The translations under genes and the position numbers were made by a program. Positions 1-64,000 of a stretch of 64,000 bases of DNA are shown in pieces (the stretch's first letter is position 1; each line of letters begins with the position of its first letter). The stretch covers positions 1,550,001 to 1,614,000 of the forward strand of contig NC_011726.1 in NCBI RefSeq assembly GCF_000021805.1, given 5' to 3'. The notes beneath the pieces are model-generated. The model searched no databases. It was given only the letters and a program-made list of their open reading frames with translations, and was not told the DNA's origin. The stretch is from Rippkaea orientalis PCC 8801. GTDB taxonomy: Bacteria > Cyanobacteriota > Cyanobacteriia > Cyanobacteriales > Microcystaceae.

Positions 1-1
1 C

Positions 2-688
2 TTGCAGCGTCAACCCTATGATGTCATTTTAATGGATGTGCGAATGCCAGAAATGGATGGTTTCACAGCAACACAACGGATTAACCAAGAATTTCCTCTC
101 CATCAGCGACCGCGCATTATTGCTATGACCGCAGAAGCGATGCGAGGCGATCGCGATAAGTGTTTGGCGGCGGGGATGGATGATTATATTTCTAAACCCA
201 TTCGCTTAGAAGAACTCAAACAAGCGTTATCCCGATGTCACATCCTCAAAGACACACCCGTTCTGGATCGAAAAATTCTGGAGTCTTTGGAGAAAATGGC
301 GGGAAATAAAGCCAAAGATCTGCTTCATGATTTGATTATGGCTTATTTTGACGATGCTCCCTCGCGAATATCAGCGATAACGGAAGCGATCGCCAAAAAT
401 GACCCCTTCGCTTTGCGTCAAGCTGCCCACGCGCTGCGATCAGCTAGTGCGAATTTGGGAGCTAAGCAGTTGTCTGTTGTTTGTCAGGAATTGGAAATGA
501 TGGGACGCAATAGCCAGATAGTCGAAGCAAATCAGAAACTTTCTGCCCTTAAAATGGAGTATGATCAAGTCTGTCTTGCGTTACAAAAGGAACTTCAAGA
601 AACTTGTCATTGTTCTGTGTTGCTCCCCTCTATTTCCCGTGAAAACTTACCCTATTTTCGACAAGATTCCCCTAGTCTTAGTTGTTGA
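2..688 (+). CDS. Hybrid sensor histidine kinase, C-terminal part (receiver + HPt), truncated by window edge
   Basis: This is the 3' end of a gene that begins upstream of the window, so no start can be assigned. The visible part opens inside a CheY-like receiver domain, with the phospho-acceptor Asp in the motif [14 protein letters not shown] and the conserved Lys in YISKPI. An HPt domain follows (about residues 90-190) with the phosphotransfer His in [14 protein letters not shown]. This receiver-HPt order is typical of the tail of large cyanobacterial hybrid kinases; the kinase core itself is not visible. The last codons overlap the start of the next gene in another frame, so the two are probably co-translated and may act in one phosphorelay (inference). 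Confidence 0.85.
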
Positions 689-1574
689 TGATGACCGCGC
701 TATGCGAGGGTTATTAAAGGTGGCGATCGAATCCCAAGGTTATCAGGTGATTGATGCTAAAAATGGTGAAGAATGTCTGAATAAATACGGTCAATTTCAA
801 CCGGATATGGTATTGTTGGACGCAATTATGCCAGATATGGATGGGTTTACCTGTTGTCAGCAGCTTCGGTCTTTGCCTGATACCCATTATCTGCCGATTC
901 TGATGATTACTGCCCTTGATGATCAAGAATCCATTGAGCGTGCTTTTGCTGTGGGAGCAACAGACTATATCACTAAACCCATTTATTGGACGGTACTAAG
1001 TCAACGGGTTAACTATCTTTTGTCTACTAGTCAAGCACTTAAACAACTTGATCACTTGAAACTTCAAGGGGATCGCCAAGAAAAATGGCAGCAGTTAAGT
1101 CAGAAAATGACGCAGAAATTACAACATCCTTTTGAGATCAAATCTTTGCTTAAAGATTCCTTGGGAGAACTGAGAAACTTAGTTGATGCTGAACGGGTGG
1201 GACTTTATCAGGGACAAGGTTCTCTTGTGGTAGAAATCATTAAAAAGGGCTATCCTTCGGTAAAAAGCTTATCTTGGGATAAAATTACGCTGTTTGAGAA
1301 TTATCGGACTAGCTATCAAAACGATGAGATGGTCATTATTGAACTATCTGAGTCCTTGAATTTACCTGGTGATGCTTTAGAGTGTTTTGAGCAATTGACC
1401 ATTCAAACGGCGATGATGTTGCCTATTTTAAAAGAAGGCGAAATTTGGGGTATACTTTGGATTCATCACTGTCAAAATACTTATATTTGGGAGTCTTGGG
1501 AGAAGGAACGACTTTCTTGCGTGGCCGATTTATTGGCGATCGCTGTGTCTGTCATCGACTTTCGGTCGAGGTAA
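639..1574 (+). CDS. Response regulator: receiver domain + GAF-like C-terminal region
   Basis: The receiver domain (about residues 12-130) has the acidic pocket VVDDD, the phospho-acceptor Asp near residue 61 in [14 protein letters not shown], and the Lys in DYITKPI. After a coiled linker comes a GAF-like region (about 150-305) that probably binds a ligand or mediates dimerisation. There is no DNA-binding or kinase domain, so the output is probably protein-protein. I chose the GTG at 639 because it is the only reasonable start just before the receiver core. It overlaps the end of the upstream hybrid kinase by 50 bases, which implies translational coupling. No clear Shine-Dalgarno is visible. 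The pairing suggests this regulator is a phosphorylation target of the upstream HPt (inference). Confidence 0.8.
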
Positions 1575-2000
1575 CAGGTAAGAAGCAAGAGTAATAATTC
1601 CCCTCATTAGCTTGACTAAATGGATTGAATACGCTATACCATTAGGGAGGCAATTTTTTGCCGACTGGGAACTAACGCTATTTGATTGTTGTCAAAAACT
1701 TTCTAGCTTAAATTGGGTAATCGTTAATTTACCCAGTTTTTTACCTTGAGCAACTTTAATGTTGCTTGGGTCTAACTATTGGGATTAGTCAGCAGAGAGT
1801 TATTAATTATAAATTCTTTGCAAATAAAATGGAAAAAATCTGATTTCTTGGCAATAATCAAAGTTGTATATTTTAACGATAAATTAGTAAGCTATTCTTA
1901 ACGCTAAGAAAACGTTCTTTTGATTCGTGTTCTGAGTCTAATCTGTTAGGTTTAGGCAACTAACATCGCGCTTTCTTGAATCATTCTTTCAACTCCTCTC
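1575..2000. other. Gene-free stretch with several short hairpins
   Basis: These 426 bases hold no convincing ORF. Three short inverted repeats are visible: GGCAA/TTGCC near 1650, the terminator-like hairpin at 1711-1738, and GCAAC/GTTGC near 1750-1765. The rest is AT-rich and probably carries the promoter of the gene at 2001. I could not match it to a known riboswitch or small-RNA family. Confidence 0.5.
1711..1742 (+). terminator. Probable Rho-independent terminator
   Basis: TGGGTAA (1714-1720) pairs with TTACCCA (1729-1735) across an 8-base loop. The stem extends to 10 pairs if a G-U wobble is allowed, and is followed by a T-run (GTTTTTT). It lies about 140 bases after the response regulator and would end that transcript. 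Confidence 0.6.
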
Positions 2001-2954
2001 ATGTTAAAAAAAACAACTTTGACTCGTGTTATTACTCCTTTATGTAGCCTAGGAATTTTTGCCTTATCTATTTGGACAATTTGGCAAAGCTTTCATCAGT
2101 ACCAAGCTCAGGATCTCTGGAGTAGTATTTTATCTATTAGCCCAATTAATATTATAGCAGCTATTGCTTTAATGTCTATCAACTATTTAATCATGACGGG
2201 GTATGATATCTTGGGAGTTGCTTATGTTGGTCATTGGCTTCCCTATCCTAAAATGGCTTTAGTTGGGATTATTTGTTCGGGGATTAGTAATAATGTGGGG
2301 TTGGCATTATTAAGCAGTAGTATGATTCGTTATCGCTTTTATTCTGCTTGGGGTTTGCCGATTTATTCTATTGCTAAAGTGGCTGCTTTTTGTAATTTTA
2401 CTTTTTGCTTAGGAATGTTTGTAGTTGGGGGGATTCTTTTTTTAAAAGAACCTTTAGCAATTCCAGGTTTAATCGATTTACCTTTTACTTCTGTTAGACC
2501 TGTAGGCGGTCTGTTTTTACTGATCATTTTTGGATATCTTTTAGTAACAGTTGTTGGTCCGCCTTTGAAATTAGGGAAATTCGTTTTACCTAAACTTTCT
2601 CCTAAACTTGCCATGGGTCAATTGCTTGTTTCTTCCCTGGATTGGTCTTTAGCAGCAGCGGTTTTTTATGTTCTTTTGCATAATTCAATAACTCTATCTT
2701 ATTCGGCATTTTTTGGCATTTATTTATTAGCACAAGTTGCTGGATTAATTAGTAATGTTCCTGGAGGTCTAGGAGTCTTTGAAACCGTTATGTTATTATT
2801 GCTTTCTCCGTCTATTTCTTCGGATCAACTATTAGGAACCTTCTTGATTTATCGAGGAATTTATTATTTTATCCCTTTAATGGTAGCTGTTTTATTATTA
2901 GGAAAGTACGAATTAGCTTGTTTTATGGATAATAGAAACCGTTCTTTTACTTGA
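2001..2954 (+). CDS. UPF0104/LPG-synthase-TM-like integral membrane protein
   Basis: The 317-residue protein is almost wholly hydrophobic, with about eight membrane segments. The C-terminal motif NVPGGLGVFETVMLLLLSP is characteristic of the UPF0104/YbhN family, which is related to the flippase half of MprF (lysylphosphatidylglycerol synthase). The soluble aminoacyl-transferase half of MprF is absent, so lysinylation is not predicted. Members are suspected of lipid or lipid-linked substrate movement across the inner membrane, but the substrate here is unknown. The ATG at 2001 follows a pyrimidine-rich leader without a clear ribosome site. It is 22 bases upstream of cobH on the same strand, perhaps by chance rather than by function. 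Confidence 0.8.
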   Translation: MLKKTTLTRVITPLCSLGIFALSIWTIWQSFHQYQAQDLWSSILSISPINIIAAIALMSINYLIMTGYDILGVAYVGHWLPYPKMALVGIICSGISNNVGLALLSSSMIRYRFYSAWGLPIYSIAKVAAFCNFTFCLGMFVVGGILFLKEPLAIPGLIDLPFTSVRPVGGLFLLIIFGYLLVTVVGPPLKLGKFVLPKLSPKLAMGQLLVSSLDWSLAAAVFYVLLHNSITLSYSAFFGIYLLAQVAGLISNVPGGLGVFETVMLLLLSPSISSDQLLGTFLIYRGIYYFIPLMVAVLLLGKYELACFMDNRNRSFT

Positions 2955-2976
2955 TTGTTTGTGACACAAAATATTA

Positions 2977-3582
2977 ATGTTAAATCATCCGATATTAGAA
3001 CAGAGTTTCACGATTATTGATCAAGAAGTTGGTCAACATAATCTTAATACATTAGAGTATGCGATCGCTCGTCGTGTGATCCATGCTACAGCAGATTTTG
3101 ATTTTATTAATCTCCTGACTTTTAGTCCTAATGCTATTAGTAATGGGATGATTTCCCTTCAGAAGAAAACGCCTATTATTACTGATGTTACCATGGTCAA
3201 ACAGGGGATTACTACCCTAGTCAATAAAACCTTTAATAACCCGATCATTTCTGCTATTGAACAAGTTTCTGATCCTCTACCTGGTAAAACTCGCACAGAA
3301 ACAGGGTTATTAAAATGTTTTCAACAGTATCCTAATGCTATTTATGTTATCGGAAATGCTCCCACTGCTTTAATTGCGTTATGTCAAGAAATATCTCAAT
3401 CAAACGTCAAACCTAGCTTAGTTATTGGTGTGACCGTTGGCTTTGTTTCTGTGGTAGAATCTAAACAACTGTTGGCTAAAATTGATGTCCCTCAAATTCG
3501 AGTTGAAGGACGCAAAGGGGGTTCTGCTGTTGCTTGCGCTATTATCAATGCTTTATTAATATTAGCTTGGGATAGTCAATAG
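2977..3582 (+). CDS. cobH: Precorrin-8X methylmutase
   Basis: CobH/CbiC moves a methyl group from C-11 to C-12 of precorrin-8X to give hydrogenobyrinic acid (or the cobalt form) in corrin-ring synthesis. The 201-residue length fits the family. Recognisable stretches are the N-terminal HPILEQSFTIID, the ITDVTMVKQGI segment and the C-terminal RVEGRKGGSAVACAIINALL. The gene lies 19 bases before cobL, the enzyme of the preceding methylation steps, so an operon is likely. Cyanobacteria usually make pseudocobalamin, so this is a housekeeping role. No cobalamin riboswitch was found upstream. Confidence 0.93.
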   Translation: MLNHPILEQSFTIIDQEVGQHNLNTLEYAIARRVIHATADFDFINLLTFSPNAISNGMISLQKKTPIITDVTMVKQGITTLVNKTFNNPIISAIEQVSDPLPGKTRTETGLLKCFQQYPNAIYVIGNAPTALIALCQEISQSNVKPSLVIGVTVGFVSVVESKQLLAKIDVPQIRVEGRKGGSAVACAIINALLILAWDSQ

Positions 3583-3601
3583 TTAATAGTTATAATTAAT
3601 A

Positions 3602-4858
3602 ATGATTAACGTTGTCGGAATTGGGTTAGATGGGGTTATAGGATTAACCGAAAAGGTTAGATTAATGGTTGAAGAATCAACCGTTATCGTAGGAAGTAAA
3701 CGACATTTAAGTTATTTTCCTAGTTATTTGGGTAAAAAATTAGTTTTAGATGATTTTAGTGAAGCAATTCAAGCCATTAAAAATTATCATAAATCTGATA
3801 TAGTTATTGTTATTTTAGTTAGTGGTGATCCCCTATTTTTTGGATTAGGAAGATTATTGTTAGAACATTTTTCCACAGAAGAATTAGAATTTTTTCCCCA
3901 TCTAAGTTGTATTCAATTAGCCTTTAATCGTCTAAAAATACCCTGGCAAGATGCTAAAATAATTAGTGTTCATGGAAGAGAATTAGAAGAGTTAATCCCT
4001 CTTTTTAAGCAAGGGGTTGATAAGATTGCTATTTTAACTGATGATAATAATAATCCCCCGGCGATCGCTCGTCTTTATTTAAGCTTAGATTTACCTTCCC
4101 ATTATGACTTCTGGATAGGTGAAGATTTAGGAGATGCGACTGAAAAAATCAGTCATTATTCTCCGCAAGATTTATCAAAACAACCCGATCATCTGTTTTC
4201 AGCTCTAAACGTCGTTATTTTAATCCGAAATACAGTCGATCAACTGTCTTTAATAGATCTCGAAAATCTACCGCTATTCGGTTTATCCGATCACTTATTT
4301 TTAAGTTTTCCAGATCGTCCAGGGTTAATGACAAAGAGAGAAATACGATTAACAATTTTAGGAGAATTAGCCCTAGAAAAACAACAAATTATTTGGGATA
4401 TTGGTGCAGGAACCGGTTCTGTGTCTATAGAAATTGCCAGACTGTCTCCTAATTCAACAATTTATGCCATTGAAAAAACTGCAATGGGCATCACCTTAAT
4501 TAACCAAAATTGTCAGCGTTTTCAAGTCTCTAATGTGATTCCCGTATCAGGAAAAGCCCCCGATATTTTAACAGAATTACCCCAACCCCATCGCATTTTT
4601 ATCGGAGGAAGTGGCGGACATATATACACAATTTTAGAGATTTGTCAAGCCAAATTAAGGGAAAATGGAATGATAGTGATGGCCTTAGCAACCCTAGAAA
4701 ATTTAGCCCTAAGTTTAGACTGGTTCAAAGTTCATCCGTGGGATTATCAGGTATTAGAAATGCTAATTTCTCGCTCAGTTGCAGTGAATAATTTAACGCG
4801 ATTTTCTCCCTTAAATCCCGTCATGTTAATTAAAGCAACGAAAAAAAGTTTAAGATAG
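3602..4858 (+). CDS. cobL: Precorrin-6Y C5,15-methyltransferase (decarboxylating), CbiE-CbiT fusion
   Basis: The 418-residue length and two-part build match CobL. Residues 1-205 form a CbiE-like tetrapyrrole methylase with VSGDPLFFGLGRLLLEHF. From about residue 230 there is a CbiT-like Rossmann methyltransferase with the SAM motif IWDIGAGTGSVSIEIARL and IFIGGSGGH. The fused enzyme methylates C-5 and C-15 of precorrin-6Y and decarboxylates the acetate side chain, feeding precorrin-8X to CobH encoded immediately upstream. Many AT-rich codons but no sign of breakage. The next gene starts 34 bases on, so the transcript may continue into the permease. Confidence 0.93.
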   Translation: MINVVGIGLDGVIGLTEKVRLMVEESTVIVGSKRHLSYFPSYLGKKLVLDDFSEAIQAIKNYHKSDIVIVILVSGDPLFFGLGRLLLEHFSTEELEFFPHLSCIQLAFNRLKIPWQDAKIISVHGRELEELIPLFKQGVDKIAILTDDNNNPPAIARLYLSLDLPSHYDFWIGEDLGDATEKISHYSPQDLSKQPDHLFSALNVVILIRNTVDQLSLIDLENLPLFGLSDHLFLSFPDRPGLMTKREIRLTILGELALEKQQIIWDIGAGTGSVSIEIARLSPNSTIYAIEKTAMGITLINQNCQRFQVSNVIPVSGKAPDILTELPQPHRIFIGGSGGHIYTILEICQAKLRENGMIVMALATLENLALSLDWFKVHPWDYQVLEMLISRSVAVNNLTRFSPLNPVMLIKATKKSLR

Positions 4859-4892
4859 ATTAATCCCAAAGGAATCCTTAAAGCATGAGAGA

Positions 4893-5924
4893 ATGAATCA
4901 ACTGCACAACGCCTTCACCCTATTCCTCAGCCTTCTAGTAGAAGCGTTCCCGTTTCTGTTGCTAGGGGTCTTACTATCAAGTGCCCTCCTGCTATTCATC
5001 GATGAAGGAAAATTAATCAGAACCATGCCCCAAAATGCCTTTTTAGGGGCTCTAGCAGGGAGTTGCATTGGATTTCTGTTTCCTGTGTGTGAATGCGGTA
5101 ATGTTCCTGTGGCCAGACGATTATTGATGCAAGGACTTCCCACCTCAGCAGCCATTGGGTTTTTATTAGCAGCCCCAACCATCAATCCTATCGTCGTTTG
5201 GTCAACCTGGGTAGCCTTTCGGGATCAACCAGAAATAGTCGTTTTTCGGGTGATATTTTCCTTAATGATCGCTGTAACGATGGGTTGTATCTTCAGCGTT
5301 CAAAAAGATCCCCGTCCTCTCCTACAGCCTTTGTTAGCGCAACGGGTAGCTATTGTCCGTAACCAGTCATTTAGGCGTGTTTCCCAGAGTAAACCCCAAG
5401 ATAGCTCAATGCTACTACAATCAGGAACTTTTTTATTAGGTCAACCCGGCAATCCTATCTCCCTGGAGAGTTTAGCCACTTCAACCATGGCTTTAGGGGA
5501 GATGGGTTCCCCAAGGTTTAGCCAACGATTAGGGCTATTTGTGGAGAATGTGGTGCAAGAATTGCGAGAATTGGGGGGAATGCTGATTTTTGGGAGTGCG
5601 ATCGCAGCCAGTTTACAAGTCTTTGTCCCCCGTGAAATTGTGTTGAATTTAGGACAAGGAACCATTAGCTCAATCGTTGCTATGATGCTGTTAGCGGCGA
5701 TTGTCTCCATCTGTTCGACGGTAGATTCCTTTTTTGCTTTGTCCTTTGCCTCTACCTTTACCACCAGTTCCTTATTAGCCTTTTTGGTCTTTGGTCCGAT
5801 GATTGACATTAAGGCCATCGGCTTGATGCTTTCCATTTTTAAACCTAGAATGATAATTTATCTGTTTGCCTTAGTGGCTCAATTGACGTTTATCCTAGCC
5901 TTGTGTCATAGCTATTTTTTCTAA
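4893..5924 (+). CDS. UPF0718 family permease (YraQ/YcgR-like)
   Basis: This 343-residue polytopic protein carries the two family signatures: FPVCECGNVPVARRLLMQGL in the N-terminal half and ICSTVDSFFALSFA in the C-terminal half, each in a hydrophobic region. The first half contains LLAAPTINPIVVWSTW. A central soluble loop (about residues 140-215) separates the bundles. Family members are annotated as predicted permeases, with substrates mostly unproven; the cysteines suggest metal or thiol chemistry (inference). The following gene encodes a TIGR03943 protein, the usual partner, so the pair probably forms a two-component membrane complex. Confidence 0.85.
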   Translation: MNQLHNAFTLFLSLLVEAFPFLLLGVLLSSALLLFIDEGKLIRTMPQNAFLGALAGSCIGFLFPVCECGNVPVARRLLMQGLPTSAAIGFLLAAPTINPIVVWSTWVAFRDQPEIVVFRVIFSLMIAVTMGCIFSVQKDPRPLLQPLLAQRVAIVRNQSFRRVSQSKPQDSSMLLQSGTFLLGQPGNPISLESLATSTMALGEMGSPRFSQRLGLFVENVVQELRELGGMLIFGSAIAASLQVFVPREIVLNLGQGTISSIVAMMLLAAIVSICSTVDSFFALSFASTFTTSSLLAFLVFGPMIDIKAIGLMLSIFKPRMIIYLFALVAQLTFILALCHSYFF

Positions 5925-5957
5925 AATGGCGTGATAGTAAGGTTATGCTAATTATCC

Positions 5958-6776
5958 ATGACTTTATTCTCTAGACTAGGACTTCCCCCCAAGCTGAAAC
6001 CCCTCATCTCAGGGTTAGACGTACTCGCCTTGCTTACCTGGGGAATATTGTTGTTTAAATATTGGGTGAGTGGTCAGCTAAAATTACTGATTCACCCTAA
6101 CTATTTTTGGCTAGTTCTAGTCACCAGTATCCTTCTGTTAATATTGGCTGCCTTCAAAGCGTGGGAATGGGTCAAAGATTTACGCAAAAAAACCCAAGGA
6201 AGCACCGAAAATATCCAACATATTACCCTATTTCCCCCTGGATGGGGCAGCATGATCTTAGTGATTACTGCGATCGCCGGGTTAGCGATTCCCCCCATTA
6301 TGTTCGACAGTCAAATGGCCTTGCAACGAGGGATTTCTGAGTCTTTACCAGTTACCCAAACCCAAACCCAAGAATTTCGGGCAAGTATTAAACCCGAAGA
6401 GCGATCGCTCATTGATTGGATACGTACCCTTAATGCTTATCCTGAACCGGATGCCTATCAAGGACAACGGGCTAAAGTCACCGGATTTGTGATTCATTCC
6501 CCTATTTTGCCGGATAATTATATTTTTTTGAGTCGTTTTATTCTGACCTGTTGTGCCGTAGATGCCTATCCCGTCGGACTTCCAGTCAGATTAGAGGGCG
6601 ATCGCAGTCAGTATCCCCCCGATACTTGGTTAGAAATTGAAGGAGAGATGATGACAGAAACCCTTGCAGTTGATACCCAAACCATGGAAAAAACCCCCAC
6701 CCAAAAACGTCAATTAGTCCTAGGGGCTCAATCGATCAAAACCATTCCGACTCCTGATGATCCCTATGGGTATTAG
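5958..6776 (+). CDS. TIGR03943 family membrane protein (permease partner, YcgQ-like)
   Basis: Three membrane helices occupy roughly residues 18-35, 46-66 and 92-112. An exported or periplasmic domain (about 120-260) has the conserved core FILTCCAVDAYPVGLPV and an OB-like region, EGDRSQYPPDTWLEIEGEM. The 272-residue length is normal for the family. These proteins are almost always encoded beside a UPF0718 permease, as here with a 33-base gap. The twin cysteines and the ordered partner domain suggest the complex handles a metal or small anion at the membrane, but this is not established. Confidence 0.85.
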   Translation: MTLFSRLGLPPKLKPLISGLDVLALLTWGILLFKYWVSGQLKLLIHPNYFWLVLVTSILLLILAAFKAWEWVKDLRKKTQGSTENIQHITLFPPGWGSMILVITAIAGLAIPPIMFDSQMALQRGISESLPVTQTQTQEFRASIKPEERSLIDWIRTLNAYPEPDAYQGQRAKVTGFVIHSPILPDNYIFLSRFILTCCAVDAYPVGLPVRLEGDRSQYPPDTWLEIEGEMMTETLAVDTQTMEKTPTQKRQLVLGAQSIKTIPTPDDPYGY

Positions 6777-6867
6777 GGAACAGGCAATAGGCAATAGGCA
6801 ATAGTGAAGATCAAGGCAACACTGAAAATATCACCCCCTCCCCCACTCCCCCACCTCCCCATCCTTC
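6777..6867. repeat. Low-complexity spacer: GGCAATA tandem repeat plus C-rich tract
   Basis: Three copies of a GGCAATA unit (6777-6804) are followed by a run of CCCC(A/T)-type pyrimidine repeats (about 6831-6867) just before the next start codon. Similar short repeats occur in many cyanobacterial intergenic regions. Reverse-orientation versions of both parts follow the next gene, at 8378-8431. Confidence 0.6.
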
Positions 6868-6873
6868 CAAATT

Positions 6874-8373
6874 ATGATGCTCAAGAATTTACAACCGATT
6901 GATAAAATGTCTCTAGGTTTAATGGCTGTTTTTACGGTAGTGATCGGTGGGTTAATTGGGGGAGAAACACTCTGTGGAACCGATTGTTTTTTGAGTAGAG
7001 GACCAAGAGTTAAAAATTTTAGTTGGCAAGGTAAAATCGTTGGGGCTCAGGATGAAGCCTTTATTGTGACCTTTGATCGCCCTATGGATACGAAGAGTGT
7101 AGAAGCCAATTTAGTTATTGATCCTCCCCTACCAGGGAAATTCAGTTGGGCTGGACGACGACTCGCCTATACCTTAGAAACACCCGTTCCCTACGGCGAA
7201 ACCTATCAAGTCCAGTTAAGTGACGCAAAAGAACGTTTTAGAAAACAGGGGCAACCAGGAGAGGTGATGCAGCCTTTTGTGGGGGAATTTCAAAGCCGCG
7301 ATCGCGCTTTAGCCTATATTGGAACCCAAGGGGAAGAACAGGGACGGTTAGTTTTTTACAATTTAACCCAACAGCAAAAACGGATGATTACCCCCCCTGA
7401 ATTGGTGGTGATGGATTTTCAATTTTATCCAGAGGGTAACAAAATCCTGTTTTCGGCTTTTGATAAAGGTCGGGGAATTGATGGACTACGGGAATTACAA
7501 CTTTATACCGTACCAACGGGGGTCAAGGAAGGGATACAAAAGACTGAGGCTAACGAGACAGGAACTCCAGAATTAATCCTCGATAACCAAGATTATCAAA
7601 ATAATCAGTTTGAATTGTCAGCCGATGGCAAAATTATCGTTGTTCAACGGGTTAATCGCAAAAATCCGGCTGATTTTGATCTTTGGATGCTCAAGGAAGG
7701 CAATAAACCCGAACGTCTGAAGGTAACGGGAGGACAGTTTGCGATCGCACCAGATAGTCAAACCTTGGCAGTTGCTAGAGGGGAAGGAATTGGTATTTTA
7801 CCTTTGCAACCGGAAGCAGAACCTTTGGATTTTTTGCCTAAATTCGGTCAATTACTCAGTTTTGCGCCTAATGGTTCAGCCGCAGCCATGGTGGACTTTA
7901 ATACGGATGATGCCAATTTACGCTATACACGGTCTTTATTTTATGTCAATAATCAAGGGATACAGAAGGAACTTTTAAATACAGAAGGGTCGATTATTGA
8001 TTGTCAGTTTAATTTACGGGGAACTCACCTTTATTGTTTGCTCACTCAGTTACTTCCCGGGGAAGAATATAAGGAACAGCCTTACTTTGCTAAGTTTGAT
8101 ATTAAGACGGGTAAGATGATTCCTTTGGCGACATTAACGGATTATCAAGATATTAAAATTAGTTTAGCACCGGATGGGTTAGCTTTACTATTTGATCAGA
8201 TTATTACCAGCGATAATCCCCTTTTTAGTGATAAATTAACCAGCAATTCAGGAGAAGCAATTGTTGGGGGTAAATTATGGTTATTAATTCCACCAATAGC
8301 CAATGGTTCTAATCCTCAAGCAGAATTAAAAGAGTTACCGTTAGTTGGGTTTCGTCCTCAATGGTTGCCTTGA
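6874..8373 (+). CDS. Membrane-anchored Ig-like / beta-propeller-like protein of unknown function
   Basis: One N-terminal hydrophobic helix (about residues 13-32) should serve as a signal anchor, so the rest is probably periplasmic. Residues 45-130 resemble an SbsA/Big-type Ig-like domain, with the typical VTFDRPMD motif and a YGETYQVQL strand. The remainder reads as repeated blades of a TolB/WD40-like propeller, with recurrent motifs such as FQFYPEGNKILFSAFD, FELSADGKIIVVQ, FAIAPDSQTLAVARG and ISLAPDGLALLFD. Length is 499 residues. I do not recognise a specific function; a periplasmic scaffold or stress sensor is plausible. The gene is bracketed by low-complexity repeats in opposite orientation. 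Confidence 0.65.
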   Translation: MMLKNLQPIDKMSLGLMAVFTVVIGGLIGGETLCGTDCFLSRGPRVKNFSWQGKIVGAQDEAFIVTFDRPMDTKSVEANLVIDPPLPGKFSWAGRRLAYTLETPVPYGETYQVQLSDAKERFRKQGQPGEVMQPFVGEFQSRDRALAYIGTQGEEQGRLVFYNLTQQQKRMITPPELVVMDFQFYPEGNKILFSAFDKGRGIDGLRELQLYTVPTGVKEGIQKTEANETGTPELILDNQDYQNNQFELSADGKIIVVQRVNRKNPADFDLWMLKEGNKPERLKVTGGQFAIAPDSQTLAVARGEGIGILPLQPEAEPLDFLPKFGQLLSFAPNGSAAAMVDFNTDDANLRYTRSLFYVNNQGIQKELLNTEGSIIDCQFNLRGTHLYCLLTQLLPGEEYKEQPYFAKFDIKTGKMIPLATLTDYQDIKISLAPDGLALLFDQIITSDNPLFSDKLTSNSGEAIVGGKLWLLIPPIANGSNPQAELKELPLVGFRPQWLP

Positions 8374-8377
8374 AAGA

Positions 8378-8464
8378 AGGGTGGGGAGGGTGGAGAAGAT
8401 GGGGAAGTAATTTTAACTGTTGCCTGTTGCCTTCTTATTAACTGATTACTGATTACTGTTTATT
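8378..8464. repeat. Low-complexity spacer: G-rich tract, GTTGCC and ACTGATT repeats
   Basis: A purine (G-rich) stretch (8378-8406), a TTGCCTGTTGCC repeat (8418-8431) and a direct ACTGATT repeat (8441-8464) lie between two convergent genes. The first two are inverse counterparts of the repeats at 6777-6867. The last overlaps the 3' end of the minus-strand gene. Confidence 0.6.
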
Positions 8465-9399
8465 GTTAAGTTTTTCTGAAAACAAAGATCGTAATAAATA
8501 ATACCTTTAATGACTTGCCAAAAGGGTAACGCAGCTATATTCAGGAAAGAAAAAATTAGAACACTGCTCACAATTGCGCCGCTAATGGAAGTCCATAACC
8601 CGATGAGTATTGCGGGGGAAACGGTGGATTGTTGTAACAAGGGAGCCACAGAAATTAAGGCAATAACAATAGGTATTGCGGAAAAAACATAAAGCGGCAA
8701 GGTGATGAAGAAACTCGCAATGACAATTAAAATAATCTGCCAAGAAAACCCCTGACTTAATTTCCAACTTCGCGTAATGGCTTGAAAAATATCTTTTTCT
8801 GGTTCTATAACAAAGGGAACTTCAGGAATAAAAAATCGTACATAAATCCATAAATAGGCAACAAAATAACAGACATTTCCAGTGATAGTTAAGATAAATC
8901 CAATGATGCCTTGAATCTTTGATGCTGGCAAATCAAAAACTAACCATTGTGCGATTGACAAACCTATATTGAATACAGATATTATCAAATTTACCATAAA
9001 TTGTAGCCAGAAAAATTTCCATAATTTAGTAATATTTCTGCGTCCTTCTTGAACTGTTTCTGGTTGATTAGTTAGTTGACTAAATGTCAACCTTGAGAGC
9101 AAAGCAGCATTAGTAAAAAATTTAGAACTACAATAAATAACTAAAATCAACCAACCAATAATAATCAAGGGTAAAACCCCTAATAACCACAGTCCAAAAT
9201 CTGATGAATTATTCGCGACTAATGTGGTAAATAATATCGTCAATACTGCGATAATTAGTAACAGGATAAACAAAGGAAGTAATGACCATAAATTAGCGAT
9301 AAACGCAACCTTTAAATAGGCTTTATAGTTATCCCGATAAAGTCGCAAAGCTGCACGAATTACTTTCGGGACACGCAGGGGTTTGAGGGTTTGATTCAT
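8446..9399 (-). CDS. Polytopic membrane protein of unknown function
   Basis: The 317-residue protein has about six long hydrophobic segments and a short basic N-terminus containing VIRAALRLYRDNYKAYLKVAF. A conserved-looking RFFIPEVPFVIEPEKDIFQAITRSW segment precedes the last helices; this pattern (VPFVIEPE then AITRSWKL) recalls the membrane domain seen in glycerophosphoryl-diester-phosphodiesterase-type and DUF975-like proteins. No catalytic motif is visible. The gene stands alone on the minus strand and ends next to the repeats after the propeller gene. I regard it as a real gene because of its even codon use and membrane pattern, but I cannot name a role. Confidence 0.65.
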   Translation of the reverse strand: MNQTLKPLRVPKVIRAALRLYRDNYKAYLKVAFIANLWSLLPLFILLLIIAVLTILFTTLVANNSSDFGLWLLGVLPLIIIGWLILVIYCSSKFFTNAALLSRLTFSQLTNQPETVQEGRRNITKLWKFFWLQFMVNLIISVFNIGLSIAQWLVFDLPASKIQGIIGFILTITGNVCYFVAYLWIYVRFFIPEVPFVIEPEKDIFQAITRSWKLSQGFSWQIILIVIASFFITLPLYVFSAIPIVIALISVAPLLQQSTVSPAILIGLWTSISGAIVSSVLIFSFLNIAALPFWQVIKGIIYYDLCFQKNLTINSNQ

Positions 9400-9455
9400 C
9401 GATCTCGTACTCTAGGGGGTAAGCTTTTGAAATTCACGACTATTTTAGTTGGATT

Positions 9456-10580
9456 TTAAAGTGATTTCAAGGGAGAAATCTTCTTTAATGTAAAATAGAA
9501 GGTTGCACCTTGATTAACGGCTGCTTCATACCAAATTTTACCCTCATGACGTTGAATAATTCGCTGGACTGTTGCTAATCCAATTCCCGTACCTGCAAAT
9601 TCTTGATTAGTATGTAAACGGTGAAAAGGAATAAACAACTCTTTGGCTTGTTCAGGATCAAATCCTACGCCGTTATCTTTAACAAAATAGACATTTTGGT
9701 GATTAATTTCTAACTGGCCAAATTCAATAATAGGCTTTTCTGTTTTGGCTGTATATTTATAAGCATTGCCTAATAAATTCTCTAAAGCAATTTTAATTAA
9801 GCCTCTATCTCCTGTTGCATAAACTTCAGGAGCAATAATAAATTCTGTCTTTTGATGGCGATAATCGGTTTCTAAGTGGGTAATAATTTCTTCAACTATT
9901 ACACTTAAATTAATCGGATCAAAAGTCATTTGAATATATTGAGATTGTGATAAACGTAGCAAATCTTCGATAATTTGCTGCATCCGTAATCCTTCTTCTT
10001 CAAGAAGATTAAGATAGCTTTTGGCTTTTTCATCTAATTTTTTAGCGTATTTCTCAATCAATAAATAAGTAGAATTATTGATGATATTAAGATGATTGCA
10101 TAAATCATGAGAAATTCGATAACTAAAGGCTTTTAAATCTTGATTAAGTAGCATTAATTCATCGTTCTTTTGCTTTATTTGTTGTTGCATTTTTAGCAAT
10201 TTTAACTGATTTTCTACCCTGATGATTACCTCTTGTAATTGAAACGGTTTAGTAATATAGTCAACTCCTCCTACTTCAAACGCTTTGACTTTATCAAAAG
10301 CATCGTTTAAAGCACTCAAAAAAATTACAGGAATATCCCTAGTTGTTTCGGTTGATTTGAGTTTTTCACAGACTTGATAGCCATCTAAATCTGGCATTTT
10401 AATATCTAACAAAATTATATCTGGCGGTTCTATTTTGGCAGCATTTAAAGCCTGTTTTCCATTTAAAACCCGTCGGACTTCATAACCCTGTTCTGTTAAC
10501 ATCGTAAACAGGAGTTGTAGATTTTCCGGGATATCATCGACAATTAAAATATCACCTTTATGAGCGTTAAGTGGATTCAT
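9456..10580 (-). CDS. Receiver-histidine kinase (REC-HisKA-HATPase) downstream of the phytochrome
   Basis: The receiver (residues 10-125) has Asp59 in IILLDIKMPDLDGY and Lys in YITKPF. A helical linker leads to a HisKA box with His158 in YRISHDLCNHLN; the usual Arg of the SHDLR motif is Cys here. An HATPase domain follows, with IALENLLGNAYKYTAK (N box), VKDNGVGFDPEQAKELF (G1) and GTGIGLATVQRIIQRHEG (G2). It is therefore both a phosphorylation target and a kinase. The start codon lies inside the 3' end of the phytochrome gene (14-base overlap), so the two are coupled and probably form one light-signalling relay, from the phytochrome's receiver or kinase to this receiver (inference). Confidence 0.85.
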   Translation of the reverse strand: MNPLNAHKGDILIVDDIPENLQLLFTMLTEQGYEVRRVLNGKQALNAAKIEPPDIILLDIKMPDLDGYQVCEKLKSTETTRDIPVIFLSALNDAFDKVKAFEVGGVDYITKPFQLQEVIIRVENQLKLLKMQQQIKQKNDELMLLNQDLKAFSYRISHDLCNHLNIINNSTYLLIEKYAKKLDEKAKSYLNLLEEEGLRMQQIIEDLLRLSQSQYIQMTFDPINLSVIVEEIITHLETDYRHQKTEFIIAPEVYATGDRGLIKIALENLLGNAYKYTAKTEKPIIEFGQLEINHQNVYFVKDNGVGFDPEQAKELFIPFHRLHTNQEFAGTGIGLATVQRIIQRHEGKIWYEAAVNQGATFYFTLKKISPLKSL

Positions 10581-13575
10581 CAGCGATTCCTTCGGTTAAA
10601 TTAATGATTTGTTCAAACGCTAAATTATTCAGCAGTTGATTGAGGAATTTTGCCAAAGATGATTGTTCTAAGGGAATTTGTTGGATTAAGGCTTTAACTC
10701 TTTTTTCTCTGGCACTTAAAGCAGCTTGATACAGTTCATTAACCCATGTTTTCGACATTTTAGTCATGTCAGCTTTTAATTGCTGAGAATCCAAGTGAGT
10801 TAAGGTTGAATGGAACGCTAATGTCGGTGTAGAGTCCTCATAAATATACCGAACTCCTAGATATTTTTGCATCATTTCAAAAATCACTTCTTCTTGAAAA
10901 GGTTTACTAACGAAATCATTACACCCTACTGCTAAAATGGCTTTTCTTTCTTCATCAAAAGCCGTCGCTGTTAAGGCAATAATTGTCACAGGGGTGGATA
11001 AATTAGGGGTAGTTGTCTCTTGATGACGAATTTGACGACTTGCTTCATAACCATCCATCACAGGCATTCTCATGTCCATCCAGATTAACTGAGGCTGCCA
11101 TGTTTGCCAAATTTCTAAGGCTTCTTGTCCATTATTGGCTGAACGGACTTGAAAACCAACAGATTCTAACATTTTTACCATTAGAAGTTGATTATCTCTC
11201 ACATCTTCCACGACTAAAATGCGGTATTCTGGTTGGGACGAAGCTAACTCAATCACCCGTTTTGACTGTTTTTTGAGAACCCCTTCAATTTTTGTCGGCA
11301 TTATCATTTTAATTGTACAGGTAAAGGTAGATCCTTGACCTAATTGACTTTGAACGGTAATATCACCCCCCATTAACCGCGCAAATTGACGGCTAATTGA
11401 TAGTCCTAACCCCGTCCCTTCTTTGGATTGAAAATTATTTTCCGTTTGCTTAAATGCCTCAAAAATTGTCTCTAATTCATCTTGATTAATTCCGATTCCA
11501 GTATCTTTAACTTCTAATTGAAGCATCATTTCTTTGGTGTAGGGTTGATGGGATAAGACAGATAAATAGAGATCAATGTGACCAACGTGAGTAAATTTAA
11601 TAGCATTACCGACTAAATTGACAATAATTTGTCTGAGTTTGCTTTCATCTCCTTCGATATATTTAGGTAATTCTTCATCTTGATGGACAGTTAATTCTAA
11701 TCCTTTGGATAATGCTTTTAGGGTCAACAGTTCTTTAACCGATTTAATTAATTCATGAAGGTTAAAACAAGTTTGGTTCAAGGTTAATTGTCCCGCTTCA
11801 ATACGAGACATTTCTAAGACATCGTTAATAAGAGATAATAAATGTTCTCCACTACGGTTAATAATCCCTAAATATTCCTGTTGTTGAGAGGAAAGAGAAC
11901 TATCCCGATTCATCATTTGAGTAAACCCTAAAATCGCATTAAGGGGAGTGCGTAATTCGTGACTCATTTTGGCTAAAAATTGGCTTTTAGCTAAGTTGGC
12001 CGCATTCGCTTGACGGGTTTTTTCTTCCAGAATAACTTGAGATTGTTTAGAAAATTCTAAGGCAGCTAAAAGTAAGGTATTTTTTAATTCTTGTGCTGCT
12101 TCTATTTCTAATGATTCCCAAGCTAAGGATTTACCGTTAACCACTTCTTTCCATAGCGCAAAAGAATGGCGAGGACATAATTGGGGAATCTCTTGATCGT
12201 CTGTAATAATAGTAACATCACTAGGATTACCTGCCCATTGTATTTCCTGGCATTGCTCTGGTCTAAACCAAATAATATGATAAGTGCTATTGCTTAAAAA
12301 TATTGATATGGCTAACATTCCACAGGCTGTCTCTTTAAATTCTTCAGCTTTAGGATAATCTTTTTCTAAAGAATCAGTATAAAAAATTTCTGTCTTTCTG
12401 GGGTCTAAAAAATGATTAATCAGATCTTGAACTTGTTTTTGATTGGGAGTTTTTCCAATTAAGGTAATTTGCTTGTCTAGACAAATTGATACCCCTTGAG
12501 AACGAGTTAAATTAAGTAAGCTCGACTGATTTTTTACAATAACATTATCAATTGACTGAGTATGATCGATTAATCCTTCGCGGATTCTAGTTTGTATTCC
12601 TTTAATTTGTGTTCGATAATTGCGAAATTCTTGCTCTTGTTTATATAATAATTCGATAGATAAAAACTGTCCTAGAAATTCACAAACCTTTCTTGTCTCA
12701 TAGTTAATATATCGAGTAGAATAATGATGGCAAGCTATCAGTCCCCAAAGACTTTTTTCATTCATTAAAGAAATAGACATCGAAGCACTAACTCCCATAT
12801 TCTTAAGGTATTGTATATGGCAAGGAAAAACACTTCTTAGAACAGCACGAGTCAAGTCTAATTCTTCGTTTTTAACGGGATGTTTGCGAGGAATAATGGG
12901 CACAGCTTCCTCAAAGACATTAGGAATAATTCTTAACCAGTTGCTACTGTAAAATTGTCTCGCTTGTGTCGGAATATCATAAGCAGGATAATGTAATCCT
13001 AAGTAACTGTCTAAATCCTCTCGTTTATCTTCAGCAAGAACAACCCCACTACTATCAAAGTCAAAACGATAGACTAAAACGCGATCAAATTGTGTTATTT
13101 TGCGAATTTCTTTGGCAATCGTTTGCAAAGTTTCGTCTAAATAATTTGTTAATCCGATATTAGTAATGGCATTTTTGAGTAAATTATAGAGTTTAATAGA
13201 AGGATTATTATCTTCTATCAAAAAAGGTTCTAGTTCTAAAATAATACTATCTTGTATTTTGTGTGCTACTGCTTGAAATTTGCTGATTATTTTACTTTTT
13301 TTAAGCTTGATAATTTCTACAAACTCATGATCATTTTCATTGAAAAAATCTAAAAGGTCTTTGATTTTATCAGAAGACAAGAGATACCTTATAGATTTTC
13401 CTAATAATGTTTTAGGTTTAATTCCCAAAAAACTGCGCGTATTATTACTAACTTGAATAATATTTAGGGTTGCGAGATCAATAACTAGCAGCATCCCATG
13501 AGGTTGAATAGAACCTGGATATTTAACCTCAAACTGCTCATAATTTTGTAGGTCAATTAAGGATAAGTTAATCAT
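10567..13575 (-). CDS. Phytochrome hybrid histidine kinase (PAS-GAF-PHY-HisKA-HATPase-REC)
   Basis: The photosensory core runs PAS (about 15-120, with IQPHGMLLVID), GAF (about 140-310) and PHY (about 330-500, tongue motif CPRHSFALWKEVV). The GAF domain has Cys252-His253 in VFPCHIQYLKNMGV, the cyanobacterial bilin-attachment site, so a phycocyanobilin-type thioether is expected. Asp200 sits in PAYDIP (usual form PASDIP) and ACHH (281-284) is kept. No N-terminal bacteriophytochrome Cys is present. The kinase has His539 in SQFLAKMSHELRTPLNAILGF and the G-box GTGLGLSISRQFARLMGG, followed by a receiver with LIWMDMRMPVMDGYEAS and a 90-residue tail. At 1002 residues it is longer than Cph1 because of the receiver. 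Overlap with the downstream receiver-kinase indicates an operon. Confidence 0.93.
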   Translation of the reverse strand: MINLSLIDLQNYEQFEVKYPGSIQPHGMLLVIDLATLNIIQVSNNTRSFLGIKPKTLLGKSIRYLLSSDKIKDLLDFFNENDHEFVEIIKLKKSKIISKFQAVAHKIQDSIILELEPFLIEDNNPSIKLYNLLKNAITNIGLTNYLDETLQTIAKEIRKITQFDRVLVYRFDFDSSGVVLAEDKREDLDSYLGLHYPAYDIPTQARQFYSSNWLRIIPNVFEEAVPIIPRKHPVKNEELDLTRAVLRSVFPCHIQYLKNMGVSASMSISLMNEKSLWGLIACHHYSTRYINYETRKVCEFLGQFLSIELLYKQEQEFRNYRTQIKGIQTRIREGLIDHTQSIDNVIVKNQSSLLNLTRSQGVSICLDKQITLIGKTPNQKQVQDLINHFLDPRKTEIFYTDSLEKDYPKAEEFKETACGMLAISIFLSNSTYHIIWFRPEQCQEIQWAGNPSDVTIITDDQEIPQLCPRHSFALWKEVVNGKSLAWESLEIEAAQELKNTLLLAALEFSKQSQVILEEKTRQANAANLAKSQFLAKMSHELRTPLNAILGFTQMMNRDSSLSSQQQEYLGIINRSGEHLLSLINDVLEMSRIEAGQLTLNQTCFNLHELIKSVKELLTLKALSKGLELTVHQDEELPKYIEGDESKLRQIIVNLVGNAIKFTHVGHIDLYLSVLSHQPYTKEMMLQLEVKDTGIGINQDELETIFEAFKQTENNFQSKEGTGLGLSISRQFARLMGGDITVQSQLGQGSTFTCTIKMIMPTKIEGVLKKQSKRVIELASSQPEYRILVVEDVRDNQLLMVKMLESVGFQVRSANNGQEALEIWQTWQPQLIWMDMRMPVMDGYEASRQIRHQETTTPNLSTPVTIIALTATAFDEERKAILAVGCNDFVSKPFQEEVIFEMMQKYLGVRYIYEDSTPTLAFHSTLTHLDSQQLKADMTKMSKTWVNELYQAALSAREKRVKALIQQIPLEQSSLAKFLNQLLNNLAFEQIINLTEGIADEST

Positions 13576-13832
13576 TGTTATAATATAAATCAGTATTAAA
13601 GTGTTATGCTTTAAAACTCTACTCAGTCAACAAAAAATTATGTAGTATGCGTTAGGCAAAAGCCAGTTTTTAAGATAAACTACTATTTTTTGTATGCCGT
13701 AACGCACCAAAATTAGAGTTGATAATGTGCAATAATCAGAAGTGTAATCCATTTAACGATCAAGTATACTAAAAGGGGTTTGGATTAAAACTTCTTTAGT
13801 CTCATATCCTAATTTAGATGATACAAGGCTGA
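13576..13832. other. Intergenic region with a degenerate TGCGTTA/TAACGCA repeat
   Basis: No ORF is visible. ATGCGTTA near 13648 and TAACGCAC near 13700 form a distant inverted repeat enclosing a small GGCAAAAGCC hairpin. This resembles the dispersed palindrome at 48035-48064. The segment upstream of 13575 should hold the phytochrome promoter. Confidence 0.45.
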
Positions 13833-14516
13833 TCAGTCAATCACTTCAATGAATTGAGAGTACGCTTTAATCAATTCTTGGTTATTGATTTTAGAAAGAA
13901 CATATAATCCACCGTCTCCTCCTCTACCAATGCGTAAATTGTCATCCAAATAGGTAATATCAAAGCTAGGAAACCGTCCTTTTGGGTTACGCGCTGGTAC
14001 AATCTTGAAAGGATTCAATTGGGGTGTGGATAAATTTCCTATCGTTTCGATAGCAAGATAACGTTTTTTAAAGTCAATATTCAGTCTTTTATCAGGAAGG
14101 GGTGAATAATTGTCCTTAGCAATTTCAAAGGTAGCTGTTACTAACACATACCCCGAAATTAAGCCTAAACGATGCTTAACAAATGCTTGATTAAAAAAGG
14201 ATTTAGTGGCTAAATCGATTACTTGATAAACAGACCCTAATGTTAACCCGTATTTTAGAGAAGTTAGAGATCGAATTTCTCTAGCAGTAGAGTATTGTAA
14301 TTGCCACACCCCATCTAAAAGATTAATCCCATAGAGTAGGGGATATAACTTAGGGTTTTTGGCTTCTACTTGTTCGATTAGTGACTCAATTTTTTGTGCT
14401 ATTTTCTGATCTAATTGAACATCTGTAATAGGAGAACCTCGTTTAAGATCACTCGGAGTTTTTAATTCCTCAATGATACTCAGCAATTCATCTTTAACAG
14501 CGAGATTGTTTGTCAT
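13833..14516 (-). CDS. PAP/fibrillin family protein (plastid-lipid-associated type)
   Basis: The 227-residue protein shows the PAP_fibrillin pattern: LLDGVWQLQYSTAREIRSL near residues 65-85, an internal beta-rich lipocalin-like region (VNLATKSFFNQ-type strands) and the terminal motif ITYLDDNLRIGRGGDGGLYVL with the conserved acidic and Arg-Gly residues. Fibrillins coat plastoglobules and thylakoid margins in plants and bind lipids or isoprenoids. Cyanobacterial members are linked to photoprotection and thylakoid lipid balance. The gene is on its own transcript or follows the glycosyltransferase region in the same direction, upstream of it, with a gap of 34 bases to the gene at 14551-15741. Confidence 0.85.
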   Translation of the reverse strand: MTNNLAVKDELLSIIEELKTPSDLKRGSPITDVQLDQKIAQKIESLIEQVEAKNPKLYPLLYGINLLDGVWQLQYSTAREIRSLTSLKYGLTLGSVYQVIDLATKSFFNQAFVKHRLGLISGYVLVTATFEIAKDNYSPLPDKRLNIDFKKRYLAIETIGNLSTPQLNPFKIVPARNPKGRFPSFDITYLDDNLRIGRGGDGGLYVLSKINNQELIKAYSQFIEVID

Positions 14517-14550
14517 TCTTTTGCTATGTTGTCTGTTATCTTTTTGAAAA

Positions 14551-15741
14551 TTAAACCCAAATGGTTTGCAAACATTGTTCCGCTACAACATTATAAACTT
14601 CCTCCGTTTGTTGAGCTAATTTTGGCCAACTAAAACGAGTCTGTAACTCTTCATAGGCATTCTCAACCAACCATTTAGCATACTCAGAATTTTTGAGCAC
14701 TTCTAAAATTCCCCACGCTAAAGAATCCGCATTATTAGCATAAGTAACAATCCCCGTTTGACTATGACGCACCACTTCTGGCAAACCCCCTGCATCCGAA
14801 ACTACCACCGGAACTTTAGCCGCAAAACTTTCGAGAGCAACAATGCCAAACGGTTCATACAAACTAGGGAATACCGCACAATCAGCAACTGTTTGAAACT
14901 TATCTAAATCCTCATCGGACATAAACCCCGTGAAGTTACATTTATCTCTAATGCCTAGCTGAAAGGCTTGATTTTGTAAGTGATGGGTATTCCCTCCACC
15001 AATAATGACTAATTTGGCATACCCTTGCAATTCCCAAAACACTTTAGTCGCTGCTTTCAATAAGACGGAAACCCCTTTTTCGTAGGACATCCGTCCAACA
15101 TAATAGATAATTTTTTCGTTATCTTCAGCAAAGCGGCGACGAAAACTCCAGTAATCAAACTTGGGATCTTTTTCTTTCTTTTCAGGACGAATGCCATTAT
15201 AAATAACATCGATTTTATCTGCTGGAGTATTAAACACTCGCCGTAATTCGTCGTGCATATAATTACTACACACAATCACACGCCAAGCATTATAAATTAA
15301 GCTGCCTTCCTTACTCGCAATGTAGCGTTGGGTATCCGTATGTAAGCCATTATGACGGCCATATTCTGTCGCATGAATCGTCCCAATCACAGGAATTTTA
15401 AAGTAATGTTTCAGAGCAATGGCTGCATCCCCGACTAACCAATCATGGGCATGAATTAAATCAAACGATCCTTGCTCTTTGAGCAATTTTCCCCCTTGAG
15501 CACCCATGCTATCATTCATGTTCGTTACCCAGTGGAAAAAACTTGACCCCTCTTCCACCGCAACCCGATAGATGTGTATTCCCTCAACAACTTCGTATTT
15601 TGGAGCGTCTTCAAATTCTACCGTAATCAAATGAATTTCATGCCCTAACTTGACCAATTCAGGGTATAATTCAGCAACATGACGGGCAATTCCCCCAACG
15701 ATCCTGGGAGGAAATTCCCAAGTTAAGACCAAAATTTTCAT
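14551..15741 (-). CDS. Family 4 glycosyltransferase (glycogen/starch-synthase-like fold)
   Basis: The N-terminus, MKILVLTWEFPPRIVGGIARH, with the Gly-Gly turn is typical of GT-B glycosyltransferases. The C-terminal domain has YVGRMSYEKGVSVLLKA and the EX7E motif in EPFGIVALE followed by VVVSDAGGLPEVV. Length (396 residues) is normal for GT4. It transfers sugar from a nucleotide donor; the acceptor (polysaccharide, lipid or osmolyte) cannot be read from the sequence. It lies 34 bases upstream of the fibrillin gene on the same strand, so the two may share a transcript without an obvious functional link. Confidence 0.85.
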   Translation of the reverse strand: MKILVLTWEFPPRIVGGIARHVAELYPELVKLGHEIHLITVEFEDAPKYEVVEGIHIYRVAVEEGSSFFHWVTNMNDSMGAQGGKLLKEQGSFDLIHAHDWLVGDAAIALKHYFKIPVIGTIHATEYGRHNGLHTDTQRYIASKEGSLIYNAWRVIVCSNYMHDELRRVFNTPADKIDVIYNGIRPEKKEKDPKFDYWSFRRRFAEDNEKIIYYVGRMSYEKGVSVLLKAATKVFWELQGYAKLVIIGGGNTHHLQNQAFQLGIRDKCNFTGFMSDEDLDKFQTVADCAVFPSLYEPFGIVALESFAAKVPVVVSDAGGLPEVVRHSQTGIVTYANNADSLAWGILEVLKNSEYAKWLVENAYEELQTRFSWPKLAQQTEEVYNVVAEQCLQTIWV

Positions 15742-15832
15742 AATTACCCAGTCCTTTTTATGGGGGTTACTCTAATTTTACAGAACTTGTTCACCTTTTG
15801 AAAATGCTGAATATACTAATAGCTCAGAAAAA

Positions 15833-16564
15833 TTAGCAAAATTTAACAAGAACACTGGGTTCCTTTTGAATCGGCAGTACCCCTAGAAGATCAGGTTGAG
15901 CACAATATTTTAAATCTTCATCGCAGTTTAACCGCAACAGTCGCTGACCATGACTCGATTGGTGGAATAGTTGCAATAGATTATTTTGAAACTGGGAATA
16001 AAGGGCGATCGCGGCAGTCACTTCATCATTGCCCATCCCTATCCCTTGAACAAGAGCAGTAACGAGGGATTGGGCGATCGCACCAGCACAAACCGTATCT
16101 TCAAGGGAATAGCCCCCTTCCCATCCTGATCCCACTAACCAAACCGTTTCCGGTTGGCGATCAAGGAGATAATTAACAGTAGCTTGGCGGTTAATGATGG
16201 CGGCGGTAATCACAGTGGGGGACTTTTCCACTCGTTGTAAAGCGCGAGTTCCGTTGGTTGTGGTCAAAAACAGTCGTTTACCCCCCATTTGTTCGGGGGT
16301 ACAATCGAGGGGAGAATTGCCCAAATCAAAGCCCTCTACTTTGGCTCCTCCCCGTTCTCCGGCTCGGATGCGTTTTTCTGGTAACCAGCGATCGCTTGTT
16401 TCCATTAGCTGATCGATGTCCCTAAAGGTTTGTACCGCTTCTGCACCAGCTTCTAGGGCAGTGGCAATGGTGGTGGTGGCTCGCAACACATCAATAACAA
16501 CCGCACAATCAGGTAAATGGTCAGTTGGGGTTAATTCAGGGGTATGGTAAACAAACAGTTTCAC
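15833..16564 (-). CDS. comB: 2-phosphosulfolactate phosphatase-like protein (ComB)
   Basis: ComB removes phosphate from (R)-2-phospho-3-sulfolactate in the archaeal coenzyme M pathway; cyanobacteria carry a conserved homologue whose real substrate is uncertain, as they do not make coenzyme M. The 243-residue protein has the family core [22 protein letters not shown], the [17 protein letters not shown] segment and the TTNGTRAL motif, all expected near the active site. It is encoded alone on the minus strand, divergent from ndhL. Name by family is confident; physiological role is not. Confidence 0.9.
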
Positions 16565-16841
16565 GACTTTACAGAGTCCAACTTAAATAGGGTTGACTTC
16601 TATCTTGCCATACTCCTTACTTGGGGGAAAGGGGGAAATCAGGGAGGTGAGGCAGATATTTTGATTGACTTAATTTTTAATGAAAGATAAAAGAAGATTA
16701 TTTATCATAATGAAGGCAGAATACCCCCTGCGTCTATACGATTGAGTGATGATGATCAATTGGGGACTTTACTAATTATCTCAAATCGGTGAAAATAGGT
16801 AGAATAAATAGGGTAAATCAACTTTATACTGACTAGCTTCA

Positions 16842-17087
16842 ATGACTATAGCTGATCTCCTAACAAACGATACTCTTTTGGTCGCTGGCCTCTATTTGGG
16901 TTTGAGTGTTCTTTATTTGCTCATCATCCCTGGATTAGTCTACTTTTATCTGAGTAGTCGCTGGTATGTTGCCAGTTCCTTTGAGCGCGGGTTTATGTAC
17001 TTTCTGATGTTCTTCTTCTTCCCTGGAATTTTGTTACTGAGTCCTTTTCTGAATTTCCGTCCCAAACGTCGGGAATTAAAGGCTTAA
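16842..17087 (+). CDS. ndhL: NAD(P)H-quinone oxidoreductase subunit L
   Basis: NdhL is a small thylakoid membrane subunit of the cyanobacterial NDH-1 complex, needed for cyclic electron flow and inorganic-carbon uptake. The 81-residue protein has two hydrophobic helices (about 14-35 and 49-67) around SSRWYVASSFERGFMYFL, and a basic tail with RPKRRELKA. Size and helix spacing match NdhL. DUF3007 starts 28 bases on and trpA follows; this order (ndhL, DUF3007, trpA) is common in cyanobacteria. Confidence 0.93.
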   Translation: MTIADLLTNDTLLVAGLYLGLSVLYLLIIPGLVYFYLSSRWYVASSFERGFMYFLMFFFFPGILLLSPFLNFRPKRRELKA

Positions 17088-17114
17088 TCAAAAAAACAGG
17101 AATTAATAGCGATT

Positions 17115-17420
17115 ATGCGACGAATTGATGTCATAGCTATTGGTGTTGGTGTTTTTGCAGCAGGTGGAGTGATCTACCTGTTTTTTCAGGCGGTTGGGTT
17201 TGATAGTCTTTCAGCAGGAATTTGGAGTCAAGGGTTATTCATCGCGGTTCTAGTGGGGTGGATACTCTCCTATCTGTTGCGGGTGGTTAGCCAAAATATG
17301 ACCTATAATCAACAGGTCAAAGACTATAAAGAAGCGGTCTTGCAAAAACGACTCGAAGAAATGACCCCAGAAGAATTGGAAAAATTACAGCAAGAAATTG
17401 AAGACGCTGAACAACAATAA
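17115..17420 (+). CDS. DUF3007 family two-helix membrane protein
   Basis: This 101-residue protein has two membrane helices (about 7-30 and 38-58) and a charged C-terminal helix (DYKEAVLQKRLEEMTPEELE) predicted to face the cytoplasm or stroma-like side. It matches DUF3007, a family confined to cyanobacteria and plastids and usually encoded next to ndhL. Plant homologues have been connected with the NDH complex or its assembly, so a role close to NdhL is plausible but inferred from synteny. Confidence 0.85.
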   Translation: MRRIDVIAIGVGVFAAGGVIYLFFQAVGFDSLSAGIWSQGLFIAVLVGWILSYLLRVVSQNMTYNQQVKDYKEAVLQKRLEEMTPEELEKLQQEIEDAEQQ

Positions 17421-17534
17421 TCTTTTTGTCGGGAATGCTCACCCTACCATCAAGTTTACTCAAAATCCTAATCTTTAATGTTGCACAAACTCAGGTTAAA
17501 TTGAAAAATAGTAATCTAGCTTTCATCAACCATA

Positions 17535-18338
17535 ATGACCTCAGTTTCGGATTGTTTCCAATCTCTGCGCGATCGCAGACAATGCGCCTTGATTCCCTTT
17601 ATTACGGCGGGTGATCCTGATTTAGAGACAACCGCCAAAGCCCTGCGGTTACTGGATGCGTCAGGGGCAGATCTGATTGAATTAGGTGTTCCCTATTCTG
17701 ATCCCTTAGCTGATGGTCCGGTGATCCAAGCGGCGGCTACTCGCGCCTTAGGTAGGGGGGTAAAATTGGAAGATGTCTTAGGGGTGGTTAAGGAGGTTTC
17801 TCCTGAGATTAAGGCTCCAATTATTCTATTTACTTACTACAATCCGATTTTTTATCGCGGTGTGGAAGCCTTTTTGCAACAGGTGAAAGCAGCAGGAGTC
17901 CAAGGCTTAGTTGTCCCTGATTTGCCCCTAGAAGAAGCCGAGAGCCTCTTAAAACCCGCCCATGAGGTGGGGATAGCAGTGACCCTCTTGGTAGCCCCGA
18001 CGAGTCCAATAGAACGCATCGAAGCGATCGCTCGTCAATCCCAAGGATTTATCTACTTAGTGAGTGTTACGGGGGTCACGGGGATGCGATCGCAGGTAAC
18101 TAGTCGCGTCAAAGAATTGCTGACGAGTCTGCGGAGTGCCACGGATAAACCCATTGGGGTAGGTTTTGGTATTTCCAAACCGGAACACGCCCTACAGGTC
18201 AAAAATTGGGGTGCAGACGCGGTGATTGTGGGTAGTGCGATGGTTAAACGCTTAGCGGAAGGAACCCCCGAAGAAGGATTGAAGGCTATTGGTGCATTTT
18301 GTCAGGATTTGAAACAAGCACTCAAAGAGGATCAATAA
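17535..18338 (+). CDS. trpA: Tryptophan synthase alpha chain
   Basis: TrpA splits indole-3-glycerol phosphate to indole and glyceraldehyde-3-phosphate and passes indole to TrpB through a tunnel. The 267-residue TIM barrel contains the catalytic Glu in [18 protein letters not shown] (together with the Asp of YSDP) and the phosphate-binding GFGISKPEH and [14 protein letters not shown]. The start at 17535 gives the normal N-terminus before [22 protein letters not shown]. It follows DUF3007 after 114 bases, which may hold its own promoter. Confidence 0.95.
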
Positions 18339-18348
18339 AATCAACAAT

Positions 18349-18378
18349 TAGCCCCAATCGATTTAACGATTGAGGCTA
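18349..18378. terminator. Probable bidirectional terminator between trpA and the peroxiredoxin gene
   Basis: TAGCCCCAATCG (18349-18360) pairs with CGATTGAGGCTA (18367-18378), with one mismatch and a six-base loop. It lies between two convergent genes. T-runs are weak on both sides, so its strength is uncertain. Confidence 0.55.
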
Positions 18379-18408
18379 GGGGATTTCAGCAACTTTTCAG
18401 GTAAGATA

Positions 18409-19008
18409 CTAAATCGCGGAGAAGTAAACTTTGGCTTTAACGGGATCGGGGATCATGGTTCTATCGCCTTCTTCCCAACCCGCAGGACAAACTTCATCGG
18501 GGTGGCTTTGGACGTATTGAATAGCTTTGAGTGTCCGTAGGGTTTCATCAACGCTACGACCAAAGGAAAGGTTATTGATGGTAGAATGTTGGATATATCC
18601 TTCTTTATCGATAATAAAGAGTCCTCGTAGGGCAACACCCGCATCGGGATCTAAGACATTGTAAGCTATGCTGATTTCTCTTTTAATATCAGATACCAGT
18701 GGGTACGCAACATCACCGACTCCCCCTTCTTTGCGATCGGTTTGAATCCAAGCTAGGTGAGAAAATTCACTATCGACCGATACACCGAGGACTTCTGTGT
18801 TGATTTTGGTGAATTCTTCGTAGCGATCGCTAAAAGCGGTAATTTCTGTGGGGCAAACAAAGGTAAAGTCTAAGGGATAGAAGAATAAGACAACATATTT
18901 GCCACGATAGCCAGAGAGTTTCTTGGTCTGAAATTCCTGATCAATGACTGCTGTCGCGGTGAAATCTGGTGCGAGTTGACCCACTCGCAAGCATCCTTGT
19001 GTTGTCAT
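18409..19008 (-). CDS. Typical 2-Cys peroxiredoxin
   Basis: The enzyme reduces hydrogen and alkyl peroxides using thioredoxin. The peroxidatic cysteine is in [21 protein letters not shown] and the resolving cysteine in [14 protein letters not shown], the pattern of the AhpC/Prx1 typical 2-Cys class. The 199-residue length and the C-terminal arm fit chloroplast-type 2-Cys Prx. It may be fed by the ferredoxin-thioredoxin system whose catalytic chain is encoded at 47214. It is monocistronic and convergent with trpA. Confidence 0.95.
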
Positions 19009-19157
19009 AGGTAGAAGTCTCCTGAAAATTGCTAATCTTGGAAAAACTTGAATATTTAGGTTTCGCTATGAATATATCATAATTGTTGATACTTTTTCTC
19101 TAAACTTAACCTCTGTTTTATTAATTTCCCGTCAATTATAATTTTTTAATAACTATT

Positions 19158-19646
19158 ATGGAACAAACTTGGCTCGGCATTGACCCTGGATTGGCTATCA
19201 TAGGATGGGCAGTTTTACAAGGAAAAGAAACGGAAATTCCTCAGCTAATTGATTATGGGATCATTGAAACAAACAAATCCCTCCCTACTGCTGCTAGATT
19301 ACTAGAAATTGAAGGGGATATGGTGGAAATTATCCAAGAATTTCAGCCCGCAGCAATAGCGATGGAAATGCCTTTTTTTAACCGACAAATCAAAGCAGCC
19401 GGAGGCGTTATTCAAGCCGTTGGGGTAATTAATCTGGTTATTTATCGAGAAACAAAACAGATTCCGATCTTACTACATCAAGCAAGTTGGAAGTGTCATT
19501 TAGGAGACGGAAAAGCTGATAAAAAGGAAGTAGCAGCTAGGGTTAAATGTTTATTTGATTTGCCATCTTTACCCATTGATGACTCCGTTGATGCCATTGC
19601 CATTGCCTATGCTGCTTTGTGTGGACTACGCAATACAATTAGTTAA
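19158..19646 (+). CDS. ruvC: Crossover junction endodeoxyribonuclease RuvC
   Basis: RuvC resolves Holliday junctions with RuvAB. The RNase-H-like fold shows the catalytic acids: Asp9 in LGIDPG, Glu70 in AIAMEMPFF (usually EQ or EE after Glu), and Asp142/Asp145 in PIDDSVDAIAIAYAAL. Length (162 residues) is normal. The start ATG at 19158 gives the expected short N-terminus. There are no ruvA or ruvB neighbours, as usual in cyanobacteria where the genes are scattered. Confidence 0.93.
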   Translation: MEQTWLGIDPGLAIIGWAVLQGKETEIPQLIDYGIIETNKSLPTAARLLEIEGDMVEIIQEFQPAAIAMEMPFFNRQIKAAGGVIQAVGVINLVIYRETKQIPILLHQASWKCHLGDGKADKKEVAARVKCLFDLPSLPIDDSVDAIAIAYAALCGLRNTIS

Positions 19647-19648
19647 CT

Positions 19649-19675
19649 GAGTTCAGAGTTCAGAGTTCAGAGTTC
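19649..19675. repeat. GAGTTCA short tandem repeat
   Basis: Four near-perfect units of a 7-base repeat (GAGTTCA) lie just after ruvC. Such short arrays are common in cyanobacterial intergenic DNA; no function is known. Confidence 0.7.
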
Positions 19676-19753
19676 CTAAGGGAGAATTGGCTGATGATTA
19701 ATGAGATCACAAAGATACTCAACTCAAGTGAGGTTAGTTGTTAAAATTTCCTT

Positions 19754-19936
19754 TTAAGGCGCATTTTCTGCTTTTTTAAGGATCAAACTTCCTTGTTTTT
19801 CAAGATAAATTTGAGTTTGTTTTTTGTGAGTTTGATTGAGTAAATAGGATAAACTTAAACTGAGTAAACCAACTACAAATAGACAGAATAAATAGTGACT
19901 CAATAAGGTTAAAGAATTGGTGGATTTTTTGAACAT
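19754..19936 (-). CDS. Small single-pass membrane protein, unknown
   Basis: A 60-residue ORF with one membrane helix (about residues 12-33) and a basic, Gln-rich tail. It is supported by a strong Shine-Dalgarno: AGGAGG ends nine bases before the ATG. No family is recognised. It is divergent from the receiver-kinase at 20187. Confidence 0.55.
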   Translation of the reverse strand: MFKKSTNSLTLLSHYLFCLFVVGLLSLSLSYLLNQTHKKQTQIYLEKQGSLILKKAENAP

Positions 19937-20186
19937 GGCTCCCCACCTCCTGTTAAGAATGATAACTTTGTTGTTAAAACTACCTTTAATTCTAGGATAA
20001 TCGATTAGCTGAAGATTTGGTTAAACTCTCATTATCAAAAATGTCTAAATAATTGTTTTTTTGTCTAGTTTTGTGAGATAATTGCTGAAGAATTAGACAT
20101 TTTAAAAAAATATTAAGAAAAAAAAACATCATAAAGAGACGCGATCGCGTTACGGTAGAAGAAGAGAGGGAAATAGCAGCAAAACT

Positions 20187-21356
20187 ATGGTTCTAGCCAG
20201 CCTCATACCAGTCTTGTTAATAGAAGACAATCTAGCGGAAGCTAGATTGTTAACAGAAGTTCTCAAAGGAGCGACACAGCACCGATTTGAACTGATTCAT
20301 GTCAACCGATTAGAAGAAGCTCTAAAACAACTCGAAAACAAGCATTTTGACATTATTCTGCTAGATCTTACCTTACCTGATAGTCAAGGATTGGAATCTT
20401 TAGCCCCTCTAACGGAAAAAGCCCCCTCTAAACCCATTGTTGTGCTCACCAATACCAATGATGAAAAATTAGCCCTAGAAGCGGTTAGACAAGGGGCACA
20501 AGACTATTTAGTGAAGCGACAGATTACCTTAGAATTATTGGTAAGATCAATCTGTTATGCCATTGAACGTAAACAAATGGCTGAGAAATTGCGTCAAGCG
20601 AACCAAACCTTAGAGAAACGGGTAGAAGAACGCACCAAACAGTTAATTAAAGCTCAGGAATTGAATCAATTAAAATCGGAATTTGTTTCGATGCTGTCCC
20701 ATGATTTTCGTAATCCCATGAATACTATTTTACTATCAGCCGGATTACTCGAAGATAGTGGGGATCAATTAACGAGAGAACAGCAAATTTCTTATTTTCA
20801 GATGATCCGTACTGCTATTAAAGATATGGATCAATTATTAAGTGAAATTTTATTATTAGGAAAAGCCGATGCAGGAAAACTTCAGGGACATTTTGAAGAG
20901 TTAGATCTAGAAGAATTATGTCATCGCTTATTGCACTCTCTACAGTTATCGGCTCATCATAATCACGAAATTATTTTTCAGTCTAAAGGGGAATTTAGTC
21001 GGGGTTTATGGGATGAAAAACTCTTGAGACATATTATCAATAATTTGCTCAATAATGCCCTTAAATATTCTCCAGAAGGAGGCAAAGTTAATTTTGATTT
21101 AATTGAGAAAGAAAACGAGGTAATTTTCCGGGTTCAAGATCAAGGAATTGGGATTTCTCCAGAAGCTCAAAAACAACTTTTTCAACCGTTTTATCGCGCA
21201 GATAATGTTAACAATATTCCCGGTACAGGGTTAGGATTAGCTATTGTTCAAAAATGTGTAGAAGCACATTATGGTACTATTTTAGTAGACAGTCAAGAGG
21301 GGATAGGTACGACTTTTACGGTTATTTTACCGATTCTTGACGAAACCGATGACTGA
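20187..21356 (+). CDS. Receiver-histidine kinase (REC-HisKA-HATPase)
   Basis: The 389-residue protein begins with a receiver (residues 8-125) with Asp60 in IILLDLTLPDSQG and Lys in DYLVKR. A coiled coil (about 130-160) connects to HisKA with His172 in SMLSHDFRNPMN, then an HATPase domain with IINNLLNNALKYSPEGG (N box), VQDQGIGISPEAQKQLF and GTGLGLAIVQKCVEAHYG. It resembles the kinase at 9456 in layout but has the usual Arg after SHDF. No sensory input domain is present, so it probably receives phosphate through its receiver from an unlinked kinase. No partner gene adjoins it. A low-complexity repeat overlaps its stop region. Confidence 0.88.
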   Translation: MVLASLIPVLLIEDNLAEARLLTEVLKGATQHRFELIHVNRLEEALKQLENKHFDIILLDLTLPDSQGLESLAPLTEKAPSKPIVVLTNTNDEKLALEAVRQGAQDYLVKRQITLELLVRSICYAIERKQMAEKLRQANQTLEKRVEERTKQLIKAQELNQLKSEFVSMLSHDFRNPMNTILLSAGLLEDSGDQLTREQQISYFQMIRTAIKDMDQLLSEILLLGKADAGKLQGHFEELDLEELCHRLLHSLQLSAHHNHEIIFQSKGEFSRGLWDEKLLRHIINNLLNNALKYSPEGGKVNFDLIEKENEVIFRVQDQGIGISPEAQKQLFQPFYRADNVNNIPGTGLGLAIVQKCVEAHYGTILVDSQEGIGTTFTVILPILDETDD

Positions 21357-21401
21357 TGACTGATGACTGTTTAATGTTTACTGATTACTGTTTACTGTTG
21401 G
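21347..21401. repeat. GATGACT / ACTGTTT short repeats
   Basis: Tandem GATGACT units run into ACTGTTTA-type units, covering the last codons of the kinase gene and the gap before the cupin gene. The repeat therefore shapes the C-terminal residues of the kinase. Confidence 0.6.
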
Positions 21402-21408
21402 AGATGAA

Positions 21409-21789
21409 ATGATGGAGAATGAATCAGACTCTCAAGTCACTAAAACCTCTGTGGTGAGAACTCCCCCGTGGGGAACGGTGACGGTATTAGAAGAAGGATC
21501 TCGCTATCGAATTAATCGCATTGTGGTTAAACCGGGGCAACATATTAGTACTCAAATGCACTATCATCGTAGTGAACACTGGATTGTTGTTTCAGGAACG
21601 GCTAAAGTTGTTTGTGATGGTCAAGAAAAATTACTAAAACAAAAAGAATCTACCTATGTTCCTATGAATACCCGTCATCGCGTGGAAAATCCTGGGGTGA
21701 TTCCTTTGGTGATGATTGAAGTCCAAAATGGGGAATATTTGGGAGATGATGATATTATCCGTTTTCCCGAAGAAGAGTACAAGGTTTGA
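21409..21789 (+). CDS. Cupin protein, phosphomannose-isomerase type II C-terminal-like
   Basis: The 126-residue protein is a single cupin with the metal motif QMHYHRSEHWIVVSGTAKV and the second half with NTRHRVENPG. It matches the isomerase domain found at the C-terminus of bifunctional mannose-1-phosphate guanylyltransferase/isomerase enzymes, here stand-alone. It may interconvert mannose-6-P and fructose-6-P, but stand-alone copies are not all active. GGAGATGAA sits just before the start. It converges on a frameshifted Uma2 gene. Confidence 0.85.
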   Translation: MMENESDSQVTKTSVVRTPPWGTVTVLEEGSRYRINRIVVKPGQHISTQMHYHRSEHWIVVSGTAKVVCDGQEKLLKQKESTYVPMNTRHRVENPGVIPLVMIEVQNGEYLGDDDIIRFPEEEYKV

Positions 21790-21798
21790 TGAGATTAG

Positions 21799-22411
21799 TT
21801 ACCAAATTGTGCTTAAATCTAAAACAAATCCTGGTAATAAAGGTTCACCTTTAATGGTAACAGAATTGCTTACACAGAATACTTGATTATCTTTTTGATA
21901 GATATAGATTTGCTTTTCTTGAGCATTAATTAACCATCCTAAACTAACCCCATTTTCAAGGTACTCTTGCATTTTATCTTGAAGGGTTTTTAGGCTATCT
22001 GTTGCTGATTTTAATTTTAATTCAATGACAAAATCAGGACAAACAGGAGCAAATTTCTCTCGCTGTTCAAGGGGAATTGCTTGCCATTTTTCTTGTTTTA
22101 TCCAAGAAACATCAGGAGAACAAACGGCTCTATTAGCAAGGGTAAATCCTGTGCTAGAATCAAATCCAACTCCGGTTCCGTCTTGTTCAACCCAGACAGC
22201 AAATTGTCCGATTAAACTAAAGTTTTTTCTGCCTGTTTCTGAACCAGTGGGTGGCATAATAATCAGTGATCCTTGTGCATTTCGTTCAATTTGTAAGGGT
22301 TTATTAAGCTGACAAAATTCAAAAAATTGATCATTAGGTTAACTCAATAACTCCAGTTAAATGAATTACTAAAGGTTCTATTTCTGGTTGAATAAGTAAA
22401 GTCGTCGTCAT
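21799..22411 (-). pseudogene. Uma2 family (DUF820) protein, disrupted by a +1 frameshift
   Basis: The long frame (start at 22257) lacks the family N-terminus. Upstream in another frame, from an ATG at 22411, are residues MTTTLLIQPEIEPLVIHLTG ending in LT and a stop. Dropping one base near 22336 joins this to NDQFFEFCQLNKPLQIER and on into MPPTGSETG, giving an unbroken protein of about 203 residues. The gene span is 613 bases, one more than a multiple of three, which agrees with a single inserted base. Uma2 proteins have a PD-(D/E)XK-like fold; the catalytic region CPDFVIELKLKS is intact. Confidence 0.75.
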
Positions 22412-22612
22412 GATATTTTTTTCAGCGTTTGGTAATAGTACTGTTTGAGACTGTTGGAATTTCTTAAAATACGCTAAGATATTTGAACCTTGTTAATGTT
22501 TTTTGGTAAAATAATGTATTGTTTCAACAATTTTCGATATTAACTAGAATAATTTGACAGATTTGACTTTTTAAATTAATTATTATTTTGTTTTATCCTT
22601 TAGTATAACGCA

Positions 22613-25072
22613 ATGACAGCCGACATACCAGATTGGATACGTTTAGATAAAGCTCTGTCGATAGAAGCAGAAAAAGGCTATACTGACCTTCAGGGAAATC
22701 AATACCGCTTCAGTGAATTTTTTTGCTTAAATTTTGGTCAAAGTCCCCCCCCAGGAACTCCAATTAGCGATCGCAGTCGGTGGCAAGATTTTGCCATTAA
22801 ATACGCACAATATCCCCAATTAACCACCACTCAACGACAAAGTTTAGTGACGCAAACCCGACAATTTTTGCATCAACTCAAACGCACCTTAGAAACTCCC
22901 AATGAACCCCCACCCCCTAAATTACCGCGAACGGTTTCTGTTGCTGAAAAACAAGCTTCTTTGAGAGAAATTACTCTCGATCAACCCTTGAGTGCCATTG
23001 CAGAAGTGGGCTATAGTAAAGCAGAATTATTGAAACGATTGGGACTATTTACGGTTAAAGATCTATTATTTTATTATCCCCGCGATCATATTGATTATGC
23101 ACGTCAAGTGAGTATTTCCCGTCTTAATCCTGGGGAAACCGTTACGATTGTGGGAAGTGTTAAACGCTGTAATTGTTTTACCAGTCCCAAGAATAAAAAC
23201 TTGAGTATTTTTGAGTTAATTTTACAAGATAATACGGGGAAAATTAAACTCAATCGCTTTTTTGCTGGAACCCGTTTTACTAATCGTGGTTGGCAAGAAA
23301 AACAAAAAAAATTGTATCCTTTGGGAGCCATTGTTGCTGCTTCAGGATTAGTCAAACAAAATCGGTTTGGTCTGACTTTAGATAACCCAGAAATCGAAGT
23401 ATTAGATAGTTTAGGCTCAAACATTGAATCGTTAAAGATTGGGCGAGTTTTACCCGTTTATCCCCTAACAGAAGGGGTTCCAGCCGATTTAATTCGACGA
23501 GCCATTGTTGCTTGTTTAGGAGCGATTAAACAGATTAGAGATCCCCTTCCTGTCGGGTTAAGAAATCAATACGGATTAATTCCATTAAAAGACGCGATCG
23601 CTAATATTCATTTTCCTGAAACTCCCGCTCTTTTAACCCATGCAAGACGCAGATTAGTCTTTGATGAATTTTTCTATTTACAATTAGGATTCCTCCAACG
23701 TCGTCAAGAACAAAAACACCTAGAAAAAAGTGCTATTTTCCTTCCCCAAGGCAAACTTATCGAAAATTTTAATCAATTATTACCCTTTAAATTAACCAAT
23801 GCTCAACAGCGAGTTATCAACGAAATTTTAGAAGATTTAAACTCATCAACTCCCATGAATCGTCTTGTACAAGGGGATGTAGGAGCGGGTAAAACAATTG
23901 TTGCTGTTTTTTCGATTTTAGCAGCAATTCAATCGGGTTATCAAGCTGCTTTAATGGCTCCAACGGAAGTCTTAGCCGAACAACATTATCGAAAGTTAGT
24001 CACTTGGTTTAATTTACTTCATTTACCCGTTGAATTGCTCACAGGATCAACAAAAATTGCTAAAAGAAGAGAAATCCACAGTCAATTAGAAACAGGAGAA
24101 TTACCCTTATTAGTAGGGACTCATGCGCTTATTCAAGACAAAGTAAACTTCCAAAGATTAGGGTTAGTTGTCATTGATGAACAACATCGTTTTGGTGTAC
24201 AACAACGAGCTAAATTATTAGCAAAAGGACAATCTCCCCACGTTTTAACCATGACAGCAACTCCCATTCCTCGGACATTAGCGTTAACCTTACACGGGGA
24301 TTTAGATGTGAGTCAAATTGATGAATTACCCCCTGGAAGACAACCCATTCAAACCACTGCATTAATCGGAAAAGAACGTACTCAAGCTTATGATTTAATT
24401 CGTCGAGAAGTGGCTCAAGGACGACAAGCTTATATTATTTTTCCAATGATTGAAGAATCAGAAAAATTAGACGTTCGTGCCGCAGTAGAGGAACATAAAA
24501 AACTGTCAGAAACAGTTTTTCCTCAGTTTAATATTGGCTTATTACATGGTCGCATGAGTTCCTCGGAAAAAGATGAAATTTTAACCAATTTTCGAGACAA
24601 TAAAAGTCAAATTATTGTCTCTACAACTGTTATTGAAGTTGGTGTGGATGTTCCTAATGCAACAGTAATGTTGATCGAAAATGCCGAACGGTTTGGACTC
24701 TCGCAATTACATCAATTAAGGGGAAGGGTGGGACGAGGTTCTCATCAGTCCTATTGTTTGTTGATGAGTAATAGTAAAACCCCTGATTCTAGACAACGTT
24801 TAAGTGTTTTAGAACAGTCTCAAGATGGCTTTTTTATCTCAGAGATGGATCTCCGGTTTAGGGGACCCGGAACTGTCTTAGGGACTCGTCAGTCAGGATT
24901 ACCAGATTTTGCTTTAGCGAGTTTAGTTGAAGATCAAGAAATTCTAGAATTAGCTAGAAGTGCCGCAGAAAAAATTCTGATAGCCGATAGTCATTTAGGG
25001 GGAATGCCATCTCTCAAAAAAGAACTAGAACGACGCTATCAAAAATTAATCGGAGGTGAGATATTAACTTAG
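22613..25072 (+). CDS. recG: ATP-dependent DNA helicase RecG
   Basis: RecG remodels stalled replication forks and branched DNA. The 819-residue protein has a cyanobacterial-type extended N-terminus, a wedge/OB domain (about 160-290), and the helicase core: Walker A in QGDVGAGKTIVA, DEQH box in VVIDEQHRFGVQQR, motif III in MTATPIPRTLALT, and motif VI in QLHQLRGRVGRG. The C-terminal region is characteristic, with SEMDLRFRGPGTVLGTRQSG. The gene starts at the ATG at 22613. No neighbours in the same pathway, although ruvC lies 3 kb upstream. Confidence 0.95.
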   Translation: MTADIPDWIRLDKALSIEAEKGYTDLQGNQYRFSEFFCLNFGQSPPPGTPISDRSRWQDFAIKYAQYPQLTTTQRQSLVTQTRQFLHQLKRTLETPNEPPPPKLPRTVSVAEKQASLREITLDQPLSAIAEVGYSKAELLKRLGLFTVKDLLFYYPRDHIDYARQVSISRLNPGETVTIVGSVKRCNCFTSPKNKNLSIFELILQDNTGKIKLNRFFAGTRFTNRGWQEKQKKLYPLGAIVAASGLVKQNRFGLTLDNPEIEVLDSLGSNIESLKIGRVLPVYPLTEGVPADLIRRAIVACLGAIKQIRDPLPVGLRNQYGLIPLKDAIANIHFPETPALLTHARRRLVFDEFFYLQLGFLQRRQEQKHLEKSAIFLPQGKLIENFNQLLPFKLTNAQQRVINEILEDLNSSTPMNRLVQGDVGAGKTIVAVFSILAAIQSGYQAALMAPTEVLAEQHYRKLVTWFNLLHLPVELLTGSTKIAKRREIHSQLETGELPLLVGTHALIQDKVNFQRLGLVVIDEQHRFGVQQRAKLLAKGQSPHVLTMTATPIPRTLALTLHGDLDVSQIDELPPGRQPIQTTALIGKERTQAYDLIRREVAQGRQAYIIFPMIEESEKLDVRAAVEEHKKLSETVFPQFNIGLLHGRMSSSEKDEILTNFRDNKSQIIVSTTVIEVGVDVPNATVMLIENAERFGLSQLHQLRGRVGRGSHQSYCLLMSNSKTPDSRQRLSVLEQSQDGFFISEMDLRFRGPGTVLGTRQSGLPDFALASLVEDQEILELARSAAEKILIADSHLGGMPSLKKELERRYQKLIGGEILT

Positions 25073-25167
25073 AATTTCTTGACTCAATTTTTTGTTAGAA
25101 TACATGAAGTTCATCAACTTATTTTATGAGTCTTAACGATATCAACAATTGATAGGAGAAAAACTTT

Positions 25168-25914
25168 GTGAAATACTCTGTTAAAGATCATTATCAAAAC
25201 TTAGCCAATCAATATGATGAATTTTGGGAATATTCTCCAAATTTTATTGATTTTTTGACTCACCAAATGATTAAATCATTAAACTTAGTTCCAACCGATA
25301 AATTAGTTGATCTTGGTTGTGGTACAGGACTTTATACTAAGTCAATTGTGGCAAAAGTTTCGTTGAAATATCCGGTTATTTGCGTTGATTCGTCGCCAAA
25401 AATGCTGGAACAGATTCCTAAAACAAATCAATATAGAATTGTCGTTCAAGATGCTATTGAGTTTGCTTCTGGAGAAGGAATCTATGATAAGATTTTAATG
25501 AAAGAAATGATCCATCATATTCCAGACAAAGAAACCCTTTTACAGCGATTATTTAAATGCTTAAAAACGGGAGGGATTCTCCTTTTAATCCTATTGCCTC
25601 CTACCCTTGAATATCCGTTATTTGCTGATGCTTTACGTATCTACGAATCGGTTCAACCTAACTATAATGATCTGATTAATATTTTATTAAAAATAGGGTT
25701 TCAAATTACTGTTAAATTCGTTAATTATCCAGTCTCTATTCCTAAAGAAAGATACTTGAAGATGGTACAAAATCGTTATATGTCTTTACTTTCAAGGTTT
25801 GATGATGAGCAATTATCACAAGGATTAAGAGAAATACAACAAAAATATGAAAATAAAGAAAATTTAGTGTTTAGCGATCGCTTTATTTTTATCGGTGCTC
25901 ACAAACCCAATTGA
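25168..25914 (+). CDS. Class I SAM-dependent methyltransferase
   Basis: The 248-residue protein contains a typical Rossmann methyltransferase with motif I LVDLGCGTGLYTKSIV and motif II ICVDSSPKMLEQIP; a KMIHHIPD-like segment matches motif IV/post-I of Methyltransf_11/25 members. The substrate is unknown. It uses a GTG start at 25168 preceded by AGGAG. Its 3' end overlaps that of the convergent rsmD gene by 16 bases. Confidence 0.8.
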   Translation: MKYSVKDHYQNLANQYDEFWEYSPNFIDFLTHQMIKSLNLVPTDKLVDLGCGTGLYTKSIVAKVSLKYPVICVDSSPKMLEQIPKTNQYRIVVQDAIEFASGEGIYDKILMKEMIHHIPDKETLLQRLFKCLKTGGILLLILLPPTLEYPLFADALRIYESVQPNYNDLINILLKIGFQITVKFVNYPVSIPKERYLKMVQNRYMSLLSRFDDEQLSQGLREIQQKYENKENLVFSDRFIFIGAHKPN

Positions 25915-26438
25915 TAAAACGTTAATGAGGTATTTCCATAGGATTTTTTTCGACAAATGTCTAAGCCATTAATATCGATTGCTTGCCATAATTTGGGATT
26001 ATGTTCTACGGCAATTTCTCCTTGATTGTTTAGAAGATTATAGGTGGCGATCGCTTCTAACACAGGTTGATATAATTGACTATTATAGGGAGGATCAAAA
26101 TAAATTCGATCAAACGATTGTCCTGCTAGGGTTTTTAGAACGTTAATAACATCTCCTCGAATGACTTGAAACGTTTGCTCAGAAGTAGCAACTTGTTGCC
26201 AATTTTTTTGAATAATTCCACACGCTTTTCCGTATTTTTCAACTCCAATGACTAACTGTGCTCCTCGACATAATGCTTCTGCACCCATGGAACCATTTCC
26301 AGCACATAAATCTAACCAATGACATCCTTCGATTGATCCTTGCCAAATATTAAATAACGCTTCCCGAACTTTAGCAGAAGTGGGACGGGTTAATTGTCCC
26401 GGTAAAGTTGTTAATAATCTATTACCATAAATTCTCAT
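25899..26438 (-). CDS. rsmD: 16S rRNA (guanine(966)-N(2))-methyltransferase
   Basis: RsmD methylates G966 of 16S rRNA in the assembled small subunit. The N-terminus MRIYGNRLLTTLPG, the PTSAKVREALFNIWQ segment, the SAM motif LDLCAGNGSMGAEALCRGA and the catalytic DPPY in DRIYFDPPYNSQLYQ are diagnostic. Length (179 residues) is normal. It overlaps the convergent methyltransferase gene at its 3' end. Confidence 0.92.
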   Translation of the reverse strand: MRIYGNRLLTTLPGQLTRPTSAKVREALFNIWQGSIEGCHWLDLCAGNGSMGAEALCRGAQLVIGVEKYGKACGIIQKNWQQVATSEQTFQVIRGDVINVLKTLAGQSFDRIYFDPPYNSQLYQPVLEAIATYNLLNNQGEIAVEHNPKLWQAIDINGLDICRKKSYGNTSLTFYQLGL

Positions 26439-26586
26439 TTTTAGTTAATCGTTAATAGGATAGAATTTTAATTTCATCAGAGATTATTGATCAATTCAAG
26501 CTTTAGGAGGCTAGACAAAATTGACTAATTCTAACTATATTTTAATCTGTTATAATAATCAATAACCCTAAAAAACTGTTACAAAT

Positions 26587-27324
26587 ATGGTCACAGTTAA
26601 CGCTAAACATGACATTGTTTATCCGAGTTCTGACGGTGAACCCTTGGCTGAATCTTACCTGCACTTGTATGCAATCTTAACCACCTTAGAAGTCTTCAAA
26701 CAATACCTATCTAATGTTCAAGCTACTGTACTAGCTAATCAATTCCTATACTACAGTCAGGGATTCCCTAAAATGCGAGTTGCTCCCGATGTGATGGTAA
26801 TATTTAATGTCCCCCCCGGTGGAAGAGATAACTATAAAATTTGGGAAGAAAAAGAAGTCCCTAGTGTGATTTTTGAAATGACCTCTAAAAGTACCCAAAG
26901 CCAAGATCAAGAATTTAAAAAAACATTATATGAACAATTAGGGGTATTAGAATATTGGTTATTTGACCCCAAAGGAGAATGGCTGAGTCAGCAATTACAA
27001 GGATACCGTTTGAGAAAAGGGGAATATGAGTTAATTGAAAATAATGACAGTGAGGTCTTAAAATTAAGCTTACAAGTAGAAGGAAACCTCATCGGATTTT
27101 ATCGGAAAGATACGGGAGAAAAGTTATTGATTCCCGATGAATTAGCGCAAGCGTTACAACAAAAAAATAGGGAATTAGACCAGAAAAATAGAGAGTTAGA
27201 ACAAAAAGATCGAGAATTAGAGCAAAAAACTAGGGAATTGGAAAAGGAAAAAGAAAGGGTTGCTCAAATGGAATCCTTATTACAAGAATATCGGGAACAA
27301 TTGGGTAACTTAGAAGAAACTTAA
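26587..27324 (+). CDS. Uma2 family (DUF820) protein with C-terminal coiled coil
   Basis: Residues 1-175 form a Uma2-type PD-(D/E)XK-like domain: RVAPDVMVIFNV, then VIFEMTSKSTQSQD and EYWLFDPKGEWLSQQLQGYR. The family is very abundant in cyanobacteria and often annotated as putative restriction or transposon-linked endonucleases; function is unproven. The C-terminal 60 residues are a heptad coiled coil with four consecutive QKxREL(D/E) units encoded by near-perfect 21-base repeats (27160-27243). An AT-rich leader contains a TATAAT near 26551. Unlike the copy at 21799-22411, this one is intact. Confidence 0.85.
   Translation: MVTVNAKHDIVYPSSDGEPLAESYLHLYAILTTLEVFKQYLSNVQATVLANQFLYYSQGFPKMRVAPDVMVIFNVPPGGRDNYKIWEEKEVPSVIFEMTSKSTQSQDQEFKKTLYEQLGVLEYWLFDPKGEWLSQQLQGYRLRKGEYELIENNDSEVLKLSLQVEGNLIGFYRKDTGEKLLIPDELAQALQQKNRELDQKNRELEQKDRELEQKTRELEKEKERVAQMESLLQEYREQLGNLEET
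27160..27243 (+). repeat. 21-base tandem repeat encoding a coiled-coil heptad
   Basis: Four consecutive 21-base units begin at 27160, 27181, 27202 and 27223. Each encodes a QKxREL(D/E) heptad; differences are mostly at the variable third residue or silent. Such an array can change length by slippage or recombination without breaking the frame. Confidence 0.8.
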
Positions 27325-27353
27325 AGAAAGTTTCTGGATTTTTACCTAGTCTC

Positions 27354-27983
27354 TTAAAGTTTAAGTGAACTGATAAAATTAGAGAGAATTTGTAAGCCAG
27401 AATCTGAAGATTTTTCGGGGTGAAATTGGACTGCCATAACATTATCAAATGCAACGGCTGCGGTAACGGTTTGAGTCCCATGAGTAACCGTTGCTGCTAT
27501 CACATTAGGATCGACGGGATCAACATAATAAGAGTGAACAAAATAGACATAGGGATGAGGAGCTAAACCTTGCCATAAACTGAGATTAGGTTGGGTAAAT
27601 TCTAGCTGATTCCACCCCATGTGAGGGATGGTTAAATCGGGTTCAGAATGAAAACGACGTACCATTCCAGGGATAATTCCTAACCCGGGTTCTGTTCCTT
27701 CTTCTGATCCGTCAAACAGAATTTGTAACCCTAAACAAATCCCTAAAAAGGGTTTTTTATCTGCGATCGCTTCTTTAATGGGATCAACTAGATGGCGCGA
27801 TCGCAGATGCTGCATAGCCGGATCGAACGATCCCACTCCTGGTAAAACAATTCCAGCCGCTTTGGCAATTTCATCGGGAGAATCGGTAATTTTTGGGGTT
27901 ATCCCTGCTTTTTCTAGTCCTTTACAAGCAGAGTGCAGGTTCCCCATATCGTAGTCAATAACGGCAATAAAGCCCATGTTCAA
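27354..27983 (-). CDS. hisH: Imidazole glycerol phosphate synthase, glutaminase subunit
   Basis: HisH releases ammonia from glutamine for HisF in histidine synthesis. The class-I amidotransferase triad is visible: Cys in KPFLGICLGLQILFDGSEEG, and His/Glu in MAVQFHPEKSSDSG. The N-terminus VIDYDMGNLHSACKGLEKAG is typical. Length (209 residues) is normal. hisF is not in the window. Divergent from the peptidase-like gene at 28033. Confidence 0.94.
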   Translation of the reverse strand: MNMGFIAVIDYDMGNLHSACKGLEKAGITPKITDSPDEIAKAAGIVLPGVGSFDPAMQHLRSRHLVDPIKEAIADKKPFLGICLGLQILFDGSEEGTEPGLGIIPGMVRRFHSEPDLTIPHMGWNQLEFTQPNLSLWQGLAPHPYVYFVHSYYVDPVDPNVIAATVTHGTQTVTAAVAFDNVMAVQFHPEKSSDSGLQILSNFISSLKL

Positions 27984-28032
27984 ATATTGGATAAAATAGA
28001 TACTTTAATTCTATTGTAAAATCGGAGAAACC

Positions 28033-28548
28033 ATGACGAAAATTCTATTAACTTCCTTTCAAACTTGGCTTCCCCATCAGATCACGAATTCTTCAGATGA
28101 TCTGTTAGACTATTTAGAAAAGCAGACATTTAAGCAATTATTTCCCACATTTTTAAGACAACTTCCTGTGGATATTTCCCTAGCGAGTCAACAGGCGATC
28201 GCTGCTATTAATGACATTCAACCTCAAGTAGTTATTTGTTGTGGAATGGCTGAGTCTCGGCAACAATTAACCTTAGAATCCCATGCAAGGGGACAAAAGG
28301 ACAAACTTTATACTACCATTAACTTAGAAAAATTAGTCCTAAAACTCTCCAATACTTCTATTAGTCATGATGCAGGAAAATTTGTCTGTGAAGGACTTTA
28401 TTATCAAGTTTTACATCATCTGAGAAACTCTCATCCTCACAGTCATGGACTCTTTATTCATGTTCCTGTGTTAACTGAAATTAATCTTTCTCATATTATT
28501 AATGACTTTAATTTGATTTTAGAAGAACTGCGAAAAGTAGTAAAATAA
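28033..28548 (+). CDS. Pyroglutamyl-peptidase-like protein (peptidase C15 family)
   Basis: The 171-residue protein follows the C15 fold from MTKILLTSFQTW onward. The catalytic Cys is in AGKFVCEGLYYQVLHH and the His in HGLFIHVPVLTE, while the Glu region is less clear, around VVICCGMAESRQQ. These enzymes remove N-terminal pyroglutamate. Cyanobacterial members are slightly short, and this one may have a modified specificity. It is followed after 28 bases by a small antitoxin-like gene, which is probably unrelated. Confidence 0.75.
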   Translation: MTKILLTSFQTWLPHQITNSSDDLLDYLEKQTFKQLFPTFLRQLPVDISLASQQAIAAINDIQPQVVICCGMAESRQQLTLESHARGQKDKLYTTINLEKLVLKLSNTSISHDAGKFVCEGLYYQVLHHLRNSHPHSHGLFIHVPVLTEINLSHIINDFNLILEELRKVVK

Positions 28549-28575
28549 AACAAGAGATAAAAGGTCAGTAAAACC

Positions 28576-28818
28576 ATGAATGTACAACTGGTTAATTCCC
28601 TAGTAGAAGTTATATTAACCCTTCCTCCCGAAGATCAAAAGCTGTTTCATGAAATCTTAAGTCAAAGTTATTCTAGTCAAAAAAAATCTAAACCATTAAC
28701 CAAAGAAGAAAGATTATTACTTTGGAAAGAATGGATCGATAAAGCTCCTAAAAGTCAGGCAAACTTACCTAATGAAGCACTCCGTCGTGACAATATCTAT
28801 GATGATCGAGGACAATGA
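28576..28818 (+). CDS. Small antitoxin-like protein (VapB-type), possibly orphan
   Basis: The 80-residue protein has the shape of many cyanobacterial type II antitoxins: a helical N-terminus (LVEVILTLPPEDQKLFHEIL) followed by a charged linker and a C-terminal LRRDNIYDDRGQ tail of the kind that usually precedes a PIN-domain toxin gene. The downstream ORF starts at an ATG that overlaps its stop (ATGA arrangement), as expected for a toxin, but that ORF is only 24 codons. No specific family is recognised with certainty. Confidence 0.6.
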   Translation: MNVQLVNSLVEVILTLPPEDQKLFHEILSQSYSSQKKSKPLTKEERLLLWKEWIDKAPKSQANLPNEALRRDNIYDDRGQ

Positions 28819-28889
28819 CAAATTATTTACTAGACCCCATTGAAGGACTCAGCATTGTCCATCCTAACGATATTATGACTTCGCTTTAG
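28815..28889 (+). pseudogene. Remnant of a PIN-domain (VapC-like) toxin, internal deletion
   Basis: The 24-codon ORF overlaps the antitoxin-like gene by four bases. It begins MTNYLLD, the usual first strand of a PIN toxin with its first catalytic Asp, and ends IEGLSIVHPNDIMTSL, which resembles the last strand and tail of such proteins. The 100 or so residues between them are missing, including the other catalytic acids. An in-frame internal deletion is the simplest explanation. Confidence is limited by the shortness of both parts. Confidence 0.45.
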
Positions 28890-28904
28890 ATAGTAAGTTT
28901 ATGG

Positions 28905-30164
28905 TTAACCTGTTGGATAATTTTTTCGGACTAATTGGGGCATTTTTCCCAGTAATCCTGTCATTAATTGCAAAGAAAGACGCTTGACAAAAGGAATACT
29001 ATTGAGTAACCACAATCCTAACCGACGCACCCCCATTAACAGCCACCACTGATTAGAAAATAGGCGATCTAAAAAGTCAGTAAAGCCTAAAATGACCCAG
29101 TTTTCCTGTTTACGCCAGCGTTCATAGCGTTTTAAGACGGCTAATTCTCCAATATCTTCCCCTTGCTGATGGGCAGTTTGCAAGACGTCTGCTAACGCTG
29201 CTGCATCCCGAATACCAAGATTTAACCCTTGTCCTCCCAAAGGATGGCAACAATGGGCAGCATCCCCCACTAAAGCGAGTCTAGACTTGGTATATCGCTC
29301 ACTTTGCATCAATTGTACAGGAAAGAGAAAGCGATCGCTCACTAACTCCAATTCCCCTAAAAGTCCTCCCGTCCGTTCGTATAACCGCGCTAAAAAGGTT
29401 TTTTCGTCTAATTCGAGGATTTCTTTGGCTTGAGCGTGGGGGGCTGTCCACACAATTTGACACCGATTGCCTGGTAGCGGTAAGATCCCCATGGGTCCTG
29501 AATACCAAAACCGTTCAAAAGCGATGTCATTACGCGGGGCATGGTGTTTAATGGTAAAAGCGACGCAAGACTGCCAATATTTCCAGCCTTGGGTGTTAAT
29601 TCCCGCCGCTTGACGAATGGGCGATCGCGCTCCATCGGCTCCAATCACTAATTTAGTGTCAATTTTCTGGTATTTTCCGTCAATTTTCACCGTTAAACTC
29701 GCTGCTTTGTCCTGATACTCGACTTTTAACACTTCAGCAGGACAGAGCCATTGAATTTGAGGAAAATGGGCGATTTCGTCTTGTAACGCGGCTAAAATGA
29801 CCCGATGTTCCCCCACATAGCCTAAATGCTCGGTTCCGAGGTCACTGGTTTGGAATTTGACCACTTCGGGATGATCGGCATCGGAAAGGCGAATCGCGCT
29901 AAAATTTCCAATCTGGGGCAGTATTTTCTTCCAGACCCCAATCGACTCAAAAATCCGTCCCGAAAGCAAGGAAAGGGCATAAGCTTGGGGTTTGCTTGCT
30001 GCTTTGGGTTGGGTTTGAGCTTCTATTATGATAATGTTTAACCCAGATTCTTTGAGGGCTGCGGCTAGGGTTGCACCGACAATTCCTCCTCCTACAATAG
30101 CCAGGTCACAGGTTAAGGTTGGGGTAGTGAGGGATAGGGAAGATTCGAGTTGAGCCGAGGTCAT
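28905..30164 (-). CDS. UbiH/UbiF/COQ6-type FAD-dependent hydroxylase
   Basis: The 419-residue flavoprotein has the N-terminal dinucleotide motif LAIVGGGIVGATLAAAL, a DGARSPIRQAAGI segment (DG motif) and the FAD-ribityl GD motif RLALVGDAAHCCHPLGGQGLNLGIRD, shared with aromatic-ring hydroxylases of quinone synthesis. Cyanobacteria make plastoquinone rather than ubiquinone, and homologues have been suggested as ring hydroxylases in that pathway; this is inference. N-terminal residues 1-15 are disordered-looking. Divergent from the DUF29 gene. Confidence 0.85.
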   Translation of the reverse strand: MTSAQLESSLSLTTPTLTCDLAIVGGGIVGATLAAALKESGLNIIIIEAQTQPKAASKPQAYALSLLSGRIFESIGVWKKILPQIGNFSAIRLSDADHPEVVKFQTSDLGTEHLGYVGEHRVILAALQDEIAHFPQIQWLCPAEVLKVEYQDKAASLTVKIDGKYQKIDTKLVIGADGARSPIRQAAGINTQGWKYWQSCVAFTIKHHAPRNDIAFERFWYSGPMGILPLPGNRCQIVWTAPHAQAKEILELDEKTFLARLYERTGGLLGELELVSDRFLFPVQLMQSERYTKSRLALVGDAAHCCHPLGGQGLNLGIRDAAALADVLQTAHQQGEDIGELAVLKRYERWRKQENWVILGFTDFLDRLFSNQWWLLMGVRRLGLWLLNSIPFVKRLSLQLMTGLLGKMPQLVRKNYPTG

Positions 30165-30287
30165 TCTTCAGATTTTTTGCAGAAAACAGCATCAAATACA
30201 CACTTCTTCATTGTGACGCGAATTTTTGAAGAATGCAACCCGTGCTGTAGGAATGTTTATTACACAATCTAACGAGGAGTTTAATCG

Positions 30288-30743
30288 ATGAATTCTCTTG
30301 ACAAGACTACAGAAATCCAGGGAATAACTAGAATGAGGACTCTTTATGAAACAGATTTTGTTCAATGGACAGAAGAACAAGCAAAAGCGTTAAGTGAACA
30401 TAATGAAAAAACACTTGATTGGGAGAATTTAAAAGAGGAGATAGAAAACTTGGGGAAAGAGCAAATTAACGCCGTCCATAGCTTTTTAAAACAGATTATA
30501 CTACACAGATTAAAGCTAGACTACACGAATGATATTTTATCCCGTAGACATTGGATGGATGAAATTGATGATTTCCAAGATGAAATTGAAAGAAGATTAA
30601 CTCAAACGCTATTAAATAAAATTAACCTCCAACCTGAATATGAGCGTGCTAAACGCAAAGTCTTAAAAATGTATGATGTTAGTTTACCTGATCAATGTCC
30701 TTATACTTTTGAGGATTTGATGACAAGATTGACAGAAAAATAA
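30288..30743 (+). CDS. DUF29 family protein
   Basis: DUF29 proteins are short, helical and very abundant in cyanobacteria, often in several strain-specific copies, with no known function. The protein shows the defining LYETDFVQWTEEQAKAL near the N-terminus, LDWENLKEEIENLGKEQ, and the closing CPYTFEDLM. I kept the ATG at 30288 because GAGGAG precedes it by about eight bases, although an internal Met at residue 16 gives the more usual N-terminus. A decayed DUF29 tail lies at 46797-47021. Confidence 0.85.
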   Translation: MNSLDKTTEIQGITRMRTLYETDFVQWTEEQAKALSEHNEKTLDWENLKEEIENLGKEQINAVHSFLKQIILHRLKLDYTNDILSRRHWMDEIDDFQDEIERRLTQTLLNKINLQPEYERAKRKVLKMYDVSLPDQCPYTFEDLMTRLTEK

Positions 30744-30783
30744 GGGCAACACCTTGACTAAGTGCCTGAACCAAATTAATTCC

Positions 30784-32235
30784 TCACTGTTCATTTTTTA
30801 TTGGAATATTTGCCATGACTATTCCTAATAATAATCCGAAAATTGCCCCTACACTCATATTTTGAATCAGTTGAGAATAAATTGGCATTTGTTTGACTTC
30901 AGGAGGACTAATTAATTGCCAAGAAACTGTTTTTTGACTCGCTGCTTCTAGTTGCATTTGTTGAGACGTTGCCATTAAACGGTTGAAATTTTCGGTAGCA
31001 ATCGTTAATTCTCGCTGTATATTAGTATATTGACGCTCTAAAAGGGGCATTTCTGCTATTTTAGCTTTAACTGCCTGAATTTCTTCGTTAATAGCCGTCT
31101 GTCTTACCCTTAAAACCGCCATTTGACTCTCGGTTTCAACGAGTTGCTGCTGAAGAGATAACCGTAAACTACTCGGAGAAACCCCGGAAGATTGTAAGGA
31201 AATGTCAGTATTTGCCTGATTACCTAGGTTTTTTTGGGCTTCTTGCTCTAATAGTAATAATAAATTGGCTTTTTTATCTTTAATTCCTTGAATCACTGGA
31301 CTATCTTCTAAAAATCTAGCAGATTCCTTGGCTAGTTCAACTTCTACGTTCTGAAGTTCATTGAGAATCGCTTGATAACGGGGAGATTCACTTAAAATAC
31401 TAGCAGCTAATGCTTCTTGGGGGGATAATTCTAGCTTTTGTTGCAATAGATCATAAATAGCTTCAGTTTCTTTGCGCTTAACCTGCGTTTCAAAGTCTAA
31501 AGCTTGTAACTGTTGCAATAATTGGGACAGTTCCTGGGATTTTTGTTGCGGGTTGAGGAAATTATGTTCCTGACGTAACTTTTCCAACTGTTGCTGACGT
31601 TGACTAATCTGTTGTTGTAATTGGGCTAACTGTTGGTTAACAAATGTCATTTCTGCGGGTTTTTTAACCGTGGTTTGTTTTTGGTTATAATTCAGATAAG
31701 ATTGTGCTAAATGATCTAAAAGTCCTTCTATTTTTCGGGGGTTAGTATTAGTAAAAGTCACTTCAATAATTTTCGTTCCTGAGAGTTGTTCAATCGTCAA
31801 AGGGGATTCTTTTCCTGTTATTAAAGTTGAGTAGTCTAGGTCGGAATATTGAGCTTCTACTTGCTTTAAAATGGGCTTTAAAACACTAGAACTTTGCAAC
31901 ACTTGGACTTGAGTAGCATAGTCAATTTTCGTGTCTTCTCGTTCTTTATTTACAGGTGTTAGAGGATTATCAAGTAATAATTGAAACCTTCCTTGATAAA
32001 TTGCTGGTTGTTTAACTGTCCAGATTGCGCCTACTACTGTCATCCCCAATGTTACCAGAGGAATTAATAACCAAGTAGGGGTAATTTTACGGCGAATATC
32101 TTCAAGATAATCCCCCTTTTTGTTGGGAACAAATAGGTCTTTTGCTGGCGCAATATAGGAACTTAAGCCATGATCTGGATTATTTAAAGCAATAATTGAA
32201 CTTTTACCCTTATTTTTCATTAAAAATTTCCTCAA
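30784..32235 (-). CDS. Polysaccharide chain-length / export protein (Wzz/GumC-like)
   Basis: The 483-residue inner-membrane protein has a membrane helix near residues 55-75 and another near the C-terminus (about 455-475). Between them lies a long periplasmic coiled-coil region rich in Gln (residues about 195-430). The Wzz domain has RGRFQLLLDNP-like and IIEVTFTNTNP segments, and a terminal proline-rich ISPPEVKQMPIYSQ before the last helix, typical of polysaccharide co-polymerases. No C-terminal tyrosine-kinase domain is fused. It follows the Wza-like gene by 38 bases on the same strand, and together they would form a capsule/EPS export channel. Confidence 0.9.
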   Translation of the reverse strand: MRKFLMKNKGKSSIIALNNPDHGLSSYIAPAKDLFVPNKKGDYLEDIRRKITPTWLLIPLVTLGMTVVGAIWTVKQPAIYQGRFQLLLDNPLTPVNKEREDTKIDYATQVQVLQSSSVLKPILKQVEAQYSDLDYSTLITGKESPLTIEQLSGTKIIEVTFTNTNPRKIEGLLDHLAQSYLNYNQKQTTVKKPAEMTFVNQQLAQLQQQISQRQQQLEKLRQEHNFLNPQQKSQELSQLLQQLQALDFETQVKRKETEAIYDLLQQKLELSPQEALAASILSESPRYQAILNELQNVEVELAKESARFLEDSPVIQGIKDKKANLLLLLEQEAQKNLGNQANTDISLQSSGVSPSSLRLSLQQQLVETESQMAVLRVRQTAINEEIQAVKAKIAEMPLLERQYTNIQRELTIATENFNRLMATSQQMQLEAASQKTVSWQLISPPEVKQMPIYSQLIQNMSVGAIFGLLLGIVMANIPIKNEQ

Positions 32236-32273
32236 ACCTCACACTTGAATAAGACTGTTGACTCAATTGAGTA

Positions 32274-33761
32274 TTAGTCGTCAAAAGCCCCAAAAATATT
32301 AAAGAAATTAAACAACCCTGTTAATGCCCCAAGAGGACTAAACACTGTCACCAAGGTATCAGAAACCGTTGTTAGTAAATTACGGTTAACGATCACTACA
32401 TCATTATTACGAAGAATCGGATTATTTGCCTCCGTAATCCCTTGGGCAAAATCCACATCAATTTCCCGTTTTGTCACCGTACCATTGTAATTGAGACGAA
32501 TCACTTCAATGGTTCCTTGATCAGCGCGACGGGTATCAAAGCCTCCTGCCGCTAAAATCGCTTGATTTAAGGGAATATTCGGCGGAACTTCCACTAATCC
32601 AGGTCTACGGACTTCTCCTACCACATTCACTCGGATGGTAGCAGGAGAAAAACTCGCCGTCGCTAAGGGTTCTGACTCCTCTGTGGGTAAATCTTTGGCA
32701 GTCGGAATACTAATGGTATCTCCCGCTTGTAGAATCACGTCCTCTTCAATGTTTCCCGTTTGCAATAGGTTCCATAAATCAACCATAATCTTCTGTTGCG
32801 ACCCATCCCGGTTAAAACGGCGGATTTCTACCTGACGAATATCGGCTAAGGGTTTGATCCCTCCAGCGAGTTGAATGGCTAAGGTGAGTCTGGGGGGTTG
32901 TCGTCGTGTTGTTTGAGTATTCCCGGTTGTCGTACTTTGGGGAATAACTCGATAAGATCCTGGCCGATAGACTTCTCCCACAATAGCAACGTTAATTTCT
33001 TGATTCGCGGATAATCCAAAGTTAGCGTCGGATAAGAGGCGCGTTTGGGCAAGATCGATGGTTTCTTGGGTGGGAATAATCACGGTATCGCCGTCACGCA
33101 GGGTAATGTCTTGATTTAAGTTACCTTGTTGCAGTAATTGCCATAAATTGAGGCTTAAAATTAGGGATTCTCCTTTGAATTGACGGCGAATTTGGACTCG
33201 GTTCAAATCAGCGACGGTGGTCAGTCCTCCTGCTTGTTGAATCAGTTGGCTAACAGTCGGGAATTTTTGTCCATCAACCACAGGGAGAAGATAGGACCCC
33301 GGACTGTTAATTTCTCCCGCGATCGCTACTTTAAGGGGACGCGGTGCAATTAAACTAATCGTAATAATCGGACGTTTTAAATATTGGCTATACTCTCGAG
33401 TTAAAAATTCTGTGAGTTGGGACAGAGTGAGTCCTTCAACGGGTAAACTGCCTACAATGGGCATTGATAGGGTTCCATCGACTAAAATGGTATATTGCCC
33501 GCTAAATTCTTGCACGGGGAAGACATTAACCGCAATGCGATCGCCCGCCCCTAGGCTATACTCAGTTTCAGTAGAGGGGACTGAAGGTTGACTGGGAAAG
33601 GGTTGTAAGGGAGGGATGGGGTCTAAAGGCGATAGGTACGGTTGAGCTTGTAGCGGTAACGCCATTAAAGGTGAAGCTATCACCCAACTGAGGATAACGA
33701 TAGGTTTAAGCCAATTTTGACTACAGGAAAAAGTTAGACAGTTGGGATTAAGGACCACCAT
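32274..33761 (-). CDS. Polysaccharide export outer-membrane protein (Wza-like, SLBB repeats)
   Basis: The N-terminal signal region (about residues 15-40) is followed by the Poly_export domain (YSLGAGDRIAVNVFPVQEFSGQYTILVDGTLSMP; the middle is GAGDRIAVNV), then SLBB-type beta-grasp repeats beginning KVAIAGEINSPGSYLLP, NVAIVGEVYRPGSYRVIP and RVNVVGEVRRPGLVEVP. Each repeat is followed by a DGDTVIIPT or AGDTISIPT motif. The 495-residue length with three SLBB domains fits cyanobacterial Wza-like proteins. It lies upstream of the Wzz-like gene in the same direction. Wzx/Wzy and glycosyltransferases are not encoded here. Confidence 0.9.
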   Translation of the reverse strand: MVVLNPNCLTFSCSQNWLKPIVILSWVIASPLMALPLQAQPYLSPLDPIPPLQPFPSQPSVPSTETEYSLGAGDRIAVNVFPVQEFSGQYTILVDGTLSMPIVGSLPVEGLTLSQLTEFLTREYSQYLKRPIITISLIAPRPLKVAIAGEINSPGSYLLPVVDGQKFPTVSQLIQQAGGLTTVADLNRVQIRRQFKGESLILSLNLWQLLQQGNLNQDITLRDGDTVIIPTQETIDLAQTRLLSDANFGLSANQEINVAIVGEVYRPGSYRVIPQSTTTGNTQTTRRQPPRLTLAIQLAGGIKPLADIRQVEIRRFNRDGSQQKIMVDLWNLLQTGNIEEDVILQAGDTISIPTAKDLPTEESEPLATASFSPATIRVNVVGEVRRPGLVEVPPNIPLNQAILAAGGFDTRRADQGTIEVIRLNYNGTVTKREIDVDFAQGITEANNPILRNNDVVIVNRNLLTTVSDTLVTVFSPLGALTGLFNFFNIFGAFDD

Positions 33762-33914
33762 CGCTATAATTTAGGTCTATTGTAATTTGATCAGCATTGA
33801 TTATAACCATTTACTTCCTTGTTCGTCAGATTCCTGTAACTTTTTGTTGAATCTCTCCCTAGAAGGCAAAAGGAAATAGACTATAGGTAATAGATTTACG
33901 GTTCAAGTTTTTGC

Positions 33915-35081
33915 TCAAGGGTTAATTGAGGTAATTCCCAGAAAAAGACTCGGCACAAGGAAGAAAACCGTTAGGATATAAATAAAGGCTAGATAGTTGC
34001 GTTTACTCGCTATTGTTGCCAAGGTTTTTGCGCCTAGTAAGGGAAGATTTCGTAAGAAAGGAATGCCATAGATAATTGTTACCCCAAAGATATTATAAAG
34101 TAAATGCACCATAGCAATTTGTAAGGCAGCTAGGTGATTTTCTGTGACGGCGGTAGCAGCGATTAAGGCTGTAATACAGGTTCCAATATTGGCTCCTAAA
34201 GTAAAGGGATAAACTTCTTCTAAGGTTAATAATCCTGTTCCCGCTAAGGGAATGATCAGACTGGTAGTGGTTGAAGAGGATTGAACTAAAATCGTGACAA
34301 TTGTTCCTGAAAAAATACCGATCAAAGGGGCTCTCCCTATGGCTTGACGTAATAATACTTTGGCTTCTCCTACCATTAATAACTTTAGCAATTTTCCTAA
34401 ATAAAAAATAGAAGAAAAAATTAGAATTATTCCTATTACAATCAACCCTATACCATCAAAAGGATTGGGGAAAATTTGACTCAAACGATTGAATAAATTG
34501 ACCAAAGGAGCCGTTGCTATTTGAATAAAATTAAACCTATCTATATTAGTAGAATTTCCGCCTAAGAAAAAATTAGACACCCAAAAAGCAGTTTTTTCTA
34601 AAGGATGCAAAGTAATTTCTAAGGGTAAAAAAATAAGGACACATAAAAGATTAAAAAAATCATGAACAGTGGCAGCAGAAAAAGCTTTTTCAAACTCATC
34701 TTTATCGTTAATGTGTCCTAAACTGACTAAGGTATTGGTGATAGTTGTCCCAATATTAGAACCCATAATCATCGGAACAGCCATCATAACGGGTAATCCC
34801 CCTGCGACTAAACCGACTATAATAGACGTGACAGTACTAGAAGACTGAATTAACGCAGTTGCTAAAATTCCTACAATTAACCCGGCAAAAGGATTGGTAG
34901 CAAAGGTAAATAACGCTTTAGCTTGATCTCCTGCGGTTAATTTAAACCCTGAACCAATTAAACTAACCGCAGTAATTAAACAATAAACAAGAACAATAAT
35001 TCCAAGCCATTGAAAAATTTTAGTTGGTTTAAGACCCGATATTTCTTCGGTTTTTTTTGAAGTAATTTTAGTTTCACTCAT
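33915..35081 (-). CDS. Na+/phosphate symporter family protein
   Basis: The 388-residue protein has two inverted repeats each carrying the QSSS motif, LATALIQSSSTVTSIIVGLV and VTILVQSSSTTTSLIIPL, and the GANIGT signature twice (GSNIGTTITNTLVSLG and GANIGTCITALIAATA). This is the Na/Pi-cotransporter II / NptA family. No C-terminal PhoU-like domain is present, which is the short form. It would import phosphate driven by sodium. It is monocistronic, with a divergent small gene. Confidence 0.9.
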   Translation of the reverse strand: MSETKITSKKTEEISGLKPTKIFQWLGIIVLVYCLITAVSLIGSGFKLTAGDQAKALFTFATNPFAGLIVGILATALIQSSSTVTSIIVGLVAGGLPVMMAVPMIMGSNIGTTITNTLVSLGHINDKDEFEKAFSAATVHDFFNLLCVLIFLPLEITLHPLEKTAFWVSNFFLGGNSTNIDRFNFIQIATAPLVNLFNRLSQIFPNPFDGIGLIVIGIILIFSSIFYLGKLLKLLMVGEAKVLLRQAIGRAPLIGIFSGTIVTILVQSSSTTTSLIIPLAGTGLLTLEEVYPFTLGANIGTCITALIAATAVTENHLAALQIAMVHLLYNIFGVTIIYGIPFLRNLPLLGAKTLATIASKRNYLAFIYILTVFFLVPSLFLGITSINP

Positions 35082-35161
35082 CAGAGACTCGTTTTGTTAA
35101 TCATGATTGATGATTATTTTAATATATCTTAAAATAGAATAACAATTAAGGGCTAAAATCA

Positions 35162-35422
35162 ATGGCAAAAAAACAGAAGTTTCCCTATTTATTAGGTTCA
35201 AAATGGACAGCTAAACAAAAAACCTGGGGTTGGCGACATTTTCAAGTTGTTAACCGCAAAAATCAAGGAAAATGGGTTTTTGCAGAAATGATCGCTTCTT
35301 GCGATCCTGAAGTCCGTTTTTGGATCAATGCCAAACAACTCAAAGATCCTACGCTTTGGCAAGCAGGATGGCAAACCCTAGAAGAAATGCGTCAACCCGA
35401 AGAAGAACTGGAATTGCTTTAA
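35162..35422 (+). CDS. TIGR02450 family small tryptophan-rich protein
   Basis: The 86-residue protein is rich in Trp (GSKWTAKQKTWGWRHFQVV and TLWQAGWQTLEEM) and matches TIGR02450, a conserved family of unknown function found in cyanobacteria and some proteobacteria. Soluble, with no signal. Divergent from the symporter and 120 bases before the rubrerythrin gene. Confidence 0.85.
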   Translation: MAKKQKFPYLLGSKWTAKQKTWGWRHFQVVNRKNQGKWVFAEMIASCDPEVRFWINAKQLKDPTLWQAGWQTLEEMRQPEEELELL

Positions 35423-35542
35423 ACGAATCTTAATGATTAATAATTTCAATGGGTAAATAATGATCAATCATAATACGTTTTAAAATTGAAAGATGCGTTA
35501 TAATTCCCCTGAGTAATCAGTCAATCTCTGTGAGGAAACACA

Positions 35543-36256
35543 ATGGATCTTTCTAATTCTAACACCCATAAAAACCTCGAAGCTGCCTTTGGTGGAGAAT
35601 CAATGGCTAACCGTAAATATCTCTTTTTTGCGGAAGTTGCCCAAAAATTAGGCATGAGTGATCTCTCCAAACTTTTCAAAGAAACCGCTAACCAAGAAAC
35701 CCAACACGCTTTTGCCCATTTCCGTTTATTGCATCCTGAATTGGTTGTTGATGATCCGTCTAAATTAACTGAAGAACAGAAGAAAAAAATCGCTTCTCGT
35801 TGTTTAGAATTGGCGATAGAAGGCGAAACTTATGAATATACCACCATGTATCCTGAATTTGCCTCCCAAGCAATAACTGATCGCGATGAAGGGGCAGCAG
35901 CCGAGTTTAAAGAACAGGAAAAAGAATCAAAAGAACACGCTGCTATTTTCCGTAAAGCTGCTACTAATTTTGGCTTTTTAACCAGTATTGAACACCATCA
36001 CGCCGATCAATATACAGAAGCTTTAAAGGGGTTAGATGGGGTTTCTCCTATTGCTAAAGCTGCTAGTAATGATGCTGCTACCCGCAAATGGATCTGCAAA
36101 GTTTGTTCAATGATTTATGATCCAACTGTGGGAGATCCTGACTCTGGAATTGCAGCAGGAACACCTTTTGATGCCATTCCTGATGACTGGACTTGTCCTA
36201 TTTGTGGGGCATCTAAAAAGTCTTTTGTTCCCTACGAAGAAGCGATCGCTGCTTAA
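35543..36256 (+). CDS. Rubrerythrin
   Basis: Rubrerythrin reduces hydrogen peroxide using a di-iron centre with a rubredoxin electron donor. The N-terminal ferritin-like domain (residues 1-150) contains [15 protein letters not shown] and [15 protein letters not shown], with the iron-binding Glu and His residues. The C-terminal rubredoxin (about 185-237) has CKVC and CPIC around an [10 protein letters not shown] loop. The start is preceded by GAGGAAAC. Length of 237 residues fits, with an N-terminal domain slightly longer than usual. It may complement the peroxiredoxin at 18409. Confidence 0.93.
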
Positions 36257-36270
36257 TGTATAATTATTCT

Positions 36271-36295
36271 GTTGGGTGGGCATTGCCCACCTAAC
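36271..36295. repeat. GGTGGGCATTGCCCACC palindrome, copy 1
   Basis: A GGTGGGCA/TGCCCACC inverted repeat with GTT/AAC edges (25 bases) lies 14 bases after rubrerythrin. A near copy is at 36803-36822. It may act as a terminator for rubrerythrin, although no T-run follows. Confidence 0.7.
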
Positions 36296-36352
36296 AATAC
36301 TATTTCAATCTATAACTGATGATACAATAGGTGATAGCATTAACTAATATTC

Positions 36353-36571
36353 ATGCCTAGAAAAATTCGAGAGTTAAAAGCTCAAATTACCCGTGAAGGG
36401 TTTATTTATTTGCCTAAACGTGGCAAAGGTAGTCATGAATGTTGGCGACATCCTCTACTGAAAAAAACACTCACTATTCCAGGCAAAGATGGAGATGATG
36501 TCCCTCCTTATTTAGAAAAACAACTATTAGCTTTACTCACTCAATTAGATCAATTAAGGAAAGACGAATAA
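36353..36571 (+). CDS. hicA: HicA-type toxin (putative mRNA interferase)
   Basis: The 72-residue double-stranded-RNA-binding-like protein has a short N-terminus and the catalytic-type histidine context KGSHECWRHPLLKKTLTIPG, typical of HicA mRNA interferases that cleave transcripts independently of ribosomes. The overlap with hicB is one base (TAATG). Complete in length. Flanked, with hicB, by two palindromes. Confidence 0.85.
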   Translation: MPRKIRELKAQITREGFIYLPKRGKGSHECWRHPLLKKTLTIPGKDGDDVPPYLEKQLLALLTQLDQLRKDE

Positions 36572-36792
36572 TGATCAATCAATATAGTATGATTATTCAA
36601 TGGTCATCAGAAGATCAGCTTTTTTTAGTCACTATACCAGAGTTTGCTGATCGCGTAGTTATGCCTTGTACTCATGGAAAAACCCGCGAGGAGGCTATCC
36701 ATAATGGGGAAGAAGTGATTGAAATGTATTTAGAAGCTTGGCAAACTGAAGGTGAATCTATTCCTCAACCCCAAACCCTTCAAATGGTATAA
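36571..36792 (+). CDS. hicB: HicB-type antitoxin
   Basis: The 73-residue protein starts at the ATG that overlaps the hicA stop by one base. It has the HicB RNase-H-like fold: YSMIIQWSSEDQLFLVTIPEF, then CTHGKTREEAIHNGEEVIEMY. No fused DNA-binding domain is present, so it is the short form that neutralises HicA by direct binding. Coupled translation would keep the antitoxin level matched to the toxin. Confidence 0.85.
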   Translation: MINQYSMIIQWSSEDQLFLVTIPEFADRVVMPCTHGKTREEAIHNGEEVIEMYLEAWQTEGESIPQPQTLQMV

Positions 36793-36802
36793 TCCTCAAT
36801 GT

Positions 36803-36822
36803 AGGGTGGGCAATGCCCACCT
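36803..36822. repeat. GGTGGGCAATGCCCACC palindrome, copy 2
   Basis: AGGTGGGCA/TGCCCACCT-type inverted repeat, just after hicB, sharing its core with the copy at 36271-36295 apart from the central base. The two copies bracket the hicAB pair. Confidence 0.7.
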
Positions 36823-36851
36823 GATTATTGTCTTTATAGTAGAGTTAACTC

Positions 36852-37247
36852 ATGTCTCTTAAATTAATTTCAGCCAACATTCAAAACTTTAAAAGTCTAG
36901 GAGATGTTACTCTGAATTTTCGAGATTTAACGATTCTTGTTGGAGCCAATTCTAGTGGTAAATCCAATTGTTTAGAGGCTTTGAACTTTTTAAGTGAAAT
37001 AGTAAAAGAAGGAACACCTCCATCTGATTCTGATACTATTAAGAAAATATTAAAAATTGATGCCAATACAGGTATTAATATAGCTATTACTATACAAGAC
37101 GATAACGAAAAAAAAGCCGATTATAAGATCACTTTAAATACAACCAATTCAGATAAAAAAAATCCTGAGTTTTATTTTGCTGAGGAAGATTTATTAGTTA
37201 ATGATGTCAAAGTTATTGAAGTAAAGAAGAGTATTTATCTAACTTAA
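36852..37247 (+). pseudogene. AAA-type ATPase (OLD/RecF-like), C-terminally truncated
   Basis: The N-terminal 131 residues of an ABC/AAA-type ATPase remain: SLKLISANIQNFKSLGDVTL, then LTILVGANSSGKSNCLEAL (Walker A). Family members usually have 350 residues or more with Walker B and signature motifs near the C-terminus, all absent here. After the stop at 37247 no frame resumes the domain, so a deletion has probably removed the rest. It may be a remnant of a larger accessory or defence gene. An expressed short protein is possible but unlikely to hydrolyse ATP. Confidence 0.6.
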
Positions 37248-37340
37248 ATAATTTTTAACTGAGTTTATTTAGTGTATACTAAACAACTAGGTTATTATAG
37301 TCAATAATGCAGAAGATATTAGCCACAAGAGAATTAGCTT

Positions 37341-38168
37341 TTATTTATTTTCAGAATTTAACCAATTAATTAAGTCAGACTGACTATTAAAGTCTAACAA
37401 AGCTTCCCCCAGATTTTCTAGTTGTTCAACGGATAATTCTCGGATATTTTCCTCTAAATTTTGGGTTATTTCCCCAATTCGTCGGTTAAGTAGTCGAAGA
37501 ACTAATTTTGTTTCTCCTTGCTGTCTCCCTTTAGCTTCGCCGATCGCTTGTATTTCCTGATAAATTGCTGATTCTTTCATAATGTCATCTCTCAATAACC
37601 TTTTAATAACCATTTTATCTAAAACTAAACTCGCTAGTATGGCTGTTGTAGCGGTTACATTGCTTTTCTCAATTCTATCACTAATTGCTTCAATTCGCCT
37701 AGCGACTTGTTGCAATACATTAACAGGGTTTTCGGTTTGAGACAACGCAGCAAAGGGAAGTAAACCCGATGAGGTTAATAACTGTTCTGTCGGAATTTCC
37801 CAAAGTCGAATAACATTATATTGATGCTGTAATTCAGGTAAGTTAAACCGATCAATTTTAACTAATTCTGAATTTGTTTTTTTGAGATAAATTACTACTT
37901 GATAAACCGATTTATTAGAAAAACGGCGATAAATTCTTAAGCGATAATCAGCCATTCTAAAAGGGACATCTTCTTGAGGACTCGTTTGGAACTCAATATG
38001 CAAAATCAAGTCTTCTGACTCAAGAAAAATAAGACTATCAACTCGAATAGGATCAACTTGTAATTCTGTGGGTTCTAAGATAGTTAATTCTATGGGTTTT
38101 CCTAATAACCATTGGGCTAAATCTCTAGAATAGGTTTCAGCAATAAACTTACAAATATTGTCATACAT
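37341..38168 (-). CDS. Rpn-family PD-(D/E)XK nuclease-like protein with DUF4351
   Basis: The 275-residue protein begins with MYDNICKFIAETYSRDLAQWL and has the nuclease core DSLIFLESEDLILHIEFQTSP plus a YRLRIYRRF segment, as in the recombination-promoting nuclease / putative transposase family. The C-terminal 60 residues resemble DUF4351: LRLLNRRIGEITQNL and VEQLENLGEALLDF. These genes are numerous and mobile in cyanobacteria. It is complete. It sits beside hicAB and the ATPase fragment, in what looks like a small island between rubrerythrin and lpxD. Confidence 0.8.
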   Translation of the reverse strand: MYDNICKFIAETYSRDLAQWLLGKPIELTILEPTELQVDPIRVDSLIFLESEDLILHIEFQTSPQEDVPFRMADYRLRIYRRFSNKSVYQVVIYLKKTNSELVKIDRFNLPELQHQYNVIRLWEIPTEQLLTSSGLLPFAALSQTENPVNVLQQVARRIEAISDRIEKSNVTATTAILASLVLDKMVIKRLLRDDIMKESAIYQEIQAIGEAKGRQQGETKLVLRLLNRRIGEITQNLEENIRELSVEQLENLGEALLDFNSQSDLINWLNSENK

Positions 38169-38199
38169 ATTAATTTAGCAGTGATCAATAAATTAATGA

Positions 38200-38220
38200 G
38201 GGCTTAATATTATTAAGCCC
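38200..38220. repeat. GGGCTTAATA palindrome
   Basis: A 21-base near-perfect palindrome (GGGCTTAATA, centre T, TATTAAGCCC) lies between lpxD and the Rpn gene. On the minus strand it follows lpxD and could act as its terminator, though the following T-run is weak. Confidence 0.6.
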
Positions 38221-38241
38221 CTACTAAAATGGATCAGAAAA

Positions 38242-39294
38242 TCAGCTTTCTTCGAGTTTCTTTTGCAGCCTTTTTAAAGTTTGATACATCTCAGGAAGCC
38301 GCTTATAAATCGCCGACGCTTTCAGATATAATTTATTAGGAACCGCAGGACTACTCGACACAATTTCGCCAGGGGCAATATCATGGGGAATACCTGTTTG
38401 TGCTGAAGCGATTACCCCATCTCCGATATTCGCTTGGTTAGCGACACCCACTTGTCCGGCTAAAATCACCCGTTTTCCGACCTTTACCCCCCCTGCTAAG
38501 CCAACCTGAGAAGCAAAGACGCAATTTTCGCTAATTTGGCAGTTATGGGCAACTTGGACTAAATTATCTATTTTGGTATTGCGTCCAACCCGCGTCGTTC
38601 CCACCGCCGGGCGATCAACTGCACTATTACAGCCAATTTCCACCCCATCCTCAAGGACAACATACCCGGACTGTTCCATCTTAAACCAGCCATCAGGAGT
38701 CGGAACAAAGCCAAACCCCTCAGAACCAATGGCTGCACCGCTATGAATGACACAATTGTCCCCAATTTGACTACGTTCGTGGATAGTACAATTAGCATGG
38801 AGGATAGTGCGATCGCCGATAGAAACCCCTGGATAAATCACGACATTAGCGTGAATACAGGCATTATCGCCGATAGTTACCCCTTGTTCAATCACAACAT
38901 GGGGACCAATATAGATATCTTTCCCTAGCTTGACGGAACTATCGATAACGGCAGTGGGATGGATACCAGGGGAAGGGTGAAACGGTTGATAAAACAGTTT
39001 GATCGCGTGGGCGAACAATAAACGGGGTTCTGGAGTGGTTATCCAAGCGATATCTTTTTCGGTCGCTTGGGCTTGTAACGCCTCGTCACGGGGCAAAATC
39101 AAGGCACTGGCAGCCGTTTTTTGCACCATTGCCGCAAACTTTCCCCCTTCAATGTAGCTTAGTTGTCCGGTGACGGCTTCATCGACGGCAGCGACGGCGG
39201 TAATGTCTGGATTGAGATCGGGATGGGTGGTTAAACTAGAATTAGTGACTAACGGACTGAGTTTTTCGCTAATTTCATTAAATTTCATGACCAA
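38242..39294 (-). CDS. lpxD: UDP-3-O-acylglucosamine N-acyltransferase
   Basis: LpxD adds the second acyl chain in lipid A synthesis. The 350-residue protein has an N-terminal uridine-binding domain (residues 1-100) and a left-handed beta helix of hexapeptide repeats such as IYIGPHVVIEQGVTIGDNAC and VQVAHNCQISENC, the latter with the catalytic His context. It is preceded in the same direction by a gene for a repeat-rich unknown protein. lpxA and lpxC are not in the window. Confidence 0.93.
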   Translation of the reverse strand: MVMKFNEISEKLSPLVTNSSLTTHPDLNPDITAVAAVDEAVTGQLSYIEGGKFAAMVQKTAASALILPRDEALQAQATEKDIAWITTPEPRLLFAHAIKLFYQPFHPSPGIHPTAVIDSSVKLGKDIYIGPHVVIEQGVTIGDNACIHANVVIYPGVSIGDRTILHANCTIHERSQIGDNCVIHSGAAIGSEGFGFVPTPDGWFKMEQSGYVVLEDGVEIGCNSAVDRPAVGTTRVGRNTKIDNLVQVAHNCQISENCVFASQVGLAGGVKVGKRVILAGQVGVANQANIGDGVIASAQTGIPHDIAPGEIVSSSPAVPNKLYLKASAIYKRLPEMYQTLKRLQKKLEES

Positions 39295-39321
39295 GTTTCC
39301 TGACTAAAGGATGGGGACTCT

Positions 39322-40239
39322 TTAAGGAGTCGGTTGACTTTCGAGATAGTAAAGAAATTCAAGGAGTTCCGCATCAGAAAGAACCTGACGCGATCGCTTC
39401 CCATAGGTTTGAACTAAATAGTCCCGTCCTTGTGCCTTAGTCCACCCTAAACGCTTCATTTCTACATCAGAACGGGCGATAATCTCGGAAAAATCCAGAG
39501 CTTGCCCGTCAGGTTGAGATTCAGCTAGATCTTGCTCGCTAGTAGAAGGCGTAGCTTGTTTCACCGGAGTTTCTGGGATCGGAAGAGGTTTCTCTGGGAT
39601 CGGTTCTGGGGTAACTTCTGGGATTGGAAGAGGTTTCTCTGGGATCGGTTCTGGGGTAACTTCTGAAAACTGCGCTTGTTCAACACTAGAAATAGAGGTT
39701 TCTAGGGGTTGTTCGGGAATAACCAAGGAGTCCCAAGGCATTTCATCAGCTACGGCTGCCTTAGCTACTTTAGTTGAACTCCTGGCTTTTTTAGCAGACG
39801 ATGAAGGTTTAGGAGACTCCTCCTCCGTCGTGAGTATCAAAGGTTCGCTTTGTGCGATCGCTGAAAGCGCGCCTTTGGCGATCACCTTAGCGGGTTGTTT
39901 CGGTTCAACAACCCTAACCTCTGGCACAAGGGTATTACTCGGAGTCGCTTCGGGTTCAGGTTCTTGAGATAGTTCTGGACTCACTTGTGTAGTTGACGGA
40001 GTTATTTTGACTTCTAGAGAAGTAACAGGGATATTATCCAAAGGAACAACCGCTAAAGCCCGATCTCTAGCTCTATCTTCAGCTTCCTCGATGCTACTAG
40101 CTGCTGCCAACCCCGTCGCTAAAGTCACCGTGCCAACTTGGATCAAAACGCGAACAATATACTTTCCATGATCGATTGTTATCAACTCACTGATCAGACT
40201 GCCTTGAGGATAACGCATTCGGAATTGTGTCAACATCAT
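39322..40239 (-). CDS. Unknown protein with Pro/Glu-rich tandem repeat and C-terminal helical domain
   Basis: The N-terminal 90 residues form a compact domain (RMRYPQGSLISELITIDHGK, then RVLIQVGTVTLATGLAAASS). A long low-complexity middle (about 90-240) is rich in Pro, Glu, Ser and Thr and contains two perfect copies of a 15-residue unit beginning EVTPEPIPEKPLPIP. A C-terminal helical domain follows (MKRLGWTKAQGRDYLVQTYG, then LSDAELLEFLYYL). I have no firm family name, but the two end domains look conserved. It is upstream of lpxD with a gap of 27 bases, so the two share a transcript. Confidence 0.6.
   Translation of the reverse strand: MMLTQFRMRYPQGSLISELITIDHGKYIVRVLIQVGTVTLATGLAAASSIEEAEDRARDRALAVVPLDNIPVTSLEVKITPSTTQVSPELSQEPEPEATPSNTLVPEVRVVEPKQPAKVIAKGALSAIAQSEPLILTTEEESPKPSSSAKKARSSTKVAKAAVADEMPWDSLVIPEQPLETSISSVEQAQFSEVTPEPIPEKPLPIPEVTPEPIPEKPLPIPETPVKQATPSTSEQDLAESQPDGQALDFSEIIARSDVEMKRLGWTKAQGRDYLVQTYGKRSRQVLSDAELLEFLYYLESQPTP
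39571..39660 (-). repeat. 45-base tandem repeat (two copies) inside the upstream neighbour of lpxD
   Basis: Two 45-base units (39571-39615 and 39616-39660) differ at one position, 39625. Each encodes the 15-residue unit EVTPEPIPEKPLPIP. Copy number may vary between strains. Confidence 0.85.
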
Positions 40240-40943
40240 TATCGATAACTACTACTTAGTTTAAGAGGGATTGTTTTGGTTCTTGCGTACTACTGTATAG
40301 CAAAAGGGTAGGATAGGACGAGAAAAATCCTTGGGCGTTGTTAAACTTAACCTGAAATTTAGGTAAAAGACAAATATCTCCATTGTCACTTCCCTTGGTA
40401 GAATTAAAGACTAGATGAGTTTGTACAAGAGAAGTGTGACTAGGTTAGTCAAGTTTTCTAATCTTGAGTCGAGTGAACCGCCAACAAAGGTTGTCCTTTA
40501 CAAAGATACAACCCTTACTCCCCTCTTAAGTCAACCCTTCTCAAGAACTTCCATCCCATCTTCCTAGAGGTAATTTCACGGCTAGTGAAACAATCGATAC
40601 TAAGTCTTTTTAGGGATTAGTCAAACTAGCTTTTGCGGGCGATCGCTAACTAAACTCAAGGCATCTAACGTATGGAATGATGACCTTTGATTAGTTAAGA
40701 TTCAACAGCCAACTAGGAACTCTTTCAGAGAAAAGAGGTTAGGTGTTAGGTGTTGGGGATAAATCAAGCAAATTCGTCCCTTCTACAATGGCAAAGCTGA
40801 CTTTTTAAGCAATCTTCTTGTCATGAAATTGGATTTCGGGGGTGAATTTCTCTAACCCCTAACCCTCTCCCAATCTACAGTTCTCACTGGTTGTCACCCC
40901 GTCACCATTAACTCACATTTAGTAAGGATTATTTGATAGATAA
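40240..40943. other. Long (704-base) gene-free region
   Basis: No ORF of credible composition is visible on either strand. Visible elements are a small hairpin TTTCAC/GTGAAA (40574-40590, loop GGCTA), a HIP1 octamer (40639-40646), and a GGTTAGGTGTTAGGTGTTGG-like direct repeat near 40738-40757. The two flanking genes are transcribed away from each other, so it holds two promoter regions. Its size leaves room for an unannotated small RNA; I could not match one. Confidence 0.5.
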
Positions 40944-43196
40944 ATGGAATTTTCAATCGCTACACTACTGTCCCATTTTACTGATGATAAATTAGTTGCA
41001 GCTAAATTCCTAGAAAAAAAACTAGGCTGTGAAGATGAAGAAAACATCGAAAAACTGCAAATTGTTTTGGATGCCTTAGAAAGAATTGGGATTCTAGAAA
41101 AAGAAAGGGGCAAATATCGTCGAGTTCCTGACAATAACCTCATTGAAGCCAAACTGCGCTGTTCAAGTAAAGGCTTTTGCTTTGCTATCCAAGATCAAGA
41201 AGATGCCGATGACATTTACATCCGAGAAACTCATTTGAGTAACGCTTGGAACGGCGATCGCGTCTTAGTTGAGGTGATCAAAGAAGGAACCCGTCGTCGT
41301 TCTCCCGAAGGGGAAGTGAAAGTCATTTTAGAACGGGCTAACCCTTCCTTGCTTGCCCAAGTCAAAAAGAATAATGAGGATTATCGGGCGATTCCCCTCG
41401 ATGATCGTCTGTTATTTGAACTCCTTTTGCAACAAAATGGCAAAAATTTAGAACAAGCCGTCGATCATTTAGTTCATGTCTCAGTGGTACGCTATCCCAT
41501 CGGCGAACATCCCCCCATCGGCATAATCACTCGTATTTTGGGCAGTGACGCAGAAGCGGCAGCCGATACCGATATTGTCTGTTGTAAACACGATTTACCA
41601 CAAAGTTTCCCTGAAGCAGCCGAAAAAGCGGCCGATAGTTTACCACAAAGCTTTGACCCCGAAGAAATTGAACAACGCATCGATTTACGCCATCTACTGA
41701 CATTTACCTTTGTCGAAGACACTCAACGCGATCTCACTCCCTTTATTGAAACCGCCTTTACCCTAGAGAAAACCCCGGAACAATACTGGCAATTGGGCAT
41801 CCATATTACCGATGTCGCCTATTATATCGCTCCCGATTCAATTCTCGATAAAATTGCCAAAAAACGAGGCACAACTGTCTATTTAGGCGAAAAAGTCATT
41901 CCCCTGTTACCGCAAGGCGTGACTCAAGGTTGTTCCCTAACCCCTGGACGAGATATTTTAACTGTTTCAGTGTTGATGACTCTCGATAAAAATGGCCAAC
42001 TGCTAGAATTTGAAATCCAACCGACAGTCATTCAGGTTAATGAGCAGTTGAAGTACTCTGAAGTACAAGCAATCCTGGCCAATCTCGATGACATTTCCCC
42101 CGAACAGGAAGCCTTAGCCGAACGGCTAAAACAATTGTTCTTCACCCTGAGTCCTTTGGTGAAAGCACAACGGATACAACGAGGCGGCTGTGAAATTCAA
42201 TTAGAACCGCGATCGCCCTATCAAGATGAGGGAAGACTGGGGGTGATTTTGGGTTCCTCCGTGTTTCCGGTGCGTTCCCTCTTGATGGAATTGGTGGTGA
42301 TTGCCCAAAAAGCCGTAGCCGATCATCTCTATGCCCTAGGGATTCCCGCTTTGTACTGTACCCAACCTCAGCCCGATTGGGAAGAATTAGAAGATTTACT
42401 GAAATTAATCGCTAATTTGGGTCTTGATGTCAAATTAGGCTCTGAAGAAGAAATTACCCCCCAAGACTATTACAATCTGACTCAGGCTTTTGGTCAATCC
42501 TCGGCGGTTCAGGTCTTAAATTATTTATTGAAATCGACCCTAAAATCGGCTAAATATAGTAGCCATAGTGCCCCTCATTTTGGGTTAGCCTATGGCGATT
42601 GTTATCTTCACTGTATTTCCCCCGGACAACGCTATGGCGATTTGTTGGTACAAAGGATTTTAGGAGTATTATTTAAAGAAGGACGCGATCGCCGAACAAA
42701 ACAGACAAAAACTGGGGTCAATCTCCGCAGTAGTCGCTGTCACGGCGAAATTAATTGGAATGTGTTACCTCCGTCTGTACAAGAGACTTTTGAGGAAGAA
42801 TTGCATTTAGTAGTCTCTCACCTCAATGATCGGGAGAAATTGGCTGAAGATGCGGAAAAAGACTTAGATGGACTCAAAAAAGCCGAGAAAATGAAGGAAC
42901 GGACTGGCCAAGTTTTCCGAGGGTTAATTACGGGGGTTCAATCCTACGGATTTTTTGTCGAAATTGAGGATTTATTGGTAGAAGGACTGGTTCACGTCAG
43001 TTCTCTCAAAGATGACTGGTATGAATATCGTGCCCGTCATGGCTGTTTGGTAGGACGCAAAAATCGCATTGCCTACCGCTTAGGCGATCAAGTCCAAGTA
43101 GAAGTAAAAAGTGTAGACTATTATCGGCAACAAATTGATTTAGTAACCGTTAGTGGGGGGAGTGAAGCCAATAGCGATGATTGGGAAGATGAGTGA
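40944..43196 (+). CDS. rnr: Ribonuclease R / RNase II family 3'-5' exoribonuclease
   Basis: The 750-residue protein has an N-terminal helical or winged region (about 1-75), cold-shock-like domains (about 75-230), the RNB catalytic domain (about 240-610), with DLTPFIETAFTLEK near its start and LGIHITDVAYYI, and a C-terminal S1 domain (about 650-735, TGQVFRGLITGVQSYGFFVE). The catalytic Asp cluster is present but with local variation: the usual DDA is not clear, so activity should be checked. It degrades structured RNA. It is monocistronic with a long leader. Confidence 0.85.
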   Translation: MEFSIATLLSHFTDDKLVAAKFLEKKLGCEDEENIEKLQIVLDALERIGILEKERGKYRRVPDNNLIEAKLRCSSKGFCFAIQDQEDADDIYIRETHLSNAWNGDRVLVEVIKEGTRRRSPEGEVKVILERANPSLLAQVKKNNEDYRAIPLDDRLLFELLLQQNGKNLEQAVDHLVHVSVVRYPIGEHPPIGIITRILGSDAEAAADTDIVCCKHDLPQSFPEAAEKAADSLPQSFDPEEIEQRIDLRHLLTFTFVEDTQRDLTPFIETAFTLEKTPEQYWQLGIHITDVAYYIAPDSILDKIAKKRGTTVYLGEKVIPLLPQGVTQGCSLTPGRDILTVSVLMTLDKNGQLLEFEIQPTVIQVNEQLKYSEVQAILANLDDISPEQEALAERLKQLFFTLSPLVKAQRIQRGGCEIQLEPRSPYQDEGRLGVILGSSVFPVRSLLMELVVIAQKAVADHLYALGIPALYCTQPQPDWEELEDLLKLIANLGLDVKLGSEEEITPQDYYNLTQAFGQSSAVQVLNYLLKSTLKSAKYSSHSAPHFGLAYGDCYLHCISPGQRYGDLLVQRILGVLFKEGRDRRTKQTKTGVNLRSSRCHGEINWNVLPPSVQETFEEELHLVVSHLNDREKLAEDAEKDLDGLKKAEKMKERTGQVFRGLITGVQSYGFFVEIEDLLVEGLVHVSSLKDDWYEYRARHGCLVGRKNRIAYRLGDQVQVEVKSVDYYRQQIDLVTVSGGSEANSDDWEDE

Positions 43197-43282
43197 ACTA
43201 CCTCAACTAAATCAAAGATTATAGTTAGGACTTCCAGTTTCATTAGGATGCGCTTTTTACCCCGAAGGATAATCAGTCAACC

Positions 43283-43306
43283 GTCAACAGTTAACAGTTA
43301 ACAGTA
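43283..43306. repeat. CAGTTAA short tandem repeat
   Basis: Three units of a CAGTTAA-type repeat lie immediately before the next start codon. Confidence 0.65.
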
Positions 43307-43317
43307 ATTAATTAGCC

Positions 43318-44097
43318 GTGAAGAATCAACTATCAACTCTCAAACATCCATTCTTTTCTAAAAACATCTTAAGGGGTTTATTAATGCCTCTGATGATTGG
43401 TCTATTAACCCTATTAAGTGGCTGTGTTCACTATGATGTCGCTTTGAATTTTTCCCAACAACATCGAGGAGAAATTGTCCAGCATATTCGTTTAGCAGAA
43501 CAGCTAACCAATTTAAGCCAAACGGAAGCTAATCAATGGTTAGATAGTTTAGAAAAACGGGCGAAAAAACTTCAAGGAAAAGCGAAACGGATATCCCCTC
43601 AAGAAATTCTGGTCACGATTCCTTTTGGCAATGGACAGGAATTAACTCAGAAATTTAACCAATTTTTTAATCCAACCAATTCTAAAATAGTCCAATCTGT
43701 TGAAGAAAATAACCCTGATTTACTCAACCTTAAAGCTAAAATGTCTTTGAAGCAAAGTAATTGGTTATTTTTAGAGAATAATCAAGTCAAATTACAAGTT
43801 GACCTACGCGCTTTAGGGGTCTTATCCAATCAAGGTAATATTATCATTAGTCCAGGGTCTTTAGTGGATTTACAATTTGTTCTAAATGCCCCTTTGGGAC
43901 TGAAGAATATTATGAGTGATACTCCCGTCAGTCAAGGGATAAATCAGCTTATTTGGTCATTAAAACCCGGTCAAATTAATACCATTGAGGCATCCTTTTG
44001 GGTTCCCAGTTACTTAGGAATAGGAACCCTAGGCATTATTCTATTAATGGTAGCAGGATTTTACCTGAAGTATCGCCGTTTACCAGGGGTTAGTTAG
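43318..44097 (+). CDS. DUF3153 family lipoprotein with C-terminal membrane helix
   Basis: The N-terminus is a signal sequence with a lipobox, LLTLLSGCVHYD, after a positively charged stretch that supports the GTG start at 43318 (an ATG at 43384 would leave almost no charged n-region). The body is beta-rich (residues 45-225) and a final hydrophobic helix (about 230-250) should anchor it to the membrane. This composition fits DUF3153, a cyanobacterial/plastid family of unknown role. It converges with menF; the stop codons overlap by four bases. Confidence 0.75.
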   Translation: MKNQLSTLKHPFFSKNILRGLLMPLMIGLLTLLSGCVHYDVALNFSQQHRGEIVQHIRLAEQLTNLSQTEANQWLDSLEKRAKKLQGKAKRISPQEILVTIPFGNGQELTQKFNQFFNPTNSKIVQSVEENNPDLLNLKAKMSLKQSNWLFLENNQVKLQVDLRALGVLSNQGNIIISPGSLVDLQFVLNAPLGLKNIMSDTPVSQGINQLIWSLKPGQINTIEASFWVPSYLGIGTLGIILLMVAGFYLKYRRLPGVS

Positions 44098-45572
44098 AGA
44101 GTTTCACTATCATTTGATAATAAAGCTCTTAATAAACCTTGGAACTTAAGTTGAATTTCGGCTAATTCTTTGTCAGGTTCAGAACCTTCAACAATTCCTG
44201 CTCCGGCATAAAGTCGTGCTTGGTTTCCAGAGATTAAAGCAGAACGAATACCGACAATAAACTCACTATTTCCTTGATAGTTAATCCAACCCAAAGGAGC
44301 AGCATAAAGTCCTCTTTTAAAGTTCTCATAGCGACGGATTTCTTGACACGCAATCTCTGTAGGAAATCCCGCAACAGCAGGTGTCGGATGCAGTTGAGCC
44401 ACAATTTCTAATGGATGAATCTGGGGAGGTAATTGACTATAAATTGGTGTCCAGAGATGTTGAATATTAGACAGTTGTAACACCTTCATGGGAGAAAATT
44501 GAGGCTTTAAACCCAGTTGTTTTAGACGATCTGTGATAAAATCAATAACAACTTGATGTTCTCGCCTTTCTTTTTGATTATTGAGAAGCATTTGAGCAAA
44601 AGATTGATCTTCTTTTTGGGTTTTACCTCTCGGTGCTGAACCCGCTAAGGCATCGGTCAATAATTGCTGTTTACTAACACTAATTAACCGTTCTGGACTG
44701 GCTCCAATAAAGGAATTTCCTTGACCATTACTGAGGGCAAAAACATAACAATCTGGATGGTATTGACGCAGGTTATTTAAACAATGAGTTATGGAAAATT
44801 CTTGAGAAGCAATAAGATCTAATGGGTGGGCGAGCACCAGTTTATTAAATTGATTTGACTGAATGGATTTTAAGGTTGATTCAACTGATATTTTAAAAGT
44901 TTTCTCCATTTCAAATTTAATTGTTTTTTTAAATTTTTCCGAAGCCTTTAACCAGTAATATTCGTCATGATTAATTGAGTTTATTTTGTTTATATAAAAT
45001 GTAATTTGTTCAATCAATAATTCTATTTTATGGTTTTTTTCTAGTAACAAATTTATTGTTAAAACAGAATTTTTATTGGTTTTGATAATTTGAAATCTAG
45101 GTAAAAAAATAAAAGCAGAAGGAAATAGGGATTTTTGATCCTCTTCATCTGAGAAAAAACTAAATCCACAAAAAATATGAGGATTGGCTTCGCTAATATC
45201 CTGAGAACCAATTTTAATAATTTTTTTAAAACACTCTTCTATTAAATTTTTTGAATGGACAAAGCGATCAGAATTATCTACACAAAATAATTGAGTGGTT
45301 CCATACCCTAATATAGCTTCATTTTTTCTTTGATTTTCTCCATAGAAATAAATAGAATTTTGGTCAAAAAAGGCAGTTGATGGTGCTGTTCTGAGAAAAT
45401 CATCTAAAATTATTAAGGGGTCTTGACAACGAATCGTTTGGGAAAAACTAATAATATTTGAGTGACTTTGTTTTTCTAACTTTTTTTGACAAGCTAATAA
45501 CAATTGATAGACTTCTTGTGGATCGTACAATGAATTAGTGCAATAAGGGATAGTTGAAAAAGCAACAGACAT
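44094..45572 (-). CDS. menF: Isochorismate synthase
   Basis: MenF converts chorismate to isochorismate, the first step in phylloquinone (vitamin K1) synthesis, the photosystem I secondary acceptor. The 492-residue protein contains the chorismate-binding signature GASPERLISVSKQQLLTDALAGSAPRG (the core GASPERL) and the C-terminal motif LHPTPAVAGFPTEIA with a terminal GAGIVEGSEPDKELAEI. It is divergent from menA with 246 bases between the likely starts, a natural site for joint regulation. Confidence 0.9.
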   Translation of the reverse strand: MSVAFSTIPYCTNSLYDPQEVYQLLLACQKKLEKQSHSNIISFSQTIRCQDPLIILDDFLRTAPSTAFFDQNSIYFYGENQRKNEAILGYGTTQLFCVDNSDRFVHSKNLIEECFKKIIKIGSQDISEANPHIFCGFSFFSDEEDQKSLFPSAFIFLPRFQIIKTNKNSVLTINLLLEKNHKIELLIEQITFYINKINSINHDEYYWLKASEKFKKTIKFEMEKTFKISVESTLKSIQSNQFNKLVLAHPLDLIASQEFSITHCLNNLRQYHPDCYVFALSNGQGNSFIGASPERLISVSKQQLLTDALAGSAPRGKTQKEDQSFAQMLLNNQKERREHQVVIDFITDRLKQLGLKPQFSPMKVLQLSNIQHLWTPIYSQLPPQIHPLEIVAQLHPTPAVAGFPTEIACQEIRRYENFKRGLYAAPLGWINYQGNSEFIVGIRSALISGNQARLYAGAGIVEGSEPDKELAEIQLKFQGLLRALLSNDSETL

Positions 45573-45818
45573 TGTAAAATTGCTTATAATTAGTTTTGAT
45601 TTGATTTCTCTTCTATTTTACACTGATCGCTGTCATGCTACTTCAGTTATTTTAAGGCATAAGGGGATAACCTCGTTCTTGTGGTTGCTGAAAATCTTGA
45701 TAGTCAACGAACTAAGGGGATTTTTGCCCTAAAAATGCAATTTTGTCTTATTTTGAAGAGATACTGCCTGACATTATTCTAGTTTAACCAGCCATCTCGA
45801 TATTGCTTGTTCTTAAAA

Positions 45819-46751
45819 ATGAAATCTAACCTCAATCTCAATACCCCAGAAATAAGCCCCTCTCAGCGTAAATTATGGTTTGCTGCTATTAAACCTCCCA
45901 TGTATACCGTTGCCATTATACCCATTACGGTAGGAACAGCAGCAGCTTTTTGGGAAAACAATCACTTTTCTTCTCAAATCTTTTGGACATTTTTACTGTC
46001 AGCCATTTTTATTATTGCTTGGCTAAATCTTAGTAATGATGTTTTTGATTCTGATACTGGAATTGATAAAAACAAAGCCCATTCTGTCGTTAACTTAACA
46101 GGAAATAAATCACTTGTTTTTGCTCTGGCTAATGTCTTTTTAACTTTGGGTATTTTAGGGATTTTCCTAATTGCTTGGTGGCAAAAAGAAGTAACCGTAC
46201 TAGGAATTATTCTTCTGTGTTGTGCCTTGGGATACAGTTATCAAGGACCTCCCTTCCGTCTAGGATACCAGGGACTCGGAGAAATTATTTGCTTTTTTAC
46301 CTTTGGTCCGATGGCTATCGAAGCCGCTTATTATTCTCAAGTTCAACATTTCTCCTATTTTGTCTTAATTCCTGGGATAATTATTGGAATTACTACCTCT
46401 ATTATCCTATTTTGTTCCCATTTTCATCAAGTTGAAGACGATCTCGCGGCGGGGAAAAAATCTCCTATTGTTCGTCTAGGAACTCAATTAGGATCTCAAG
46501 TATTAACCGGAGTCACAATCGGTATTTTTAGCTTAATCGGAATTTTTATTATTTTAGGAACGATTCCTCCGACTACCCTATTAATCTTTTTGAGCGTTCC
46601 TTTAGCTTATCAATTAGTCACCCATGTGGCAGAATTTCACGATCAACCTGATCGCGTCAATAATTGTAAATTTATAGCAGTTAACCTTCATTTTGTCAGT
46701 GGAATGTTATTAGCATTAGGACTAATTTTACCCCATCTCTTACCATCGTAG
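45819..46751 (+). CDS. menA: 1,4-dihydroxy-2-naphthoate phytyltransferase (MenA-type)
   Basis: MenA attaches a prenyl (phytyl in cyanobacteria) chain to dihydroxynaphthoate in phylloquinone synthesis. The protein has about eight membrane helices and the UbiA signature NLSNDVFDSDTGIDKNKAHS (first Asp-rich motif); the second Asp-rich region is HQVEDDLAAGKKSPIVRLG. I chose the ATG at 45819 (310 residues) over a TTG twelve bases upstream. It is divergent from menF. Confidence 0.92.
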   Translation: MKSNLNLNTPEISPSQRKLWFAAIKPPMYTVAIIPITVGTAAAFWENNHFSSQIFWTFLLSAIFIIAWLNLSNDVFDSDTGIDKNKAHSVVNLTGNKSLVFALANVFLTLGILGIFLIAWWQKEVTVLGIILLCCALGYSYQGPPFRLGYQGLGEIICFFTFGPMAIEAAYYSQVQHFSYFVLIPGIIIGITTSIILFCSHFHQVEDDLAAGKKSPIVRLGTQLGSQVLTGVTIGIFSLIGIFIILGTIPPTTLLIFLSVPLAYQLVTHVAEFHDQPDRVNNCKFIAVNLHFVSGMLLALGLILPHLLPS

Positions 46752-47213
46752 GATGCGTTCCCAAACTGACGGGGTGACAAGGGGGTTAAAAGGTTAAAAA
46801 TTGAATTACAAGAATCACCCAGTTTAAACAATTTTATTTTAGACATTCTTGTTCAAAGCTATGCAACAGGGTTAGAAAATGTTCAAGATAGTTATCCTGA
46901 TAGTTATTTTTCCCATGTTTGTCCCTTTCCTAGGGATATTGAGGAGTTACTGAATAATCGATTCTGGGAGGTCAATTCAAGGGAATGGGAAATGGGAAAC
47001 ACGCAACAATCTCTCGTTTAGAGTACGATTGTCCCTTTTGTAAACCTCTTTTCCTCCTCCCTCTTTCAAACACTCCCCAAGATATTAAAACTTCTTCCAA
47101 CGCACACAACCCCTGCATACGGCGATCGCTGTTCAGGGGAAAGTTGTTGAATTAACTGATCCGCATACTGTATATTGAAAGAAACTTTAGGCCACTATTT
47201 TTGTATCACCTCC
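46752..47213. other. Intergenic region carrying a DUF29 remnant
   Basis: Between menA and ftrC, 462 bases carry a dispersed GGATGCGTT-type element near 46751, the DUF29 relic (46797-47021) and a HIP1-containing segment upstream of ftrC. No other gene was supported. Confidence 0.5.
46797..47021 (+). pseudogene. DUF29 family C-terminal remnant
   Basis: The frame reads KIELQESPSLNNFILDILVQ, then ATGLENVQDSYPD and CPFPRDIEELLNNRFWE, matching the C-terminal half of DUF29 proteins (ESPSL..., then CP(F/Y)xxx(E/Q)xLxxxFW). The frame has no start codon upstream before a stop at 46767, and the N-terminal DUF29 motifs (YExDFxxW) are missing. It is a leftover of a deleted copy. Confidence 0.7.
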
Positions 47214-47582
47214 ATGACCTCAATCAACACCGATCAGCCCCAAACCGATAAAGTCTTAGAAACGATGAAGAACTTTGCCGAACAATACGCCAAGCGTACA
47301 GAAACTTACTTCTGTAGCGAACTGTCGGTAACGGCCGTGGTGATTGAAGGGTTAGCTAGACACAAAGAGGAATTAGGGGCTCCCCTGTGTCCTTGTCGCC
47401 ATTATGAAGACAAAGAAGCAGAAGTTAAAAATGCTTTTTGGAATTGTCCTTGTGTTCCCATGCGCGAACGCAAAGAATGTCACTGTATGTTGTTTATTAC
47501 TCCTGATAATGATTTTGCGGGCGATCAGCAAGACATTGATCTAGAGTTTATTAAACAAGTCCGCGATAGTATGGCTTCTTAG
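47214..47582 (+). CDS. ftrC: Ferredoxin-thioredoxin reductase, catalytic chain
   Basis: FTR passes electrons from ferredoxin to thioredoxin through a 4Fe-4S cluster and a redox disulfide. The conserved cysteine pattern is complete: FCSELS, then LCPCRHYEDKE, NCPCVPMRERKECHCMLF (CPC-x16-CPC-x8-CHC). I chose the ATG at 47214 (122 residues), which matches the usual length; a TTG at 47175 would add 13 residues without support. The variable chain ftrV is not in the window. It is followed after 9 bases by the DUF309 gene. Confidence 0.94.
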   Translation: MTSINTDQPQTDKVLETMKNFAEQYAKRTETYFCSELSVTAVVIEGLARHKEELGAPLCPCRHYEDKEAEVKNAFWNCPCVPMRERKECHCMLFITPDNDFAGDQQDIDLEFIKQVRDSMAS

Positions 47583-47591
47583 AGAAAGCTC

Positions 47592-47993
47592 ATGTCATCA
47601 AGCGAATTTTTACAGGGGGTTGAGCAATTCAACCACCAACAATTCTATGACTGTCATGATACCTTAGAGGCTCTATGGATGGAAGCAATAGAGCCCGATA
47701 AGCAGTTTTATCAAGGTATTTTACAAATCGCTGTTGGTTGCTATCATTTAAGCCATCATAACTGGCGTGGAGCCGTTATTTTACTCGGTGAAGGGGTTCG
47801 ACGACTGAGTGATTATCAGCCCGATTATCAAGGAATTGATGTTACCGACTTAATTGAAAAAAGTCAACAACTCCTCTACTATCTTCAAGAAACGGGAGCA
47901 GAACAGATCACAGAAATCGTTAAACAACTTGATAACAGTTTAGATGATTCTTTGGTGTGTTTACCCAGAATCATCAAGCTCAGTAATAGTTAA
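47592..47993 (+). CDS. DUF309 family protein
   Basis: The 133-residue protein has the DUF309 signature near its N-terminus: GVEQFNHQQFYDCHDTLEALWM (His, Glu, His and Glu-Trp pattern) and QFYQGILQIAVGCYHL. It is all-helical and likely binds metal, of unknown function. Encoded 9 bases after ftrC, so the two are co-transcribed; any functional tie is speculative. Confidence 0.88.
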   Translation: MSSSEFLQGVEQFNHQQFYDCHDTLEALWMEAIEPDKQFYQGILQIAVGCYHLSHHNWRGAVILLGEGVRRLSDYQPDYQGIDVTDLIEKSQQLLYYLQETGAEQITEIVKQLDNSLDDSLVCLPRIIKLSNS

Positions 47994-48034
47994 TGTTTTG
48001 GTATCAATTTCATCAATTTCACAACCCAATAAAT

Positions 48035-48064
48035 TAGGTGCGTTACATTTTATTAACGCACCCT
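48035..48064. repeat. GGTGCGTTA / TAACGCACC palindrome
   Basis: A 9-base perfect stem (48037-48045 with 48054-48062) around an 8-base loop, between two convergent genes. The sequence is a known type of dispersed cyanobacterial repeat and resembles the degenerate copy near 13648-13702. It may end transcription in one or both directions. Confidence 0.7.
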
Positions 48065-48133
48065 ACAAGATGGGCGATCACACTACAAGATCAGCGATCG
48101 CACTAAATTTTTGATGGATTTTTTCGGCAAGCC

Positions 48134-48412
48134 CTAATTAAAGCTATTTCTGCGACCATTGCCACTATTTTCACGGGGACGGGCAAGATTAACCGTCAGG
48201 GCACGCCCCATCCATTCTGCACCATCTAGGGTGTCAATGGCGGTAGCTTCTTGAGCGTCTGTACCCATTTCCACAAAAGCAAATCCTCTGGGACGACCGG
48301 TATCGCGGTCTGTGGGGACATGAACACGCTTAACTGAACCATACTCTGCAAATACAGAATTAAGATCAGCTTCTGTTACCTCGTAAGAGAGGTTGCCTAC
48401 ATAAATTGACAT
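48134..48412 (-). CDS. RNA-binding protein with one RRM domain (cyanobacterial Rbp type)
   Basis: The 92-residue protein is a single RNA-recognition motif: RNP2 in SIYVGNLSYEV and RNP1 in RPRGFAFVEM. A short tail (RPRENSGNGRRNSFN) replaces the long Gly-rich tail of cold-inducible RbpA. These proteins bind mRNA and some help target photosynthetic transcripts to thylakoids. The upstream leader (48413-48506) may be involved in cold or light control, as in other rbp genes (inference). Confidence 0.9.
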   Translation of the reverse strand: MSIYVGNLSYEVTEADLNSVFAEYGSVKRVHVPTDRDTGRPRGFAFVEMGTDAQEATAIDTLDGAEWMGRALTVNLARPRENSGNGRRNSFN

Positions 48413-48506
48413 AAATTGTCTCTGTTGCTATTGGACTTGTAGAGATTGAGATTTCGGAGAGAACTGTATCAATGCTTAACGGGAAAAACTGGTCAACCTT
48501 ATCAAC

Positions 48507-48665
48507 TTAACTCTTTATACCGATCTTTAATGCTCGACTTTTATCATAGCATACTTTTATCTGAGATGCAAATAAAAGGAAAACGTCCGGGTTTAGGATA
48601 CTTTGTCTAATTTGCAGTAATGCTGCTAATAATTGCTTAGCTTTTGTTGCTCTCCATTGACTCAT
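48507..48665 (-). pseudogene. HicA remnant, frameshifted or deleted
   Basis: The ATG overlaps the stop of the HicB-like gene (ATGA). The first 20 residues, MSQWRATKAKQLLAALLQI, are a clear HicA N-terminus. The continuation in this frame is unlike HicA, but another frame shows KPGRFPFICISDKSML, close to the usual KPGxxxFxFxxHDxxEIGxxML stretch. A deletion plus frame change has removed the catalytic SGSH region. The toxin is almost certainly inactive. Confidence 0.65.
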
Positions 48666-49333
48666 GCTGGTTGAAAAGATACGTTAATTAACCCTGATGA
48701 GACATTTTCTCCATTTTCTAGATTATCTGCCAAGATTCGTAATGCTAGTGCTTGAACTTGTGTTATTGCTTCTTCAACGGTTTGACCATAAACCATGACA
48801 CCTGGTAAATCGACTACTTCCGCAATCCAGCGTCCGTCTTCTTCTTGTTCAACTTCAATTCTATAATTCATTATATTACTTGAATAAGCTTTAAATAAAG
48901 CAATTAAGGCAACCAGAACTTGCTGAATATCAAGAGATAAAGGAAACAATACTAATAAAGCAATCAAAACTAGAGATAAAGAGAAGGTCAATAAGAAAAC
49001 TGCAATCATTATCCTTAATGATTGTTTATTCTTAATGTAAGAAGATTGTAGCTGTATTGCTTGTGGATCATCTGGCAGATTTAGATGTGTTTGCTCTGCA
49101 TACTTTTTACCACTAAAAAAGATATTATCATTGGGGAAATTATCTTGAACATTATAGATCTGCTGTGGCTCTTCTTGAAGACGTATAATAACGTTACTCA
49201 AAATTTGGAAAAGCATTTCTTGATTCGGTTCTGATTTAACAGCCTCACCAACTTCTATTACTGCTTCGGCAACATCAGGATCTTCCTTGACAGCAGTTTC
49301 AATAGACTGATTATCTGGATCTTGATTTTGCAT
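48662..49333 (-). CDS. HicB-like domain fused to an N-terminal membrane region
   Basis: Residues 155-223 are a HicB-type domain: MNYRIEVEQEEDGRWIAEVV, then DLPGVMVYGQTVEEAITQVQ, near the length of a free HicB. The N-terminal 154 residues are acidic and then carry two adjacent hydrophobic segments (about 107-131 and 134-148), with a basic KNKQSLR before them. Met155 would be a natural start of an unfused antitoxin, but the frame is open across it. A broken hicA overlaps its stop. It may be a true membrane-anchored antitoxin, a recent fusion, or two genes read as one. Confidence 0.65.
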   Translation of the reverse strand: MQNQDPDNQSIETAVKEDPDVAEAVIEVGEAVKSEPNQEMLFQILSNVIIRLQEEPQQIYNVQDNFPNDNIFFSGKKYAEQTHLNLPDDPQAIQLQSSYIKNKQSLRIMIAVFLLTFSLSLVLIALLVLFPLSLDIQQVLVALIALFKAYSSNIMNYRIEVEQEEDGRWIAEVVDLPGVMVYGQTVEEAITQVQALALRILADNLENGENVSSGLINVSFQPA

Positions 49334-50684
49334 AGGTTCTTGTATATGGAGTCAGCATAGTTACAATTTTAAAAAGTAGCAATGGGAGCTAAATAATAGC
49401 CCCCAATTTAAGACTAACTTACAATTTAATCGTCACCGTCTTAACCTCGGTGTACTGTTGCAGTCCGTATTCACCCAATTCTCGACCCATACCAGACTGT
49501 TTGAACCCACCAAAAGGTGCAGCCGCATCGAAGACATCGTAACAATTGACCCAAACTGTACCCGCACGGACTCCATTAGCGATCGCATGAGCTTTGGTAA
49601 TATCTTTAGTCCAAACCGCAGCAGCTAAGCCATAGATCGTATTATTTGCCCGTTGAATGACCTCCTCAACGTCTTTAAACTTGATAATACTCATCACCGG
49701 TCCAAAAACCTCCTCCTGGGCAATTTTCATATCATCACGAACCCCCGCAAACACTGTGGGCTCGATAAAATAACCGCGATCGCCCAAACGACCCCCACCA
49801 CACAGCATCTGAGCCCCGTCGCGCTGTCCTGACTCGATATAGCCCATCACCTTGTTAAACTGTTCTTGATCGACTTGGGGCCCCTGTTCGGTGTTGCTAT
49901 CGAAGGGATCACCGACGCGACGACTGCGGGCTCGTTCGACACTTTTGGTCACAAATTCGTCATAACAGGACTCTTCGACAAATAGCCGAGATCCCGCACA
50001 ACAACACTGTCCTTGGTTAAAAAACAGCCCCTGATGAGATCCTTCGATGGCTTCCTCAAAATTCGCGTCAGCAAAGACAATATTAGGGCTTTTCCCACCT
50101 AATTCCAAGGTAACGCGCTTGAGGTTACTTTGGGCGGCTGCTTCCATGATCAGGTGTCCCACTTCTGTAGACCCCGTAAAGGCAACTTTATCAATATCCC
50201 TGTGACGGGCGATCGCTTGTCCTGCCGTGGGACCATATCCTGAAAGTAAGTTGACGACTCCAGGGGGGAACCCTGCTTCTAGGATCAATTCTCCGACCCG
50301 TAATGCGGATAGGGGAGTTTGTTCGGCGGTTTTCATGACCACCGTGTTCCCCATGGCTAAAGCGGGGGCTAATTTCCATGCTTGCATCAACAGGGGGAAA
50401 TTCCAAGGGATAATTTGACCGACGACTCCCACCGGTTCATGGCGAGTGTAGCAAAAATAGGGGCCGTTGATGGGAATGGTTTTTCCTTGCACTTTATCCG
50501 CCCAACCCGCATAATAGCGATAGCAAGCGATAACCAGGGATAAATCGGCATTGAGGGAGTCTGTGAGCGGTTTTCCATTATCGAGGGTTTCTAAGCGAGC
50601 TAATTCCTCTTTATTGGCTTCGATCAGGTCAGCTAGTTTATAGATTGACACTCCCACGGGTAGAACCGCGTGGGATTCTTCCAT

Positions 50685-51893
50685 CTAGCCCCCAAAAAGA
50701 GTAGGATCAAATAGAGACAACTGGATGTACTCTATTCGCTCTTTCTGAGTATTCATGAAGTTTGGGGCTGTGCCAAGCAGCCCATGATTTAAGTCGGATG
50801 AATCCATTACAAAAACACCTTGTTTTAGACTTAAATCACATGAGAAACCATCCCATTGAGCTAGGTTTCTACTAGCATTTAGATCAGCGTTATGATAGTG
50901 TCCATTAGGGCAATTAAAATGATGCTTTTTTCTATTCCCAATAACGCCACAAGTGCAACAAGATTTTGAAGTATATGGGGCTGGTCTTTTAATCATTTTC
51001 AACCCTTTAAGAGCCAGCTTGTACTCAAGTTTTTGCTCTAAAGAATAGAAAGACCAACTATATCTTGATTGACCAGAATCAGAGCGAGATTTTTTGCTCT
51101 GTTTCATGGTTTTTCGACAACCTTCTAAATCTTCTATTACCACATCAGCATTTTGATATTCAGCAAAGCGGACAATACGACGACTAATGGTATGGTTAAT
51201 TGAGTCCATCCAACGCCGTTCTTTTTTGTCCCATTTTTTTAATGCCCTAAATTTTTTAGCTTGTTGAAGTTGCTTTCTTCGTTTTTGAAAATAACGACGA
51301 CGGTGCATTACTTCACGCCCACTAAAAAACTTACCACAAGCTTTTTTAGATGCCACAACAGCTAGGTTCTTCTGCCCTCTATCACAACCAATTTTTGTCT
51401 CTGTCGTTATTTCTGGAACATCCTCAATAACTGACAGATAGACATACCATTTATTCCGATGTTTAATTAACTTAAAAGAGCCTCCTTTTATTGTTCCTTC
51501 TAGCAAACCATCTAAGACTGATTGCCAATGAGAAGATGCCACAGAGACAGGAACTCGTTTTTCTCCTCTAGTAGTAGGAAAACTGATTGAATAAGTATCA
51601 CCTTTTTTAGTTAACTTCCAATTTTGATTATTAACTTCAACAGGCAAAACCTTGTACTGCTTAGTCTTTCTACCAGTAGGAGATGTGGTATGCCGAATAG
51701 TTTGATTAACAAGGGCGGATTTTAACTCAGACACTATTTTAGCTGTTGTCATTTTACGTCTTTCCTGAAGAGGTAACGACAACAACTCATTGGCAATTCG
51801 TGTATTTTCAACCGTCATTTCCTCAAATAATTGAGCTTTACAACGGTTAAGTTTCACAAATTTAAGTTTGATAGTGCGAGTTACTTTACCCAT
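50685..51893 (-). CDS. tnpB: TnpB, RNA-guided nuclease of IS200/IS605 elements
   Basis: I start the protein at MGKVTRTIKLKFVKL (51893, 402 residues), not at the longer frame. The RuvC-like acids are Asp171 in KIGCDRGQKNLAVV, Glu254 in DVVIEDLEGCR and Asp337 in HNADLNASRNLA. The zinc-finger region has CCTC (312-315) and CPNGH (328-332), where the fourth ligand seems to be His. TnpB proteins cut DNA matching an omega RNA guide from the element end and so promote retention of the IS. Here only 40 bases separate the stop from the right end, so the omega RNA must overlap the coding region. The insertion-disrupted dehydrogenase's start lies directly after this stop. Confidence 0.9.
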   Translation of the reverse strand: MGKVTRTIKLKFVKLNRCKAQLFEEMTVENTRIANELLSLPLQERRKMTTAKIVSELKSALVNQTIRHTTSPTGRKTKQYKVLPVEVNNQNWKLTKKGDTYSISFPTTRGEKRVPVSVASSHWQSVLDGLLEGTIKGGSFKLIKHRNKWYVYLSVIEDVPEITTETKIGCDRGQKNLAVVASKKACGKFFSGREVMHRRRYFQKRRKQLQQAKKFRALKKWDKKERRWMDSINHTISRRIVRFAEYQNADVVIEDLEGCRKTMKQSKKSRSDSGQSRYSWSFYSLEQKLEYKLALKGLKMIKRPAPYTSKSCCTCGVIGNRKKHHFNCPNGHYHNADLNASRNLAQWDGFSCDLSLKQGVFVMDSSDLNHGLLGTAPNFMNTQKERIEYIQLSLFDPTLFGG

Positions 51894-51937
51894 GTTGACT
51901 ATGATAACATACAGTTGATGAATTGTGTATATCAACA

Positions 51938-52336
51938 ATGACAGAAAATCAGTATAAAAGAAAGCACACATCAGTGAGCCTAATCAACTATCACTTTGTC
52001 TTTTGTCCTAAGAGACGGAAAAAAGTTCTAGTGAATGATGTTGGGAGAAGATTGGAGGAAATCATCTATCAAAAAGCAAAAGAGCTAGAATGTGATGTTC
52101 TGACTCTTGAAATAATGCCTGATCATGTGCATTTATTTATTAGTTGTCCCCCGACACTTGCTCCTCATCAAATTATGTTTAGAATTAAAGGAGCGTCATC
52201 AAGATTATTGAGAAAAGAATTTCCTCATCTACTTAGACTGCCTTCTTTATGGACTAGGAGTTATTATTGTGGAACGGCTGGCCATGTCTCAAGCGAAACT
52301 ATTAAGAAATATATTGCTAATCAACACACTCTTTAA
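51938..52336 (+). CDS. tnpA: TnpA, Y1 HUH single-strand transposase
   Basis: The 132-residue protein (ATG at 51938; a TTG at 51923 would add five residues) has the HUH motif HVHLFI (His63, His65) and the catalytic Tyr125 in TIKKYIANQ. This is the IS200/IS605 Y1 transposase, which cuts and joins single-stranded DNA at hairpin-marked ends. All key residues are present, so the element may still be active. Confidence 0.93.
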   Translation: MTENQYKRKHTSVSLINYHFVFCPKRRKKVLVNDVGRRLEEIIYQKAKELECDVLTLEIMPDHVHLFISCPPTLAPHQIMFRIKGASSRLLRKEFPHLLRLPSLWTRSYYCGTAGHVSSETIKKYIANQHTL

Positions 52337-52800
52337 TCCTCACGCCACCTAAAGGTGGGCATTCTACATCCCACCTCTAAAGATCGCTACGCTGGTGGGC
52401 TTTGAATGCAGTATCCTGTAATTCTCCCCGTTTGGTGGGGGAAAGTTGCGGCCAGTCGCCACGGGTAAACGCTTGACGCGCTGCTTGAACCGCTTTATCG
52501 ACATCAGCCGCATTGGCTTCTGCGACATCACAGATGACTTCTCCTGTAGCGGGGTTAATGGTTTCAAAGCGTTTTCCTGAGACACTTTCGACCCAGTGGT
52601 TATTAATTAATAATTGAGTCGGACCGAGTTTAACTTTAGGTTCTGGTCGAGTTGCTGTTACCATACCGTCCTCCTAGGTTGAGATCTGCTTATAAAATTG
52701 TTATCAAACCTTTATTTCTAGCTTGGATCATCAAGGGTTATTTTTCCAAAATTGATCGAAAAATTTAACTTTTCTTTAGACTCTTTCGCCTTGCTTATTA

Positions 52801-52820
52801 CTTATCAAATTTGTGATAAG
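52801..52820. promoter_or_regulatory. CTTATCA-N6-TGATAAG dyad, candidate operator
   Basis: A perfect 7-base inverted repeat with a six-base spacer sits in the divergent gap between the aldehyde dehydrogenase 5' end and the Rieske gene. The shape is that of a repressor or activator site, but no regulator is known. No T-run follows, which argues against a terminator. Confidence 0.4.
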
Positions 52821-52950
52821 CTACCGTTAAGATTGATTCTATGGGTTCAAAAATGTCCGATAAAACAACGATCCTAACTTAGGAAGAACTGTTACAAAGT
52901 TGTAATTAATTTAACTCTTTCCCTATTTATTGATAAAAACAGCAACAATT

Positions 52951-54303
52951 ATGACCTTAACTCCCCAGAAAACGACAATAGAGCCATTAACGTCTTCTGT
53001 ATCTCCCCCTCAATCAGACTGTCAATTAGATTGGAAAAACTGTTGGTATCCTATTACATTTGTTCAAGACTTTCCTAAAAGTCGTCCTTACGGGTTTACC
53101 CTTTATGATGAACCCTTTGTTTTATTTGTTAATAACCAGGGAAAATTAGTCTGTTTACAAGATATTTGTCCCCATCGTGCAGCCAAACTTTCTGACGGAC
53201 AAATTCTTGATGGAAATTTGGAATGTTTATATCATGGTTGGCAATTTAATGACGAGGGAAAATGTGTTCATATTCCTCAATTACCTGATGATACTCCTAT
53301 TCCTAAAAATGCTTGCATAACATCCTTTTTTGTGGTACAAAAACAAGGAATTATTTGGTTTTGGCGAGGCAAAAAAGAAGAGGCTGATGAAACTCGGATT
53401 CCTACTATTGCTAACTTAGATAAACGAGATATGATGGTGACAGATTGTATGATAGATCTGCCCTATGATCAAACGTATTTAATCGAAAATGTTGTTGATC
53501 CGGCTCATGTTCATATTAGTCATCATGGAAGTTTAGGCAACCGAAAAAATGCTCAACCCTTAACCATGGAGGTGAAAGAAAAGTCAATCGAAGGAATTAA
53601 GTCAGTCTATAAATATGCAAAAACAGCAGCAATGGGTTGGATAACTTTAGATTTTATTGCCCCTAATTTAGTCATGTACGAATTTACTTTACCCAATCAA
53701 TTAATGGGGGGAACAGCTTTATATTCTCTCCCTTCAGGGAAAGGGTCTTGTCGTCTTTTGTTACGAAATTATAGTAATATTCCCAACTGGAAAGCAAGGT
53801 TAAAACCACGTTGGTTATTGCACTTAGGAAGTAATCGAATTTTAGAAGAAGACTCAGTATTTATTATGGCAGAACAATCAATATTAGAGAAGTCTAGACA
53901 AACCATGCAAGACCTTATTTTACCCCTAAAAACCTCAGATCTTTTAGTCGTTGAATACCGAAAATGGTTAGATACCTTTGGCAAGGCACTTCCCTTTTAT
54001 CAAGGTTATACAACTGCAAAATCAAGCCCCAAAACAGGAGAAAATTCTCAAACAAAAGTCACTTTAGATCGCTTCAAACAACATACCCAAATCTGTCATT
54101 CTTGTCGTCAAACCCATCAAAGAATAATTATCACTCAAAAAGTCTTAATTGCCGTTGCTATCCTGTTAGCTGCTTGTGCCATACTAACCGATGGAACTAA
54201 ACTAGAAATTATCAGTATTTTACTGTCTTTATTTTCTCTAATTATAGCCGTTGGTTTAGGGGTTTTAAAAACCAAATTTGAACAACCTTATACCCGTCCC
54301 TAG
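52951..54303 (+). CDS. Rieske 2Fe-2S / pheophorbide a oxygenase-like protein
   Basis: The protein resembles the PaO/Tic55/PTC52 family of plastid and cyanobacterial oxygenases. The Rieske motif is Cys73-x-His75 and Cys92-x2-His95 (CPHRAAKLSDGQ, CLYHGW). The mononuclear-iron site is NVVDPAHVHISHHG, with Asp183, His186 and His191 or His192. The C-terminus has a redox CHSC motif followed by two membrane helices (about 400-445). I start at the ATG at 52951 (450 residues) rather than at the upstream TTG. The substrate may be a chlorophyll derivative. Confidence 0.88.
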   Translation: MTLTPQKTTIEPLTSSVSPPQSDCQLDWKNCWYPITFVQDFPKSRPYGFTLYDEPFVLFVNNQGKLVCLQDICPHRAAKLSDGQILDGNLECLYHGWQFNDEGKCVHIPQLPDDTPIPKNACITSFFVVQKQGIIWFWRGKKEEADETRIPTIANLDKRDMMVTDCMIDLPYDQTYLIENVVDPAHVHISHHGSLGNRKNAQPLTMEVKEKSIEGIKSVYKYAKTAAMGWITLDFIAPNLVMYEFTLPNQLMGGTALYSLPSGKGSCRLLLRNYSNIPNWKARLKPRWLLHLGSNRILEEDSVFIMAEQSILEKSRQTMQDLILPLKTSDLLVVEYRKWLDTFGKALPFYQGYTTAKSSPKTGENSQTKVTLDRFKQHTQICHSCRQTHQRIIITQKVLIAVAILLAACAILTDGTKLEIISILLSLFSLIIAVGLGVLKTKFEQPYTRP

Positions 54304-54353
54304 GATGCTTTCCCAACGTATCTCTCAAGTAATTTTTAGGATGATTAACTTTC

Positions 54354-55385
54354 ATGAAAACTCGACTGGCAATATTAGGAGTAGGAAGATGGGGGACTCA
54401 TTTAGTGAGAAACTTTTTGCAGCATCCCCAAGCAGAATTAGTTGCGATCGCTGATCCAAATTTGAACAATTTACAAACCTGCCAAGCTAAATTTGGACTC
54501 AACGAAAGCAATATAATTTTTACCTCAGACTGGGAAACCATTAAACAAAAAATTCCCTTAGATGCGGTTATTATTGCTACTCCAGCGACGACTCATTATT
54601 CTCTAATTAAAGACAGTTTAGCATCAGGCTGCCATGTCTTAGCTGAAAAACCCCTCACCCTCGATACGTCCGAATGTCTAGAATTAACGCGCTTGGCCGA
54701 ACAACGTAATGTACAATTAATGGTGGATCACACCTATCTATTCCATCCTGCGGTTAATCAGGGAAAAACCGTTATAAATTCGGGAAAATTAGGAGAAATG
54801 CGCTATGGTTATGCTAGTCGTACCCATTTAGGACCAGTCCGTCAAGATGTCGATGCACTCTGGGACTTAGCCATCCATGATATCGCTATTTTTAACCATT
54901 GGTTAGGTCAGTTCCCCTCCCAAGTCCAGGCCAGGGGACAAGTGTGGTTACAAAGCGATCGCACCACAGACCATTCTCCCACAGGATTAGCCGATTTAGT
55001 CTGGGTTCGGCTGATCTATCCCGATGGGTTCGAGGCTATGATCCATCTGTGTTGGTTTAACCCTGATAAACAGCGACGACTCTGTGTGGTGGGAAGTCAA
55101 GGGACTTTGATTTTTGATGAAATGAACCCTAATTCCCCCTTAACCTTACAAAAAGGCTATTTAGAACCTCAAGGAGAAGGTTTTGTCCCCCAAGGTCAAG
55201 AAAATGAGGTCATAGAACTTGAAAAGGCCGAACCCCTCAAGCAAGTTTGCGATCGCTTTCTCGAAACCATTAAAACGGGTGTTCCTTGTGCGGTTTCTTC
55301 GGGTTGGGTAGGGACTCAATTAGTGAAAATTTTAACGGCTTTAAGTCTTTCAATGCAACACAATGGAACAATAATTAATCTTTAA
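54354..55385 (+). CDS. Gfo/Idh/MocA family oxidoreductase
   Basis: The 343-residue protein has the N-terminal Rossmann motif LGVGRWGTHLVRNFL and the EKPLTL motif (CHVLAEKPLTLDTSE), then an alpha/beta C-terminal domain (DHTYLFHPAVNQGK, LWDLAIHDIAIF). These enzymes oxidise sugars or related compounds with NAD(P). Cyanobacterial homologues include biliverdin reductase-like and inositol-type enzymes, but nothing here fixes the substrate. It is 50 bases after the PaO-like gene. Confidence 0.88.
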   Translation: MKTRLAILGVGRWGTHLVRNFLQHPQAELVAIADPNLNNLQTCQAKFGLNESNIIFTSDWETIKQKIPLDAVIIATPATTHYSLIKDSLASGCHVLAEKPLTLDTSECLELTRLAEQRNVQLMVDHTYLFHPAVNQGKTVINSGKLGEMRYGYASRTHLGPVRQDVDALWDLAIHDIAIFNHWLGQFPSQVQARGQVWLQSDRTTDHSPTGLADLVWVRLIYPDGFEAMIHLCWFNPDKQRRLCVVGSQGTLIFDEMNPNSPLTLQKGYLEPQGEGFVPQGQENEVIELEKAEPLKQVCDRFLETIKTGVPCAVSSGWVGTQLVKILTALSLSMQHNGTIINL

Positions 55386-55599
55386 CCATTACCAGGGTGG
55401 CCACCACGCCATCCTAAATTTAGGCAAGACAAGACTTTAATGGTAAATTGAATAATAAAGTAATAAAAATAGCATTAGGCAACGCACCCTACAACGGAAG
55501 CGATCGCATTATCTTCTTTAAGAATGGGAAGGCGATCACACTGTGAACTTAAGCGCAATAACTGGGAAAACTAGCAATATAATTAATTTTTATTTTTCT

Positions 55600-57693
55600 A
55601 TGACAAGTCAACTTTATGACAAGGCTTTACGATACCTCCGCCATGCTTTAAATAACCCTAAAGCTAACTTTCGAGACGGACAATGGGAAGCTATTTCAAA
55701 TTTAGTAAACAATCACTCTCGTTTGTTAGTCGTTCAACGGACAGGATGGGGTAAAAGTTTAGTCTATTTTATCGCAACTAGGCTATTACGGGATCAAGGA
55801 GCCGGAACCAGTTTATTAATTTCACCTTTACTAGCTTTAATGCGTAACCAAATTGCGACCGCACAACGAATTAATGTTAATGCAGACACCATCAATTCTA
55901 GTAATACTGAGGAATGGAATAGAGTTCAAGAACAATTATTGGCAGGAAATATTGATATTTTATTAATTTCTCCTGAAAAACTTGCTAATGATCAATTTAG
56001 AGAGAATATTTTGATTACCATTGCTTCTCGTATTAGTTTATTCGTCGTAGATGAGGCGCACTGTATTTCTGATTGGGGACATGACTTTAGACCAGATTAT
56101 CGTCGAATTGCCCGTATTTTACAAGCTTTACCCGCTAATATTCCTGTTTTAGCCACTACAGCAACCGCAAATAATCGAGTAGTTAATGATATTAAGGCGC
56201 AATTGGGAGACAGCTTACAAATTAGTCGAGGAAACTTAACCAGACAAAGCTTAAAGCTACAAAACCTCTATTTTCCTAGTCCTGCTGCACGCTTAGCTTG
56301 GTTAGCACAATATATTCCTACTTTACCGAGTTCTGGTATCGTCTATACCCTAACAGTAAGGGACGCTCAAAGGGTGGCCAACTGGTTAAAACAGCAAGGA
56401 ATTGATGCAGAAGCTTATTATGGAGCGTTAGAGAAAAAAATCAGGGAACCTTTGGAAGATCAACTATTAAACAATGAAATTAAGGTATTAGTAGCAACAA
56501 CGGCGTTAGGGATGGGATTTGACAAACCCGATTTAGGTTTTGTGATACACTATCAGCGTCCTGGTTCTGTTGTTCACTATTATCAGCAAGTAGGACGTGC
56601 CGGACGTGCAGTAGATCAAGCTTATGGAATTCTTTTAAGTGGGGATGAAGACGAAGAAATTAGCAAATATTTTATCGAAAATGCTTTTCCACCTGAAGTT
56701 CACAACCAAGAAGTTTTAAATGCTCTAGAATCGGCTCAAAATGGCTTATCTGTACGAGAATTAGAGCAAAAATTAAATCTATCAAGGGGACAAATCGATA
56801 AGGTATTAAAGTTACTGTCCTTGGAATCTCCTGCACTTGTAAGCAAGCAAGAGTCAAAATGGTATGCAACAGCCGTCAATTATCAACCCAATCGACAAAA
56901 AATTAAACAATTAACCGATATTCGTTACGAAGAACAAGATCAAATGCGGGATTATATGAAGAGTGACAGTTGTTTGATGCAGTTTTTAGCCTCTGCATTA
57001 GATGATGAAAACCCGACAGTTTGTGGAAAATGTGCCGTTTGTTTAGGTAAATCTTTACTGCCTGTCACCTATTCCCCTAATTTAGTTGATCAAGCAGTAA
57101 TGTTTCTCAAACGCAGTGATCACATCATCGAACCGAGGAAACAATGGCCATTAAAAGGTGCATTTTCAGTGTATCAGTTTTCAGGTAACATTAAACCAGA
57201 ATTAACAGCAGAAAATGGTAGAGCATTATGTTTATGGGGAGATGCTGGATGGGGACAATTAGTCAAACAAGGAAAATATGAAACTAATCATTTTGATGAT
57301 CACTTGGTAGAAGCAATGGCAGAAATGATTCAACGTTGGAAACCTGAACCTAAACCCACTTGGATAACTTGTATTCCTTCTCTAAATCGTCCCCATTTAG
57401 TGCCTAATTTTAGTCAAAGATTGGCTAATCATTTACAAATACTTTTTATTCCAGTGGTTACAAAAATCAAGAAAAATCCACCACAAAAAAACATGAGCAA
57501 TAGTTATCAACAAGCTCACAATTTAGATGGAGTATTTAGCATCGATAGGGAAAAAGTAATGCCAGATTCTGTCTTTTTAGTCGATGATTTTGTTGATTCT
57601 CGTTGGACATTAACCGTCGTTTCTGCACTGTTACGTCAAACTGGAAGTGGTCAAGTTTTTCCCACAACTTTAGCGTTAAATTCTTTATCTTAA
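55600..57693 (+). CDS. RecQ-family helicase fused to a ComF-like phosphoribosyltransferase domain
   Basis: The 697-residue protein has a RecQ superfamily-2 core: Walker A RTGWGKS (47-53), DEAH at 151-154 (VVDEAHCISDWGHDFRPDY) and QQVGRAGR (about 329-336). The zinc site Cys458, Cys475, Cys478, Cys481 has exactly the E. coli RecQ spacing (17, 3, 3). A winged-helix-like segment precedes it (VRELEQKLNLSRGQ). The C-terminal 200 residues read as a ComF-type PRTase, with TWITCIPSLNRPHLVPNFSQ and the PRPP loop VFLVDDFVDSRWT near residue 658. I chose the ATG at 55600 over the GTG at 55543. It is followed after 18 bases by a DprA-like gene. Confidence 0.85.
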   Translation: MTSQLYDKALRYLRHALNNPKANFRDGQWEAISNLVNNHSRLLVVQRTGWGKSLVYFIATRLLRDQGAGTSLLISPLLALMRNQIATAQRINVNADTINSSNTEEWNRVQEQLLAGNIDILLISPEKLANDQFRENILITIASRISLFVVDEAHCISDWGHDFRPDYRRIARILQALPANIPVLATTATANNRVVNDIKAQLGDSLQISRGNLTRQSLKLQNLYFPSPAARLAWLAQYIPTLPSSGIVYTLTVRDAQRVANWLKQQGIDAEAYYGALEKKIREPLEDQLLNNEIKVLVATTALGMGFDKPDLGFVIHYQRPGSVVHYYQQVGRAGRAVDQAYGILLSGDEDEEISKYFIENAFPPEVHNQEVLNALESAQNGLSVRELEQKLNLSRGQIDKVLKLLSLESPALVSKQESKWYATAVNYQPNRQKIKQLTDIRYEEQDQMRDYMKSDSCLMQFLASALDDENPTVCGKCAVCLGKSLLPVTYSPNLVDQAVMFLKRSDHIIEPRKQWPLKGAFSVYQFSGNIKPELTAENGRALCLWGDAGWGQLVKQGKYETNHFDDHLVEAMAEMIQRWKPEPKPTWITCIPSLNRPHLVPNFSQRLANHLQILFIPVVTKIKKNPPQKNMSNSYQQAHNLDGVFSIDREKVMPDSVFLVDDFVDSRWTLTVVSALLRQTGSGQVFPTTLALNSLS

Positions 57694-57711
57694 AGTTATT
57701 TGGTATCAATT

Positions 57712-58992
57712 ATGCTTTCCCCTGACACTCAAGCTATTTTACTTCTTTGTGCAAGTTTTGGTCAAAATCGTCAAACCGAACCCTTTCCTTTAACTCTTGG
57801 TGAATATAATACCCTTGCTGGTTGGTTAAGAGCAGAAAATATGTTTCCTCAAGACCTACTTAACCCTAATTTTATCAGTCGTCTTTCTCAGTTAACCATA
57901 GGTAAATTAGATTCTAAACGATTAGTTGCATTGCTACAAAGAGGGGGATTATTAGCTTTGACTGTTGAAAAATGGCTTAATCAAGGTTTATGGATTATTA
58001 GTCGTGGAGATGCTGACTATCCCCTGCGATTAAAACAACAATTAAAATATTTAGCTCCTCCTATTTTATATGGAATTGGGAACAAAGATTTATTATCAAA
58101 AGGGGGGTTAGCTGTTGTTGGTTCTCGTAATGTGGATCAAGAAGGATTAGACTATACTTATCACGTTGTAGAAGCTTGTGCAGAACAAAATATTCAAGTG
58201 ATTTCAGGAGGTGCAAAAGGGGTTGATCAAGCTTCGATGTTAGGAACGTTAAAAGTAGGAGGTACAGTGATTGGCGTATTAGCTAATAACTTACTTAAAG
58301 CATCTGTTGATGGAAAATATCGTACCAGTATTAAAGAAGGAAAACTAACTTTAATTTCTGCGGTTGATCCTAATGCTTCCTTTCATGTTGGTAACGCTAT
58401 GAGACGTAATAAATATATCTATGCTTTGGCTAATTATGGGTTAGTTATTAGTGCTGACTATAACACAGGTGGAACATGGGCAGGAGCAACAGAAGCTTTA
58501 AATACAATTAAGGATGTCCCTATTTTAGTGCGAATACAGGGAACAATATCAGAAGGCAATCAACATTTATTAAAACAAGGTGCAAAACCTTTTCCTGAAA
58601 CTCCTTGGAATCGTCCGATTAAAGAATTAATTGAAACTACTGTATCAGAATATAAAAGCATAGAATTTCGTCAAAATAATACTCAATTGAATTTATTTAG
58701 TCAGGATAATCATTCTGTTGTTTCTGACAATAAAGATGAACTTACACCGCAAGATCCTGATATCTCTTCCCGTGATGATGCTTTGAAATCGGCCTCAGAA
58801 AGACTTTATTATGCTGTTTTACCTATCATTCTTCAAGAACTAAACCAACCACAAGATCCGAAATCTTTAGCAACTAATCTAGATGTTCAAGTTGGTCAAC
58901 TAAGCAAATGGCTAAAAAAAGCAGTTACAGATAAAAAAGTTATCAAACAGACTAAAAATAACCAAGTTATTTATAAATCAAATAAAGTATAA
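57712..58992 (+). CDS. DprA/Smf-like SLOG-fold protein
   Basis: The protein has an N-terminal helical region (1-90), the SLOG Rossmann core with LAVVGSRNVDQEGL (about 134-147) and ISGGAKGVDQASM (about 163-175), and a C-terminal winged helix (LYYAVLPIILQEL, then LSKWLKKAVTDKKV). DprA protects incoming single-stranded DNA and loads RecA in transformation; related SLOG proteins also serve in defence as nucleotide sensors. The ATG at 57712 gives 426 residues; a TTG at 57700 is possible. A proper dprA for competence should exist elsewhere, so this copy may be specialised to its RecQ-ComF neighbour (inference). Confidence 0.82.
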   Translation: MLSPDTQAILLLCASFGQNRQTEPFPLTLGEYNTLAGWLRAENMFPQDLLNPNFISRLSQLTIGKLDSKRLVALLQRGGLLALTVEKWLNQGLWIISRGDADYPLRLKQQLKYLAPPILYGIGNKDLLSKGGLAVVGSRNVDQEGLDYTYHVVEACAEQNIQVISGGAKGVDQASMLGTLKVGGTVIGVLANNLLKASVDGKYRTSIKEGKLTLISAVDPNASFHVGNAMRRNKYIYALANYGLVISADYNTGGTWAGATEALNTIKDVPILVRIQGTISEGNQHLLKQGAKPFPETPWNRPIKELIETTVSEYKSIEFRQNNTQLNLFSQDNHSVVSDNKDELTPQDPDISSRDDALKSASERLYYAVLPIILQELNQPQDPKSLATNLDVQVGQLSKWLKKAVTDKKVIKQTKNNQVIYKSNKV

Positions 58993-59100
58993 GTTAAAGT
59001 TAAACCAAAGCGATCGCTAAAGGATAATTTTTCTCGTACAGTATCTCAATTATGAATTTTATCAGTGAATGATGAGCAAAAAGTTTAGAAGACCCTATAG

Positions 59101-59128
59101 GTTGGGTTATGCCATCGCTTAACCCAAC
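59101..59128. repeat. GTTGGGTTA / TAACCCAAC palindrome
   Basis: A perfect 9-base stem around a 10-base loop, between the DprA-like gene and rpsJ (convergent). Dispersed elements of this type are common in cyanobacteria. It may act as a terminator. Confidence 0.7.
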
Positions 59129-59165
59129 ACTCATTTAACTCATGATCGACGAAATCTGGTATGAG

Positions 59166-59480
59166 TTACAATTTGACTTCAATCTCAACCCCTGCGGGTA
59201 AGTCCAGTTTCATTAACGCATCGATGGTTTTAGAAGAAGGCTGATAAATATCGATAATGCGGCGATGGGTACGGGTTTCAAAGTGTTCGCGGGAATCTTT
59301 ATCAACGTGAGGCGATCGCAAAACACAATAAATCCGTCGTTTTGTCGGTAAAGGAATCGGTCCAATGGCGGTAGCTTCGGTCCGATTAGCCGTATCCACA
59401 ATTTTCTCACAAGATGTATCGAGTAAGCGGCGATCAAAAGCTTTCAAGCGAATCCGAATTTTTTGTTGCAGTGTAGCCAT
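59166..59480 (-). CDS. rpsJ: 30S ribosomal protein S10
   Basis: The 104-residue protein matches S10: [57 protein letters not shown] (key part [13 protein letters not shown]) and [11 protein letters not shown]. It lies downstream of tuf, the usual cyanobacterial order rpsL-rpsG-fusA-tufA-rpsJ. A terminator-like hairpin precedes it, so it may have its own promoter or depend on read-through. Confidence 0.95.
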
Positions 59481-59516
59481 AGTGTTTAATTGTCAAGGTT
59501 CAGTGTTTAATCGTCA

Positions 59517-59555
59517 AAAAAGTTGCCAGCAATCAGTCAAAAGCTGATTACTGGC
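59517..59555 (-). terminator. Probable Rho-independent terminator after tuf
   Basis: On the minus strand, GCCAGTAATCAG pairs with CTGATTGCTGGC (one mismatch, 7-base loop) and is followed by AACTTTTTTG. It would end the str operon transcript, or attenuate it, before rpsJ. Confidence 0.75.
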
Positions 59556-59571
59556 CAAAATTTAAGTTGTC

Positions 59572-60801
59572 CTACTTCAGAATCTTCGAGACAACACCCG
59601 CACCGATGGTACGGCCACCTTCACGAATCGCAAAGCGCATTCCTTGCTCAATCGCAATGGGGTTAATCAATTCCACGGTCATTTTAATCCGGTCGCCAGG
59701 CATAACCATTTCCACGGTTTCCCCTTCATCAGACGTATAGTCAACAATACTTCCGGTTACATCGGTGGTACGGACATAGAACTGAGGTTTATAGTTCTTG
59801 AAGAAAGGAGTATGACGACCCCCTTCTTCTTTGGTCAGCACATACACTTCCCCTTCAAACTGGGTGTGAGGAGTGATTGAACCCGGTTTAGCAATAACCA
59901 TTCCCCGTTCAATATCTTCCTTTTTAACCCCCCGTAGGAGCAGTCCCACGTTGTCCCCGGCGAGTCCTTCTTCGAGGGTTTTTTGGAACATTTCTACCCC
60001 GGTAACGGTGGTGCTGCTGGTAGCACGAATACCGACGATTTCGACGGTTTCGCCCACTTTGACTTTACCCCGTTCAATCCGTCCAGTAGCAACGGTTCCC
60101 CGACCAGAGATAGAGAAAACGTCTTCTACTGCCATCAAAAAGGGCTTATCGATTTCCCGTTCGGGTTCAGGGATATAAGCATCCACTTCATCCATCAGGG
60201 CAAGGATTTTATCAGTCCATTCATTATCCCCTTTGGCAATTTTAGGATTGGCTTTGAGGGCTTCTACCGCTTGCAGGGCTGAACCAGCCACAATGGGAAT
60301 ATTGTCTCCATCAAACCCATACTCAGTGAGCAGTTCACGAACTTCAAGTTCAACGAGTTCTAACAGTTCTTCGTCATCGACCATATCTTGCTTGTTGAGG
60401 AAGACCACCAGATTAGGAACCCCAACCTGTTTAGCCAACAGAATATGTTCACGGGTTTGGGGCATGGGGCCATCGGCAGCCGATACCACTAAGATACCGC
60501 CGTCCATTTGGGCTGCTCCGGTGATCATGTTCTTAACGTAGTCAGCGTGTCCAGGGCAGTCTACGTGGGCGTAGTGACGGCTATCGGTTTCGTATTCAAC
60601 GTGAGCGGTATTGATGGTAATCCCCCGTGCTTTTTCTTCGGGAGCCGCATCAATGTCTTCGTAGTTACGAGCTTTGGCTTTACCCTGAGCAGCTAAGGTC
60701 ATGGTAATAGCTGCCGTCAAGGTAGTTTTCCCGTGGTCAACGTGACCGATGGTCCCGATGTTAACGTGAGGTTTTGTCCGTTCAAATTTTGCGCGTGCCA
60801 T
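59572..60801 (-). CDS. tuf: Elongation factor Tu
   Basis: EF-Tu delivers aminoacyl-tRNA to the ribosome. The 409-residue protein has all G motifs: [10 protein letters not shown] (G1), [12 protein letters not shown] (G3) and NKQDMVDD (G4), and the two C-terminal beta-barrel domains, with [19 protein letters not shown] and RPGDRIKM-like segments. The length is slightly longer than E. coli EF-Tu, as is usual in cyanobacteria. It is preceded by fusA at a gap of about 139 bases. Confidence 0.96.
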
Positions 60802-60940
60802 GAATTAATTGTTCCTTTTGTTGTCTTCTGTTTAAATCACAGTGAAGTTTGGCAGTGATATAGCTATCAGTGACCCGTAGTTTATTATCAACTATTAAGG
60901 GTTCACTCTTCACTATTCCTCTATCCTCATCATCACTGTT

Positions 60941-63016
60941 TTAAGCGTTCCCTGTGTTTTTAGCGATAATCGCTTCGGCGACATTGCGGGGGACTTCTGC
61001 ATAATGGCTAAATTCCATGGAGAAGATCCCCCGGCCTTGGGTTTTTGACCGGATATCGGTCGCGTAGCCAAACATTTCTGCCAGAGGAACCTTTGCAGAA
61101 ACTTTGGCAAGACCGTCTTCAGACACCATCCCTTCGATGTTGCCCCGACGGGCGTTGAGATCCCCAATAACATCCCCTAGGAAATCTTCGGGGACTTCCA
61201 CCTCAACTTTCATCATCGGTTCTAACACCACGGGGGAGGCGTTGGTGACCGCATTGCGTAAGGCCATCGACCCCGCAATTTTAAAGGCCATTTCTGAAGA
61301 ATCCACATCATGATAGGAGCCATCGAGTAGGGTGACTTTCACATCAATGACGGGATAACCTGCGATCACACCGGATTCGCAGCATTCTTTGATCCCTTGT
61401 TCGACGGGGGCAATGTATTCTTTGGGAATCACCCCCCCAACGATTTTAGAAACAAACTCGAAGCCACTGCCAGGATCTCCTGGCTCTAGGTGGATCACAA
61501 CGTGGCCGTATTGCCCTTTACCGCCACTTTGGCGGATATATTTTCCTTCCGCATCACAGGACTTACGAATGGTTTCGCGGTAGGCGACTTGGGGTTTCCC
61601 GACGCTAGCTTCTACTTTATATTCCCGTAGCATCCGATCAACGAGAATCTCTAGGTGCAGTTCTCCCATCCCCGCGATCACGGTTTGATTGGTTTCGGGG
61701 TTGATACTAACGCGGAAGGTGGGATCTTCGTCAGAGAGGGCTTGTAGGGCTTTGGAGAGTTTCTCCATATCCTGTTTGGTTTTGGGCTCTACGGCGACGG
61801 AAATAACGGGTTCTGGAACAAACAGGGATTCGAGGATAATCGGTTGACTGTCGTCACACAGAGTGTCCCCGGTGGTGGTGTTTTTTAGCCCAATGGTTGC
61901 CCCAAGATCTCCGGCTCGCAGTTCATCGACTTCGATGCGATCGTTCGATTTGAGGACGATCAGCCTCGCGAGCCGTTCTTTGGTATTTTTGGTGGAGTTA
62001 TAAACATAACTGCCCTTTTGCAAGACCCCTGAATAGACTCGGATAAAGGTCAAACGTCCAAAGGGATCAGAGGCGATTTTAAAGGCTAAGGCGGAGAAGG
62101 GTTCCTCATCGGAGGCTTTTCTCACTTCTTCGCTGCCATCGGGCAATAATCCTTTAATGGGGGGGACTTCTAAGGGAGAGGGCAAGTAATCGACTACTGC
62201 ATCGAGCAGCAATTGCACGCCTTTGTTTTTGAAGGCCGAACCACACAATAAAGGGACGATCGCCCGATTAACGGTTGCTTGGCGCAGTCCCTGTTTAATC
62301 TCGGCTTCGCTTAAGTCTTCGCCTTCTAAATATTTTTCTAAGAGATCTTCGTTATATTCGGCTACGGCTTCAATCAGTTTAGACCGATAGTCGAGGGCTT
62401 GTTCTAAGAGGTCTTCGGGAACCTCTGTTTCTTCGATCTTTTCGCCGAGATCGTCTTGATAGATTTTCGCCCGCATTCGGACTAAGTCCACGATGCCATG
62501 GAAGTCGCTTTCGCTGCCAATGGGGATTTGAATCGGCACAGCATTGGCTCTCAGGCGATCGCGGATCTGTTCGTGTACCCGATCAAAGTTCGCTCCAGTG
62601 CGATCCATTTTGTTAACAAAGGCAATGCGAGGGACTTCATAGCGATCGGCCTGTCGCCAGACGGTTTCAGATTGGGGCTGAACACCTCCCACGGAACAAA
62701 ATACGGCAATGACCCCATCTAATACCCGCATAGACCGTTCAACTTCGATGGTGAAGTCAACGTGACCGGGGGTGTCGATGATGTTAATGCGATGGTCAAG
62801 CCAACTGGTACTGATGGCCGCAGCCGTGATGGTAATTCCCCGTTCCTGCTCTTGAGCCATCCAGTCCATGGTGGCAGTACCTTCATGGACTTCTCCGAGT
62901 TTATGGGCGATTCCTGTATAGAAGAGGATTCGTTCGGTTGTTGTTGTCTTACCCGCATCAATATGTGCTGCGATGCCGATATTTCGTACCCTCTCCAGTG
63001 GGATAGTACGTGCCAC
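60941..63016 (-). CDS. fusA: Elongation factor G
   Basis: EF-G drives translocation. The 691-residue protein has G1 [20 protein letters not shown]3 [16 protein letters not shown] and G4 NKMDRTGAN, followed by domains [14 protein letters not shown] (domain G'), VRIDGGMHLEI-like [14 protein letters not shown], and the C-terminal [13 protein letters not shown]-type [18 protein letters not shown]. It lies between rpsG and tuf in the str operon. Confidence 0.97.
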
Positions 63017-63133
63017 AGCTACCTCCTTTGCTTTGCCTGGTTAGTGCCGTTATTGCTTAATCCTAATGGGTTGTCACTATTTACAATTCTATACTTGATA
63101 GTTATGGGAATGGGGGAACCCTTGCTTTGTCGT

Positions 63134-63604
63134 CTAATAGCGATAGTGGGCAAAGGCTTTGTTGGCTTCGGCCATGCGGTGGGTTTCGTCCCGTTTTTTC
63201 ATTGCTCCGCCAGTTTCGTTGGCTGCGTCCATAATTTCGTTGGCTAATTTGCTGGACATGGTACGACCGCCTCGAATACGGGCATAATGGACTAACCAGC
63301 GCAGGGCTAGGGTGGTTCCCCGTGAGGAACGGACTTCCATGGGCACCTGATAGGTTGCTCCCCCAACCCGACGCGCTTTGACTTCCACTAAGGGCGTGAG
63401 GTTTTTAATGGCTTTTTCAAAGACTTCTAGGGGATCACTGCCAGTTTTTTCGCCAATGGAGGTTAGGGCATCATACATAATTCCGGCGGCAACGGATTTT
63501 TTGCCGCTTTTCATGACGCGACGGATGGTCATGCTGATTAATCGGCTATTGTAAACCGGATCAGGGGGAACGGGTCGTCTTTTAATGTTTCCTCGACGAG
63601 ACAT
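63134..63604 (-). CDS. rpsG: 30S ribosomal protein S7
   Basis: S7 nucleates the 30S head. The 156-residue protein has [60 protein letters not shown] (core [16 protein letters not shown]) and the basic C-terminus [20 protein letters not shown]. It lies 117 bases upstream of fusA. Confidence 0.97.
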
Positions 63605-63869
63605 GGTTAGCTTTTTCCTCTTACGCTTAAAATTTTGTTCATAGTTTTTCCCTTGACTTTTTAATTAATTTATGCTAGGGAAAGGACTCGTTATTTATGG
63701 CCTTACATAGTTTAACATTGCCTTTAGATCAATTTCTCTTAAAGAAAATCTAAGATCTTTGAAGGCAACCTGGGGTCAATCTGTCACATTGGGTTATTGA
63801 GTTACAGCAAACAAGTTATTTGACTAAATTGTGGCTGATTAATCACAAATAAATACCCTGAATTTTTCC
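63605..63869. other. Spacer between rpsL and rpsG (265 bases)
   Basis: AT-rich with no ORF. Unusually long for an operon spacer, so it may contain an internal promoter or processing site, but I could not identify a specific motif. Confidence 0.4.
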
Positions 63870-64000
63870 TATGCTTTTTTAGGCCGTTTGGTTCCATATT
63901 TCGACCGTCCTTGTTTACGATCTTTGACTCCTTGGGCATCTAGGGTTCCTCGGATAATATGGTAGCGGACTCCGGGTAAGTCTTTGACCCGACCTCCGCG
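63870..64000 (-). CDS. rpsL: 30S ribosomal protein S12, C-terminal part
   Basis: The last 43 codons are visible: [20 protein letters not shown] and the tail [15 protein letters not shown], ending in TAG at 63870-63872. PGVRYH is the S12 decoding-centre loop. The start lies beyond the window. This is the first gene of the str operon on the minus strand. Confidence 0.95.

Follow-up and report, generated by a model that had tools for sequence, protein, structure and literature searches.

A probable cyanobacterial member of the PsyrTA (RqlHI) toxin–antitoxin family in Rippkaea orientalis PCC 8801

Two adjacent genes at positions 55600-58992 of the window, the whole 64,000-nucleotide stretch analysed from Rippkaea orientalis PCC 8801, probably form a cyanobacterial member of the PsyrTA (= RqlHI) toxin–antitoxin pairs. 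The window comes from contig C3 of the host genome, which totals 4.79 Mb in four contigs. The two genes are most likely a toxin–antitoxin module for which a role in defence is presumed only. The find is real and is not new, PsyrTA/RqlHI having already been described from many bacteria. The founding paper on PsyrTA is reportedly that of Sberro et al. 2013.

The sequence-only reading had left the module unnamed. That view was abandoned, and the name PsyrTA/RqlHI was assigned on the basis of near full-length matches to the PADLOC PsyrT and PsyrA profiles, together with the description in PMC4670107 (this and the other papers cited by PMC number are drawn on as excerpts). The pair, which resembled a novel compressed competence module, thereby gains a name and a mechanism that has been tested in part. 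Family membership, intact motifs, a ComF/ShosT-like fold, tight linkage and a patchy distribution were established in this analysis, as were the decay of the copy in one relative and the presence of defence genes beside the pairs of some relatives.

Domain architecture of the two genes

The psyrT/rqlH-type toxin gene occupies 55600..57693 on the plus strand, as delimited by its ORF, the PADLOC PsyrT match and motifs. It encodes a RecQ-type helicase with a C-terminal phosphoribosyltransferase (PRTase) in 697 aa, and an in-frame GTG upstream at 55543 gives a 716 aa reading. The PsyrT profile scored 1009.6 bits, aligning residues 26-714 of the 716-aa reading with positions 6-685 of 689. The helicase core covers approximately residues 1-370 (55600..56709, plus strand), based on Pfam DEAD and Helicase_C and on the Walker A K52, DEAH 151-154 and GRAGR 332-336 motifs. 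K52, D151, E152 and H154 are each found in 88/88 aligned PsyrT proteins. The toxin passed the RecQ subfamily model TIGR00614 (266.1 bits, cut-off 219.8) and missed the cut-off of the RecQ equivalog TIGR01389 (308.7 bits against 640.2). A RecQ zinc site of Cys458/475/478/481 is read from the motif at 56971..57042 (plus strand). Its cysteines are each retained in 56-58 of the 75 paired and 12-13 of the 13 unpaired PsyrT proteins. Seventeen of the 75 paired proteins are without the zinc-site cysteines, with the helicase motifs still intact.

The ComF/ShosT-like PRTase domain, presumed to be toxic, spans residues 496-697 (57085..57690, plus strand). Structure comparison of this C-terminal domain of approximately 200 residues found an alignment to the PRTase fold, with resemblance to ComF and ShosT. 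The PRPP loop, V-F-L-V-D-D-F-V-D-S-R-W-T-L-T at residues 658-672 (57571..57615, plus strand), was assigned from motif and alignment, and includes the PRPP-binding Asp pair. D662 and W669 are present in 88/88 proteins, and D663 in 74/75 paired and 12/13 unpaired.

An intergenic gap of 18 bases (57694..57711, plus strand) separates the toxin from the psyrA/rqlI-type antitoxin gene, 57712..58992, identified as an ORF and by PADLOC PsyrA. Both genes are intact and lie on the same strand. The antitoxin starts at ATG 57712, and the ORF is also open from TTG 57700. The PsyrA profile matched nearly the full length of the protein at 446.4 bits, and Pfam DNA_processg_A at 135.9 bits. The DprA-like SLOG (Rossmann) domain covers approximately residues 94-300 of the TTG reading (57979..58599, plus strand), in which the motifs GSR 141-143, SGGAKGVD 169-176 and GGTWAG 257-262 are found. 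It is followed by a C-terminal winged helix at approximately residues 357-428 (58768..58983, plus strand). Glutamate 265 was considered as a mark specific to PsyrA and was dropped, as E also occurs in 15/17 ordinary DprA rows.

The domain assignments of the sequence-only reading were thus borne out: a RecQ-type helicase with the four-cysteine zinc site (by TIGR00614 and motif), a C-terminal ComF-like PRTase with a PRPP loop, and, 18 bases on, a DprA-like SLOG protein with its own winged helix. What is gained is a chromosomal cyanobacterial member of the family for which the folds of the PRTase and the antitoxin are predicted with high confidence.

In the window, no RNA family reached its gathering score and no tRNA was found. 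The promoter and terminator scan performed no better than on shuffles, and nothing notable was seen in the repeats around the pair. Phage records, searched for PsyrA, gave partial DprA-like matches only, none of which spanned 80% of PsyrA.

Host paralogues and distribution of the pair

The resemblance to ComF and DprA raises the reading of a compressed DNA-uptake (transformation) module, in which helicase, ComF-type PRTase and DprA would handle incoming single strands. This homology is real, and the Discussion of PMC4670107 already likens RqlHI to the comF and DprA of transformation. The host, however, has its own genes elsewhere. A second DprA at C3:666334 scores 259.1 bits against 138.1 for the DprA-like protein of the pair, and two other RecQs are encoded at C3:1090585 (563.9 bits) and C3:4599156 (322.8 bits). 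A separate ComF-like gene lies at C3:550962, with a score of 89.2 bits, below the model's own cut-off of 233.55. The pair is therefore not the competence set of the host. The suggestion of a compressed transformation apparatus failed on this evidence, and, as to the check proposed there, a separate ComF-like gene and a separate DprA were found. The candidate that the pair holds the only RecQ or only DprA of the genome was also rejected. Also against DNA uptake, the pair is present in only 13/244 genomes of the phylum, and some copies are plasmid-borne or embedded in BREX and restriction operons. In E. coli, RqlHI acts as toxin and antitoxin, and transformation was undetectable in the isolates of its authors (PMC4670107, excerpts). 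A DNA-uptake module is accordingly highly improbable.

The PsyrT profile also matches ordinary RecQ (122/244 genomes at 1e-60), for which reason PsyrT was counted only above 700 bits; the next match, at 408 bits, extends no further than position 487 of the 689-position profile. With this threshold, PsyrT was found in 13/244 genomes of the phylum, and in 13/13 the PsyrA gene follows immediately in the same orientation. The linkage anticipated for relatives is thereby confirmed in the phylum. PsyrA exceeded 200 bits in 14/244 genomes, the fourteenth being a remnant in the same-family genome G105. The pair is accessory and patchily distributed. A profile search found it in neither of the two same-genus genomes. 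The genes fusA, tufA and rpsJ occur together in 12/12 same-family regions, and the pair adjoins rpsJ in none of the 12, two of which (L178, L180) reach less than 3.5 kb past rpsJ. On this count, the idea that the pair is a constant feature of the str neighbourhood was rejected. In one of these regions (L180, genome G133), a RecQ-type helicase at 1046-2122 adjoins rpsJ where the window has the pair. It has no PsyrA match and is merely 35% identical over residues 24-386.

The remnant in G105 (L084, 9447-10530) is a decayed PsyrTA whose surviving pieces match the DNA of the window pair at 88-91% identity. Three internal deletions account for the loss of the PRPP loop, most of the helicase and portions of the antitoxin. 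The matching pieces on either side of two of these three breakpoints overlap each other, by 8 bases in one case and 13 in the other.

A wider set of 99 loci consisted of 12 regions of the phylum, the G105 remnant, six plasmid loci and 80 genome loci, and includes two duplicate sequences (L093, L107). The genome loci are the best 80 of at least 589 relatives and lean to close relatives; with this selection, a PsyrA-like ORF lies no more than 2.5 kb downstream at 78/99 loci and is lacking there at 21/99. At 14/99 loci PsyrT stands without PsyrA even though the sequence continues for 1.5 kb or more beyond it, which weighs against the toxin–antitoxin reading. One pair (L163) is found in an archaeal bin (Methanoregula). 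On pSymB of Sinorhizobium meliloti (L087) the toxin ORF is intact and the downstream PsyrA-like match is split over two ORFs, at a place where the gene listing, itself incomplete, shows no gene. PsyrTA is also listed among the defence systems of the cyanobacteria of a 2024 bloom survey (PMC11265339, excerpts).

A tree of 94 PsyrT proteins, from a quick search without bootstrap and with several rows of odd composition, puts the window in a group with 18 further rows from cyanobacteria (SH-aLRT 99). Two more members of the phylum (L083, L122) are placed elsewhere, which suggests transfer. Paired and unpaired states require four changes on this tree, and ten unpaired rows from Actinobacteria cluster together.

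Gene neighbourhoods and the presumed role in defence

Ten genes around the window pair were without a PADLOC match at 1e-5 and are, by Pfam, mostly metabolic or ribosomal. Of the mobile-element genes seen, an IS200/IS605 pair comes closest, with its end at a distance of 3.3 kb. This IS200/IS605-type element (window 49419-52664) encodes a Y1 transposase at 51923-52336 on the plus strand and a TnpB-like protein at 50685-51971 on the minus strand. By eye, an aldehyde dehydrogenase appears to be interrupted by it, with halves at 52377-52664 and 49419-50684, both on the minus strand.

Defence genes accompany several related pairs. One E. coli plasmid carries the pair within a type I restriction operon, where it separates the S gene from the R gene, and an Acinetobacter plasmid carries it within BREX, flanked by pglX and pglZ; recQ and dprA are drawn with such BREX loci in a figure legend of PMC10117892 (excerpts). 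A verrucomicrobial pair (L099) is located between HmaB and HmaC, and two further pairs (L132, L134) adjoin PglZ and BrxL. The Methanoregula pair has a type II methyltransferase nearby, and a cyanobacterial pair (L076) is 5.7 kb from HmaA. In all, PsyrTA lies within or immediately adjacent to operons for BREX, Hma or type I restriction at five loci (L085, L088, L099, L132, L134). The proposal that such pairs occur near known defence genes thus stands for some pairs within BREX, Hma and type I restriction operons, and fails for the window pair, beside which none was found.

At 27 paired loci, 107 neighbour ORFs matched 123 PADLOC families at 1e-20, whereas 61 neighbour ORFs at 11 solo loci gave zero matches; up to two genes per side were taken at paired loci and up to three at solo loci. 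The ORFs came from a simple longest-ORF caller, which is poor in GC-rich genomes. Thirty paired loci had passed the flank filter, with L096, L109 and L158 left out, and the solo set represents 11 of 13 loci. When 20 of the 107 paired-neighbour ORFs, picked mainly for length, were scanned singly, seven (from four loci) matched at 1e-60 and 13 did not. Among cyanobacteria, 110 families were matched at 1e-20 near pairs (115 ORFs, 12 loci) versus 66 near controls (107 ORFs, 11 loci), and defence matches were not clearly more frequent near the pairs. The pair set comprised 11 loci and the window, with G048 and G122 left out. The 11 control loci, mostly from the same genomes, consisted of nine RecQ, one DprA and one arbitrary stretch, and include a Septu pair.

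The relative in which the pair is decaying adds to what is known of the family, as does the contrast of paired copies, some of them in BREX, Hma and restriction operons, with solo copies. The embedding in other defence operons and this contrast may deserve a look. One speculative reading, a long shot, is that the helicase-PRTase modifies bases or nucleotides as an effector gated by damage or infection, and that it has repeatedly been plugged into type I restriction, BREX and Hma operons as a backup killer that would fire when the host operon fails. The actinobacterial forms without PsyrA would then be a tamed repair version, either the source of the toxin or its derivative.

The solo forms also bear on a reading of the pair in DNA repair or recombination. 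The PRTase would alter a nucleotide at the damage, the DprA-like partner and helicase would resolve the product, and toxicity would reflect one half being missing. The Fig 10 model of PMC4670107 (excerpts) and the restraining role of the helicase are in line with this, as are the conservation of the helicase motifs throughout the 88 aligned proteins and the PsyrA-less versions, 11 of which are without defence neighbours. Against it stand the patchy presence of the pair, its absence beside rpsJ in 12 relatives, in one of which it is decayed, and the embedding of several pairs in defence operons. The repair reading is considered quite unlikely.

An addiction or genome-stabilising toxin–antitoxin pair without a defence role is unlikely as well. 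Such a role would suit occurrence on plasmids, for example Nostoc pNPM3, where the pair lies beside ParA/ParB, and agrees with the lack of defence genes among the ten neighbours of the window copy. In E. coli NILS69, the excerpts of PMC12409345 report that deletion of PsyrTA changed the infectivity of no phage under the tested conditions and phages, the copy thus making no contribution to phage defence. The window copy, however, is chromosomal, with the IS200/IS605 genes 3.3 kb off, and its family relatives are without the pair or hold a degraded copy.

A DprA-PRTase pair is reported to be protective against T7 and lambda (PMC9122126, excerpts). In K-12, PsyrTA conferred no detectable protection, and growth of the strain was impaired (PMC12409345, excerpts). 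Together with the NILS69 deletion, the lack of defence matches beside the window pair and the cyanobacterial comparison with control loci, this counts against the main reading. The sequence-only reading of a conflict-type module is retained as likely for the PsyrTA pair; its proposed defence role is kept as a presumption, and the window copy may act in defence.

Proposed mechanism and comparison with known systems

By analogy, the cyanobacterial copy would act like E. coli RqlHI. The PRTase of PsyrT would use PRPP and either make a product or upset the nucleotide pool, leading to DNA damage and growth arrest. The PRTase would be the effector, with the remainder of PsyrT required for its action, and helicase activity seems to restrain it. 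PsyrA, encoded in the same likely operon, would bind the PRTase domain and keep PsyrT harmless until infection or DNA stress tips the balance, at which point the toxin would be freed and the cell would stop. We infer both the PRTase chemistry and phage or DNA stress as the trigger.

The E. coli evidence is from RqlH of strain F11 (Russell and Mulvey 2015; PMC4670107, excerpts). Toxicity is PRTase-dependent and needs the PRPP pocket, as a D663A or a four-residue PRPP-pocket change affected viable counts only modestly. The PRTase on its own is insufficient for toxicity. RqlI counters the toxicity of wild-type RqlH, and the two co-immunoprecipitate only if the PRTase domain is present. The helicase domain has a restraining effect: helicase-dead RqlH lowers viable counts, and this is rescued by a second PRPP-pocket change and not by RqlI. 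The antidote model is therefore incomplete, as the toxicity of helicase-dead RqlH to viability escapes RqlI.

PsyrTA of Pseudomonas syringae (PADLOC PDLC03928/PDLC03927) shares both genes, their order and all domains with the window pair, which differs as a cyanobacterial sequence adjoining the str operon. E. coli RqlHI likewise pairs a RecQ-like helicase that ends in a PRTase with a DprA-like/HTH protein encoded downstream, and its PRPP pocket is of the DIVD type. The window toxin is 54% identical to an E. coli plasmid relative, which is not F11 RqlH itself. In Trichodesmium erythraeum, the cyanobacterial example in PMC4670107 (excerpts), 2196 bp lie between the genes, in contrast to 18 bases here. 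The solo RqlH of Actinobacteria, such as Mycobacterium smegmatis (cited in PMC4670107, excerpts), has the same helicase-PRTase architecture as the window toxin; unlike the window pair, it has no PsyrA-like partner found downstream. The ComFA, ComFC and DprA of natural transformation differ in their helicase, that of the window being RecQ-type and fused to the PRTase.

Judging by its chain length, ShosT is presumably without a RecQ helicase. The ShosTA structures (8zvc, 8zvd, 8zvb, 8zva, 9vzo) match at the level of the fold only, with 9-10% identity between their PRTase and that of the window. According to the review PMC12593503 (excerpts), which covers the work of Pu et al. 2025, the ShosTA toxin disturbs purine metabolism and T7 Gp0.7 is its trigger. 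By analogy, this is the best available hint to the substrate and trigger of PsyrT.
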